Shown here: piece after piece, positions 1 to 44,566 of the stretch | How positions within the stretch are numbered: position 1 is the stretch's first letter | Layout: every line of letters starts with the position of its first letter | Assembly: GCA_029982755.1 (NCBI GenBank) | Contig: JARRBR010000013.1 | Span: 1-44,566, forward strand | DNA length: 44,566 bases | Reading direction: 5' to 3' | Origin: Rhodocyclaceae bacterium | Lineage (GTDB): Bacteria > Pseudomonadota > Gammaproteobacteria > Burkholderiales > Rhodocyclaceae | The notes under the pieces: generated by a model | Database searches by the model: none | Told to the model about the DNA's origin: nothing | Seen by the model: the letters and a program-made list of their open reading frames with translations, nothing else | Position numbers and translations under genes: made by a program

Positions 1-947
1 GCGGCTTCGGCGCCGAACTGGTGGCGCTGCTCACCGGCCCAGCCCAGCCCGACCCGCTCACCGCCGCGCTGGTGGAGGCAGAGGTCCGCCTGCTGCCCGC
101 GCCGGCGCTATCCGCCTGCCGGCTGCGCTTCCTGCCCGGCAGCGATTTCCCGAGCCTGGCCGCGGGCGACGTGCTCAAGCTGCAGCTCGGCGCCGGCGAC
201 GATCCGCCGGCGGTGTTCACCGGCCCGGTCACGCTGGTCGGCGGCGCCCGCGGCGTGCTCGAGATCGTGCTCGGCGCCGCCGCCGCGCCGCTCACCCGCG
301 TACGCCGCAACGCCGGCTACGAGAACCAGGGCTTCGCCGACCTGATGAAGCTGTGGGCGGGCGAAGCCAGCCTCACCCCGGGCGACATCGACGCCGGGCC
401 CAAGTACGCCTTCCTCGCCATCGACGCCCAGGCCTCGCTGTGGGAATGGATGGCGCGCCTCGGCCAGGCGGCGGTTTTCCCGGTGTGGATGGATGCCGAA
501 GGCCGGCTCAATGCGCGCGCCGCGCGCGGCCAGCCGGTGGCGACCTGGGGCTGGGGACGCGACCTGCTCGGCCTGCAGGCCGAGCTTCACGACCCGGCGA
601 TCACCGCCTTCGCCGGCCTGCCCACCGGCAAGGCCAAGGAAGGCGCGTGGAGCGCGGGCGAGAAGCCCGCCGGCGGCGCGGCGGGCGGTGGTGCAACGCC
701 GGGCGCTGCGGGCGGCGCAGGCGGCCTCGGCGGCGCCCTGGGTGGCCTGACCGGCGGCGGCGCCAAGCCCGCCGGGCGGGTGCACATCATCGTGCCCGGC
801 TGCCCGGCGCTCGACATCGCCAGCCCGTTCGCGCTCGAGGGCTGCCCGGGCGGACGCGGCGACGGCGACTGGGTGGCGGTGGCGGTCGAGCACCGCTTCG
901 CCCCAGGCCAGGGCTTCATTACCCGCGCCACCGGAGTGCCGGCATGA
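1..947 (+). CDS. gpD-like tail hub protein (5' partial)
   Basis: Probable late-control-D type hub protein, which in contractile tails sits between tube and spike. The frame is open to the left edge, and the first possible start (GTG at 21) has no ribosome binding site, so the true start is probably outside the window. Counting from that GTG, about residues 1-200 form a mixed beta-rich domain. Residues 215-248 are a Gly/Ala-rich linker. The last 55 residues form a small beta domain with two Cys, at 261 and 275. The stop overlaps the next start (ATGA at 944), so it is translationally coupled to the spike gene. Assignment rests on position before an OB-fold spike, PAAR and gp25 genes plus overall character; residue-level homology to gpD is weak. 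Confidence 0.65.
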   Translation, partial: GFGAELVALLTGPAQPDPLTAALVEAEVRLLPAPALSACRLRFLPGSDFPSLAAGDVLKLQLGAGDDPPAVFTGPVTLVGGARGVLEIVLGAAAAPLTRVRRNAGYENQGFADLMKLWAGEASLTPGDIDAGPKYAFLAIDAQASLWEWMARLGQAAVFPVWMDAEGRLNARAARGQPVATWGWGRDLLGLQAELHDPAITAFAGLPTGKAKEGAWSAGEKPAGGAAGGGATPGAAGGAGGLGGALGGLTGGGAKPAGRVHIIVPGCPALDIASPFALEGCPGGRGDGDWVAVAVEHRFAPGQGFITRATGVPA

Positions 948-1582
948 GCGAGCTTTACGACACCCTGCGCCAGCTGATCCGGCGCGAGCTCGCCAGCCAC
1001 CGCTTCGCCGAGATCGGCAGCGTGCAGGCGGTGTATCCGTCGGACCCCGGCCCCTACAGCGCCGATGTGGTGCTGCGCAGCACCGAACTCGTGCTGCGCC
1101 ACGTGCCGGTCGTTACCCCGCGCAAGGGCTTCGCCAGCCTGCCCGAGGTCGGCGACCTGGTGCTGGTGCAGTTCATCGGCGGCGCGCTCGACCGCCCGGT
1201 GGTCACCGGCACGCTTTACAACGAGTCCGACACCCCGCCCGAGCACGCCGAGAACGACTGGGTGCTGCAGCTGCCCTCCGGCAGTGATGCCAAGGAAAGC
1301 GGCGTGCGTGTCGAGATCCGCCAGTCCTCGCCGCTCGGCTTCACCGTCAGCCTGAAGGGCGACCGCTTCAGGATGGAGGTGCAGGACGACGACCCGGTGA
1401 TGACGCTTACCGTCGCCGACGCCAAGGTCACCATCGACGGCGGCGGCGCGATCAAGATCGAAGCCCCGGGCGACCTCGACCTGAAGGCCGCGGGCAAGCT
1501 CACACTGAAGGCCGACGGCGACGCCAACGTCGAAGCCAGCGGCAACCTCGTGCTCAAGGGCGCGATGGTCAAGATCAACTAG
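944..1582 (+). CDS. gpV/VgrG-type baseplate spike protein
   Basis: 212-residue spike protein of a contractile tail. Residues about 20-95 look like the gp5/VgrG OB-fold: an IGSVQAVYP segment, then a conserved block ending in VTGTLYN near 86-93. The last 60 residues are short alternating strands (IKIEAPGDLDLKAAGKL and similar), as expected for a trimeric beta-helix needle. The start is the ATG overlapping the hub stop (ATGA). P2 gpV is of similar length, and in VgrG/Afp8 proteins the hub and spike are fused; here they are separate. It should sit under the PAAR tip encoded next. Confidence 0.85.
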   Translation: MSELYDTLRQLIRRELASHRFAEIGSVQAVYPSDPGPYSADVVLRSTELVLRHVPVVTPRKGFASLPEVGDLVLVQFIGGALDRPVVTGTLYNESDTPPEHAENDWVLQLPSGSDAKESGVRVEIRQSSPLGFTVSLKGDRFRMEVQDDDPVMTLTVADAKVTIDGGGAIKIEAPGDLDLKAAGKLTLKADGDANVEASGNLVLKGAMVKIN

Positions 1583-1603
1583 GGCCAACGAGGAAACGCG
1601 ACC

Positions 1604-1996
1604 ATGAGCCTGCCTGCCGCGAAAGAAGGCGACCGCATCCTCGCCACCGACATCCACATCCAGATGGTGCCCAGCCCCGGCGGCCCGATCCCGACCCCGC
1701 TGCCCAGCCCCTTCGTCGGCACCATCGACGGCGGGCTGTCGTCCGACGTGCAGATCGAGGGCAAGGCCGCCGCCACCAAGGATTCGACCGCCACCAACAC
1801 GCCCAGCCACATCCCCACCGCCGGGCCGTTCCAGAAGTCCCCGTCGAACAGCGCCACCATCCTCGCCGGCTCGTCCACGGTACACATCAACGGCAAGGCG
1901 GCCGCGCGCATGGGCGACATGGCGCAGACCTGCAACGACCCCGCCGACCTGCCCGCCGGCACCGTGATCGCCAGCGGCACGGTCCTGATCGGATGA
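1604..1996 (+). CDS. PAAR-like spike tip protein
   Basis: 130-residue PAAR-like (DUF4150-like) protein expected to cap the spike needle. Visible features are a His-containing start of the domain (TDIHIQM), a Pro-rich stretch with repeated P-[ST]-P, a second HIP motif near residue 70, and paired VxIxGKAAA segments around residues 45-52 and 89-99, which are typical of this fold. A late MGDMAQTC segment could supply metal-binding residues. It follows the spike gene by 21 bp with a GAGGAAA ribosome binding site, and its stop overlaps the gp25 start. PAAR proteins can also carry effector extensions; none is present here. Confidence 0.85.
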   Translation: MSLPAAKEGDRILATDIHIQMVPSPGGPIPTPLPSPFVGTIDGGLSSDVQIEGKAAATKDSTATNTPSHIPTAGPFQKSPSNSATILAGSSTVHINGKAAARMGDMAQTCNDPADLPAGTVIASGTVLIG

Positions 1997-2466
1997 ACCC
2001 CATGCCCAGCTTCCGCCCGCCCTCGACCGCCCACCTGCTCTGCGACATCGCCATCCATGCGGTGCACCGCGAGCTGCGGCCGGTGTATCGGCTCACCGAA
2101 ACCGCCCGGCAGCCGCGCGCGGCGTGGGATTTCGTGCCGCGCGACGGACTCGAGAACCTCGCCCAGGCTGTGATCCTGCGCCTGCTCACCCCGCGCGGCG
2201 AACTGGCCGCGCTCGGCCACCCGGACTACGGCTCGCGGGTGCATGAACTCATCGGGCGCGAGAACGACGGCCCGCGCCGCAACCTGCTGCGGCTCTTCAT
2301 CCTCGAGGCGCTGAAGGCCGAGCCGCGCATCGACAAGGTGGCCGAGCTGCGCGTCGAACCCTCGCCCGGCACCCGCTCCACGGTCGACGTGCTGCTGCGG
2401 GTGAAGCCGGTCGCCGCCACCGAGCTGGTGACGATCGGCCCCTTCTCCATCGAACTTGCCGTGTGA
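1993..2466 (+). CDS. gp25/GPW-like baseplate wedge protein
   Basis: 157-residue member of the gpW/gp25 family, a baseplate wedge component. The recognisable core is around residues 65-95, LTPRGELAALGHPDYGSRV, followed by an ELIGREN segment and a C-terminal beta region ending in IGPFSIELAV. The start overlaps the PAAR stop. Order here is PAAR then gp25, whereas in the Serratia antifeeding prophage (Afp) the gp25 homologue comes first. The gene runs straight into the J-like gene, so they are very probably co-transcribed. Confidence 0.88.
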   Translation: MNPMPSFRPPSTAHLLCDIAIHAVHRELRPVYRLTETARQPRAAWDFVPRDGLENLAQAVILRLLTPRGELAALGHPDYGSRVHELIGRENDGPRRNLLRLFILEALKAEPRIDKVAELRVEPSPGTRSTVDVLLRVKPVAATELVTIGPFSIELAV

Positions 2467-2473
2467 GGACGCC

Positions 2474-4135
2474 ATGTCTTTCCGCCGCAAAACCTATCCC
2501 GAAGTCGCCGAAAGCCTGCTCAACCGCCTGCTGGGCGGGGTGAGCGGCGAGGCCCATCCCTACCCGCCGGCCAAGGCCACGCGCGAGCCCTACCGCCACG
2601 CGCTCGAACGCCCGCCGGTGGATCGCATCACCGCGGTGTGGGGGGCGCGCAACGGCGAGACCTTCCGCTTCGCGCCCGAGGCCGACTACGTGCTGTCGGC
2701 CGACGGCGCCGAGCTCGAATGGAAGGCCGGCGGCGCCCGCCCGGACGAGGGCACCGCCTTCGAGATCCATTACCTGCCGCGCCAGCGCGAGATGCGGGTG
2801 AACGACCTCTACCCCGGCTCGGTGGTGCGCACGCTGATGGAGGCGGTGGCGCTCGAGACCGCCAGCCTGTATGCGCAGATGGAGACGGTGTACCGCGCCG
2901 GCTTCCTCGACACCGCCAGCGGCGGCGCGCTCGACCACGTGGTCGGTCTGCTCGGCATCCGCCGCGTGCGCGCCGGGCGCAACAGCGGCGAGCTGCGCTT
3001 CACCCGCGCGCGCAACACCGCCGGCGAGATCACCATCCCCGCCGGCACCCGGGTGGCCACCGCCGACGGTGCGATCGAATACGAGACCACCGCCGACCTC
3101 ACCCTGGTCGATGGCCAGCCCGCGGCCAAGGTCGCCGCCCGCGACCTCGTCGCCGACAACGACGGCCTACCGCCCGACAGCCTGGTGCTGATGGTGCGCC
3201 CGATCGCCGGCATCGAGGCGGTGACCAACCCGGGCGCCACGTCGCGCCTGGACCGCGACGAGAACGACGACGAGCTGCGCAGCCGCGCCCGCCGCTTCCT
3301 CGCCGGCTCGGCGCGCGGCACGCGCGGGGCGATCGAGGCCGCGATCGCCGCCGAAGGCCTGCGCGCCGAGCTCGAGGAGCCCTCGCCCGGGCTGGTGCGC
3401 ATCACCCTGCAGGGGGTGCCGGGCCCCGACCAGTTCGCGCGCCTGAAGAAGGCGGTCGATCAGGTGCGCCCGGCCGGCGTGAAGGTGGACATCCTGACCG
3501 GCGCGCCACCCTCGAAGGTCGATCTCGACCTGCACCTCATCTCCGCCGCCGGCCTGCCCGAGACCCGGCTGCGCGCACTGCAGGACGAGATCCGCAGCCG
3601 CTACGCCGAGTATTTCACCCGCCTGCCCCTTGCTGCCGACGGCAGCCTGAGCCGGCTCGCCGGCCTGGCGATCGGCGTCGAGGGCGTGGAGGACGTGCGC
3701 ATCAAGGCAGCCACGGCTGACGGTGCGGACCTCCTCGACGTCGCGGCCGGCATCCTGGCGCTGGGCGGCAAGACCGCCGAACTCGGCGAACTGCGCATCG
3801 TCGACCCCGCGCTCGCCACCGGACTGACGCTGGCGGTGCGCTATCCGCGCGGCGAACCGATCCCGGACCAGGCCAAGCTCGCCGCCGCCGTCGAGGCCGC
3901 GATCGCGGTCCTCAACCAGCTCGCCGAGCAGGGCCTGCCCACGGACGACGCCAAGCGCGTGCTCGGCTGGGGCCGGCTCACCCGCCTACTGCCACTGCCG
4001 CATGCCGGATGGACCAGCGCCAGTCTCGAGCCCGCCCGAACGCGCTCAGCCAGGTGCTCGAGAGCGCCACCGCGCCGGCCTTCGCGCTCGCCACCGGCGA
4101 GCGCCTGTCGCTCGCCGGCGTCAGCGTCGAAGTGA
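2474..4135 (+). CDS. Baseplate J-like protein, 3' end probably frameshifted
   Basis: Large baseplate J-family protein. The start is the ATG at 2474 behind GAGG; an upstream TTG in frame is less likely because it overlaps gp25. The conserved block LDRDENDDELRSRARRFL lies near residues 257-274, and the N-terminal third carries a wedge domain. The uninterrupted frame ends at 4135 after a tail of Arg/Ser/Pro-rich residues unlike the rest. Another frame, ending at the TGA at 4150-4152, reads NALSQVLESATAPAFALATG and then a plausible beta C-terminus ending VEVKPKAA. One missing base near 4030-4045 would join the two. A sequencing error in a C run or a genuine mutation are both possible. Confidence 0.88.
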   Translation: MSFRRKTYPEVAESLLNRLLGGVSGEAHPYPPAKATREPYRHALERPPVDRITAVWGARNGETFRFAPEADYVLSADGAELEWKAGGARPDEGTAFEIHYLPRQREMRVNDLYPGSVVRTLMEAVALETASLYAQMETVYRAGFLDTASGGALDHVVGLLGIRRVRAGRNSGELRFTRARNTAGEITIPAGTRVATADGAIEYETTADLTLVDGQPAAKVAARDLVADNDGLPPDSLVLMVRPIAGIEAVTNPGATSRLDRDENDDELRSRARRFLAGSARGTRGAIEAAIAAEGLRAELEEPSPGLVRITLQGVPGPDQFARLKKAVDQVRPAGVKVDILTGAPPSKVDLDLHLISAAGLPETRLRALQDEIRSRYAEYFTRLPLAADGSLSRLAGLAIGVEGVEDVRIKAATADGADLLDVAAGILALGGKTAELGELRIVDPALATGLTLAVRYPRGEPIPDQAKLAAAVEAAIAVLNQLAEQGLPTDDAKRVLGWGRLTRLLPLPHAGWTSASLEPARTRSARCSRAPPRRPSRSPPASACRSPASASK

Positions 4136-4252
4136 AACCGAAGGCGGCCTGACCATGCGTCCCCGTTCGTCCGCCCCGCCTGCGTACGCCGCCCGGCCCC
4201 CGGCCATGCTGCCGCACCGGCCGCTGCGCACGCCATCGTCCCGGAGGGCTGA

Positions 4253-6742
4253 ATGAGCAACCGCGACCCCGCCTTCGCCAGCCAGATCGAGCGCCTCAAT
4301 GCGCTGCTGCCCTCGCTGTGGCGGCCGCAGCCCGACGATCGCACCCTGCTCGCCGACTGGCTGGCCGCGGTCGGTGCCGCCCAGGGCGAAGCCGCCGCCG
4401 AGCTGCAGCACGTGCTGCGCGCGCACTGGGCCGACACCGCCGACGCCGCGCTGTGGGCCACCCACTACCAGGCCCACCGCCGCGAGCGCGGGCTCGGCCC
4501 GGCCAACGTGCGCGCGCCGCGGGACCGCACCGAGCTGCAGCGCTATCCCTGGATCCGTGACCTCGCCCGCCTGGGCGCCCTGCTCGACCTGCCGCCGTGG
4601 CGCGAGCCCGCCAGCCTGCGCGAGAACGTCGAGGAGTACCGCCAGCGCCTGGCCGACATCGTCGACGCCTGGCGCCTGGGCCTGTGCACACCCGACGCGC
4701 TGCGCCGCCTGGTCGATGCCGCACTGCCCGAGGACATGAGCGCGCCGCTGCCCCGCCAGCGCGGGCGCTTCTCGATCGAGGAGCCGGTGGCGCTGCGCAG
4801 CGCCGCCCAGGCCCTGACCGCGCCGCCCAGCGTGCAGCAGGGCGATCACGTCGCGCCGCTGGCGCGGTGGAAGATCGACAGCGCCGACACGGCCGGCTTC
4901 GTGATCGTCGGCGCCACGCCGGATGCGGTGTGCGCGGCGACCGAAATGCCGATGATCGAGCGCTACACCCCGGGCGCCACCCCGGTCGGCATCGGCGTGG
5001 CGTGGGCCGGCACGCTGGCCGCCGACCAGGCGCTGCGCCTTAGCCCCACCCGCCGCGCCTGGCTGGTGCGCGACGGCAGACTCCTCGCCAGCCCGCTCGA
5101 GTCCGCCGCCAACGCCGCCCGCGACCCCTCGGCCAACGGCCCCTGGAGCGAGGCCGCCAACCTGCCCGCCGGGCGCATCGTGGCGCTGACGCGCGCGGTG
5201 GACGGCAGCCTTTGGGCGATCCAGCGCACGCTGCAGACCTGGCGCGTGCAGCGTTTCAACGCCAGCGTCTTCGCGCCGGTGGAGACGGACGCGCCCGCCG
5301 GTCCCTTCCACGCCCTGTGCTGCAGCGCGGACGCCGCCTGGCTCGGCACCGACGCCGGCCTGTTCCGCTGTCCGCTGTGGCCCGAGAGTGGCGCAATGAG
5401 CGGAACCCTGCGCTGGCAGGCGGTCTCCGGCTTCACCGGTGCCGTCCGCGCCTTGGCCGCGCACGGCGCGAACGTCATGGCCGGCGGCGCCGACGGACTG
5501 AGCGTGGTCGCCGCCGACGGCAGCCTAGTCGAACGCCGCCACGCCGCGCTCGACGTCCATGCCTTCCTCGTCGAGCATGACCCCGACACCGGCACCAGCC
5601 GCCGCGACCTCATCGCCACCGCCAACGCCCTGTTCGAATGGCGCCAGGGCCGCTACTGGCGCTATCAGGGCGCGGCCGTGTCCGAGCACCTGCCCGACTG
5701 GCAGCCGGAGGCGACGCCCGACGCGAGCATGACGAGCCCGCTGCCGCCGCTGAGCACGCTCGCCGTCACCGCCGACGGCAGCCTGTGGCTGGGCGGCCCC
5801 GCGGGGCTGGCGCGCTGGCACGTGGCCGACGGCGAAGGCACCCGGCTCGAGGCCTTCCCCGAGCTGATCGGTGCCGTGCATGCGCTGACCGTGGACGAGC
5901 GCGGCCTGCTGTGGATCGGCGCCGACAACGGCCTGTTCCGCTTCGACGGCCGCGACCTCGCGCGCCACGACTTCGATGCCGGCGCCTGGATCGCCGAGGG
6001 CCGCGCCGACACCGCCTACCCGAGCGAGATCAGCTCCGAGCCGCGCGGCCACTGGCAGTACGACCGCGCCCAGGCGCGCTGGCTGCGCTGGCGCAGCCGC
6101 GAACGCCGCTTCGGCGATGCCGGCCTGGCCGACCGGCTCGGCGGCGACCCGGCGATCGCCGCGGTGCTGTTCGCGCCCACGGTACGCGCCGAGCTCGGCA
6201 GCTGGGACGCCACCACCAAGCTGTTCACCGCCAGCGCGGACCTCGCCCCCGACAGCCTGCGCCTGCGCATCAAGCCCGACGAGCTGCGCATCGTCGACGG
6301 CGTCGCCCCCTGGCTGCCGCCGCCCAGCGGGCGCAGCGACGAGCGCTGGCGCTACCTGCAGATGATCGGCACCACGCCCACCCCGCCCGCCGCCGGCGGC
6401 GACTGGTGGTCGAAGGAAGGCCAGCTGTTCCCGGCACCGGCCCGGCGCGCCGCAGTACCCGGCCATTTCCGCACCGACCCGGCCTTCCTCGCCGACGCCG
6501 ACGGCGAGGGCCAGTTCGGCCAGGCCGCGTTCAGCTACCCGCCCTCGGCGAAGCTGTGGGCGCTGCGCCTGCTGCCGCCGGCCGCCGGCATCCGCATCCG
6601 CCTGTGCCTGGCCGACCCCGGTGCCGCCGCCGACCCCGCGCTCGCCGAGCGCGTATGGAACCTGATCGAGCGCGCCCACCCCGCCGGCGTGCCGCTGCAA
6701 CTGATGATGGAAGGCAGAATCGTGAAGGAGAGCACATCATGA
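4253..6742 (+). CDS. gpI-like tail protein with beta-propeller insertion
   Basis: 829-residue protein. The first about 165 residues are helical and resemble gpI/Afp12-type baseplate adaptors, including LLPSLWRPQPDDRTLLADWL and an RLADIVDAWRLGLCTPDALR block. The middle, about residues 290-580, contains repeated W[LI]G-x3-GL-[FA]-R motifs (LWLGGPAGLARW, LLWIGADNGLFRFDG), characteristic of two-component-regulator-type propeller blades. The C-terminus (HPAGVPLQLMMEGRI) looks like an adaptor end again. A propeller is a plausible ligand-binding or assembly module, but its role is unknown. It follows J after about 100 bp with a GGAGGG ribosome binding site and overlaps the next gene (ATGA). Confidence 0.75.
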   Translation: MSNRDPAFASQIERLNALLPSLWRPQPDDRTLLADWLAAVGAAQGEAAAELQHVLRAHWADTADAALWATHYQAHRRERGLGPANVRAPRDRTELQRYPWIRDLARLGALLDLPPWREPASLRENVEEYRQRLADIVDAWRLGLCTPDALRRLVDAALPEDMSAPLPRQRGRFSIEEPVALRSAAQALTAPPSVQQGDHVAPLARWKIDSADTAGFVIVGATPDAVCAATEMPMIERYTPGATPVGIGVAWAGTLAADQALRLSPTRRAWLVRDGRLLASPLESAANAARDPSANGPWSEAANLPAGRIVALTRAVDGSLWAIQRTLQTWRVQRFNASVFAPVETDAPAGPFHALCCSADAAWLGTDAGLFRCPLWPESGAMSGTLRWQAVSGFTGAVRALAAHGANVMAGGADGLSVVAADGSLVERRHAALDVHAFLVEHDPDTGTSRRDLIATANALFEWRQGRYWRYQGAAVSEHLPDWQPEATPDASMTSPLPPLSTLAVTADGSLWLGGPAGLARWHVADGEGTRLEAFPELIGAVHALTVDERGLLWIGADNGLFRFDGRDLARHDFDAGAWIAEGRADTAYPSEISSEPRGHWQYDRAQARWLRWRSRERRFGDAGLADRLGGDPAIAAVLFAPTVRAELGSWDATTKLFTASADLAPDSLRLRIKPDELRIVDGVAPWLPPPSGRSDERWRYLQMIGTTPTPPAAGGDWWSKEGQLFPAPARRAAVPGHFRTDPAFLADADGEGQFGQAAFSYPPSAKLWALRLLPPAAGIRIRLCLADPGAAADPALAERVWNLIERAHPAGVPLQLMMEGRIVKESTS

Positions 6743-8220
6743 CGCTTCAAGACGCCCGCGAACTCGCCGCGACCCTCGACGGCAAGGCGGCCGGCCACCT
6801 GATCCGCGCCGAGGACTGGAACGCGCTGGTGAGCGTGCTCGCCGCCTACGGCAACAGCCTCGACGCGCTGAGCACCGATCTCGCCGTGCTGCAGAGCGCG
6901 GTCGACACGCTGGAGACGAACACCGAGGCCGCGATCTCGGCGCTCGACGCCCGCATCGATCCGCTCGAGTCCCTGCCCGCGCTGGTGCAGAAGCTCGACG
7001 CGGAAACCGCGCCGCTGCGCCAGAACTACCTGCTCAAGGTCAGCACCGCGCAGGAGCACTACCTCGTCGGCCAGGCCGCCGAGCTGGTGTTCACCGCCAC
7101 CACCCTCGACGGCAAGCCGCTGCCCGACCCCAAGCCCTGGCTCGACGTCGTCGCCACCTGGGGGCGGCTGCGCGCCGCGCCCGGCTTCGTCGTGCGCGAG
7201 AATGCCGAGGAGAACGCGCTCGCCGTGCAGTTCAACAACGCCGGCCAGGTCCGCCTGCAGCTGCGCTCGCAGTTCACCAAGGGGCTGACGCCGAGCGTCG
7301 AGGGCAGCTTCGCCGGCGTGCTGCAGGCCCAGGCCGGCAGCAGCGGCAAGACGGTGATGAAGGTGCTGCAGGAGGCGGCCTCGCCGCAGGATCCCGAGGT
7401 GCAGATGGCCTTCCGCTCGATCAGCACGATGTACGACGCCAACGCCACCGTGCGCGGCTATGCCGACCGCTACATCGAGCAATACACGGGCGGACGCGTG
7501 ATCGGCGGCATCATTCGGCCGCTGGGCGAATGGGAGCACTACCGCGCCACCGTGATGGCCTTCGCCAAGCCCGACTCGGTCGCCACCTCGCCCGACCCCA
7601 CCCGCGGCGTCGCCACCGTGCAGGTCAATTTCCGCGAGTGGATCCCGCACTGGTCGCACGACCACGTCGATGTCTTCGAGGAAGCCGAGCTCGACTGGGG
7701 CCGGATCCTCAACGAGAACCTGCATGTGCCCGACCTGGTGCACCGCATGGTCAGCGAGCTCGACAAGCGCGCCGGCCAGCGCGGCGTGCTCGGCCGAATC
7801 CGCGAGATGAAGGCGCTGGACAAGGCCGCCACCGTCATCAACCCGGGCACGGACCCGGCCCGGCAGAACGCCAAGGCGATGATGATGGGCGCCATGCAGA
7901 TGCAGTTCGCCACCGGCGCCCTCGACAGCGGGGTGGCCGCCGGCTACGGCCAGCAGGCCACGGTGACGCAGCAGGTCGGCCAGACCGCCAAGTCGGCGCA
8001 GAACATCGCCCAGGACGCCGCCGGTGCCAAGCAGGCGGTCAGCGTGCTCGAGAGCCGGGTGCTGGCGGCCGAGAAGACGGGCAAGGAGATCAGCGCCGGC
8101 CTGCGCGCGCTCGGCGACGGCATAAACAAGATCGACGTCGTGCAGGTGGCCGATCTCGGTTCCCGGCTGCAGGCGATCAACACCTCGCTCAACGGCCTGG
8201 CGACCCGCATCAATCGCTGA
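6739..8220 (+). CDS. Unassigned tail-cluster protein with coiled coils
   Basis: 493 residues; I do not recognise a family. The start is an ATG overlapping the previous stop, with a strong AAGGAG 8 bp upstream. Residues about 35-95 and 390-490 are heptad-like Ala/Leu/Asp-rich helices likely to form coiled coils. Between them, residues about 98-190 look like an immunoglobulin-like beta domain, then a mixed domain rich in Trp and acidic residues (WIPHWSHDHVDVFEEAELDW). No signal peptide or membrane segment is seen. Its position in the run and its coiled coils suggest a fibrous structural part such as a tail fibre or spike-associated protein, but cargo or chaperone roles are equally open. Confidence 0.7.
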   Translation: MTLQDARELAATLDGKAAGHLIRAEDWNALVSVLAAYGNSLDALSTDLAVLQSAVDTLETNTEAAISALDARIDPLESLPALVQKLDAETAPLRQNYLLKVSTAQEHYLVGQAAELVFTATTLDGKPLPDPKPWLDVVATWGRLRAAPGFVVRENAEENALAVQFNNAGQVRLQLRSQFTKGLTPSVEGSFAGVLQAQAGSSGKTVMKVLQEAASPQDPEVQMAFRSISTMYDANATVRGYADRYIEQYTGGRVIGGIIRPLGEWEHYRATVMAFAKPDSVATSPDPTRGVATVQVNFREWIPHWSHDHVDVFEEAELDWGRILNENLHVPDLVHRMVSELDKRAGQRGVLGRIREMKALDKAATVINPGTDPARQNAKAMMMGAMQMQFATGALDSGVAAGYGQQATVTQQVGQTAKSAQNIAQDAAGAKQAVSVLESRVLAAEKTGKEISAGLRALGDGINKIDVVQVADLGSRLQAINTSLNGLATRINR

Positions 8221-8238
8221 CATCCTGCCCCCGCCGCC

Positions 8239-9984
8239 ATGCCGATCGTCTACCTTCAGCCCAGCGACCTGTCCGCCGTCCAGGCGGAGCGGGTGCTGGC
8301 GTTCCTGAACGCGGCGACGAGCGCCGAGCAGCTCGCGCGCGACATCGAGTTCCCGCGCGAGCCCGACATCGGCGTGCGCCTCGGCCAGCGCCTGCTCGAT
8401 GCGCGCGCGGCGCTCGGCGGCAGCTTCAGCGACATCCTGCAGGTGCGTGCGGTGCGGCTGATCGGCCCGGAGCGCTTCACCGAGATCTGCGTCGCCGCGC
8501 TCGGCCTGGACCCGACGCGCTGGGTCGAGCTGTTCTACGGTGGCGAGGCGCTCGCCACCCCGACCGAGAGCGGCCTGGTGCTGAGCCTGGCCCTGCATCC
8601 GCAGGACGCCTGGCTGGGCGAACCGCGCACCCTGCGCCTGCAGGTCGATGACCACGGCGGCACGCCGCGCGCCGGGGTCGCGGTCACGGTGCAGGCCAGC
8701 CTCGGCCGGCTGGTCTATCTGTACGGCTTCCACCGCATCGAGGGCCAGGCCGTCACCGTGCTCACCGGCAGCGACGGCAGCGCCGAACTCGAGCTGCTCA
8801 CGCCGCCGACGGAGCCGCTGACCGAGAACCAGCAGGCCGCGCTGGAGACCGCGCTCGCCGCACTCGACCCCCGGGCCGCCCATCCGCTCGCGCTCGAGGC
8901 CGGCCTGAAGGCGATGGCGGAGGCCTACCTGCGCGACCGCAGCTACAGCCTGCGCACCGCGATCGACCTCTACGTGCGCGACGCCCACGGCGCCGCGGTC
9001 GACACCATCAGCCGCGAGCGCTGGAAGCTGGCCTGGCCGGTGGACAGCGGCCTGATCCAGGCCGACGTGCTCGATGCCGGGGGGCGCGGCAGCAGCCTCG
9101 CGCGCGCGGTGCGGACCGCGACCTGGATCGACTGGGTCGAGCCGTGGACGAGCTTCCTGGCCGACGTGCTCGCGGGCGGCACGCCGCTCGAGCAGGAACT
9201 CGCCGCGCGCGCCACGAGCGGCGACGGCGCACTCCTCGACGGCCTGCTCAACCTCGCCCAGACCCGCCTCGCAGGGCACGCCGGCCGGGCCGCGGAGTGG
9301 ATCGGCAAGCGCCAGCTGGAAGCCGCGGTCGACCGCTTCATCGGCAGCGGGGTGGAGACCCTGCCGGCGCAAGCGCGCGACGCGGTGGTGTCCCAGCTCG
9401 GCGTGGCGGCGGCCGAGGTGGGTCCGCGCTCGCTCGGCAGCTACACCCTGGACACCGCGACCCGGGCGGACCTCGGCCAGCGCATCGACACCGTCGCCGA
9501 CCTGAACCTCGCCGAATTCGAGCACCTCGGCACCCTCGCGCGCGAGGTCGAGGCCCGCGCCGGCGCGGTGGACGCGCAGCTGCGCCAGGTGCAGGCGCTC
9601 GCGCTCGAAGTGCACCAGGACCGCCAGGCGATCGACACCCGCATCGACAGCTTCGACACCCGCTACCAGTCCTTCGACAGCCGGTACGCGTCCTTCGACA
9701 CGCGGTACTCCTCCTTCGACACGCGGTACTCCTCCTTCGACACGCGCTATGCCAGCTTCGACACCCGCTACGCCGACTTCGACAGCCGCTACACGCTGAT
9801 CGGCACCCAGCTCAACGAATTCGACGTGCGCTACGGCCAGTTCTCCACCGATCTTTCGCGCTTCAACACCGACCTCGCGAGCTTCGACCAGAACCGGCTG
9901 ACGCTGAACACCCGCATCGACAGTGTCGATACCAACCTGAAGAACGTGGTGAGCGCGAACAACCTGCGCCTGACGAGAGGCTGA
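8239..9984 (+). CDS. Unassigned tail-cluster protein with FDTRY heptad repeats
   Basis: 581 residues, family not recognised. Residues about 110-185 look like an Ig-like beta domain (SLALHPQDAWLGEPRTLRLQV). The middle is helical. Residues 472-518 are seven tandem seven-residue units of form FD[TS]RYxx, followed by degenerate units (FDVRYGQ, FSTDLSR, FNTDLAS) to about 560. The repeat register fits a long trimeric coiled coil or fibrous rod. The DNA repeats are 21 bp, and two adjacent units are identical, so copy number may vary. The gene lies 18 bp after its predecessor and 1 bp before the next. A tail-fibre shaft is my best inference. Confidence 0.75.
   Translation: MPIVYLQPSDLSAVQAERVLAFLNAATSAEQLARDIEFPREPDIGVRLGQRLLDARAALGGSFSDILQVRAVRLIGPERFTEICVAALGLDPTRWVELFYGGEALATPTESGLVLSLALHPQDAWLGEPRTLRLQVDDHGGTPRAGVAVTVQASLGRLVYLYGFHRIEGQAVTVLTGSDGSAELELLTPPTEPLTENQQAALETALAALDPRAAHPLALEAGLKAMAEAYLRDRSYSLRTAIDLYVRDAHGAAVDTISRERWKLAWPVDSGLIQADVLDAGGRGSSLARAVRTATWIDWVEPWTSFLADVLAGGTPLEQELAARATSGDGALLDGLLNLAQTRLAGHAGRAAEWIGKRQLEAAVDRFIGSGVETLPAQARDAVVSQLGVAAAEVGPRSLGSYTLDTATRADLGQRIDTVADLNLAEFEHLGTLAREVEARAGAVDAQLRQVQALALEVHQDRQAIDTRIDSFDTRYQSFDSRYASFDTRYSSFDTRYSSFDTRYASFDTRYADFDSRYTLIGTQLNEFDVRYGQFSTDLSRFNTDLASFDQNRLTLNTRIDSVDTNLKNVVSANNLRLTRG
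9652..9798 (+). repeat. Seven tandem 21-bp coding repeats
   Basis: Seven consecutive 21-bp units starting TTCGACA, each encoding FD[TS]RY plus two variable residues. Units three (9694-9714) and four (9715-9735) are identical at the DNA level; the others differ mainly at third positions and in the last two codons. This indicates old repeats plus one recent duplication. They are in frame and lie inside the tail-cluster gene. Confidence 0.95.
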
Positions 9985-9985
9985 G

Positions 9986-11749
9986 ATGCCGGCGCCGACC
10001 CCCTTCGCCCTCTACCGCAAGGCGCACCCGGCGCTGGCCGAGCCGGTGGGCGCGGCGCTGGACCTCGAGTTGCGCTTCCCGGTGCAGGTGGAGGGCGTGC
10101 GGATCTTCCGCAGCTCCCTGTGGCTGCCCCTGCCCGAGGCGTGCCGCAGCGCGCACGGGCTGAGCCTGGACGGTTCGACCCTGCAGGTGCAGTTCCGCCC
10201 CGCCGAGTTCGCGCTCGACACCGACGACGCGCGCTGGTTCGATCTCGCCGAGGACAGCGGACGCACCGAGACCCGGCTCGAATTGGTGTGGCCGGCGCCC
10301 ATCGTGCGCATCGACGACCCGATTCCGGGGAGAGCCTTCGGCTTCGGCCTGCACCGCGCCGATGGCGACGCGGTCAGCGCAGACGCCGCGCAGAGCGGGC
10401 GCACCGGCAGCGCGCTGAATCCGCCGTGGGTGGGCTCGCCGCTGGTGGTGAGGTTCGATGCCGCGATTCCGGCCGGCGGCAAGGTGATGACCGAAAACCT
10501 GCGTGCCCTGCCCGCGCAGCGCGGCTCGCGTGCCGGCGGGGTACAGATGGCCGAGGGCATTGCCCACGACAAGGCGGGCACGCAGCTCGCCATCGAGCAC
10601 GACATTGCCCTGATGCGCCGGGGTTCCGAGCTGGTGCCGCGCATCCGCATCGCCACGCGCCCCGCCAGCCCGCGGCTGCGCCTGCTGCTCGAAGGCGGCG
10701 AGGCCGACGGCGGCGACCGCCTGCTGTGGCAGGCCCTGCAGCCCGGCGAGCAGGACGCGCCGGTCACCCTGCCCGCCGGCACGCTCGCCGACGAATGGGC
10801 CGCCGCGCTCGAGCAGGTGATCGCGTTCTGCCAGCGCGACCCCGCACCGGAGGCGCTGCCGCGGCTGCGGCTGGACATCGAGTCGGACGCGCCCTGCCTG
10901 GTGCGGCTGAGCCAGGTCGCGCTCGGCCTGCTGGCCGACCACGTCCTGCTCGCCGAGCCGCTGCGGCTGGATTTCGATGGCCGGCAGCACGCCAGCCGCG
11001 ACCTGGAGATCGCCCCCGCCCACGGCGGCAGCCCCTTGCAGCTCATCCTGAAAGGCCGCCTGCGCGCCGCCGACACGCCGCCCGCCGGCGAGCGCGCCGC
11101 CGCCGGCGGAGCCGATGGCCGCACCGGACTGCTGGTCGAGGAAGACCAGCGCGTCACCGGCGAGCGCCGTCTCGACGCGCCGACGACGCTGGCCGGCCTG
11201 AGCTTCGACTGGCATCCGCTGTCCGAGCGCATCGAGGGCGTGCTGCGCGTGCTGCCGGCGAACGCCCGCCGCGGCACGCCACCGCTCGCCGAGCAGGCCT
11301 TCGACTTCGACACCGCCCACCCCGCCGGCGCTGCCAGCGGGCCCCTGCGGCTTGCCGTGCGCTGGCCGGCGCTGGACCTGCAGGCGCAGGCCTTGCGCGT
11401 CGAACTGTCGCTCAAGGAAGGGCGCGGGCTGTGGCTGGCCGAGGCCGGCAGCCATGGCTGGAGAATCCACCGCACGGCCGAGGACGGCGAAGGCCGCGCG
11501 CTAGGCCTGGCGCTGCACGCCGCCTGGCTGGAGGCCGCGCCCGCCGCTACGGCCGGCGGCGGATACGAGCCCGTCTTCAGGCTGGGCGATCAGGCGCTCG
11601 CCTTCTTCGCCCGCGACAAGGACCGCTTCGAGCTGCGGCTCGCGGCGCCGCTGCTCGCGGCGTGGCCGGCCACGCCGATCGAGGTCGCCAGCGGCGTCGC
11701 CGCCGAGGTGGTCGTGGAGTCGGCGACGCTGCGCACGGTCGCGACCTGA
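9986..11749 (+). CDS. Unassigned last gene of the tail cluster
   Basis: 587 residues, family not recognised. The start is an ATG one base after the previous stop, so it is tightly coupled. Composition suggests an all-beta protein built from several repeated domains: segments LELRFPVQVEGVRIF (near 27-41), LRLLLEGGEADGG (near 230), LQLILKGRLRAAD (near 351) and LRLAVRWPALDLQAQALRVE (near 450) look like edge strands of similar sandwiches. No catalytic motif, signal peptide or membrane helix is evident. It ends the plus-strand run and is followed by a convergent gene. A receptor-binding or structural part is plausible; an effector cannot be excluded. Confidence 0.7.
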   Translation: MPAPTPFALYRKAHPALAEPVGAALDLELRFPVQVEGVRIFRSSLWLPLPEACRSAHGLSLDGSTLQVQFRPAEFALDTDDARWFDLAEDSGRTETRLELVWPAPIVRIDDPIPGRAFGFGLHRADGDAVSADAAQSGRTGSALNPPWVGSPLVVRFDAAIPAGGKVMTENLRALPAQRGSRAGGVQMAEGIAHDKAGTQLAIEHDIALMRRGSELVPRIRIATRPASPRLRLLLEGGEADGGDRLLWQALQPGEQDAPVTLPAGTLADEWAAALEQVIAFCQRDPAPEALPRLRLDIESDAPCLVRLSQVALGLLADHVLLAEPLRLDFDGRQHASRDLEIAPAHGGSPLQLILKGRLRAADTPPAGERAAAGGADGRTGLLVEEDQRVTGERRLDAPTTLAGLSFDWHPLSERIEGVLRVLPANARRGTPPLAEQAFDFDTAHPAGAASGPLRLAVRWPALDLQAQALRVELSLKEGRGLWLAEAGSHGWRIHRTAEDGEGRALGLALHAAWLEAAPAATAGGGYEPVFRLGDQALAFFARDKDRFELRLAAPLLAAWPATPIEVASGVAAEVVVESATLRTVAT

Positions 11750-11785
11750 GTCGCGCAGGCGCGCGGCGCGGACGCTGGCGGTGGA

Positions 11786-11801
11786 AGCGGGCACCCCCGC
11801 T
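11786..11801. terminator. Small hairpin between convergent genes
   Basis: AGCGGG and CCCGCT form a 6-bp stem with a 4-nt loop in the 102-bp gap between the convergent tail cluster and phosphorylase genes. There is no T run, so it is only a weak terminator candidate. Confidence 0.3.
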
Positions 11802-11851
11802 CGCGGCGGCGTTTCCCCAAGGGCGATCGCAGCCGCCCGGCGGGGAGCGCT

Positions 11852-13471
11852 TCAGAACTCCACGAACAGGTGCGGCACCTCTTCCACTCCGCCGATCGCA
11901 TAGCCGCTGGCGCGGGTGCTGGCCTGGCGCGCGAACGCCATGTCGGCCGGATAGTCGGCGTGCACGCGGTACAGCGGCTCGCCCTTGCGCACCGGGTCGC
12001 CGAGCTTCTTCAGCAGGTCCACGCCGGAGCCCTGCATCTTGGGCGCACCGGCGAGGCGGGCGATGCGCGCGAGCTGGTGGTTGTCGATGCCGGCCACCAG
12101 CCCGTCGGCCTCGGCCACGACCTCGAAGGCCAGGCGCGCGAGTTGCGGCGCGTTGTGGTCGAAGGGCCTGCCGCCCTGGGCGTGGATGATGGCGTCCATC
12201 TTCGCCAGCGCGCGGCCGGAATCGAGGATGTCGCGCGCGATCGCGAAGCCGTCGCCGCCGCGCACGTCGGGATCGAACTCGAGCATGCGCCCGGCCAGGC
12301 GCAGCGCCTTCTGGCGCAGGTCGTTGGGCGCACGCGGGTCGTTCTCGAGCACCCGCATCACGTCGCGCGCCTCCAGCACCGGGCCGATGCCGCTGCCGAT
12401 CGGCTGGCGGCCGTCGGTGATCACCACGTCGATGGTGAGGTTCATGCGCCCGGCGACGAATTCGAACAGCTTGCGCAGCTTCTGCGCCTCGGGCATCGAA
12501 CGCACCTTGGCGCTCGGCCCCACCGGGATGTCGAGCACCAGGTGGGTGGAGCCGGCGGCGACCTTCTTCGACAGGATGGAGGCGACCATCTGTCCCGGCG
12601 AGTCGATCGACAGCGGCCGCTCCACCGAGATCAGCACGTCGTCGGCTGGCGACAGGTTGGCCGTGCCACCCCAGGCCAGGCAGCCGCGATGTTCGCGCAC
12701 GATCTCGGCCAGGCGCGCCATCGGCAGCTCGACGTTGGCCAGCACCTCCATGGTGTCGGCGGTGCCGGCCGGCGAGGTGATCGCGCGCGACGAGGTCTTG
12801 GGGCACAGCATGCCGTGGGCGGCCACGATCGGCACCACCAGCATCGAGGTGCGGTTGCCCGGGATGCCGCCGATGCAGTGCTTGTCGACCACCGGGCGCT
12901 CGCGCCAGTCGATGCGATGGCCGACCGAGGTCATGGCATCGGTGAGGAAATACACCTCCTCGCGGTCGAGTTCGCCCTGGTTGGTGGCGACCACGAAGGC
13001 GGTGAGCTCGATCTTGGAATAGCGGTGCTCGGCGATGTCGCGCACGATGGCGCGGAAGTCCTCGCGGTCCAGGCGCTCGCCGGCGATCTTGCGGTGCAGG
13101 GCCGGGATCGAGGACGGCGGCTCGGCCTGCGCCACCATCGCCGGATGGCCGTTGTCCACGCCGAGCTGGGCGAAGGCGTCGATCGACAGGCCGATCTCGT
13201 TGCAGCGCACGATGCGTGGATCATCCACCACGTTCAGCGTGGCGAGGATGCGCCGGCCGTTGGCCCGCACCTCGACCTTGGCCAGGGCCTGGAAGCCCTC
13301 GGCGCGGTAGATCTCGCAGTCGCGGTGCAGGTAGGCGACGTTCTCGCGGTAGGTATCCACCGCCACGCGGCGCAGGCTCAGCGGGAAGGCGGCGGCCTCG
13401 TCCGGGGCCGGCAGCGCCCTCGGCGCCTCGGCGGCGATGCCGTTTTCGGGTTTCGCGGATCTCGTGCTCAT
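11852..13471 (-). CDS. Long-form thymidine/AMP phosphorylase-like protein
   Basis: 539-residue nucleoside/nucleotide phosphorylase, the long bacterial form usually named putative thymidine phosphorylase. The first about 100 residues are an extra domain absent from E. coli DeoA. The signature [20 protein letters not shown] is at 197-216, with downstream [17 protein letters not shown]. The GGIPGN variant is closer to archaeal AMP phosphorylases than to the classical DeoA loop, so the substrate could be AMP or CMP rather than thymidine. No ribose-1,5-bisphosphate isomerase gene is nearby. The gene stands alone, divergent from the CBS-domain gene. The start shows no good ribosome binding site and may be slightly internal. 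Confidence 0.9.
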
Positions 13472-13698
13472 GGCCGAAGGCTACACCGCCCACGCCCCTT
13501 CCTGCACGGCTTTACCCCCAGCGGCCATGAGGCAACGCACACCAGCAGGTCGCGCGCGCATCGCCGCATCGAGGGGCCCGGCGCGAACGCGACGCCGCCC
13601 GCACTCGATCCGCTTAACGAATGTCAACGCTGTCAAGCGAATTCCGTCCTAGAGTGTGATGAGCAGCACACACAAGAACACTTCAGGAGGACGAGGTC

Positions 13699-14121
13699 AT
13701 GACCAACCGCAACATCTCCTTCATCATCAAGGAGCAGAACCCGCTGATGCTGCGGCCTACCGACACCGTGCAGACCGCCTGCCGCAGCATGTGCGAGCGC
13801 AGCGTCGGCGCGGTGCTGGTCACCGATGCGCGCGCCCACCTGAAAGGTATCTTCACCGGTCGCGACGCGGTGCAGGTCATCGCCAACGGCGGCGACCCGG
13901 CCAAGGTCCATCTGGCCGAGGTGATGACCGCCAGTCCCGACACCATCGCCCCCGACCGCAAGGCGATCGACGCCCTGCACATGATGTGCGACGGCGGCTA
14001 TCGCCACCTGCCGGTGGTGAACGACGGCAAGGTCGTCGGCATCGTCTCGCGCAGCGACTTCAAGGGCCTGGAGCTCGACCAGTTCGAGGACGAGCAGAGC
14101 CTGTGGGAACGCATCTGCTGA
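13699..14121 (+). CDS. Two-CBS-domain protein
   Basis: 140-residue protein consisting only of a Bateman module. The first CBS motif covers about residues 10-65 (GAVLVTDARAHLKGIFTGRD) and the second about 75-130 (LPVVNDGKVVGIVSRSD). Such modules bind adenine nucleotides and act as regulatory subunits or sensors; the partner is unknown. A strong AGGAGG lies 9 bp before the ATG. It is monocistronic and convergent with the next gene after 24 bp. The 227-bp upstream gap to the phosphorylase gene should hold both divergent promoters, but I could not pick a convincing one. Confidence 0.92.
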   Translation: MTNRNISFIIKEQNPLMLRPTDTVQTACRSMCERSVGAVLVTDARAHLKGIFTGRDAVQVIANGGDPAKVHLAEVMTASPDTIAPDRKAIDALHMMCDGGYRHLPVVNDGKVVGIVSRSDFKGLELDQFEDEQSLWERIC

Positions 14122-14145
14122 GGCCCTCGCGGCGCCGCAGCCGCC

Positions 14146-15234
14146 TCACTCCACGGTGAAGCGCAGCGTGCCGATCATGCGGTCGTCGGCGGTGAGTACC
14201 CTCACCTGCCAGCGGCCGCGCGGGTCCTCGGGGAACTTGCGCTTGCGCGTCCACGCCCGGTAGCCTTCGGCGCGCCCGCCGGTGACCTCGAGTTCGATGC
14301 GGTCCACCTCCTTCCCCTCCTGCAGCCACACGTGGCTGACGCGCTCGGCCAGACCGAGCGGGGCGTGGATCGCGGTGTAGGCATACAGCCCCTCCTCGAG
14401 CAGGCGCGCGGCGTCGAGGCTGCGCAGGCTCTGCGTCGGCGCCTTCTGCGCCTCGTCGATCTGCGTCGTGACCGCGACCTGGGTCAGGCGCAGCGTCGCC
14501 GGCGGCACCCACAGCCGCGCCAGCCAGCCGGTCGCGCCGAGGCCGGCCAGCAGCACCAGCACCAGCAGCCCGCGCCACCAGCGCGGCACGCTGATCGCGC
14601 CGGCCAGGGTCGGGAAGGACAGCACCACCGCCACCGCCAGCGCCGCCTGGTAGCTCGCCATCGCCGGCACCCGCAGCACCAGCGGCAGCACCACCAGCAA
14701 CAGGGCGAACAGGGTCAGCGTGTGATAGCCGAGGAACAGCCAGCGCCGCTTCGCCAGCCGGCCGAAATAGAGCGGATCGATGATCGCCACCAGCGCCATC
14801 AGCCCGAGTACCGCGGTGAATAGCGCCTGGCCGCTGTTCCACGAGGTGCTCGCGGCGAAGAAGGGCAGCGCGAAGAACAGGCTCTCCTGATGGGTGAACT
14901 GGGTGAGATAGCGCACCGCCGGCGCCGGCAGACCGAAACCGAAGCGGCGCTTGAACGCCCTGTCGAGCACGCGCTCGAGCACCAGCAGCAGCCAGCCGGC
15001 GAGCATCGCCACCGCCATCACGCGCGCCACGCCCTCGTGGCGCTCGACGAGCACGAAGCTGAGCACGCCCGAGACGAAACCGAAGCTCGCCACCAGCCAC
15101 GGGTGCCGGCGCAGCCACACCATCAGGCGCAGGCCGCGCCGCTTCAGGCGCGGGAGCCGGCTGCCGGCCGCCGGCCGCGTCGGGGCCTGCGCCGCCGGCG
15201 TCGTGCCCTCGTGCTCGCGCCCGTCGCCGCTCAC
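14146..15234 (-). CDS. DUF5924/DUF2914 membrane protein
   Basis: 362-residue membrane protein of unknown function. The start is the GTG at 15234 overlapping the stop of the upstream SDR gene (GTGA), chosen over an in-frame extension that would read through that gene. Residues about 50-240 hold six to seven hydrophobic helices (DUF5924-like). The last about 120 residues form a soluble beta domain with VSHVWLQEGKEVDRIELEV and then WTRKRKFPEDPRGRWQV, matching DUF2914, which is expected on one face of the membrane. It is the last gene of the minus-strand run. No catalytic residues are apparent. Confidence 0.85.
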   Translation of the reverse strand: MSGDGREHEGTTPAAQAPTRPAAGSRLPRLKRRGLRLMVWLRRHPWLVASFGFVSGVLSFVLVERHEGVARVMAVAMLAGWLLLVLERVLDRAFKRRFGFGLPAPAVRYLTQFTHQESLFFALPFFAASTSWNSGQALFTAVLGLMALVAIIDPLYFGRLAKRRWLFLGYHTLTLFALLLVVLPLVLRVPAMASYQAALAVAVVLSFPTLAGAISVPRWWRGLLVLVLLAGLGATGWLARLWVPPATLRLTQVAVTTQIDEAQKAPTQSLRSLDAARLLEEGLYAYTAIHAPLGLAERVSHVWLQEGKEVDRIELEVTGGRAEGYRAWTRKRKFPEDPRGRWQVRVLTADDRMIGTLRFTVE

Positions 15235-15989
15235 CGCATCAGGTCCCGCAGGTCGGCCGTCGCTTCGCGGCCGAAGTCGTCGTCGAGCAGGAAGTCGACC
15301 AGGTGCATCGCACACTCGGCGGGCGCGATCAGGCCGCCGCTCGCCTGCATTTCCGCGAAGCGATCGCGCAAGGGGAAGCGCTCCACCGTGCTGGCGCGGA
15401 TCTCGCCCTGCATCCCGGTGTCGATGACGCCCGGCGCCAGCGCGCAGATGCGCAGCCCCGGCGTGGCGTCCGCCTGCACCGCGCGCGCATGGTGGTCGAG
15501 CGCGGCCTTGGTCGCGCAATACACGCTCCAGCCGGCATAGGGCTTGCGCGCCGCGCCGCTGGAGACGTGCAGCACGCGGCGCTCACGCGCCCTGCCGCCG
15601 ACGTCAGCGCCGGCCCGGGCGAACGCGGCGGCCAGCAGCAGGGGCGCGGCCACATTCACCGTCACCGCGCGCGCCACCGCCTCCACCCCCTGCAGCGGCA
15701 GCGCGCCCATCGGCTGCAGCGTGCCGGCGTTGTTCACCAGCAGCAGCCGTCCGGCATCGGCCGCCCAGGCGTCGAGCGCACCGCCCGCGAGCCAGGCCAC
15801 CAGCGCGCCGCTGTCCGTCAGATCGAGCGCCACCTCGGCCAGGCTGTCGCCATGCCGTGCGGCCAGTTCCGGATTGCCGCTGCGGGCCACGCCGAGCACG
15901 GCGATGCCGCGCTCGAGTAGTTCCTCGGCGACTGCCGCACCGAGCCCGCGGCTGTGGCCGGTCACGATCGCCCGCGTTCCTTGCATCAT
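15231..15989 (-). CDS. SDR-family oxidoreductase
   Basis: 252-residue classical short-chain dehydrogenase/reductase. The cofactor motif TGHSRGLG is at about residues 10-17, NNAG at about 89-92, and the catalytic Ser in HVSSGA with the YCATK pair near 153-157. The charge pattern after the second strand (ARSGN) is compatible with NADP. The overall look is closest to sepiapterin-reductase-like SDRs, but the substrate cannot be deduced. It is translationally coupled to the DUF5924 gene downstream and follows the methyltransferase gene by 22 bp, suggesting one transcript. A second, unrelated-looking SDR lies two genes upstream. Confidence 0.92.
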   Translation of the reverse strand: MMQGTRAIVTGHSRGLGAAVAEELLERGIAVLGVARSGNPELAARHGDSLAEVALDLTDSGALVAWLAGGALDAWAADAGRLLLVNNAGTLQPMGALPLQGVEAVARAVTVNVAAPLLLAAAFARAGADVGGRARERRVLHVSSGAARKPYAGWSVYCATKAALDHHARAVQADATPGLRICALAPGVIDTGMQGEIRASTVERFPLRDRFAEMQASGGLIAPAECAMHLVDFLLDDDFGREATADLRDLMR

Positions 15990-16011
15990 GGTCCTTTCCT
16001 CCTGCTTCGGT

Positions 16012-16641
16012 TCAGACGGCCGGCCTGCGTGCGACCAGCCCGACCAGGGCCGAACGCCCCTTGTGACCGACGCCCTCGTCCAGCACGTCCTCGTACTCCT
16101 GCAGGTGCAGGATCTCCAACTCGGCGAAGGCCGTGCGCAGCATGTCGGCGGTGTACAGGTTCTCAGCCGCCGACGGCCCGCCGGTGCGGTATTCGAGCTG
16201 CTGCGGGGTGTAGCCCTGCAGGATCAGGTGTCCGCCCGGCTTCAGGGCGCGTTGCATGCCCGCGAAGATGCGCTCGCGCTGCGCGGGGTCGGCGAACTGG
16301 ATGAAGACCGCCACTACGAGGTCGAACGCGGCCTCGGGATAATCCCAGCTCACCGCATCGGCGAGCATGAAATCGACCTCGACGTGGCGCCCGGCGGCGA
16401 GCTTGCGCGCCTTATCCAGCGCCACCGGCGAGATCTCGGTCGCGGTCACCGCGAGCCCCTGTTCGGCCAGCCACACCGCATTGCGCCCCTCGCCGTCGGC
16501 CACCGACAAGGCAGTGGCGCCGGACGACAGCAGCGCTGCCTGGCCGGCAAGGAAGCGGTTGGGCGCGGTGCCGAAGACGTAGTCCTCGCCCGCGTCGCGG
16601 TAGCGGGTGGACCACATCCGTTCCTGTTCGTGTGCGTTCAT
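16012..16641 (-). CDS. Class I SAM-dependent methyltransferase
   Basis: 209-residue methyltransferase. The start of the domain (WSTRYRDAGEDYVFGTAPN) resembles TehB/thiopurine-methyltransferase-like enzymes. Motif I is degenerate: ALSVADGEGRNAVWLAE at about residues 43-59. Further SAM-fold landmarks are VTATEISPVALDKA, the acidic turn MLADAVSWD, and RALKPGGHLILQGY. A small-molecule substrate is likely, but unknown. It lies between two SDR genes on the same strand, about 40 bp after the upstream one. Confidence 0.9.
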   Translation of the reverse strand: MNAHEQERMWSTRYRDAGEDYVFGTAPNRFLAGQAALLSSGATALSVADGEGRNAVWLAEQGLAVTATEISPVALDKARKLAAGRHVEVDFMLADAVSWDYPEAAFDLVVAVFIQFADPAQRERIFAGMQRALKPGGHLILQGYTPQQLEYRTGGPSAAENLYTADMLRTAFAELEILHLQEYEDVLDEGVGHKGRSALVGLVARRPAV

Positions 16642-16683
16642 GTCATTGACTCGATTCGTGCAAGGCGTGCTGCAGCCGCCCCG

Positions 16684-17403
16684 CTACCAGGGCAGGCGCT
16701 CGCCACGATAGTCGAAAAACTGCCCCGAATCCTCCGCCCTCAGCCCGGCCAGCACGGAAAGAAGACGTTTCGCGGCCAGCGCCGGAGGCTGCACCTCGAG
16801 GCCCGACTTGGCGAAAGGCGCCGACAGCCCGGTGTCGACCGTGCCCGGATGCAGCGCGACGCAGATCGCCTGCGGCCGGCTGCGGCGCAGCTCGATGGAC
16901 GCCGTGCGCACCAGCTGGTTCAGCGCCGCCTTCGACGCCCGATAGGCGTACCAACCGCCGAGCCGGTTGTCGCCAATGCTGCCCACCTTGGCCGAGAGGG
17001 TGGCGAACACCGCGCGTCGCGCCCGCGGCAGCAAGGGCAGGAAGTGCTTCATCAGCAGCGCCGGACCGATCGCGTTGATGGCGAAGGCGCGCGCGAGGGT
17101 GGCCGGATCGAGCTCACGCCAGCTCTTCTCCGGCGCCATCCCCACGCCGTGCAGGATGCCGGTGGCGTCGATGACGAGTTCGGGTTCGCCGCGCGCGGCG
17201 AGCGTGCGGGCACAGGCGGCAATGCTAGCCTCGTCGAGCAGGTCGAGCGCCGGCGTGCTGCGCCGGCCGAGCACGAGGACCTCGTCGAACTCGCCGCCGG
17301 CGCGCACGGCCTCGGCGAGTGCCCCGCCGATGCCGCCGCTGCCGACAAGCACCGCGAGGCGGCGCGCCGATGCCACTGCGTCCGTCTCAGCGCGCTCCAT
17401 CAT
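16684..17403 (-). CDS. C-factor-like SDR oxidoreductase
   Basis: 239-residue SDR. The start is the ATG at 17403, 6 bp after AAGGAGG; an in-frame GTG 21 bp upstream would place that site inside the gene. The nucleotide-binding loop is GSGGIGGAL near residues 25-33, which departs from the usual TGxxxGxG. The active site is SAKVGS then YAYRASK near 152-158. Similarity of layout is to C-factor (CsgA)-type SDRs such as those in cell-signalling or stress operons; the substrate is unknown. It lies about 70 bp after the CopD-like gene on the same strand. Confidence 0.88.
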   Translation of the reverse strand: MMERAETDAVASARRLAVLVGSGGIGGALAEAVRAGGEFDEVLVLGRRSTPALDLLDEASIAACARTLAARGEPELVIDATGILHGVGMAPEKSWRELDPATLARAFAINAIGPALLMKHFLPLLPRARRAVFATLSAKVGSIGDNRLGGWYAYRASKAALNQLVRTASIELRRSRPQAICVALHPGTVDTGLSAPFAKSGLEVQPPALAAKRLLSVLAGLRAEDSGQFFDYRGERLPW

Positions 17404-17475
17404 CGACCGCCTCCTTCGCCTCACCGCCCGCCGATCCGGCGTGGCACCGGCGCGCCATGCCGCACGCAGCGCCCC

Positions 17476-17934
17476 TCACAGCCACCGCCCGAGGGTAGCC
17501 ATGGCGATGGTCAGGAAACCGAGCGCCAGGTTGGTGCCGACCAGCCGGCGAATGCGGGCCAGCGCCGCGCCACCCGCCTTCCAGTCCTCGGCCGCCACCG
17601 CCTTCACCAGGCCGGCATAGGGGACGAAGACCACGAAGGCGAAGATCGCCATCATCACCAGCCCCATCAGCAACATCATGTGCTGGTACAGCGGCGCCGC
17701 GGCAAAACCGAGCCGCAGGATCAGTGCCAGCCCGCTCGCCAGTACCAGCGCGACCGCCGCCCACACCCAGGTGAAGAAGCGCGCCAGCACGCCTCGCCAC
17801 AGGCGCAGCCGCGGCGGCGGCTCAAGCTGGCTGGCGGCCTCGGGGCGCAGGCAGACGTAGGCGAAGAACATCCCGCCCACCCACACGACGACGCCGGCGA
17901 CGTGGAAGAACAGGAGCAGGGGATGGAAGTTCAT
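17476..17934 (-). CDS. CopD-like integral membrane protein
   Basis: 152-residue protein with four predicted membrane helices at about residues 5-27, 50-72, 82-107 and 130-150. The first helix carries FFHVAGVVVWVGGMFF, whose His and VxWxGG pattern is typical of CopD-domain proteins. The family includes copper-import proteins, but many stand-alone members have no known role. The start is the ATG at 17934, with GAAGGA 8 bp upstream; an ATG 9 bp earlier directly abuts that site. A 212-bp gap separates it from the half-size transporter upstream. Confidence 0.85.
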   Translation of the reverse strand: MNFHPLLLFFHVAGVVVWVGGMFFAYVCLRPEAASQLEPPPRLRLWRGVLARFFTWVWAAVALVLASGLALILRLGFAAAPLYQHMMLLMGLVMMAIFAFVVFVPYAGLVKAVAAEDWKAGGAALARIRRLVGTNLALGFLTIAMATLGRWL

Positions 17935-18145
17935 GACGCGCATCCTTCAGCGACCGTGAATCGCGATTGTGCCGGAAAAGCGGCCCGGTGCAGCTCGCTC
18001 AGCCCCCCGGGCGGAAGCTGCCCAGGCTCGGACGGAGCGCCGATGTCGTGCCCCGCGGGCAGCACGCGACAGCCCCTGCGCGCCCCCCGAGGCTCACCCG
18101 CTACCGGTGCCGATCGGCGGCGGGTTTGCGAAGGCCCGCGCGCGG

Positions 18146-18769
18146 CTAGGCGCGCTGGTAGCGCGTGCGGCTCGACAGCACCAGCCCGACGACGCAGGCG
18201 AGCCCGGTGATCACCCAGGTCCACTGCCAGCCGCCTGCGGCGCCGGCCACCCAGGCCACCAGCGGCGGGCCGACGAACTGCCCCGCCGACGAGCACTGCT
18301 GCATCCAGCCGACGGTGGTCGACACCGTGTGCTCGTCCGGCGCCACATGCACCGTGAGCGCGAACAGGGTGGCCGGAATGAGGCCGCCGACCGCGGAGAA
18401 CAGCACCACCGCCAGATAACGCACGACCGGCGCGTCGGCGGCGAGCGGGCTGAAGGCGACGAAGGCGGCCCCCGCCATCGCCAGGAATCCGGCATAGAGC
18501 AGGTGGCGGGCGCACACCCCGCGGTGCAGCAGCCGGCCGGCGGCGACGTTGCCGGTGACGTTCACCAGGCAGGCGAAGGCAGTGAGCAGACCGGCGAGCT
18601 GGCCGGACAGCCCGGCCTGGGCGTAGATCGAGGGCAGGAAGCCGATCACCGCCAGCCACTGGCTGGAATACATCGAGAAGGTGATCGCCACCCGCCACGG
18701 CCCCGCGCTGCCGAGCGTGGCGCGCAGGCGCCTTTGTCCGTGCCGGAATGTGCTGTGTGAACCATCCAT
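18146..18769 (-). CDS. Half-size MFS protein, probably truncated
   Basis: 207 residues with six membrane helices. They look like the second half of a major facilitator: a cytoplasmic-loop-like start (GQRRLRATLGSAGPWRVAIT), helices 7-12, and an ending SSRTRYQRA. MFS proteins are normally about 400 residues with twelve helices, and the N-terminal half is nowhere upstream: the divergent methyltransferase gene begins 144 bp away. The start at 18769 has GAGAGG immediately upstream, so the fragment could still be expressed. It may be a decaying gene or, less likely, a dimeric half transporter. Confidence 0.75.
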   Translation of the reverse strand: MDGSHSTFRHGQRRLRATLGSAGPWRVAITFSMYSSQWLAVIGFLPSIYAQAGLSGQLAGLLTAFACLVNVTGNVAAGRLLHRGVCARHLLYAGFLAMAGAAFVAFSPLAADAPVVRYLAVVLFSAVGGLIPATLFALTVHVAPDEHTVSTTVGWMQQCSSAGQFVGPPLVAWVAGAAGGWQWTWVITGLACVVGLVLSSRTRYQRA

Positions 18770-18912
18770 TTCCTCTCGTCGCCCCAGGGCCGCGAGAGCA
18801 TAGCCGGGATCCCCGCCATCCGCGATGTCAGCGGCACCGGGCGCATCGAAGCTTGGTCGCCCCAGCCGCGCGGAGTACATTTGCGCCCATTGCGCTTTTC
18901 GTCCCAGCCCCC

Positions 18913-19746
18913 ATGACCGCCCAGCACCCCGAGATCCGCCCCGGCCAGTCGCTCGAACTGCTCAAGCAACTCCACATCCTGACCCGCGACGGCAAGCTCA
19001 ACCAGGACAGCCGGCGCAAGCTCAAGCAGGTCTATCACCTGTACCAGTTCATCGAGCCGCTGCTCGCCGAGGCGCTCGCCGAACGCCCCGACATCGAGCT
19101 CGTGGACCACGGCGCGGGCAAGTCCTACCTCGGCTTCATCCTCTACGACCTGTTCTTCAGGCAGCACGCGCCGGCCGGCCGCATCCACGGCATCGAGACC
19201 CGCGACGAGCTGGTGATGAGCTCGCGCCGGCTCGCCGACAAGCTCGGCTTTTCGGCTGGCATGCGCTTCCAGAACCTGAGCGTGGCGGACTCGATCACTT
19301 CCGACCGCCTGCCCGCGCGCATCGACATCGTCACCGCGCTGCACGCCTGCAACACCGCGACCGACGACGCCATCCGCTTCGCGCTGAAGAAAGGCGCGCG
19401 TTCCATCGTGCTGGTGCCGTGCTGCCAGGCCGAGGTCGCCAGCGTGCTGCGCAAGCACAAGCAGCAGGCGCTCAAGCACCCGATCGCGGAACTGTGGCGC
19501 CACCCCATCCACTCCCGCGAGTTCGGCAGCCACGTCACCAACGTGCTGCGCTGCCTCCAGCTCGAGGCCCACGGCTACGAGGTCACGGTGACCGAGCTCG
19601 TCGGCTGGGAGCACTCGATGAAGAACGAGCTCATCATCGCCCGCTTCCAGCCCGACCGCCCCCGCCAGCGTGCGGCGGAACGGGTGGCCGAGTTGCTGGA
19701 TAGCTTCGGCCTGCAGGAACTTTCCGGGCGCTTCTTCACCGAATGA
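18913..19746 (+). CDS. Methyltransf_32-like SAM methyltransferase
   Basis: 277-residue protein of the GSTCD/Methyltransf_32-like type. A short helical lead (KLKQVYHLYQFIEPLL, residues about 37-52) precedes the SAM motif VDHGAGKSYLGFIL at 64-77. It continues with HGIETRDEL, TALHACNTATD (141-151) and VPCCQAEV (168-175). The conserved Cys and His residues in the last two blocks are hallmarks of this family. The biological substrate is unknown. The ATG at 18913 fits the conserved start better than longer in-frame options. It is divergent from the half-size MFS gene and followed by a YdhR-like gene after 52 bp. Confidence 0.88.
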   Translation: MTAQHPEIRPGQSLELLKQLHILTRDGKLNQDSRRKLKQVYHLYQFIEPLLAEALAERPDIELVDHGAGKSYLGFILYDLFFRQHAPAGRIHGIETRDELVMSSRRLADKLGFSAGMRFQNLSVADSITSDRLPARIDIVTALHACNTATDDAIRFALKKGARSIVLVPCCQAEVASVLRKHKQQALKHPIAELWRHPIHSREFGSHVTNVLRCLQLEAHGYEVTVTELVGWEHSMKNELIIARFQPDRPRQRAAERVAELLDSFGLQELSGRFFTE

Positions 19747-19798
19747 ACAGGAGGCCGGCGCGGGCAGGCCGGCACGACACGCGCCAAGGGAGGCCAGC

Positions 19799-20104
19799 AT
19801 GACCGTACTGCTGCAGATCGATTTCCCCTTCTCCGGCCCCTGGGGCGAGGACATGGCCGCGGGCATGAAGGCGCTCGCGGCCTCGATCGCCGGGGAGCCG
19901 GGGCTGATCTGGAAGATCTGGACCGAGAACCGCGAGGCGGGCGAGGCCGGCGGCATCTACCTGTTCACCGACCGCGGCAGCGCCCAGGCCTACCTCGAGA
20001 TGCACCGCGCACGCCTGCTCGCCTTCGGCATCGCGACGGTCAATGCCAAGCTGTTCGACGTCAATCGGAACCTGTCGCTGATCGATCGCGCCCCGCTGTC
20101 CTGA
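19799..20104 (+). CDS. YdhR-like monooxygenase
   Basis: 101-residue ferredoxin-like-fold protein of the YdhR (putative mono-oxygenase) family. Near full-length agreement with the family pattern: LLQIDFPFSGPWGEDM at the N-terminus, GLIWKIWTEN near 40, GGIYLFTDRGSAQAYL, and VNAKLFDVN near 82-90. Length equals the E. coli protein. The biochemical activity of YdhR is not established. A strong AAGGGAGG lies 6 bp before the ATG. It may be co-transcribed with the upstream methyltransferase gene. Confidence 0.93.
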   Translation: MTVLLQIDFPFSGPWGEDMAAGMKALAASIAGEPGLIWKIWTENREAGEAGGIYLFTDRGSAQAYLEMHRARLLAFGIATVNAKLFDVNRNLSLIDRAPLS

Positions 20105-20156
20105 GCGCCCGCCCGGGCGCCCGTGGAGGGCGGGCGGGCCAGCCGCTCGCACGCAC

Positions 20157-21134
20157 ATGACCGCTCCCCGCACCCCGCTGTCCTTCCTGCTGTCCTCGGC
20201 CCACGGCGACAAGTTCCCGCACCGGCTGGTGGCGGATTTTCCGCACATCGCGCGCAAGCTCGAGGAGCTGTGGAACGATCCGGAAGCGCTGACCGAGTAC
20301 TTCTCGGAGCTGATGGTGTCGAAGCGCCCCGGACGGCGCGGCTTCCCGCCCGAGGTCGGCGCCGAGATCCTGGCGCTGAGCCTGGCCTACGACCGCATCG
20401 GCGCGCTCCACCCGCCGGAACAGGAGCCCCCCGCACACCCCGAAGGCCCCTCGCGCCACGCCTGGGATTTCGAGCGCGCGGTCGCCGAACTCGACCGCCT
20501 CGACGTGTCCCGGACCATGGCCGGCTTCGTGCGCGCGGTGGAGAGCGGCGACGAACACGTCTGCCGGCTGCTGCTCGACGCCGGCTTCGACGTCAATGCA
20601 CGCGACGCCCGCCAATGGACGCCGCTGATGGTCGCCGCCTTCAGCGGCCGTGAATCCCTGGCGCTCGAACTCATCCGCCTCGGCGCCAGCCTGGACGCGC
20701 AGGACGCGGACGGCTACACGCCGCTGCACTGGAGCGCGCTCAACGGACACGTCGCGGTGGTGGACCTGCTGCTGCGGCGGGGCGCGGACGTGGACGCCCT
20801 CAGCCTCGCGGGCATCACCGCGCTGCTGCAGGCCTCGGCGCGCGGCCATGCGGCGGTGGTGGAGCTGCTGCTGCGCCACAAGGCCCGGGTCAACATCGTG
20901 GCCGCAGACGGCTCGACCGCGCTGCTGAAGGCGGTCGCCAACGGCCACTGGCGGATCACCAACATGCTGCTCGACGCCGGCGCATCGACGCACGTCACCA
21001 TGCAGAGCGGCGTCACCCTGGCCGAGATCGCCGCGCGCTCGCGGGACCCGCGCATCCGCGAACGCATCGCAATTGCCATCCGCATGGAACGACGCGGCGA
21101 CGCGCCGCTGCAGCACGAGGATCCGCAGCACTGA
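20157..21134 (+). CDS. Ankyrin-repeat protein
   Basis: 325-residue cytoplasmic protein. Residues 1-115 form a helical N-terminal domain (FLLSSAHGDKFPHRLVADFP) that I do not recognise. Residues about 121-285 hold five ankyrin repeats, seen as successive TPLxxAxxxGxxxxxxxLLxxGAxxx units (WTPLMVAAFSG, YTPLHWSALNG, ITALLQASARG, STALLKAVANG). Ankyrin stacks mediate protein binding. There is no secretion signal. The gene follows the YdhR-like gene by 52 bp and is followed by a strong GC hairpin, so the three plus-strand genes may form one unit. Confidence 0.9.
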   Translation: MTAPRTPLSFLLSSAHGDKFPHRLVADFPHIARKLEELWNDPEALTEYFSELMVSKRPGRRGFPPEVGAEILALSLAYDRIGALHPPEQEPPAHPEGPSRHAWDFERAVAELDRLDVSRTMAGFVRAVESGDEHVCRLLLDAGFDVNARDARQWTPLMVAAFSGRESLALELIRLGASLDAQDADGYTPLHWSALNGHVAVVDLLLRRGADVDALSLAGITALLQASARGHAAVVELLLRHKARVNIVAADGSTALLKAVANGHWRITNMLLDAGASTHVTMQSGVTLAEIAARSRDPRIRERIAIAIRMERRGDAPLQHEDPQH

Positions 21135-21139
21135 GTTTC

Positions 21140-21169
21140 CCGCCGCAGCGCGCCTGGAGGCGCCGGCGG
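21140..21169 (+). terminator. GC-rich hairpin after the ankyrin gene
   Basis: CCGCCG (21140-21145) pairs with CGGCGG (21164-21169), and GCGCC (21150-21154) with GGCGC (21159-21163) around a TGGA loop; four bases are bulged on the 5' side. It lies 6 bp after the ankyrin stop. No clear T run follows, so the terminator call is tentative. Confidence 0.45.
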
Positions 21170-21340
21170 CGGGGTTACAATCCGGGGCCGCATGCGCCCG
21201 AGCCGGAAATTGTCCCTCCCTCGCCTCCCCCGCCGCCACGACGCCCTCGCCATCGGTGGCCGTGATCCCTCAGCCCCCTGCCCGACCGGCGAGCGCCGCG
21301 TCCCGCCCGGCCGCTGCGCGATGCGGGCGCAGGATCCGGC

Positions 21341-22519
21341 ATGACGGGAGGACCTGGCGCCCTGCTTGCGGTGCTGGTGGTGGCGCTGACCTCGCTCGGC
21401 CCGCTGTCCACCGACTTCTACCTGCCCTCGCTGCCGGCGATCGGGCGTGCGCTGGCGACCGACAGCGCGGGCGTGCAGCTGACGCTGTCGGTCTACCTGC
21501 TCGGCTTCGGCTTCGGCCAGCTGCTGCTCGGCCCGCTATCCGACCGCTACGGGCGGCGCCCGGTGATGCTGTGGGGCATGGCGGTGTTCGTGCTGTCCTC
21601 GGCGGCCTGCGCGCTCGCCACCTCGATCGAGGCCCTGGTGGCGGCGCGCCTGGTGCAGGCCCTGGGCGCCTGTGCGGGGCCGGTGCTGGGGCGCGCGGTG
21701 GTGCGCGACGTGTATGGACCGCAGGACTCCGCGCGCATGCTGTCGCACGTGTCCACCGCCACCGCGCTCGCGCCGCTGCTGGCGCCGATCTTCGGCGGCT
21801 GGCTCACCGCCGGCTTCGGCTGGCGCGCAAGCTTCGTGGTGCTCACCGTCTACGGCACCGTGCTGATGCTGATGGTGTGGCGCCTGCTGCACGAGACCAA
21901 CGCCCATCCCGATGCGCGCGCCATGCACCCGGCGCGCATGCTCGCCAACTACCGCACCCTGCTCGCCGATCCCGGCTACCGCAGCGCACTGCTGATCGGC
22001 TGCGGCGCCTTCGCGGCGCTGTTCGCCTTCATCTCCGGCTCGCCCTTCGTCTATATCGAGCTGTTCGGCATGTCGCCGGTGCAGATGGGGCTCGCCTTCG
22101 GCGTCAACGTGACCGGCTTCATGCTCGGCACCGTGATGTCGGCAGGGCTGTCGAGGCGGCTCGGCCCCGCATGCCTGATCCGCATCGGCGTGCTCGCGGG
22201 CGGCGCCTGCGGCGCCGTGCTCGCCGCGCTGGCGCTCGCCGGCGTCATGCATCCGGCGGCGGTCATGGTCCCGGTGTGGGGCGTCACCGCCGCGATCGGC
22301 TTGATCCTGCCCAACGCCACCGCGCTCGGGCTGGCCGGCTACCCCAAGATGGCGGGCGCGGCGGCCTCGCTGATGGGTTTCGTGCAGATGGGCCTGGGCG
22401 CAGGCGCCGGCATGGTGGTCGGCCACGGCGTGCAGCACAGCACCCTGCCCCTGGCGCTGACCATGGCCAGCGCGATGCTGTTCAGCCTGCTGGTATGGCG
22501 CCTTGGGCCGCGGCGCTGA
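21341..22519 (+). CDS. Bcr/CflA-family multidrug efflux MFS transporter
   Basis: 392 residues with twelve membrane helices, the usual size for Bcr/CflA proton-drug antiporters of the inner membrane. The family start LSTDFYLPSLPAIGRAL is at about 22-38, with motif A GPLSDRYGRRPVML at 64-77. Motif C-like residues follow in helix 5 (APLLAPIFGGWL). The substrate is unknown. The start has AGGAT 9 bp upstream. The last 38 bp overlap the end of the convergent caspase-like gene. The 206-bp upstream gap contains TACAAT at 21176-21181, a possible -10 without a convincing -35. Confidence 0.93.
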   Translation: MTGGPGALLAVLVVALTSLGPLSTDFYLPSLPAIGRALATDSAGVQLTLSVYLLGFGFGQLLLGPLSDRYGRRPVMLWGMAVFVLSSAACALATSIEALVAARLVQALGACAGPVLGRAVVRDVYGPQDSARMLSHVSTATALAPLLAPIFGGWLTAGFGWRASFVVLTVYGTVLMLMVWRLLHETNAHPDARAMHPARMLANYRTLLADPGYRSALLIGCGAFAALFAFISGSPFVYIELFGMSPVQMGLAFGVNVTGFMLGTVMSAGLSRRLGPACLIRIGVLAGGACGAVLAALALAGVMHPAAVMVPVWGVTAAIGLILPNATALGLAGYPKMAGAAASLMGFVQMGLGAGAGMVVGHGVQHSTLPLALTMASAMLFSLLVWRLGPRR

Positions 22520-23195
22520 AACCCTGCCCTGGGGCGCGCACGCGTGTGCGGCATCCTGCAAAGAGCACTAGATTCATGTCGCGCGCGAGACATGCCGCAC
22601 GCAAGGCGCGCACCGGCACTGCATGCTTCTCCAGCAGCGCGCCTGCGTAGCCCTCGGCAAAGGGATAGTCGGCCGGAAGCAGATAGGTTTCGCCAGCGCA
22701 CTCGACACCATGTCCGGTCGAATAGATCACCGCGTCCGCGCACGCACGCGATCGGGCCGCAAAGGCGTGCAGCGCGCCGAGCAGGGACGCGCGCTCCGGG
22801 GCGATGCCGGTTGTCACGGCGAACCCGTTCGCGGCCATGCAGGCCGAAATCCGGCGCTCGTCCCACGCCGCACCAAAAAGCAGCCAGCCACCCGCCTCCG
22901 GATAGTCCGAAACGACCAACACCAGCGCCGCGCGCTCGCCTGACGACGCGTCGGCAGCCGGAGGCCATCGCCACGGCTCGTCGACCGGGAGACCGACCCA
23001 TTCGGGCACCTGCAGGCCCGCGCTATTGGCTTGCGTGCGTGCGCGCAAGGCCTCGGCGAACGTGCCGAGACCGAGCGGCTCGCCGGCGGCGAGCTCGATC
23101 AGCGCGGTGGCGAAGGGGTTGCCACCCTTCGCATCGCGATCGAGCGTTTCGCCGCCCGCGTATGTGGCGAAAATGACCGCAGCGGGAACGCTCAT
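22482..23195 (-). CDS. Caspase-like protein with permuted p10-p20 order
   Basis: 237-residue caspase-fold (peptidase C14-like) protein. Residues 1-78 resemble the normal C-terminal part of bacterial caspase-like enzymes (VIFATYAGGETLD, GGNPFATALIELA, LQVPEWVGLP). Residues about 88-218 resemble the normal N-terminal p20 part: ALVLVVSDYPE, then YSTGHGVECAGETYLLPADY with candidate catalytic His162, then NLVLFAGCRTR with candidate Cys215. Nothing p10-like follows the Cys. The order is therefore p10-p20, as in algal type III metacaspases. The acidic residue often two before the Cys is Ala here. It starts 39 bp after the SGNH-metacaspase gene, same strand. Activity is inferred only. Confidence 0.8.
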   Translation of the reverse strand: MSVPAAVIFATYAGGETLDRDAKGGNPFATALIELAAGEPLGLGTFAEALRARTQANSAGLQVPEWVGLPVDEPWRWPPAADASSGERAALVLVVSDYPEAGGWLLFGAAWDERRISACMAANGFAVTTGIAPERASLLGALHAFAARSRACADAVIYSTGHGVECAGETYLLPADYPFAEGYAGALLEKHAVPVRALRAACLARDMNLVLFAGCRTRVRAPGQGFSAAAQGAIPAG

Positions 23196-23217
23196 CCCCC
23201 CACCCCCTACCCCTCCC
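23196..23217 (-). promoter_or_regulatory. G-quadruplex-type tract abutting a start codon
   Basis: On the minus strand four G runs of 3, 4, 5 and 6 bases, separated by 1, 2 and 1 bases, end directly at the ATG of the permuted caspase gene. The tract contains GGAGGGG-like ribosome-binding sequence, so folding in the mRNA could mask translation initiation. Seen in sequence; the effect is inference. Confidence 0.5.
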
Positions 23218-23234
23218 GAAGCATCGCCCGGGCC

Positions 23235-25103
23235 TCAGATGCTGAACGGCATCTCGGCGGCCAGCACCTCCGGACTGCGCCCGATCAGGGTCAGGCGGGG
23301 GGTCTGGCTGGGCGGCATGTTGGCGACGATGCGCTTGACCAGCGTCGCCCAGTCGCCGTCGTAGCGCCCCTCGTCCCACACGCGCAGCAGCTCCTGGGTG
23401 AAGCGGCCGTTGCCCACGCCGTCCTGCGACTCCTGGTTGTCCTGGCAGCCGGCGACCAGCAGCACCGGGCAGCGCAGCGGCATGTCGAGCTCGCGGGTGA
23501 GCACGCGCTCGTCGGGGCCGCGATGCTGGCGGCCGAGGGCGGTGTAGAAGTCGCGATGGGTGCGGAAGGTCTTCATCGCCAGTGACAGCGGCAGCAGGCG
23601 GGTGCGCACGGCCGGCGCACCATCGGCCGCCACCGGCTGGGCGGTGCGCGCAGCGCGCGACACCGTGCCGCTGTGGCAGCTGTCCGAGATCATGACGATG
23701 CGCACGTCGTCGGCGAACTTCGACCACAGCTCGTAGAGCTCGTCGTCGATCAGCATGCCGTCGTACAGGCACAGGGTCTCGTCGGCGCCGTCGTCCTCGT
23801 CGGCGTTGAAGTCCGGCACCTGGCTGCCGTGGCCGGCGTAGGTGAGCATGAACACGTCGCCCGCCTTGAGCCTGGCCGCCGCGTCGGCGAGCGCCTTCTT
23901 GACCGCGTCGCGGGTGGCCGCCTCGTCGAGCAGCACGGTGCGCTTCTCGAAGCCGCGCTCGGCGGCGATGCGCTCCATGTCCTCGGCGTCGAAATGGCAG
24001 CCGAAGAGCTCGGCATCGCCGCCGTAGTGCGCGGCGTCGATCTTGTTGAGGCCGATGTGCACCGACCAGCCGCGGCGGGCCGGCGCCGCGGCCTTCGCGG
24101 CTGCCTTCGCGGCAGGCTTCTTGCCGGTGCCGCGCGAGCGCGGCGCCGCGGTGCGCCCGGCCACCGCCTGGATGGCCTTCTCGAAGCGCTCGGCGACCCG
24201 TCCGTAGCCGGGGTTCTTCGGATGCAGCTCGTCGTGCCAGACCGCCAGCGTGTTGCCCACCGCGCCGCGCGCATCGACGTGGACCGCGCGCGGGCCGAAG
24301 CGCGCCACGAGCTGGCGCAGGCGTTCGTTGAAGCGGTCGATCATGTGCGCGGCGATGCCGCGCTGCACCGCGCCGTCCTTGATGCCGCGCGAGAGCATCG
24401 GCTTGCCCAGCCACTTGCCGGCGTTGGGGATCACGTAGTCGTAGCCGTGGCAGATCGTCACCACGCCGGGCAGGGCCTCGACGTCGCGCAGCACGCGCTC
24501 GTACATCGCCAGCGCATGGTCGAGCAGCTGCTCGAAGCTCGGCAGCACGTGCGCCGCCGGCGACAGCGCGGGGTCGAAGTCGCGCAGGTGGGCGCGCAGG
24601 TTGCCGCCGCCGAGGGCATCGTTGCCGCCGGCCGAGAGCAGGAAGATCGAGGCCTTCGCCTCGCCGATCGCGTCGACGTACTCGCGGTCCTTGAGCATGT
24701 TCTCCAGCGTGTCGCCGGCCGCATCCAGGCTGCGCACCGCGAAGCCCTTCGTGTACAGGTGGTCGATCGTGTCCTCGAGCTTGATCGGGTACTGGAACCA
24801 GGAGTCGCCCTCGGACACCAGCACCGGGCCCTTGTAGCCATCGGCGATCATGCGGTCGAAGCGGATGCGGCGGCGCATGCGCGCGATGCCGTTGGCGAAG
24901 TTCATCGCCGCCTCGCTGCGCGCCCGCGCCTCGGCGGGGTCGGCCGGGAGCTCCACGGTGTCGGGGTTGAGCTGCAGCCTGGGGTGGAACAGCCCGGAGT
25001 GCTCGTCGTCGGTGACGAAGTAGTCGGCCAGTTCGCTCTCGGGGACGGAGAGGTCGGCGAGCTTGCGGTTGAGTTCGGCGGGGGTGATGCGCGGAGCGGG
25101 CAT
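23235..25103 (-). CDS. SGNH hydrolase-metacaspase fusion protein
   Basis: 622 residues, two enzyme domains. Residues about 90-315 are an SGNH/GDSL-like hydrolase: SEGDSWF with Ser101, GGND at 159-162, and a DELHP block with Asp291 and His294. An Ala/Lys-rich linker (about 321-343) leads to a metacaspase-like domain with TYAGHGSQ (His425), acidic NADEDDGADE (433-442, possibly calcium-binding) and SDSCHSG (Cys476). Both catalytic sets look complete. There is no signal peptide or membrane helix, so it is probably cytoplasmic. The start has AGGAG 6 bp upstream. It sits between a histidine kinase gene and a second caspase-like gene on the same strand. A suicide or defence role is inference. Confidence 0.9.
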   Translation of the reverse strand: MPAPRITPAELNRKLADLSVPESELADYFVTDDEHSGLFHPRLQLNPDTVELPADPAEARARSEAAMNFANGIARMRRRIRFDRMIADGYKGPVLVSEGDSWFQYPIKLEDTIDHLYTKGFAVRSLDAAGDTLENMLKDREYVDAIGEAKASIFLLSAGGNDALGGGNLRAHLRDFDPALSPAAHVLPSFEQLLDHALAMYERVLRDVEALPGVVTICHGYDYVIPNAGKWLGKPMLSRGIKDGAVQRGIAAHMIDRFNERLRQLVARFGPRAVHVDARGAVGNTLAVWHDELHPKNPGYGRVAERFEKAIQAVAGRTAAPRSRGTGKKPAAKAAAKAAAPARRGWSVHIGLNKIDAAHYGGDAELFGCHFDAEDMERIAAERGFEKRTVLLDEAATRDAVKKALADAAARLKAGDVFMLTYAGHGSQVPDFNADEDDGADETLCLYDGMLIDDELYELWSKFADDVRIVMISDSCHSGTVSRAARTAQPVAADGAPAVRTRLLPLSLAMKTFRTHRDFYTALGRQHRGPDERVLTRELDMPLRCPVLLVAGCQDNQESQDGVGNGRFTQELLRVWDEGRYDGDWATLVKRIVANMPPSQTPRLTLIGRSPEVLAAEMPFSI

Positions 25104-25263
25104 GGAAGTCTCCTGTTGCGCTTCGACGATGGCGGAACGCGCACCCGCGCCGGGGCAGCCGGCCAGCGAAGGCCGCCCCAGGTCGGGCACTGCGGGATTC
25201 GCTTCAGCATAGGCAGGGCTTTGCGCCCTGTCCATGTGATCCGCATGCCGGCGGCGGCGCGCC

Positions 25264-28236
25264 TCAGCCCAGCGTGCGCGCCGCCTCCACGATCGCGGCG
25301 ATGCGCGCCTGCAGCGCATCGAGCGCGGTGGCGACGCCGGGCTCGCCCTGCTCGATCGCCTTCTCCAGCGCCGCGGCGGCGTCCATGATCTCCAGCGCGC
25401 AGATGAAGCCCGCGTTGCTGCGCAGCGTGTGCATGCGGCGGACGGCGGCATCGACCTCGCCGCGGGCGAGGTCCGCGCGTGTCTTCTCCACCACGCCGGC
25501 GTTGTCCTCGATGAAGAGCTCGAGCAGGCCGAGGAACATGCCGCGGTCCTTGCCGAGGCGCTGCATCGCGCGCTCGCGGTCGATGCCGGGCAAGGCGGGG
25601 AAGTCGTCGGCGGCCACCGGCGAGGCAGGCAGGGGCGCCGCTGCAGGCGCCTGCGCACCCGGCGCGCGACGGGCGATCCAGCGCATCAGCACCTGCGTCA
25701 TCTGTTCCAGGTCCATCGGCTTGGGCAGCACGTCGTCGGCGCCGGCCGCGCGTGCGGCGGCCTGCTGGTCCTCGCGCACCCCGGCGGTGAAGGCGATCAC
25801 CGGCAGCGCGGCGAGGCCCAGCTCGCCGCGGATGCGGCGGGTGGCGCCGAGGCCGTCGAGCACCGGCATCTGCACGTCCATCAGCACCGCATCGAAGGCG
25901 TCCACCCCGCTCCTGAGCACCTCAAGCGCCTGCTGGCCGTCCGCGGCCAGGGTCGCGGTGGCGCCCTCCAGCGCCAGCGCACGTTCCACCAGGTCGCGGT
26001 TCATCGCGCTGTCGTCGACCACCAGCACATGCGCGCCGGCCAGCCGCGGGCCGCTCGGCGCCGCGGCCGGCGGCGGAGCGGGGGCGGTGACGGCGGCAGT
26101 GTCGGCCACGCGCTCGAGCGGCAGCTCGAACCAGAAGCGGCTGCCCAGGCCAGGCTGGCTGTCGGCACCGATCGTGCCGCCCATCAGCTCGACCAGGCGC
26201 TTGCAGATCGACAGCCCCAGCCCGGTGCCGCCGAAGCGGCGGCCGATGCCGGCGTCGGCCTGGGTGAAGGGGGTGAACAGCCGCGCCAGCGCCTCGGGCG
26301 CGATGCCGATGCCGGTATCGCGCACCTCCACACGCAGGCGCAAGTCCGCATCGGTGACCTCGTCGGCGCACACCCGCAGCGCCACCTCGCCGCGCTCGGT
26401 GAACTTGATCGCGTTGCCGACCAGGTTGAGCAGGATCTGCTCGATGCGCAGGCCGTCGCCGCGCAGCAGCCCGGGCGGCAGCGCCGGCGGCTCGATGCGC
26501 AGCGTCAGGCCCTTGCCGTGCGCCGCCTGGCCCATCAGGCTGTCCACGTTGGCGAGCAGCGCGGCGAGGTCGAAGGGCCGCGGCTCGATGCGCAGCTGCC
26601 CGGCCTCGATCTTGGACAGGTCGAGCACGTCGTTGAGGATGGCGAGCAGGGACTGGCCGGCGCTGCGGATGCGTCCGACCATGTCGCGCTGGTTGGCGGC
26701 GAGCGGCTCGCGCTCGAGCACCTGGGCGAGGCCGAGCACCGCGTTCATCGGCGTGCGGATCTCGTGGCTCATGTGGGCGAGGAACTCGCTCTTGGCGGCG
26801 TTGGCCGCGGCCGCTTCCGCCGAGGCCTGGCGCAGGCGCTCCTCCATCTCGATGCGCGCGGAGATGTCCTCGACGATGCCGAGGTAGCGCGGCGCATCCT
26901 CCGAAGCCACCTGCACCGGCGCGAACGCGAGGCTGACCCACACCGGCGAGCCGTCCGGACGCAGGTAGCGCTTGTTGAGCCGGTAGCCGGCGCTGCGCCC
27001 GGCGTTGAGGCGGTCGAGCTGGACGCGGCTCTCGGCGACGTCGTCGGGGTGGGTGAGCTGCATCGGATCGACGCCGGCCAGCGCCGCGGCCGGACGACCG
27101 ACGATCTCGGCGAAGCGCGCGTTGGCCTCGGTGATCCGCCCGCTGCGCGGATCGAGCAGCACGACGCCGAGCGGCGCCTGCTCGAAGATCACCCGGAAGC
27201 GCGCCTCGGCGGCCTGCCGCGCCTGCAGCGCGTTGAGCTCCTGCTGCTCGCGGTCGCGGCGCCACATCAGGTAGCCGGCGGAGTAGACCAGCAGCAGGCC
27301 CAGCCCCATCACCACGCCCATGCCCCAGGTGAGCGTGCGGATGCCGGCGTAGGCCTCGCGCTCGTCGATCTCGGCGAGCATCAGCCAGGGCGTGCCCGCA
27401 ACCGCGGCGGCGTAGGCCAGCACCGGCACGCCGCGGTAGTCGCGTCCGCCGGCGAGGATGCCGCGCTCGCCGAGCGCGGCGCGGGCGGCCGGCAGGTCGG
27501 GCGTGGCGAGCGGACGGGTCAGGCTGAGCGCGGCGGCGGCGTCGTGGCGCAGCGGCGTCAGGAAGCGCACGCCGTCCTCGTCGCGGCGCACCAGGTAGGT
27601 CTCCGCGCTGCGGGTGGGGACCGGCCAGGACTCGACCATCGGATAGAGCTCGCTTTCGGCGCGCAGGCTCAGGTAGGCCACGCCGCGCACCGGCGAGCCC
27701 ACCGGGGCGAGCACGCCGTAATGCACCTCGCCGCGGGCATCGGCATGCAGGTCGACCAGCTCCACCCGCGGCCGGCGCAGCACGTCGGCGATCAGCGCGG
27801 CATGGGCCGGGAGATCCGGCGCGCCGAGGGTCAGCGCCGGTGCCCCGTGCTCGTCGAACAGCGCCAGGCCCTGCCAGCCGCGCAGGCGCGCGAGCTCCTC
27901 GACCAGCGCACGCATGCGCGCGAACGCGGCCTCGTCCTGGCGGCCGCCGTCCAGCCAGTGCTCGAACACGGCCTCGAGCTGGGAGTGGCCGGAGAAGTAC
28001 ATCTCGGCATCGATCCTCGCCTCGGCCAGCCAGCCCTCGATCTGCTGGCGCTTCTGTTCGGCGATGACGGCAAGCGTGCGCTGCGTCTCGCGGCGGATCT
28101 CCTCGCTCAGCGAGCGGTAGCCGAAGGCGCTGACCGCGGCGATCAGCAGCGTGAGGGCGAGCAGCGGGAAGGCGAAGCGCAGCAGCGCGCGGCGGGCGGG
28201 CGGCGAGGTCAGGGAGCGTCGTGGAGCGTCATTCAT
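25264..28236 (-). CDS. Hybrid sensor histidine kinase with PAS, REC and HPt domains
   Basis: 990-residue inner-membrane kinase, counted from the ATG at 28236; an in-frame ATG at 28308 would add a low-complexity lead. Helices at about 18-40 and 304-324 bracket a periplasmic sensor. A PAS domain with C-terminal extension covers about 345-462. The HisKA site HMSHEIRTP gives phosphorylated His491; the ATPase N box is near 603-612 and the G boxes (DTGIGI, GGTGLGL) near 640 and 669-675. The receiver has DD at 741-742 and Asp787, and the HPt domain has His936 (HTLRSNAG). No DNA-binding partner is nearby. It follows the M23 gene closely. Confidence 0.93.
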   Translation of the reverse strand: MNDAPRRSLTSPPARRALLRFAFPLLALTLLIAAVSAFGYRSLSEEIRRETQRTLAVIAEQKRQQIEGWLAEARIDAEMYFSGHSQLEAVFEHWLDGGRQDEAAFARMRALVEELARLRGWQGLALFDEHGAPALTLGAPDLPAHAALIADVLRRPRVELVDLHADARGEVHYGVLAPVGSPVRGVAYLSLRAESELYPMVESWPVPTRSAETYLVRRDEDGVRFLTPLRHDAAAALSLTRPLATPDLPAARAALGERGILAGGRDYRGVPVLAYAAAVAGTPWLMLAEIDEREAYAGIRTLTWGMGVVMGLGLLLVYSAGYLMWRRDREQQELNALQARQAAEARFRVIFEQAPLGVVLLDPRSGRITEANARFAEIVGRPAAALAGVDPMQLTHPDDVAESRVQLDRLNAGRSAGYRLNKRYLRPDGSPVWVSLAFAPVQVASEDAPRYLGIVEDISARIEMEERLRQASAEAAAANAAKSEFLAHMSHEIRTPMNAVLGLAQVLEREPLAANQRDMVGRIRSAGQSLLAILNDVLDLSKIEAGQLRIEPRPFDLAALLANVDSLMGQAAHGKGLTLRIEPPALPPGLLRGDGLRIEQILLNLVGNAIKFTERGEVALRVCADEVTDADLRLRVEVRDTGIGIAPEALARLFTPFTQADAGIGRRFGGTGLGLSICKRLVELMGGTIGADSQPGLGSRFWFELPLERVADTAAVTAPAPPPAAAPSGPRLAGAHVLVVDDSAMNRDLVERALALEGATATLAADGQQALEVLRSGVDAFDAVLMDVQMPVLDGLGATRRIRGELGLAALPVIAFTAGVREDQQAAARAAGADDVLPKPMDLEQMTQVLMRWIARRAPGAQAPAAAPLPASPVAADDFPALPGIDRERAMQRLGKDRGMFLGLLELFIEDNAGVVEKTRADLARGEVDAAVRRMHTLRSNAGFICALEIMDAAAALEKAIEQGEPGVATALDALQARIAAIVEAARTLG

Positions 28237-28314
28237 GGGCGAAGGGCCGCGCGCTGCCCGGGCAGGGCGCGCGCGGTCTGCTGCGGGGGTGTCGGATGGC
28301 GCGCGCATCGGCGC

Positions 28315-29184
28315 TCAACGGCCTGCGCCGGCGAGGAACAGCGCCGGATCGACCATGGTCCGGTTGAGCATCACCGACCAGTGCAGGTGCGGCCCGGTCG
28401 AGCGCCCGGTGGCGCCGACCGCGCCGATGCGCGCACCGGTGGCGACGAGGTCGCCCACCTTCACGTCGATGCGGCTGAGGTGGCAGTACATGCTCAGCAG
28501 GCCGTTGCCGTGGTCCAGCCACACGGTGTGGCCGTTGAAGAAGTAGTCGCCGGTGTCGATGACCCGCCCGGCCGCCGGCGCCACCACCGGCGTGCCGCTG
28601 GGCGCGGCGATGTCCATGCCGCTGTGGGGCTTGCGCGGCTGGTCGTTGAACACGCGGCGCAGGCCGAAGGTGCCCGAGCGCCGGCCGGGCACCGGCTGCC
28701 GCAGCTGCAGCGTCTCGGGGGCGGCGGCGCTCCAGGTGGCGATCACCTCGGCGGTGTGGGCGCGCTCGCGCTCGTGGCGGGCGAGATCCTGCGCCGACAG
28801 GTCGACCTTGCCCGGCGCCACCTTCAGGCGCTGCTCGGCGTAGCGCACCGGCGCGACGGTGAAGCCCACGCGCGCGACCGGCTCGCCCTCGCGGCGCACC
28901 TCGAGCACGCGCTCGCCGGGCTCGGCCTCGAGCGGAACACCCACCACCGCGGTCCATCCGCCCGGCCGCCCGGTGACGAGCACCGGCACGCCATCGACGC
29001 TCGCCTGCGGCGCCACCAGCGCCGGCCCCAGCTCGACCAGCACCACGCCGCCCGGCACGCTGCGCGCGCGCGGCAGCTCCATTGCCCGGGCAGGTGCCGC
29101 GGACAGCGATGCGGCGAGGACGAGCGCCAGCATCGCGAAGGCACGGGGCAGCACCCCGCTTCGGAGAAAGAAAGACATCGCCAT
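28315..29184 (-). CDS. M23-family (LytM-like) metallopeptidase
   Basis: 289-residue exported peptidase expected to cut peptidoglycan cross-bridges or regulate amidases. Residues 1-34 form a signal peptide ending APARA. Residues about 35-165 are an all-beta N-terminal domain plus a linker. The M23 domain follows, with HSGMDIAAPSGTPV giving zinc ligands His187 and Asp191, and GPHLHW with His266 and His268; MYCHLS contains His235. All expected metal ligands are present. It stops about 80 bp before the kinase start, so co-transcription is likely. The 166-bp upstream gap is shared with the divergent symporter gene. Confidence 0.93.
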   Translation of the reverse strand: MAMSFFLRSGVLPRAFAMLALVLAASLSAAPARAMELPRARSVPGGVVLVELGPALVAPQASVDGVPVLVTGRPGGWTAVVGVPLEAEPGERVLEVRREGEPVARVGFTVAPVRYAEQRLKVAPGKVDLSAQDLARHERERAHTAEVIATWSAAAPETLQLRQPVPGRRSGTFGLRRVFNDQPRKPHSGMDIAAPSGTPVVAPAAGRVIDTGDYFFNGHTVWLDHGNGLLSMYCHLSRIDVKVGDLVATGARIGAVGATGRSTGPHLHWSVMLNRTMVDPALFLAGAGR

Positions 29185-29350
29185 CGGATTCCCGGCTGCA
29201 GTGGACGCGACAGATGCGCCATCGGGGCGGATGATACCGGCTGGGCGCGGTGGGGGCCGCTAACACTGCGCTAGAATCCGCCACCTCCATTTTTCCGCGC
29301 CCATACCCGGGCATAACCACAGTGCTGCCAAGAGCGGCAGGAGAACGCTG

Positions 29351-30796
<1,446 letters not shown>

Positions 30797-30817
30797 CGGC
30801 GTCCGCGAGCGAAGCAT

Positions 30818-30873
30818 GAAGCGGGGAATCGCCAGACTGGCTAGACTGCAGTCAACCGGCGATTCCCCGCTTC
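30818..30873. terminator. Perfect 16-bp inverted repeat after the symporter gene
   Basis: Arms 30818-30833 (GAAGCGGGGAATCGCC) and 30858-30873 are exact reverse complements with a 24-nt loop. The loop itself holds the 10-bp palindrome GACTGCAGTC. It begins 21 bp after the symporter stop and ends 25 bp before the next start. A terminator without a T run is most likely; a transcribed regulatory structure is possible. Confidence 0.6.
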
Positions 30874-30898
30874 GTCATTTCCGCCCTGGAGACCGAAC

Positions 30899-31564
30899 AT
30901 GAGCATCGACACCCGCCAGATCGAACGCGACGTGGAAGCCGCGGTCGGCGCCGACACCGCATCCATCTCCGAACGCGTCCGGGCCATCACCCTCGCCGCC
31001 CTGAGCGAGGGCCGCCTCGACGGCCAGGCCTTGCGTGCAGTGATGAACGCGGTCCTCGAAGGCGCGCAGAAGGGGGCGATGCCGGTCGACGCCGAACGCA
31101 GCGCCGCCTTCAAGGAAGCGATGCACGGCCTCGACCAGGCCATGGCCAGCGCCGCCCAGGCGACGCAGCTGGCGATGCAGGAAGCGATCGGCCGCAGCGC
31201 CGAGTTCTCGCGCGAGGGCCTGCGCCAGACGCTGGAGCCCTTCTCGAGCCTCGAGCACGACTTCATCGGCGCGCTCAGCGATGCCGCCCGCAAGACCAGC
31301 GGCGAGGCCCGCACCACGCTGACCGAACTCGCCGAACACATGCGCCACAGCGGCACCGCCGCCGGCGCGCGCGTGCGCGACGCGGTCGCCGAACTGGCCC
31401 ATGCCAGCAGCAACCTGGCGTGGTTGCAGTTCGACAACGGCATGCAGACGCTGCGCAACCAGGCCGACCTGCTCGCCAGCCTCGCCGCCGGCGTGCTGCG
31501 CGGCCTCGCCGACCGCCTGCAGCCGGGCGCCGCCGAGAACGAACGGAAAGACGCCGAGCGCTGA
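30899..31564 (+). CDS. DUF6781-like helical protein
   Basis: 221-residue, almost entirely alpha-helical protein rich in Ala, Glu and Arg with no membrane segment. The pattern RVRAITLAALSEGRLD, then a run of Ala/Glu heptads, then LRGLADRLQPG near the end matches what I recall of DUF6781 proteins; the function is unknown. It is translationally coupled to the UbiB gene (TGATG overlap), which suggests a role connected with that kinase-like protein or with membrane/quinone homeostasis. A GGAG lies 7 bp before the ATG. Confidence 0.85.
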   Translation: MSIDTRQIERDVEAAVGADTASISERVRAITLAALSEGRLDGQALRAVMNAVLEGAQKGAMPVDAERSAAFKEAMHGLDQAMASAAQATQLAMQEAIGRSAEFSREGLRQTLEPFSSLEHDFIGALSDAARKTSGEARTTLTELAEHMRHSGTAAGARVRDAVAELAHASSNLAWLQFDNGMQTLRNQADLLASLAAGVLRGLADRLQPGAAENERKDAER

Positions 31565-33255
31565 TGCTGCTGCAAGCCCTCGGCGCGGCCCGCGACCTGG
31601 CCCGCGCGCACGAGATCGCCACCGTGCTCGTGCGCTACGGCTTCAGCGACCTGGTGCGCCGCGTCGGACTGGGCAACGCCCTCGAGCGCGCCGGCAAGGC
31701 GCTGCACTGGCGCGCGCCAGAAGTGCTCGCCCACATGGAGACACCCGAGCGCATCCGGCGCACGCTGGAGGAGCTCGGCCCCACCTTCGTCAAGCTCGGC
31801 CAGGTGCTCGCCACCCGCGTGGACCTGTTCCCGCCGGAGTGGATCGCCGAGTTCGGCAAGCTGCAGGACGCCGCGCCGGCCGAGCCCTGGGAGCGCATCC
31901 GCGCACAACTCGCGGAAGACCTCGGTGCCGCACCGGAGACGGTGTTCGCCGCGCTCGACCCGGTGCCGGTGGCCGCTGCCTCGCTCGCCCAGGTGCATCG
32001 CGCGCGCCTGGCCGATGGCCGCGAAGTCGTGCTGAAGGTGCGGCGGCCGGGCATTCGCCCGCAGGTCGAGGCCGATCTCAACCTGCTCGCCCGCCTGGCC
32101 GACCTGATCGATGCCGAGGCGCCCGAGCTGCGCCGCTACCGCCCGCGCGAGGTGGTGCACGAGTTCACCCTGTCGCTGCGCCGCGAACTCGACTTCGCCG
32201 CCGAGTGCCGCAATGCCGAGCGCATCGCCGGCAAGTTCGCCGGCCACCCCGACATCGTGATCCCCGCCATCCACTGGACCTGGTGCGGCGAACGCCTCAA
32301 CGTGCAGGACCGCATCGACGGCATTCCCGGCCGCCGCCTCGACCTGGTCGACGCCGCCGGCCTCGACCGCAAGGCGCTCGCGCGCAGCGGCGCCGCCGCG
32401 GTGCTGAAGATGATGCTGGAGGACGGCCTCTTCCACGCCGACCCGCACCCCGGCAACGTGTTCTACCTGCCCGGCAACCGCATCGCGCTGATCGACTTCG
32501 GCATGGTCGGCCGCCTGTCGGAGGCGCGCCGCCACGAGGTCGCGGTGATGCTGCTCGGCCTGGTCTCGGGCGACGCGGAGACGGTGGCCGAGGTCATGCA
32601 GGAATGGCGCAGCGGCGACGAGGGCGACAGCGACACCTCGCCGGAGCGCCTGCGCCGCGACATCGAGGCCTTCGTCGACCAGTACAAGGGCGTGCCGCTC
32701 AAGCGCCTCGACCTCACCGCCATGCTGTCGGACCTGATGGCGCTGCTGCGCGAGCACGGTCTGGCGCTGCCGCCCGACCTGGCACTGATGATCAAGGCCT
32801 TCATCACCCTGGAAGGCCTCGGCCGCCAGCTCGACCCCGACTTCGACCTCGCCGGTGAGGTGCGCCCGCTGCTGGAGCAGGTCCTCGCCGCCCACCACGC
32901 CCCCGCCGCGATCGCCCGCCGCGGCCTGCGCGGCCTGGGCAGCACGCTGGACCTCGTCACCGGCCTGCCGCAGGACCTGCGCGACCTGCTGCGCGCCGGG
33001 CGCCGCGGCAAGCTGCAGATCCAGGTCGACGTCGTCGCCCTCAAGCGCACGGTGGACCAGCTCGACCGCGCGATCAGCCGCATGACCCTCGGCATCGTCA
33101 CCGCCGCGCTGATCATCGGCACCGCGATCCTGATGGCGGTGGTGCGCGACCCTGGCCTGGCGAGCCTGCGCACCCTGGGCCTGCTCGGCTTTCTCGGCGC
33201 GGTCGGCGGCGGGCTGTGGGTGCTGGTGTCGATCTGGCGCAGCGGGCGACGCTGA
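31564..33255 (+). CDS. ubiB: UbiB/ABC1-family kinase-like protein
   Basis: 563-residue atypical kinase-like ATPase needed for ubiquinone biosynthesis in related bacteria. The diagnostic KxGQ motif is KLGQ at 77-80. Next come the Ala-rich loop AAASLAQVHRA, the ATP-binding VVLKVRRPG, FHADPHPGN and DFGMVG. Two C-terminal membrane helices lie at about 508-530 and 540-560, as in UbiB. No other ubi gene is in the window, and many bacteria carry extra ABC1 paralogues, so the symbol is probable rather than certain. It is coupled to the DUF6781-like gene. Confidence 0.88.
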   Translation: MLLQALGAARDLARAHEIATVLVRYGFSDLVRRVGLGNALERAGKALHWRAPEVLAHMETPERIRRTLEELGPTFVKLGQVLATRVDLFPPEWIAEFGKLQDAAPAEPWERIRAQLAEDLGAAPETVFAALDPVPVAAASLAQVHRARLADGREVVLKVRRPGIRPQVEADLNLLARLADLIDAEAPELRRYRPREVVHEFTLSLRRELDFAAECRNAERIAGKFAGHPDIVIPAIHWTWCGERLNVQDRIDGIPGRRLDLVDAAGLDRKALARSGAAAVLKMMLEDGLFHADPHPGNVFYLPGNRIALIDFGMVGRLSEARRHEVAVMLLGLVSGDAETVAEVMQEWRSGDEGDSDTSPERLRRDIEAFVDQYKGVPLKRLDLTAMLSDLMALLREHGLALPPDLALMIKAFITLEGLGRQLDPDFDLAGEVRPLLEQVLAAHHAPAAIARRGLRGLGSTLDLVTGLPQDLRDLLRAGRRGKLQIQVDVVALKRTVDQLDRAISRMTLGIVTAALIIGTAILMAVVRDPGLASLRTLGLLGFLGAVGGGLWVLVSIWRSGRR

Positions 33256-33389
33256 GGCGGGAAGCCCGCGCCAACCGCTCATGCCGACTCGCCAGCCTGC
33301 GGCCCTGTCCTGCTCCGCCCCCCGATGATCGACCCGTCGAGCGCCGCGATGCACCATCCTGCCGGCGCCACGCCCCTGCCCCCGCATCC

Positions 33390-34250
33390 ATGACCCCGCT
33401 GCTCGAACTACCCAGCCCCTTCCCCTCCGAACCCGGACTCGTGCGCCTGCTCGAGGCGCCCGGCAGCGATCCGGCCGAGCTCGCCGCCCGGCTGGTCGAG
33501 GGCCGCTACGACAAGCCCTTCGTGCTCGAGCACGGCGGCCTGCGTGCGCTGCATTTCAGCCTCGGCTACGTGCAGAGCATCATGGACATCGACAACCCGG
33601 CGGCGCTGGTGCTGGCCTACGCCCAGCGCATGATGGCCTTCCTGCTCTTCAACCCGCGCCCGCGGCGCATCACCCTGCTCGGGCTGGGCGGCGGCTCGCT
33701 GGCCAGCTTCTGCCACCGCCACCTGCCCGCGGCCGAGCTGACCGCGCTCGAGATCGACCCCCAGGTGATCGCGCTGCGCGAGCTGTTCGGCGTGCCGCCC
33801 GACGACGAGCGCTTCCGCGTCGTGGCCGGCGACGGCGTGCGCTGGATCGAGCACGCGGACACCCGCTGCGACGTGCTGCTGATCGACGCCTTCGGTGCCG
33901 AGGGCGTGGCGGGCGAACTGCTCGCAGCGGATTTCTACGCCCACGCCTGCCGTCACCTGACGGGGCGGGGCATCCTGGTCATGAACCTGGCCGGCGAGCG
34001 CGAAGGCTACGCCCCGCACGTGGCGCGGCTGCTCGAGGTGTTCGACGAGCGCGTGCTCGCGATCCCGGTGCGCGAGGACGGCAACCACATCCTGTTCGCC
34101 TTCCGCGACCCGGCCTTCGCACCGCGCTGGCACTGGATGCGGAGCCAGGCGCTGGCGCTGCAGGCGCGCTTCGGGCTGGACTTCCCCGCCTTCGCGCAGC
34201 AGCTCGAGGCCGGGGAGCGGCAGGGGCACGCGCAGCGCCTGGCGCGCTGA
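33390..34250 (+). CDS. Spermidine synthase-like protein
   Basis: 286-residue protein with a SAM-type Rossmann domain of the spermidine synthase (polyamine aminopropyltransferase) superfamily. Visible motifs are ITLLGLGGGSLASF (SAM loop, about 93-106), TALEIDPQVIALREL (acidic ribose contact), VVAGDGVRWIE and DVLLIDAFGAEG. The last has the Asp at the position of the catalytic Asp, but the usual polyamine-binding context is altered. Many such proteins are not true spermidine synthases, so no symbol is given. The ATG at 33390 is preferred; no strong ribosome binding site is seen. Confidence 0.88.
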   Translation: MTPLLELPSPFPSEPGLVRLLEAPGSDPAELAARLVEGRYDKPFVLEHGGLRALHFSLGYVQSIMDIDNPAALVLAYAQRMMAFLLFNPRPRRITLLGLGGGSLASFCHRHLPAAELTALEIDPQVIALRELFGVPPDDERFRVVAGDGVRWIEHADTRCDVLLIDAFGAEGVAGELLAADFYAHACRHLTGRGILVMNLAGEREGYAPHVARLLEVFDERVLAIPVREDGNHILFAFRDPAFAPRWHWMRSQALALQARFGLDFPAFAQQLEAGERQGHAQRLAR

Positions 34251-34271
34251 GCGGCGTCGTTCGCGGCGCGC

Positions 34272-34793
34272 TCAGCCCCCGCACTGCGCCGCCAGCCAGC
34301 GGCCCTCGGTTTCGACGTCGAGATCGCCGCGCGCGGACTGCATCGTCACCCGGGTGGTGAAGCGCTCCGGGCTGGCGACGCGCGCCTGGAAGTTGCCGGT
34401 GGCGTCGGGGTCGGTGCAGCGAAGCTTGCCGATCACCGTGTCGCCGCCCTTCATCACGTCGCTCAGCGTGCAGTTGCCCTCGACCTTGCCCGAGTAGATC
34501 GTGTCCTGGCGCGCCTGCTCCGGCGTGATGCAGCTGCGCACCGTGCCGTCCTGGCCGAGGCTGACGCCGCGCTGCGCCATCTGCTGCTCGATCATGCGCC
34601 GGGTGTCTGCGGGCAGGTTCTTGAGCTGCTGCTGCAGCTGCGACATGTGCGCCGACATGTCAGGCAGCCCGCCGAGGCTCAGGCGGGTGGAGCGGAATTC
34701 CCACAGGCCGGGGCGGATGTCGTCGACGGCGTGGGCGGCGGGCGCGAGGCCGGCGAGTGAAAGGACGAGCACGGCGGAGCGGCGGAATGTCAT
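34272..34793 (-). CDS. DUF3617 exported protein
   Basis: 173-residue secreted or periplasmic protein. A signal peptide occupies residues 1-22 (cleavage after AAHA). The mature part begins DIRPGLWEFRS, the hallmark of DUF3617, and has a helical insertion (SQLQQQLKNLPADTRRMIEQ), a central SCITPEQA with Cys, and a paired NCTLSD. Cys residues at about 103, 122, 141 and 171 could form disulfides. The function is unknown. The start has AGGAAG 8 bp upstream; a longer in-frame start at 34841 would bury the signal peptide. It is convergent with the spermidine synthase-like gene. Confidence 0.9.
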   Translation of the reverse strand: MTFRRSAVLVLSLAGLAPAAHAVDDIRPGLWEFRSTRLSLGGLPDMSAHMSQLQQQLKNLPADTRRMIEQQMAQRGVSLGQDGTVRSCITPEQARQDTIYSGKVEGNCTLSDVMKGGDTVIGKLRCTDPDATGNFQARVASPERFTTRVTMQSARGDLDVETEGRWLAAQCGG

Positions 34794-34986
34794 GGGAGGG
34801 CTTCCTGTCGTGGCGGATGGGGAAAGCGGCGCCCCGCGCAAGGCGCGGCGGACCGCCGGACGGGAGGATTATCTCAGGCCGGCGCCGCCCGTTCCCGCTG
34901 CGCCAGCACCGCGATGGTGAGCAAACATGTCGACGGCGACGCCGGACGCCGGCCCCCGGAAACGGCGCGCTGGCCGCCAGCTGGCC

Positions 34987-34992
34987 TATAAT
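34987..34992 (+). promoter_or_regulatory. Possible -10 element TATAAT
   Basis: A perfect TATAAT in an otherwise GC-rich stretch, with GC-rich inverted repeat sequence just upstream (TGGCCGCCAGCTGGCC). No TTGACA-like -35 lies 16-18 bp upstream, so it would be an activator-dependent or weak promoter for the downstream leader region. Confidence 0.35.
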
Positions 34993-35175
34993 CGCGACCT
35001 GACTCCCTTCGCCGTCCGCCAGTCCATGTCCGCTGCCCATCGCCCCGCCCTCGATCACGCGCCACTGCGCGTGGGCGGCCGTGTGCGCGGCATCGCCTGC
35101 GACGGCTCCCCGCTGCGCGATCTGGCGACACAGCTCGCCTTCAAGGTCACAGGGTCTCCCGCCGTGCTTTCCCAG

Positions 35176-35222
35176 GCCGTGCGGGATCCGGCCAGGGGCT
35201 GAGCCCCGCCACCCCGCACGGC
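35176..35222 (+). other. Nested hairpin in the leader region
   Basis: GCCGTGCGGG (35176-35185) and CCCGCACGGC (35213-35222) are exact complements; inside them GGGGC and GCCCC pair around TGA at 35200-35202, the stop of the 58-codon open frame. It could be a terminator or attenuator. There is no T run. Confidence 0.45.
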
Positions 35223-35434
35223 ACCTTGCCCAGGGCGCGCATGCGCGTGCCCTGTTCAACGTGCAGCCAGGGCGGGACGCAACGCCGAGCATCATCCGGG
35301 ACCGTAGCCACGGTCGGGCCACAGGCCATCCACAGCGACCGGACATCCGCATCCACCCCGCCGCAGCTGCCTTCGAAGCGCAACACGCGCGCCGTACGCC
35401 ATTCGCGGCGGCGCGCCGGCTCAGGGGTGATGTC

Positions 35435-36307
35435 ATGGTTCTCACACGTAGTTTCGTCAGGGCAAAGCAGCCCTGTTCCGATGGATTCCGCTGGTTCGTC
35501 CGCCAGTTCGACGAAGGCGGCCACTATCAGGAGCTGCTCGACAGGATGGTGGCCGCCGGCCGCGTCGGCGACGCCTGCTGGCTGCTGCAGCAGTTCGGCC
35601 CGACCGGCGAGGTGCGCGTGGTCGACGCCATCGAGGCCGACGCCATCGTCTTCGCCGGCACGCTGCAGGTGCGCGGCGGCGTGGACGTCGAGGGCGTGAT
35701 CCACGTCGGCCGCAGCCTGCACGCCGGCGGCGGACTGCGCGTCGGCGGAGATCTGACGATCGGCGAGGACCTGCGCGTCGAGGGCGGGGTGCGCGGCGCA
35801 GGCCGCATCGACATCGGCGGCGACCTGCGCGCCGGCTGGGGCGTGGATTGCGCCGGCGAGCTGCGCTGCCGCGGCGAGGCGCGCATCGGCTGGGCGCTGC
35901 ACTGCGCGGGCCGGCTGCGACTGGACGGGGGCGCCTGCGTCGGCCTCGACCTGCACGGCAAGGAGGACATCCGCTGCGCGAAAAGCCTGCAGGTGGGCGG
36001 CGACCTGGTCGCCGAGGCCGGCCTGCGCGCCGAACAGGGCATCACCGCCGGCGGTTCGATCCACGCCGCGCTCCATCTGGAAGCCGGCTGGGGCATCAAG
36101 GCCGGCGCGGTGGTCGAGGCCGGCGGCGCGATCCGCGTCGGCGAAGGCCTGCACGCCGGCGAGGCGATCCGCGCCGGCGCCGGCTACGGCGTGTTCGCCG
36201 GGCTCGGCGTGCACATGGAAGCCTGGGAAGCGAGCGCCCGCGTCAGCGCCCCGCACAAGCCCGAGGGCCTGATGAGCGGCTGGTGGGCCGGCCCGGTCGC
36301 GTGCTGA
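35435..36307 (+). CDS. Hexapeptide-repeat beta-solenoid protein
   Basis: 290 residues. After about 65 residues of helical lead (FVRQFDEGGHYQELLDRMV), residues about 75-265 follow a near-perfect six-residue period of form [LIV]x[VAI]Gx[DGS] (LRVGGDLTIGEDLRVEGG and so on), about thirty units. This predicts a regular beta-solenoid, as in bactofilins or hexapeptide proteins, but the lead domain and length do not match a family I know. No signal peptide is present. Polymerisation or scaffolding is plausible; enzymatic acyltransferase residues are not evident. The start is chosen as the ATG after AGGGGTG, rather than the long in-frame extension through the structured leader. Confidence 0.8.
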   Translation: MVLTRSFVRAKQPCSDGFRWFVRQFDEGGHYQELLDRMVAAGRVGDACWLLQQFGPTGEVRVVDAIEADAIVFAGTLQVRGGVDVEGVIHVGRSLHAGGGLRVGGDLTIGEDLRVEGGVRGAGRIDIGGDLRAGWGVDCAGELRCRGEARIGWALHCAGRLRLDGGACVGLDLHGKEDIRCAKSLQVGGDLVAEAGLRAEQGITAGGSIHAALHLEAGWGIKAGAVVEAGGAIRVGEGLHAGEAIRAGAGYGVFAGLGVHMEAWEASARVSAPHKPEGLMSGWWAGPVAC

Positions 36308-36320
36308 GGGAGGCGGAACG

Positions 36321-37190
36321 ATGACCACGCTCGCCCTCGCACCGCGCCTGCCCGCACTGCAGGCCGCATCCTCGCCTGCCGGGCCGCACTCGCGCCTCTC
36401 GCGTCGCGGTCTGTCGCCGCGCTCCGCGCTGGCCTTCCCGCAACCGCCGCCGCTGCCGGGCCTGCACCACCTGCTCCGCAGCCGCCCCCTGCGCGCACTG
36501 GCGGCCTGCGCCGCGCACATCCTGCCGCCGCCGCGGCACGAGCTGCGCATCGACGTGCAGCACCCGCCGCAATCCATCGAAACCGAACTCGACGCCCTGC
36601 ACCGTCGCCTGCACGCCCCGGACGACGCCCTGTCGCGCTGCGCGTCGCTGCCCTCCCCCTTCCCCGGCCTGGTCTTCCGCCACCGCGAAGCCGACGGCGA
36701 GCACTACGTCTATGTCGAGGACGTGGCCAACGGCCGCCTCGCCGGCTACACGGTGTTCAACCGCCTGATCGAGCTCGATCGCCGCACCGACCGCCACGTG
36801 CGCGCCCCGCACTCCAAGTACGCCCCCGCCTACCAGGGCCGCGGCGTCGCCACCGCCGTCTATGAACTGGCGCTGGCAGGCCGCGGCCCCCTGCGCGGCT
36901 CCGACGGCGCCTTCTTCCTGGTCAGCGGCGCCCGCCAGTCGGTCGGCGCGCACGCGCTGTGGCAGGCCCTCGGCCGCCGCCATCCCTTGCGCTACGTCGC
37001 CCTGCGCGCAAAGCGCATGCACGACCTCGGCGACGCACCGCCGCCCGCCCTGCGCGAGCATCTCGACACGCGCATGATCCTGCTCGGACACGGCTGGAGC
37101 CTCGCCAGGCTGCAGGCGCTCGGGCTGCTGCAAACCGGGGGCGAGTACGGCGCCGAGGCCGCCAATGGCGTGATGCGGCGGCACGCCTGA
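36321..37190 (+). CDS. GNAT-like N-acetyltransferase domain protein
   Basis: 289 residues. The first about 95 are Pro/Leu-rich and not conserved-looking. The rest looks like a GNAT fold: VYVEDVANGRLAGYTVFNRLIEL (strands) followed by HSKYAPAYQGRGVATAVYELAL, whose QGRGVA is the acetyl-CoA pyrophosphate-binding motif A. The next helix-strand unit (SVGAHALWQALGRRH) fits motif B. The acceptor is unknown. It lies 13 bp after the beta-solenoid gene with GAGGGAGG upstream, so the two are probably one operon. Confidence 0.75.
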   Translation: MTTLALAPRLPALQAASSPAGPHSRLSRRGLSPRSALAFPQPPPLPGLHHLLRSRPLRALAACAAHILPPPRHELRIDVQHPPQSIETELDALHRRLHAPDDALSRCASLPSPFPGLVFRHREADGEHYVYVEDVANGRLAGYTVFNRLIELDRRTDRHVRAPHSKYAPAYQGRGVATAVYELALAGRGPLRGSDGAFFLVSGARQSVGAHALWQALGRRHPLRYVALRAKRMHDLGDAPPPALREHLDTRMILLGHGWSLARLQALGLLQTGGEYGAEAANGVMRRHA

Positions 37191-37202
37191 AGATCGCGCC
37201 GC

Positions 37203-37246
37203 CGCCGGATCGTCTGCGGCGATCCGGCGCAAGCTCGTCGAGCTTG
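37203..37246. terminator. Two tandem hairpins between convergent genes
   Basis: Stem one is 37203-37212 with 37220-37229 (10 bp, perfect, 7-nt loop). Stem two is 37230-37236 with 37240-37246 (7 bp, perfect, GTC loop) and directly follows. They lie in the gap between the convergent GNAT-like and ExoD genes, a natural place for a bidirectional terminator. No T run is present. Confidence 0.55.
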
Positions 37247-37332
37247 AGCAATCCTGTCCCGTCGTCTGCCTGATGCGCGACGAAACGGAAGGTGGCAGCC
37301 CGGGGCACGCTGCGCGCCCGGCCGGCGCGCGC

Positions 37333-37959
37333 TCACTGCCCGGGAGCCAGCCCGATCAGCGCCAGCAACCCGGCCGCGGCGGAGGCCCCGCCCCACCACA
37401 GCAACATCACCGAGCCGACCGCGGCCAGCGTGACGAGGTAGCCGCCGAGCAACATCAGCCCGTCGCGGAGACGCAGCCCCCAGGACATCAGGACGATGGC
37501 CAGGGCCGGCAGCACGTTGTCGAAGCTGATGATCGGCACCGGAATCATCATGGACAGCCCCGCCGCGGACAGCATCGCCCCGTTGAGCACGCGGGCCGGC
37601 CGGTCGCTCAGCGGCAGCAGGCGCGGCCGTCCCCACAGCGCGATCACATTGACGACGCGACCGAGCATGCGTTCCAGCAGTGCTCGGGCGCGCCCGTTCA
37701 TCTCGCGCCGGGCAAGCCAGCCCGGCAAGGGAAGGGGCTGGCCGATCGCCACCCCGAATGCGATCAGCAGGCAGACCGCGCCCACGGCCGAGGCCATGCC
37801 GGGCAGCGCGACCGGAAACAGCAGCGGCATCGCCAGCAGGCCCAGCCAGACCACCCGCTGGCGGTTGCTCTGACCGAGGGCATCGGCCATCGTGCCGTTC
37901 ATCGACGCGAGCTGCGCCCCGGCGATCCGGTGCACGGTCGCCCGGCGTTTGTCGTTCAT
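37333..37959 (-). CDS. ExoD-family membrane protein
   Basis: 208-residue inner-membrane protein of the ExoD (exopolysaccharide synthesis) family, normal length. Family features are the N-terminal LGQSNRQRVVWLGLLAM lead, the loop GQPLPLPGWLARREMNGR, and hydrophobic spans at about 38-55, 57-75, 120-150, 155-175 and 180-200. Members affect exopolysaccharide production or alkali tolerance in rhizobia; the exact activity is unknown. The ATG at 37959 is chosen; another in-frame ATG lies 48 bp upstream, and neither has a good ribosome binding site. Confidence 0.88.
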   Translation of the reverse strand: MNDKRRATVHRIAGAQLASMNGTMADALGQSNRQRVVWLGLLAMPLLFPVALPGMASAVGAVCLLIAFGVAIGQPLPLPGWLARREMNGRARALLERMLGRVVNVIALWGRPRLLPLSDRPARVLNGAMLSAAGLSMMIPVPIISFDNVLPALAIVLMSWGLRLRDGLMLLGGYLVTLAAVGSVMLLWWGGASAAAGLLALIGLAPGQ

Positions 37960-38126
37960 GGACCCCGGCCCCGATGGCGCCTCGCTGCTTCTGTGTCTCA
38001 CGATCATCCCGATGGTGCAACTGCCGGAGCGGCACGAACCCCGTGCCGATCGGCAAGCGCTAGACTTTGTTCAGTAACGCTCCTTGGGACTCCAGATGAA
38101 GTTGACCAGTTCCGCGCGGGTGTGTC

Positions 38127-39167
38127 GTGCCTGACGGCTTCCAGCCCCGGTCCCCGCGGGGCGCCGGCGCGCAGCCCGTCTCGATCCCGGCCCCGCGGCT
38201 CGACCCGGCGTCGCCGCTGCTGTTCGTGATCAACGCCGCTGCGGGCGCCCAGGACGTCGACGCCAAGCGTGCCGTGATCGAATCGGCCCTCGCCGCGCAC
38301 GGGCGAAAGGGCGAACTGCGCGTGTGCCAGCCGGACGAGCTGGCACACGTGGCGACCGAAGCGGCGGCGGCGGCCTTGGAGCGGGCGACGGCGGTGGTGG
38401 CGGTCGGCGGCGATGGCAGCCTCAACACGGTGGCGCGCGCGGCGCACGCGGCCGGTTGCGCCATGGGCGTGATCCCCTACGGCACCTTCAACTATTTCGC
38501 GCGCACCCATGGCATCCCCACAGAGCCGTCCGCCGCCGCGCGGCAGCTGCTGAATGCGCGTCCGCTGCCGGTGCAGGTGGGAGCGATCAACGACCGCGTC
38601 TTCCTGGTCAATGCCAGCCTCGGCCTCTACCCGGAGCTGCTGCAGGACCGCGAGGCCTTCAAGGCGCGCTTCGGCCGCAGCCGCTGGGTGGCGTTGGTGG
38701 CGGCCTTCGCGACGCTGCTGCGCGCGCAGCGCCGGCTGCGCCTGCACATCGAGACCGGCGCCACGGTGCGCGACGTGCAGACGCTGACGCTCTTCGTCGG
38801 CAACAACCTGCTCCAGCTGCAGCAGATCGGGGCGGAACCGGAAGACACCGTCCCCGGAACGCCCGGCGACGGCAGCCTGGCCGCGCTGATGCTGCGACCG
38901 ATCGGCACGCTGTCCATGCTCGGGCTGATGGCGCACGGGGCGATGGGCCGGCTCAGGGAGGCCGCAGGCGTGGAGAGTTTCGAGTTCACGCACATGGTGG
39001 TGCGGCCCACGCTGGCGCCGGGGCACAGGAAGATCGTCGTGGCCTGCGACGGCGAGGTGACGCGCATGCGCACGCCGATCGACATCCGCGTGCTGGGTGC
39101 GCCCCTGTACCTGCTCCGGGGCGATGGCGCCGCGGACGCGGCCAGCGGACTCCGGGCGGTCCCATGA
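38127..39167 (+). CDS. Diacylglycerol/lipid kinase-family protein
   Basis: 346-residue member of the DAGK-catalytic/YegS-like family, phosphorylating a lipid at the inner membrane face. FVINAAAGAQD (about 33-43) is the first nucleotide-binding segment. VVAVGGDGSLNTVARA (about 90-105) holds the GGDG motif, and VIPYGTFNYFAR matches the PxGTxNdfAR block with Tyr for Leu. The C-terminal domain has DGEVTRM near 310, as expected for the conserved DGE. The start is GTG at 38127, uncertain. The stop overlaps the next start (ATGA), so it is coupled to a phosphatase-like gene. Confidence 0.88.
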   Translation: MPDGFQPRSPRGAGAQPVSIPAPRLDPASPLLFVINAAAGAQDVDAKRAVIESALAAHGRKGELRVCQPDELAHVATEAAAAALERATAVVAVGGDGSLNTVARAAHAAGCAMGVIPYGTFNYFARTHGIPTEPSAAARQLLNARPLPVQVGAINDRVFLVNASLGLYPELLQDREAFKARFGRSRWVALVAAFATLLRAQRRLRLHIETGATVRDVQTLTLFVGNNLLQLQQIGAEPEDTVPGTPGDGSLAALMLRPIGTLSMLGLMAHGAMGRLREAAGVESFEFTHMVVRPTLAPGHRKIVVACDGEVTRMRTPIDIRVLGAPLYLLRGDGAADAASGLRAVP

Positions 39168-39997
39168 GCGTGCTGCTGCATCTGTCCGACACCCACTTCG
39201 GCACCGAACGGCCGCAGGTGATCGAGGCCGTCGTCGCCCTGGCCGCCCGCGAACGGCCCGACCTTGCCGTGCTGTCGGGAGACATCACGCAGAGGGCGCG
39301 GCCTGGCCAGTTTCGCGCCGCGAGGGCCTTCGTCGACCGCCTCGGCGTCCCGCTGCTGGCCGTGCCGGGTAACCATGACATTGCGCTGGTCGATTTGTGG
39401 GCGCGCGCGGTCCGGCCTTACGCGCGCTACGCCCGCGCCTTCGGGGCCGATCTCGAGCCCGTCCATGCGTCGGAAGACCTGCTGGTCGTCGGCGTCAACA
39501 CCACCCGCGCCTGGCGGCACAAGAATGGCGAACTGTCCCCGCTGCAGATCGATCGCGTGGCGGACCTGCTCCGCAAGGCTCGACCGCAGCAGTTGCGCGT
39601 AGTGGTCGTGCATCAGCCGGCAGCCGTGTGTCGGCCCGAGGACCGAAGGCACTTGCTGCGCGGCCACCATGCAGCCCTGCAGACGTGGTCGGCTGCGGGG
39701 GCGGACCTCGTGCTGGGTGGGCACATCCACCTGCCCTACACCCTGGCGCCGCCCGGTCTGCCGAGGCGGCTGTGGGTGGTCCAGGCGGGGACCGCGGTAT
39801 CCGCGCGCACCCGGCCGGGGGTTCCCAATTCGGTGAATATCGTGCGCTGGGGCGGGGGGGCCGGCGGGCATGGCGCTGACCGACAGGCCGATGACGAGGA
39901 GCGCGGAGACTGTGTCATCGAGCGTTGGGACTATGCCCCCGATGCGCAGGTCTTCGTCCGCGCGGCCCTCACCCGGCTCGCGCCGGAGCGTGCCTGA
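39164..39997 (+). CDS. Calcineurin-like metallophosphoesterase
   Basis: 277-residue binuclear metallophosphoesterase. All core motifs are present: SDTHFG (Asp8, His10), LSGDITQ (Asp about 40), GNHD (about 67-70), VVVHQPAA (His about 148) and GGHIHLP (about 187-193). The family includes cyclic-nucleotide and UDP-diacylglucosamine hydrolases, and the substrate is not evident. Translational coupling to the lipid kinase gene suggests a related lipid or nucleotide substrate. No signal peptide is present. Confidence 0.92.
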   Translation: MSVLLHLSDTHFGTERPQVIEAVVALAARERPDLAVLSGDITQRARPGQFRAARAFVDRLGVPLLAVPGNHDIALVDLWARAVRPYARYARAFGADLEPVHASEDLLVVGVNTTRAWRHKNGELSPLQIDRVADLLRKARPQQLRVVVVHQPAAVCRPEDRRHLLRGHHAALQTWSAAGADLVLGGHIHLPYTLAPPGLPRRLWVVQAGTAVSARTRPGVPNSVNIVRWGGGAGGHGADRQADDEERGDCVIERWDYAPDAQVFVRAALTRLAPERA

Positions 39998-40095
39998 GCC
40001 CGGCCTTGCGCGCGCCGCGCGACGGCGGCCGGCCGACGCTCCCGCTCGCCAGGTCGCAACCCGCACGGACGGCCATGCGGCACGCGCAGTCCGAC

Positions 40096-41187
40096 TCAGC
40101 CCGCGCCCGCCTGTGCGGCGACGCGCTGCACGATCGCCCGCAGCGCCGCGCTGTCCGCCAATCCCGCGATGAAGCGCGGCGGGATGCCGCTCAGGCCGAC
40201 CTGCGCCCCCGCCAAGGCCCCGGTCAGCATCGCCCGCGCCAGGTTCTGCCCGCCGCCATTGACCGCGTGCAGCACGGCCGACTCGAAATCATCCGCGAAG
40301 CGCGCCGCCAGGTAGTACGCCGCCGGGAACTGGTGATACACCGCGCACGGCATGCCATACACCAGCGACACCTTCCAAGCCGGCTCGATGCGCACGTCCG
40401 GGTCGTGCGCCGCGCGCGCGATCGAGGATTGCGTGAGCAGCGCATCGGGCGAGGGGAAGCGGCCGGCGGTCGGCGCCTCGGCGGCGCCGGCCTTGGGCGC
40501 CTGCAGGTTTCCCGAAGTCACGGTATGGAAAGGCAGCGCGCCGGATTTCACCCGCGCCATCAGCTTCGCCGAGATCGACGCGTCGAGCCTGTTCCCCTCG
40601 ACCAGCATGCCGAGCACCGCGCCGAAGGCCACGGTCATCGCCACCACGGTGCCATCGGTCTGGGTCAGCACGGTGTTGCGGGTGACGGCGTCCGCCAGCG
40701 CGGCGGGGTCGAGCGCGTAGCGCACCGCGATCGCCAGCGTGCGCTCGGCGGCTTCGGTGGTGTCGGCGTTGCCGGCAACCTGGCCCCAGGGCAGGCCCTG
40801 CTGCACGCGCTTCCTCCAGGTTTCGCGGATCGACTGGCTGGTGTAGCCGCCGGGGCCGTGCATCGGCACGCCGTCGATGCGGGGAAAAAAATCCTCGTCC
40901 ATGCGCCGGCAGAAGTCGGCCTCGTCGTAGCCGCCGCAGTCGGCCAGCGATTCCAGGGTCAGGCGCAGCAGCACGCCCGCCTGCGAGGATTCGCCCGCCT
41001 TCATGCCGGCGTGGTAGTGGTCGGGCATCGGCGCCGTGTAGTCGGAGATCCACGCGCCGTAGCGGGCGCGCAACTCGTCGAGGTCGTAGTACCAGTGCGG
41101 CCCCAGGGCCAGCGCGTCGCCGATGAAGGCGCCCATCAGCGCGCCGGCGGCGCGGTCGATCACCGCTTCACGGTCGGTGGCGTTCAT
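40096..41187 (-). CDS. ADP-ribosylglycohydrolase-family protein
   Basis: 363-residue all-helical protein of the DraG/ARH family, which removes ADP-ribose from proteins or small molecules using two Mg ions. The start GALMGAFIGDALALGPHWYYD (about 15-35) is the family signature with metal-binding Asp. Further acidic motifs are NADTTEAAERT and LTQTDGTV, and the C-terminal HAVNGGGQNLARAMLTGAL matches the second metal-binding region, but it has NGGGQN where DxD is usual, so one metal site may be changed. It overlaps the OvoA stop (ATGA). The substrate is unknown; a DraG role in nitrogenase control is not supported by context. Confidence 0.88.
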   Translation of the reverse strand: MNATDREAVIDRAAGALMGAFIGDALALGPHWYYDLDELRARYGAWISDYTAPMPDHYHAGMKAGESSQAGVLLRLTLESLADCGGYDEADFCRRMDEDFFPRIDGVPMHGPGGYTSQSIRETWRKRVQQGLPWGQVAGNADTTEAAERTLAIAVRYALDPAALADAVTRNTVLTQTDGTVVAMTVAFGAVLGMLVEGNRLDASISAKLMARVKSGALPFHTVTSGNLQAPKAGAAEAPTAGRFPSPDALLTQSSIARAAHDPDVRIEPAWKVSLVYGMPCAVYHQFPAAYYLAARFADDFESAVLHAVNGGGQNLARAMLTGALAGAQVGLSGIPPRFIAGLADSAALRAIVQRVAAQAGAG

Positions 41188-43376
41188 GCGCGCTTTCTCC
41201 AGATGGTCAGCTCCGACAGCGTGTGCTGGTGCTTGCGCCGGGTCTCGCGGATCACGAAAGGCACCGCCTGCGGCCCCTGCACCAGCTCGAACTCGGCGGC
41301 GAGCAGGTCCTTCAGGCCGTCGAGCGTGGTGTAGGACTCGCCATCCTTCTTGAAGCCGCCGATCCACTCCTCGCGCTTGGTGTGCTCCTCCAGCCAGGTG
41401 TAGGGCGAGGCGAGCAGCAGCAGGCCGCCGGGGTTGAGCCGCCGCGGCACGTCGGCGAGGAAGCGGCGCGGGCTGTACAGGCGGTCGATCAGGTTGGCGG
41501 CGAGGATGAGGTCGAAGCCGCTGAAGACGTCCTTGAGGTTGCAGGCGTCGCCCTGCCAGAACTCGACGCGGCCGGCGGTTTCGGCGAGGCCCAGCGCATC
41601 CAGCCGGCGCTCGTGGTAGCTCACCAGCTCGCCCTCGTCGGGCATGGTGTAGCGCAGCGCGCCGGTCTCGGCGAGCTTGACGCCGGCCTGGATGAAGCGC
41701 GCCGAGAAGTCGATGCCGACCACGCGCTCGAAGGCGCGCGCGAGTTCGAAGCTGGCGCGGCCAGTGGCGCAGCCCAGATCCAGGGCGCGGCCGAAGCGCC
41801 CGTTGCCGAAGCGGCGCTGGGCGGCGATCGCGATGTCGGCGAGCGCCTTCGGGAAGTTCGGCACGCCGAAAGCCTCGTCGCCGTAGTGGAACTCGGCGTA
41901 TTGCGACAGCAGCGCGTCGGTCTCGTAGGTCGAGGACGGGTTGAGCGCCGGCGCCTCGCTGACGATGTAGCGGAAACCCGCATGCTGGAAGAAGTGGCGG
42001 CGGAAGGCGTAGCGCGAGGCGTGGCGCGACTCGTTGCCGGCCGAGATCCAGCTGCCGCCCTTGATGATGGCGTGGCGGTCGTCAAAGGTCGGCGTGGTGA
42101 AGTCGTCGTAGATCGGATGCACGTCGAAGCCGTCGAAGGGATAGGTCGGCGTCTCGCACCACTGCCACACGTTGCCGACGACGTCGAACAGTTCGCCGTG
42201 CGGGAACAGCGTCACCGGACAGCTCGAGGCCCAGTGGTCCAGGTGCAGGTTGGCGTTGGCGGGCGCGTCGTGCGGCACGTCGGCCAGCCCCGCGTGGTCG
42301 TAGAGGCGGTTCCACTCGTCCTCGGTCGGCAGGCGCACCGGCTGGCCGGTCTCGCGCGCCTTCCAGCGGCAGAAGGCGCGCGCTTCCAGACAATTGACCT
42401 CCACCGGCCAGTCCCAGCGCATCGGCACTTCCTCGGCCATCAGGCGCAGCTTCCAGCCGTTCGCATCCGGCACCCAGAAGGTGGGATGTTCGGCGCGGGC
42501 AAAGCGCTTCCAGCCCAGGCCCTCCTCGTCCCACACGCTGTCGTCGGCGTAGCCGCCGGCCTCGACGAAGGCGAGGTATTCGCGATTGGTGACCAGGTAG
42601 CGCGCCGCCTGGAAGGCCGGCACCTCGGCGCGGTGGCTGCCGTACTCGTTGTCCCAGCCGTAGATCGGCTCGTCGAAGCTGCGGCCGAGCTGCACGACGC
42701 CCCCAGGGATGTCGACCAGCGCGTTGGCGGGCGGCTCGCCGTGTTCGGCGCAGGGCTGCCAGGCGGGATGCGGCCTGACGTACTGCAGCGCGTGCTGGCG
42801 CATCAGCACCGAGGACGTCTCGAGGTGGATGCGCTCGTGCTCGATGCCCATCACCACCGCCCAGAACGGGTCCTTCCAGCCGATCGGCAGCGTGAAGGGC
42901 GTCTCGCGGATCACCCGGTCGACCACCGCGCGCACCTTGTCACGATAGGCGGCGACCTCGGCCACGCTCGGCCAGTCGTAGCGCGCGTCGTCGAGGTCGT
43001 CCCAGCTCATCTCGTCCACGCCGACCGCGAACATCGACTCCAGGCGCGGGTCGATGCGCTGCTCGATGAGGCCAGCGAGCAGGAACTTGTTGATGAAGAA
43101 GGTGGCGGTATGGCCGAAGTAGAAGATCAGCGGGTGGCGCAGGCTGATCGGCTTCCTGTAGTAGGCCTCGTCGCAGGCGAGCACCTCGAACAGCGACTCG
43201 TACCGGTCGAAGGTGGCGTGGAAGTAATGCAGGAGTTCGGCGCGCTTGGCCTCGACGTCGGTGCCGGCGAGCAGCGGAGTGCGCGGGAAGTGCGGCGCCG
43301 GGGTAGCCGCCGGGGCCTGCGGCGAAATCGTCGCGGCAGCGGCGCGGCGCGGGGTGGCGGCGGTGGGTGCGGTCAT
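41184..43376 (-). CDS. ovoA: OvoA: 5-histidylcysteine sulfoxide synthase with methyltransferase
   Basis: 730-residue bifunctional enzyme of ovothiol biosynthesis. After a variable lead, a DinB-like helical domain (about 42-200) carries the iron-binding HERIHLE (His180, His184, Glu186). A formylglycine-generating-enzyme-like domain (about 215-465) has WDNEYGSHRAEV, RLPTEDEWNRLYDHAG, VVGNVWQWCETP and KGGSWISAG. The last about 240 residues are a SAM methyltransferase (ALDLGCATGRASFELA, VVGIDFSARFI) thought to methylate the histidyl N1. The family joins Cys and His with O2. The start has CAGGAG 7 bp upstream. The PLP-dependent lyase OvoB is not in the window. Confidence 0.95.
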   Translation of the reverse strand: MTAPTAATPRRAAAATISPQAPAATPAPHFPRTPLLAGTDVEAKRAELLHYFHATFDRYESLFEVLACDEAYYRKPISLRHPLIFYFGHTATFFINKFLLAGLIEQRIDPRLESMFAVGVDEMSWDDLDDARYDWPSVAEVAAYRDKVRAVVDRVIRETPFTLPIGWKDPFWAVVMGIEHERIHLETSSVLMRQHALQYVRPHPAWQPCAEHGEPPANALVDIPGGVVQLGRSFDEPIYGWDNEYGSHRAEVPAFQAARYLVTNREYLAFVEAGGYADDSVWDEEGLGWKRFARAEHPTFWVPDANGWKLRLMAEEVPMRWDWPVEVNCLEARAFCRWKARETGQPVRLPTEDEWNRLYDHAGLADVPHDAPANANLHLDHWASSCPVTLFPHGELFDVVGNVWQWCETPTYPFDGFDVHPIYDDFTTPTFDDRHAIIKGGSWISAGNESRHASRYAFRRHFFQHAGFRYIVSEAPALNPSSTYETDALLSQYAEFHYGDEAFGVPNFPKALADIAIAAQRRFGNGRFGRALDLGCATGRASFELARAFERVVGIDFSARFIQAGVKLAETGALRYTMPDEGELVSYHERRLDALGLAETAGRVEFWQGDACNLKDVFSGFDLILAANLIDRLYSPRRFLADVPRRLNPGGLLLLASPYTWLEEHTKREEWIGGFKKDGESYTTLDGLKDLLAAEFELVQGPQAVPFVIRETRRKHQHTLSELTIWRKRA

Positions 43377-43554
43377 GCCTGTCTCCTGTGTCGTTGCGCC
43401 AAGTGGCCAGTGGCGTGAGTTTTCCACTTTTTGGCGTCGACATGTTCGATCGCGACCCGGGCCGCGGGGCGACGCGGCGGATCGCCCCCACGTGGCGTTG
43501 ACGAAGGTGCCCGCGGGGGCGGGCGCCGAATCAAAGCGCCACCGCGCAATGGGC

Positions 43555-43899
43555 TCAGGCGAAAACGAAGTACTTGCGCACGGTCTCGACCACTTCCCAG
43601 GTGCCCTTCATGCCGGGCTCGACGATGAAGATGTCGCCGGCCTTCAGATGGATCGGCTCCCCGCCGTCCGGGGTGATGATGCAGTAGCCCTCGCGGAAGT
43701 CGCAGTATTCCCATTTCTCATAGGCGACCCGCCATTTGCCCGGCGTGCAGATCCAGGTACCCATGATCTTCTGCCCGTCTTCCGATTTGTAGGCGTTGAG
43801 GTTGACGGTGTGCGGATCGCCGGCGATGCGCTCCCATTTGCAGGCATCCAGCATCGGCACGGGCACGGTATCGCGGAGAACGGTGATTGGATTGTTCAT
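43555..43899 (-). CDS. Small cupin-domain protein (DUF861-like)
   Basis: 114-residue single cupin of the DUF861/ureidoglycine aminohydrolase-like cupin type. The strands GTWICTPGKWRVAYEKWEYC and YCIITPDGGEPIHLKAGDIFIVEPGMKGTWEV show the usual spacing, though the metal-binding His pair of classical cupins is mostly missing (Glu in EKWEY, one His in PIHL). The function is unknown. The start has GGAG 7 bp before the ATG. It is monocistronic, with a dyad operator-like site about 80 bp upstream. Confidence 0.9.
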   Translation of the reverse strand: MNNPITVLRDTVPVPMLDACKWERIAGDPHTVNLNAYKSEDGQKIMGTWICTPGKWRVAYEKWEYCDFREGYCIITPDGGEPIHLKAGDIFIVEPGMKGTWEVVETVRKYFVFA

Positions 43900-43976
43900 G
43901 TCTGCTCCAGGTCGTCGGATTGGCGTTGCATGGCAACTGGGAACGGGGACTTTAGGGCGCCTGGGCGCGCCCCTAT

Positions 43977-43991
43977 TGTCCGCATCGGACA
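43977..43991. promoter_or_regulatory. Perfect dyad TGTCCG-N3-CGGACA
   Basis: A 6-bp perfect inverted repeat with 3-bp spacer and AT-rich flanks, about 80 bp upstream of the cupin start and between it and the hydrolase remnant. It looks like an operator for a dimeric regulator; I do not recognise the regulator. Confidence 0.5.
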
Positions 43992-44090
43992 TAAATGCCC
44001 CCAAAACCGGCATACCTGGCTGACGCACTCACACCCCGCTTGCCGGAACCTGATCTGCCATGGCGTGGCCGCCGTTCCAGCGCACGCCGC

Positions 44091-44462
44091 TCAAGCGGCA
44101 GTGGCGGCGTCGGCAGCGAGGAAGTTGGCGACGAGCTGCGAGAACGCCGCAGCGTGCTCGATCTGCGTCCAGTGGCCGCAGCGGCCGAAGATGTGGAGCT
44201 GGCTGTCGTCGATCCAGTCGAGCAGCGTCAGCGAGGTGGACAGCGGGATCACCTTGTCGTCGCGGCCGTGCACCATCAGCGTCGGATGCCGGATCGCGCG
44301 CACGTCGGCCTCGGCGTGGGCCATCGCATCCACCCAGCGCTGGCGCGGCGCGGGGAACATGCGCTCGTAGGCGGCGCGGGTGAGCGGGCGCAGGCTGGCT
44401 TCGTAGCGCATCTGCACGAGTTCGTCGCCGATCAGGCCCTGGTCGTACGCGAAGATCTTCAT
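44091..44462 (-). pseudogene. C-terminal remnant of an alpha/beta hydrolase
   Basis: 123 residues corresponding only to the last third of meta-cleavage-product hydrolases (DmpD/TodF-like): MFPAPRQRWVDAM, LMVHGRDDKVIPLSTSL with the catalytic Asp context, and GRCGHWTQIEHA with the catalytic His. The N-terminal half with the nucleophile Ser is absent. Upstream in the same frame the sequence reads IQESIMKIF, family-like, then hits a TAG about 40 bases before the ATG, so the 5' part was deleted. The AGGAG before the ATG may be chance coding sequence. It could still yield a short protein, but not an active hydrolase. Confidence 0.75.
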
Positions 44463-44517
44463 GATCGACTCCTGAATCCGTGTTCGCTTAGCCGGAAATC
44501 CAGCCTAACGCATTGAT

Positions 44518-44533
44518 GTAATTGTATAATTAC
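44518..44533 (+). promoter_or_regulatory. Dyad GTAATT-N4-AATTAC overlapping TATAAT
   Basis: A perfect 6-bp inverted repeat with TATAAT at 44525-44530 inside it, in an AT-rich island within very GC-rich DNA. It ends 27 bp before an ATG at 44561 whose frame leaves the window. The arrangement fits a repressor operator over a -10, for example GntR- or MarR-type autoregulation; the regulator and the downstream gene cannot be seen. Confidence 0.5.
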
Positions 44534-44566
44534 GCATCCGAGCCTTTCACCCAACCGACCATGCCG

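Follow-up and report, generated by a model that had tools for sequence, protein, structure and literature searches.

A bacterial caspase-like protein with its p10-like part in front of its p20-like part

We found a gene of a Rhodocyclaceae bacterium that encodes a caspase-like protein, P0001, in which a p10-like part precedes the p20-like part. The original prediction had read this arrangement as a circular permutation, a reading that is supported by sequence profiles, homologues and a predicted structure. The gene is located within a stretch of 44,566 nucleotides, which is called the window in the following. Its reading frame with ATG start and 237 amino acids, as well as the catalytic His162 and Cys215, were found as predicted. 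Together with three homologues of the same order (see below), P0001 forms a family of four members. The features considered here are:

22482..23195, minus strand: circularly permuted caspase-like protein P0001, ATG start, 237 amino acids plus stop (profiles, predicted structure)
23001..23177, minus strand: N-terminal p10-like part, residues 7-65 (reversed-order profile match; strand-helix-helix-strand in the model)
22545..22943, minus strand: p20-like part, residues 85-217, stopping shortly past the catalytic Cys (Pfam, profile match)
22710..22712, minus strand: codon of His162 in a GHG motif, invariant in 4/4 members
22551..22553, minus strand: codon of Cys215 in an AGCR motif, invariant in 4/4 members, with the Asp at Cys-2 changed to Ala or Gly
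22485..22550, minus strand: C-terminal tail of 22 residues past the Cys; the tails of the other three members are shorter
23196..23234, minus strand: intergenic gap of 39 bp between P0002 and P0001, G-rich immediately before the ATG
23235..25103, minus strand: upstream partner P0002 with an SGNH/GDSL-like domain and a canonical-order caspase domain (Pfam)
21341..22519, plus strand: convergent transporter gene, which we take to be of the MFS type; in the genome G193 it adjoins P0002 without the permuted gene

The domain order was determined with full-length, p20 and p10 profiles made from 49 canonical bacterial caspases, which remained from 51 caspase regions of fetched loci after dropping L032 and L033. 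This set had been picked by the motif D[AS]C[RH] with at least 95 residues behind it, such that the presence of the Asp at Cys-2 and of a C-terminal part follows from the selection. P0001 matched the full-length profile in reversed order: residues 7-65 corresponded to positions 157-214 and residues 85-217 to positions 3-132. Once the two halves were rejoined in canonical order, a single match over positions 3-214 with 77.8 bits was obtained. With the halves swapped, the whole-sequence score rose clearly for P0001, from 68.5 to 78.1 bits (+9.6), and slightly for P0005, from 81.2 to 84.7 bits (+3.5), while P0004 remained at 87.5 bits (+0.0). The comparison of native and swapped order that had been suggested at the outset came out in favour of a permutation, with a gain for the first two proteins and none for the third. 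With the p10 profile alone, the N-terminal pieces of P0001, P0005 and P0004 scored 13.4, 15.4 and 21.2 bits, where the best of 500 shuffles each reached 6.2, 3.9 and 5.0 bits. The piece of P0001, VIFATYAGGETLDRDAKGGNPFATALIEL, resembles the end of canonical bacterial caspases, as seen e.g. for LIAYATAPGRVAADGEGRNGLYTSELL of the canonical set. The sole Pfam match of P0001 to Peptidase_C14 (PF00656) covers residues 88-177 (E 2.2e-6, 27.9 bits) and passes the curated cut-off of 21.4 bits, as do P0004, P0005 and P0006.

In canonical caspases 22-43 residues (median 24) link the Cys to the first p10 strand, and it is there that the chain of P0001 ends. A six-frame scan of 7-10 kb around each of the four members (open stretches of at least 25 amino acids, E up to 0.5) revealed no downstream p10 and no lost p10 or p20 pieces. 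Matches to p10 were confined to the members, whereas p20 was also matched by the SGNH-caspase genes found in the window and in the genome G1476, and by nothing else outside the members. Nothing p10-like follows p20 in P0001, as had been claimed, and the same applies to the three homologues.

From residue 1 to residue 219 the structural model of P0001 can be matched to a circularly permuted caspase, such that residues 1-78 are not left outside the predicted sheet; the strand placement is taken from this fold match rather than from the model coordinates. A single chain match covers both halves and ranks well above non-permuted chains, many of which are the large subunit alone in the PDB, which limits the meaning of their lower Z. 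In the confident model the p10-like part adopts a strand, two helices and a strand, the strands being placed at residues 6-9 and 65-67. The underlying alignment included ten short p10 fragments set at the N terminus by MAFFT, which could favour this fold. A two-row model without the fragment rows gave a fold match over residues 1-221 at low confidence (pLDDT 53.9). The identity to the engineered permuted caspase was about 14% in the structure alignment. Searching PDB sequences with the family profile provided matches at E<0.1 that all lay inside positions 78-180, with MALT1 at the top (E 4e-4).

A search for homologues with the same order had been suggested, and three were found. The one from Lamprocystis purpurea (L031:4016-4729) shares 55% identity with P0001 over residues 1-217 and stops 2 residues past the GCR motif. 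A second one from G689, of the order of Lamprocystis (L042:1486-2154), is 38% identical and ends 4 residues past this motif, and a third from G1476, of the genus of the window (L065:1465-2163), is 68% identical to P0001. The p10-first order is common to all four members. Within the genus, where all candidates were scored, 2 of 29 genomes had a match covering the N-terminal part (E up to 1e-12). Corresponding numbers were at least 1/297 for the family (1e-3), at least 1/250 for the order (1e-9), and at least 1/369 and 1/398 for the class and the phylum (1e-12), the query's own genome being counted in each case including the genus. For the order and the class of Lamprocystis at least 2/210 (1e-12) and at least 1/243 (1e-14) were obtained, again with the query's own genome counted. 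These genome sets overlap and most are samples, of which the family sample missed G1476; outside the genus mostly part of the candidates was scored, such that misses are possible and further members may exist. All four members belong to bacterial genomes, apparently of one class, as one contig match was common to both class searches. A match in G1426 from the phylum search, which seemed to start at position 30 and to contain internal stops, proved to be a canonical caspase gene.

In trees of 52 sequences three members grouped together with 100% bootstrap support, whether p20, p10 or their combination was used; the branches are long, and the G1476 member, found later, was left out. Between the genes of the window and G1476 a dN/dS of about 0.16 was found, a sign of selection (dN 0.25, dS 1.52), with values of 0.26 and 1.15 for the first 75 aligned codons. 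An origin from phages or plasmids was rejected: no relative was seen among 50,697 phage records at E up to 0.01 or among viral contigs in two scans with the family alignments, and the 8 of 72,556 plasmid records that matched at E up to 0.001 did so inside residues 79-218 only. A viral fold library provided one match at E<0.001, a Tupanvirus ORFan protein.

The neighbour of P0001 had been described as another caspase-fold protein, and the caspase domain of P0002 indeed matches PF00656 with E 7.6e-22 in canonical order. Its SGNH-like domain scored 29.9 bits, just under the curated cut-off of 32.9. G1476 contains the same pair as the window, the permuted gene directly following an orthologue of P0002. 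In these two of four genomes the permuted gene and the SGNH-caspase gene probably form a short operon; the term stand-alone from the original prediction holds for the protein and probably not for the gene. Of the 29 genus genomes, 9 contain P0002 and 2 the permuted gene. The permuted gene was not matched in seven of these nine genomes, showing that P0002 does not need P0001. For G193, whose P0002 is 95% identical, no counterpart of positions 22521-23233 of the window was found and 71 bp are in place. In the lists of ORFs that flank the members of L031 and L042, no P0002-like gene was seen. PADLOC gave no match for P0001 and a generic caspase model alone for P0002, by which a known defence system was rejected.

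Several observations were made on the surroundings of these genes. The pair in G1476 resides in an apparent island, with a phage-type integrase downstream and genes of a CHAT-domain protein and an astacin/matrixin-like metalloprotease divergently upstream (L067:1009-5032, 8582-9982). Relatives of P0002, 46-50% identical over more than 90% of the length, are carried on Rhizobium, Sinorhizobium and Palleronia plasmids (H9-H19), where the neighbours in the three regions viewed are genes for peptidases of families C1 and C25, for chitosanase, for L,D-transpeptidase or for peptidoglycan-binding proteins. Upstream of the G689 member lies a small ORF (L042:859-1107) that by eye resembles a ParD-type antitoxin. 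Upstream of the Lamprocystis member a 403-amino-acid protein is encoded (L031:1754-2965) that appears trypsin-like by eye and has no Pfam match.

His162 and Cys215 are invariant in all four members and are located inside well conserved stretches. Asp19, early in the p10 part, is invariant as well. All 53 non-permuted rows that have a Cys in the column carry an Asp at Cys-2, while all four permuted members have Ala or Gly there. Counting this Asp on a set picked by D[AS]C[RH] is circular, hence these numbers come from a recount that did not require the Asp and in which duplicates were merged; 22 of its 87 rows have no residue at this place. The Asp at Cys-2 (S1) of metacaspases helps to form the basic P1 pocket, a role known from trypanosome metacaspase 2. 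Its loss likely changed the specificity of P0001, and judging from the sequence we predict cleavage after residues other than Arg and Lys.

The loss of this Asp could also mean that the protein is an inactive or non-peptidase descendant. P0001 would then be a catalytically dead or non-proteolytic permuted caspase fold, serving as decoy or regulator of the SGNH-caspase partner, as might fit the loss of the S1 Asp in every member and the position of two of the four permuted genes after an SGNH-caspase gene. We regard this as rather unlikely, given that His and Cys are fully conserved and that the p20 profile detected no further caspase around the other two members (9-10 kb scanned). A lower probability still is assigned to P0001 being a eukaryotic type III metacaspase (p10 first, Ca2+-dependent, Arg/Lys-specific), gained for example from an alga. 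While its domain order equals that described for type III and its p10 part has an invariant acidic residue near the start (Asp19), two points argue against this assignment: the exchange at Cys-2 in 4/4 members, and the bacterial genomes, apparently from a single class, to which all of them belong.

Circular permutations are thought to originate in tandem copies. Three caspase matches lie within about 6 kb of one contig in Lamprocystis (L040/L041, G539:C172:24695-30399), a tandem layout of the kind that could give rise to a circular permutation. Such an arrangement might also lead, through accidental fusion, a frameshift or misassembly, to a gene in which the tail of one caspase gene meets the start of another; this was ruled out as highly improbable by the recurrence of the order in four different genomes (38-68% identity to P0001), the low dN/dS, the single group in the trees and the six-frame scan without flanking p20 or p10 remnants. 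Equally improbable is a p20-only orthocaspase whose N-terminal part resembles p10 by chance: the p10 score of P0001 alone is modest and Pfam leaves this part uncovered, but none of the 500 shuffles reached the real score in any of three members, and the predicted fold match includes the part in both models.

We therefore favour P0001 as a natural circularly permuted C14 caspase-fold protein, which probably folds as made into an active-like form; its activity is predicted. Animal caspases mature by cleavage in the p20-p10 linker. The new chain ends of P0001 lie at the position of this linker, which is absent, and the former N and C termini are connected instead. Since the chain never has a linker, it should be able to fold without linker cleavage, and could directly adopt a cut-like active conformation in analogy to the engineered cpCasp2. 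Control of the protein would then rest on expression, on the next-door partner or on a ligand. According to passages of PMC7760212, the single chain of cpCasp2 shows constitutive activity, since activation separates the ends at the linker, whereas the other two ends remain close together. In the same passages most earlier permuted caspases are reported to still self-cut at the linker, which counts against a protein that is mature as made (Srinivasula 1998 is an entry in the reference list). The algal type III GtMC2 reportedly gains activity upon calcium-dependent removal of its N-terminal domain (passages of PMC5756287), such that activity need not be constitutive when p10 comes first.

Concerning its role, P0001 might act as a protease, either as an effector or as a processing enzyme, in a unit of two genes together with the SGNH-caspase; this unit is patchy in its occurrence and was probably transferred horizontally. 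As a more tentative, overall less probable proposal, bacteria may have evolved a reverse caspase, apparently once among the tested members, that skips zymogen maturation because the maturation site became its two chain ends, that has its specificity shifted off Arg and Lys, and that in some genomes is part of a mobile two-protease effector unit with the SGNH-caspase.

In the laboratory, circularly permuted caspases serve to obtain constitutive caspase activity. The engineered cpCasp2 (PDB 9c2y, 8vp4), rev-caspase-3 and rev-caspase-6 were man-made from human caspases, whereas P0001 is natural and bacterial; as a C14 caspase fold in permuted order it should function in the manner of these engineered proteins. 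A permuted bacterial caspase was not described in the titles, abstract starts and passages covered by a full-text literature search (including PMC6426788, PMC5756287, PMC7760212, PMC8195603, PMC3482391 and PMC7889975). Algal type III metacaspases, in which a p10-like part precedes p20 (Choi and Berges 2013, according to passages of PMC6426788 and PMC5756287), are the sole natural permuted examples in the passages of the cited literature. Set beside their descriptions, P0001 agrees in domain order by profiles and model, as the original prediction had noted; this likeness in described order does not by itself establish class membership. Unlike type III metacaspases, which are eukaryotic and described as Ca2+-dependent, the P0001 family is bacterial and has no acidic residue at Cys-2. 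In their passages on 11,208 p20 sequences, Klemencic et al. report type III to be absent from prokaryotes (PMC6426788). Their p10 search may miss a p10 like that of P0001, such that these proteins would be counted as orthocaspases. More generally, surveys that seek p10 only behind p20, or by a metacaspase p10 model, may file them as p10-less.

With canonical-order bacterial caspases (PF00656; orthocaspases and bacterial type I metacaspases) P0001 shares homologous p20 and p10-like parts and the His-Cys dyad, but its order is opposite, no linker follows the Cys and the Asp at Cys-2 is lost. From orthocaspases, which have p20 without any p10, it differs by its N-terminal p10-like part. P0002 also has a caspase domain, is the neighbour of P0001 in two genomes and matches it weakly by BLAST (E 0.009), but has canonical order, a DSCHSG motif and the additional SGNH-like domain. 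With about 220 amino acids the compact family offers a test case for the need of linker cleavage in caspase-fold proteases. It indicates that the permuted order can arise and persist outside algae, and nature appears to have made the engineers' rearrangement for a permanently active caspase in bacteria too, besides algae.
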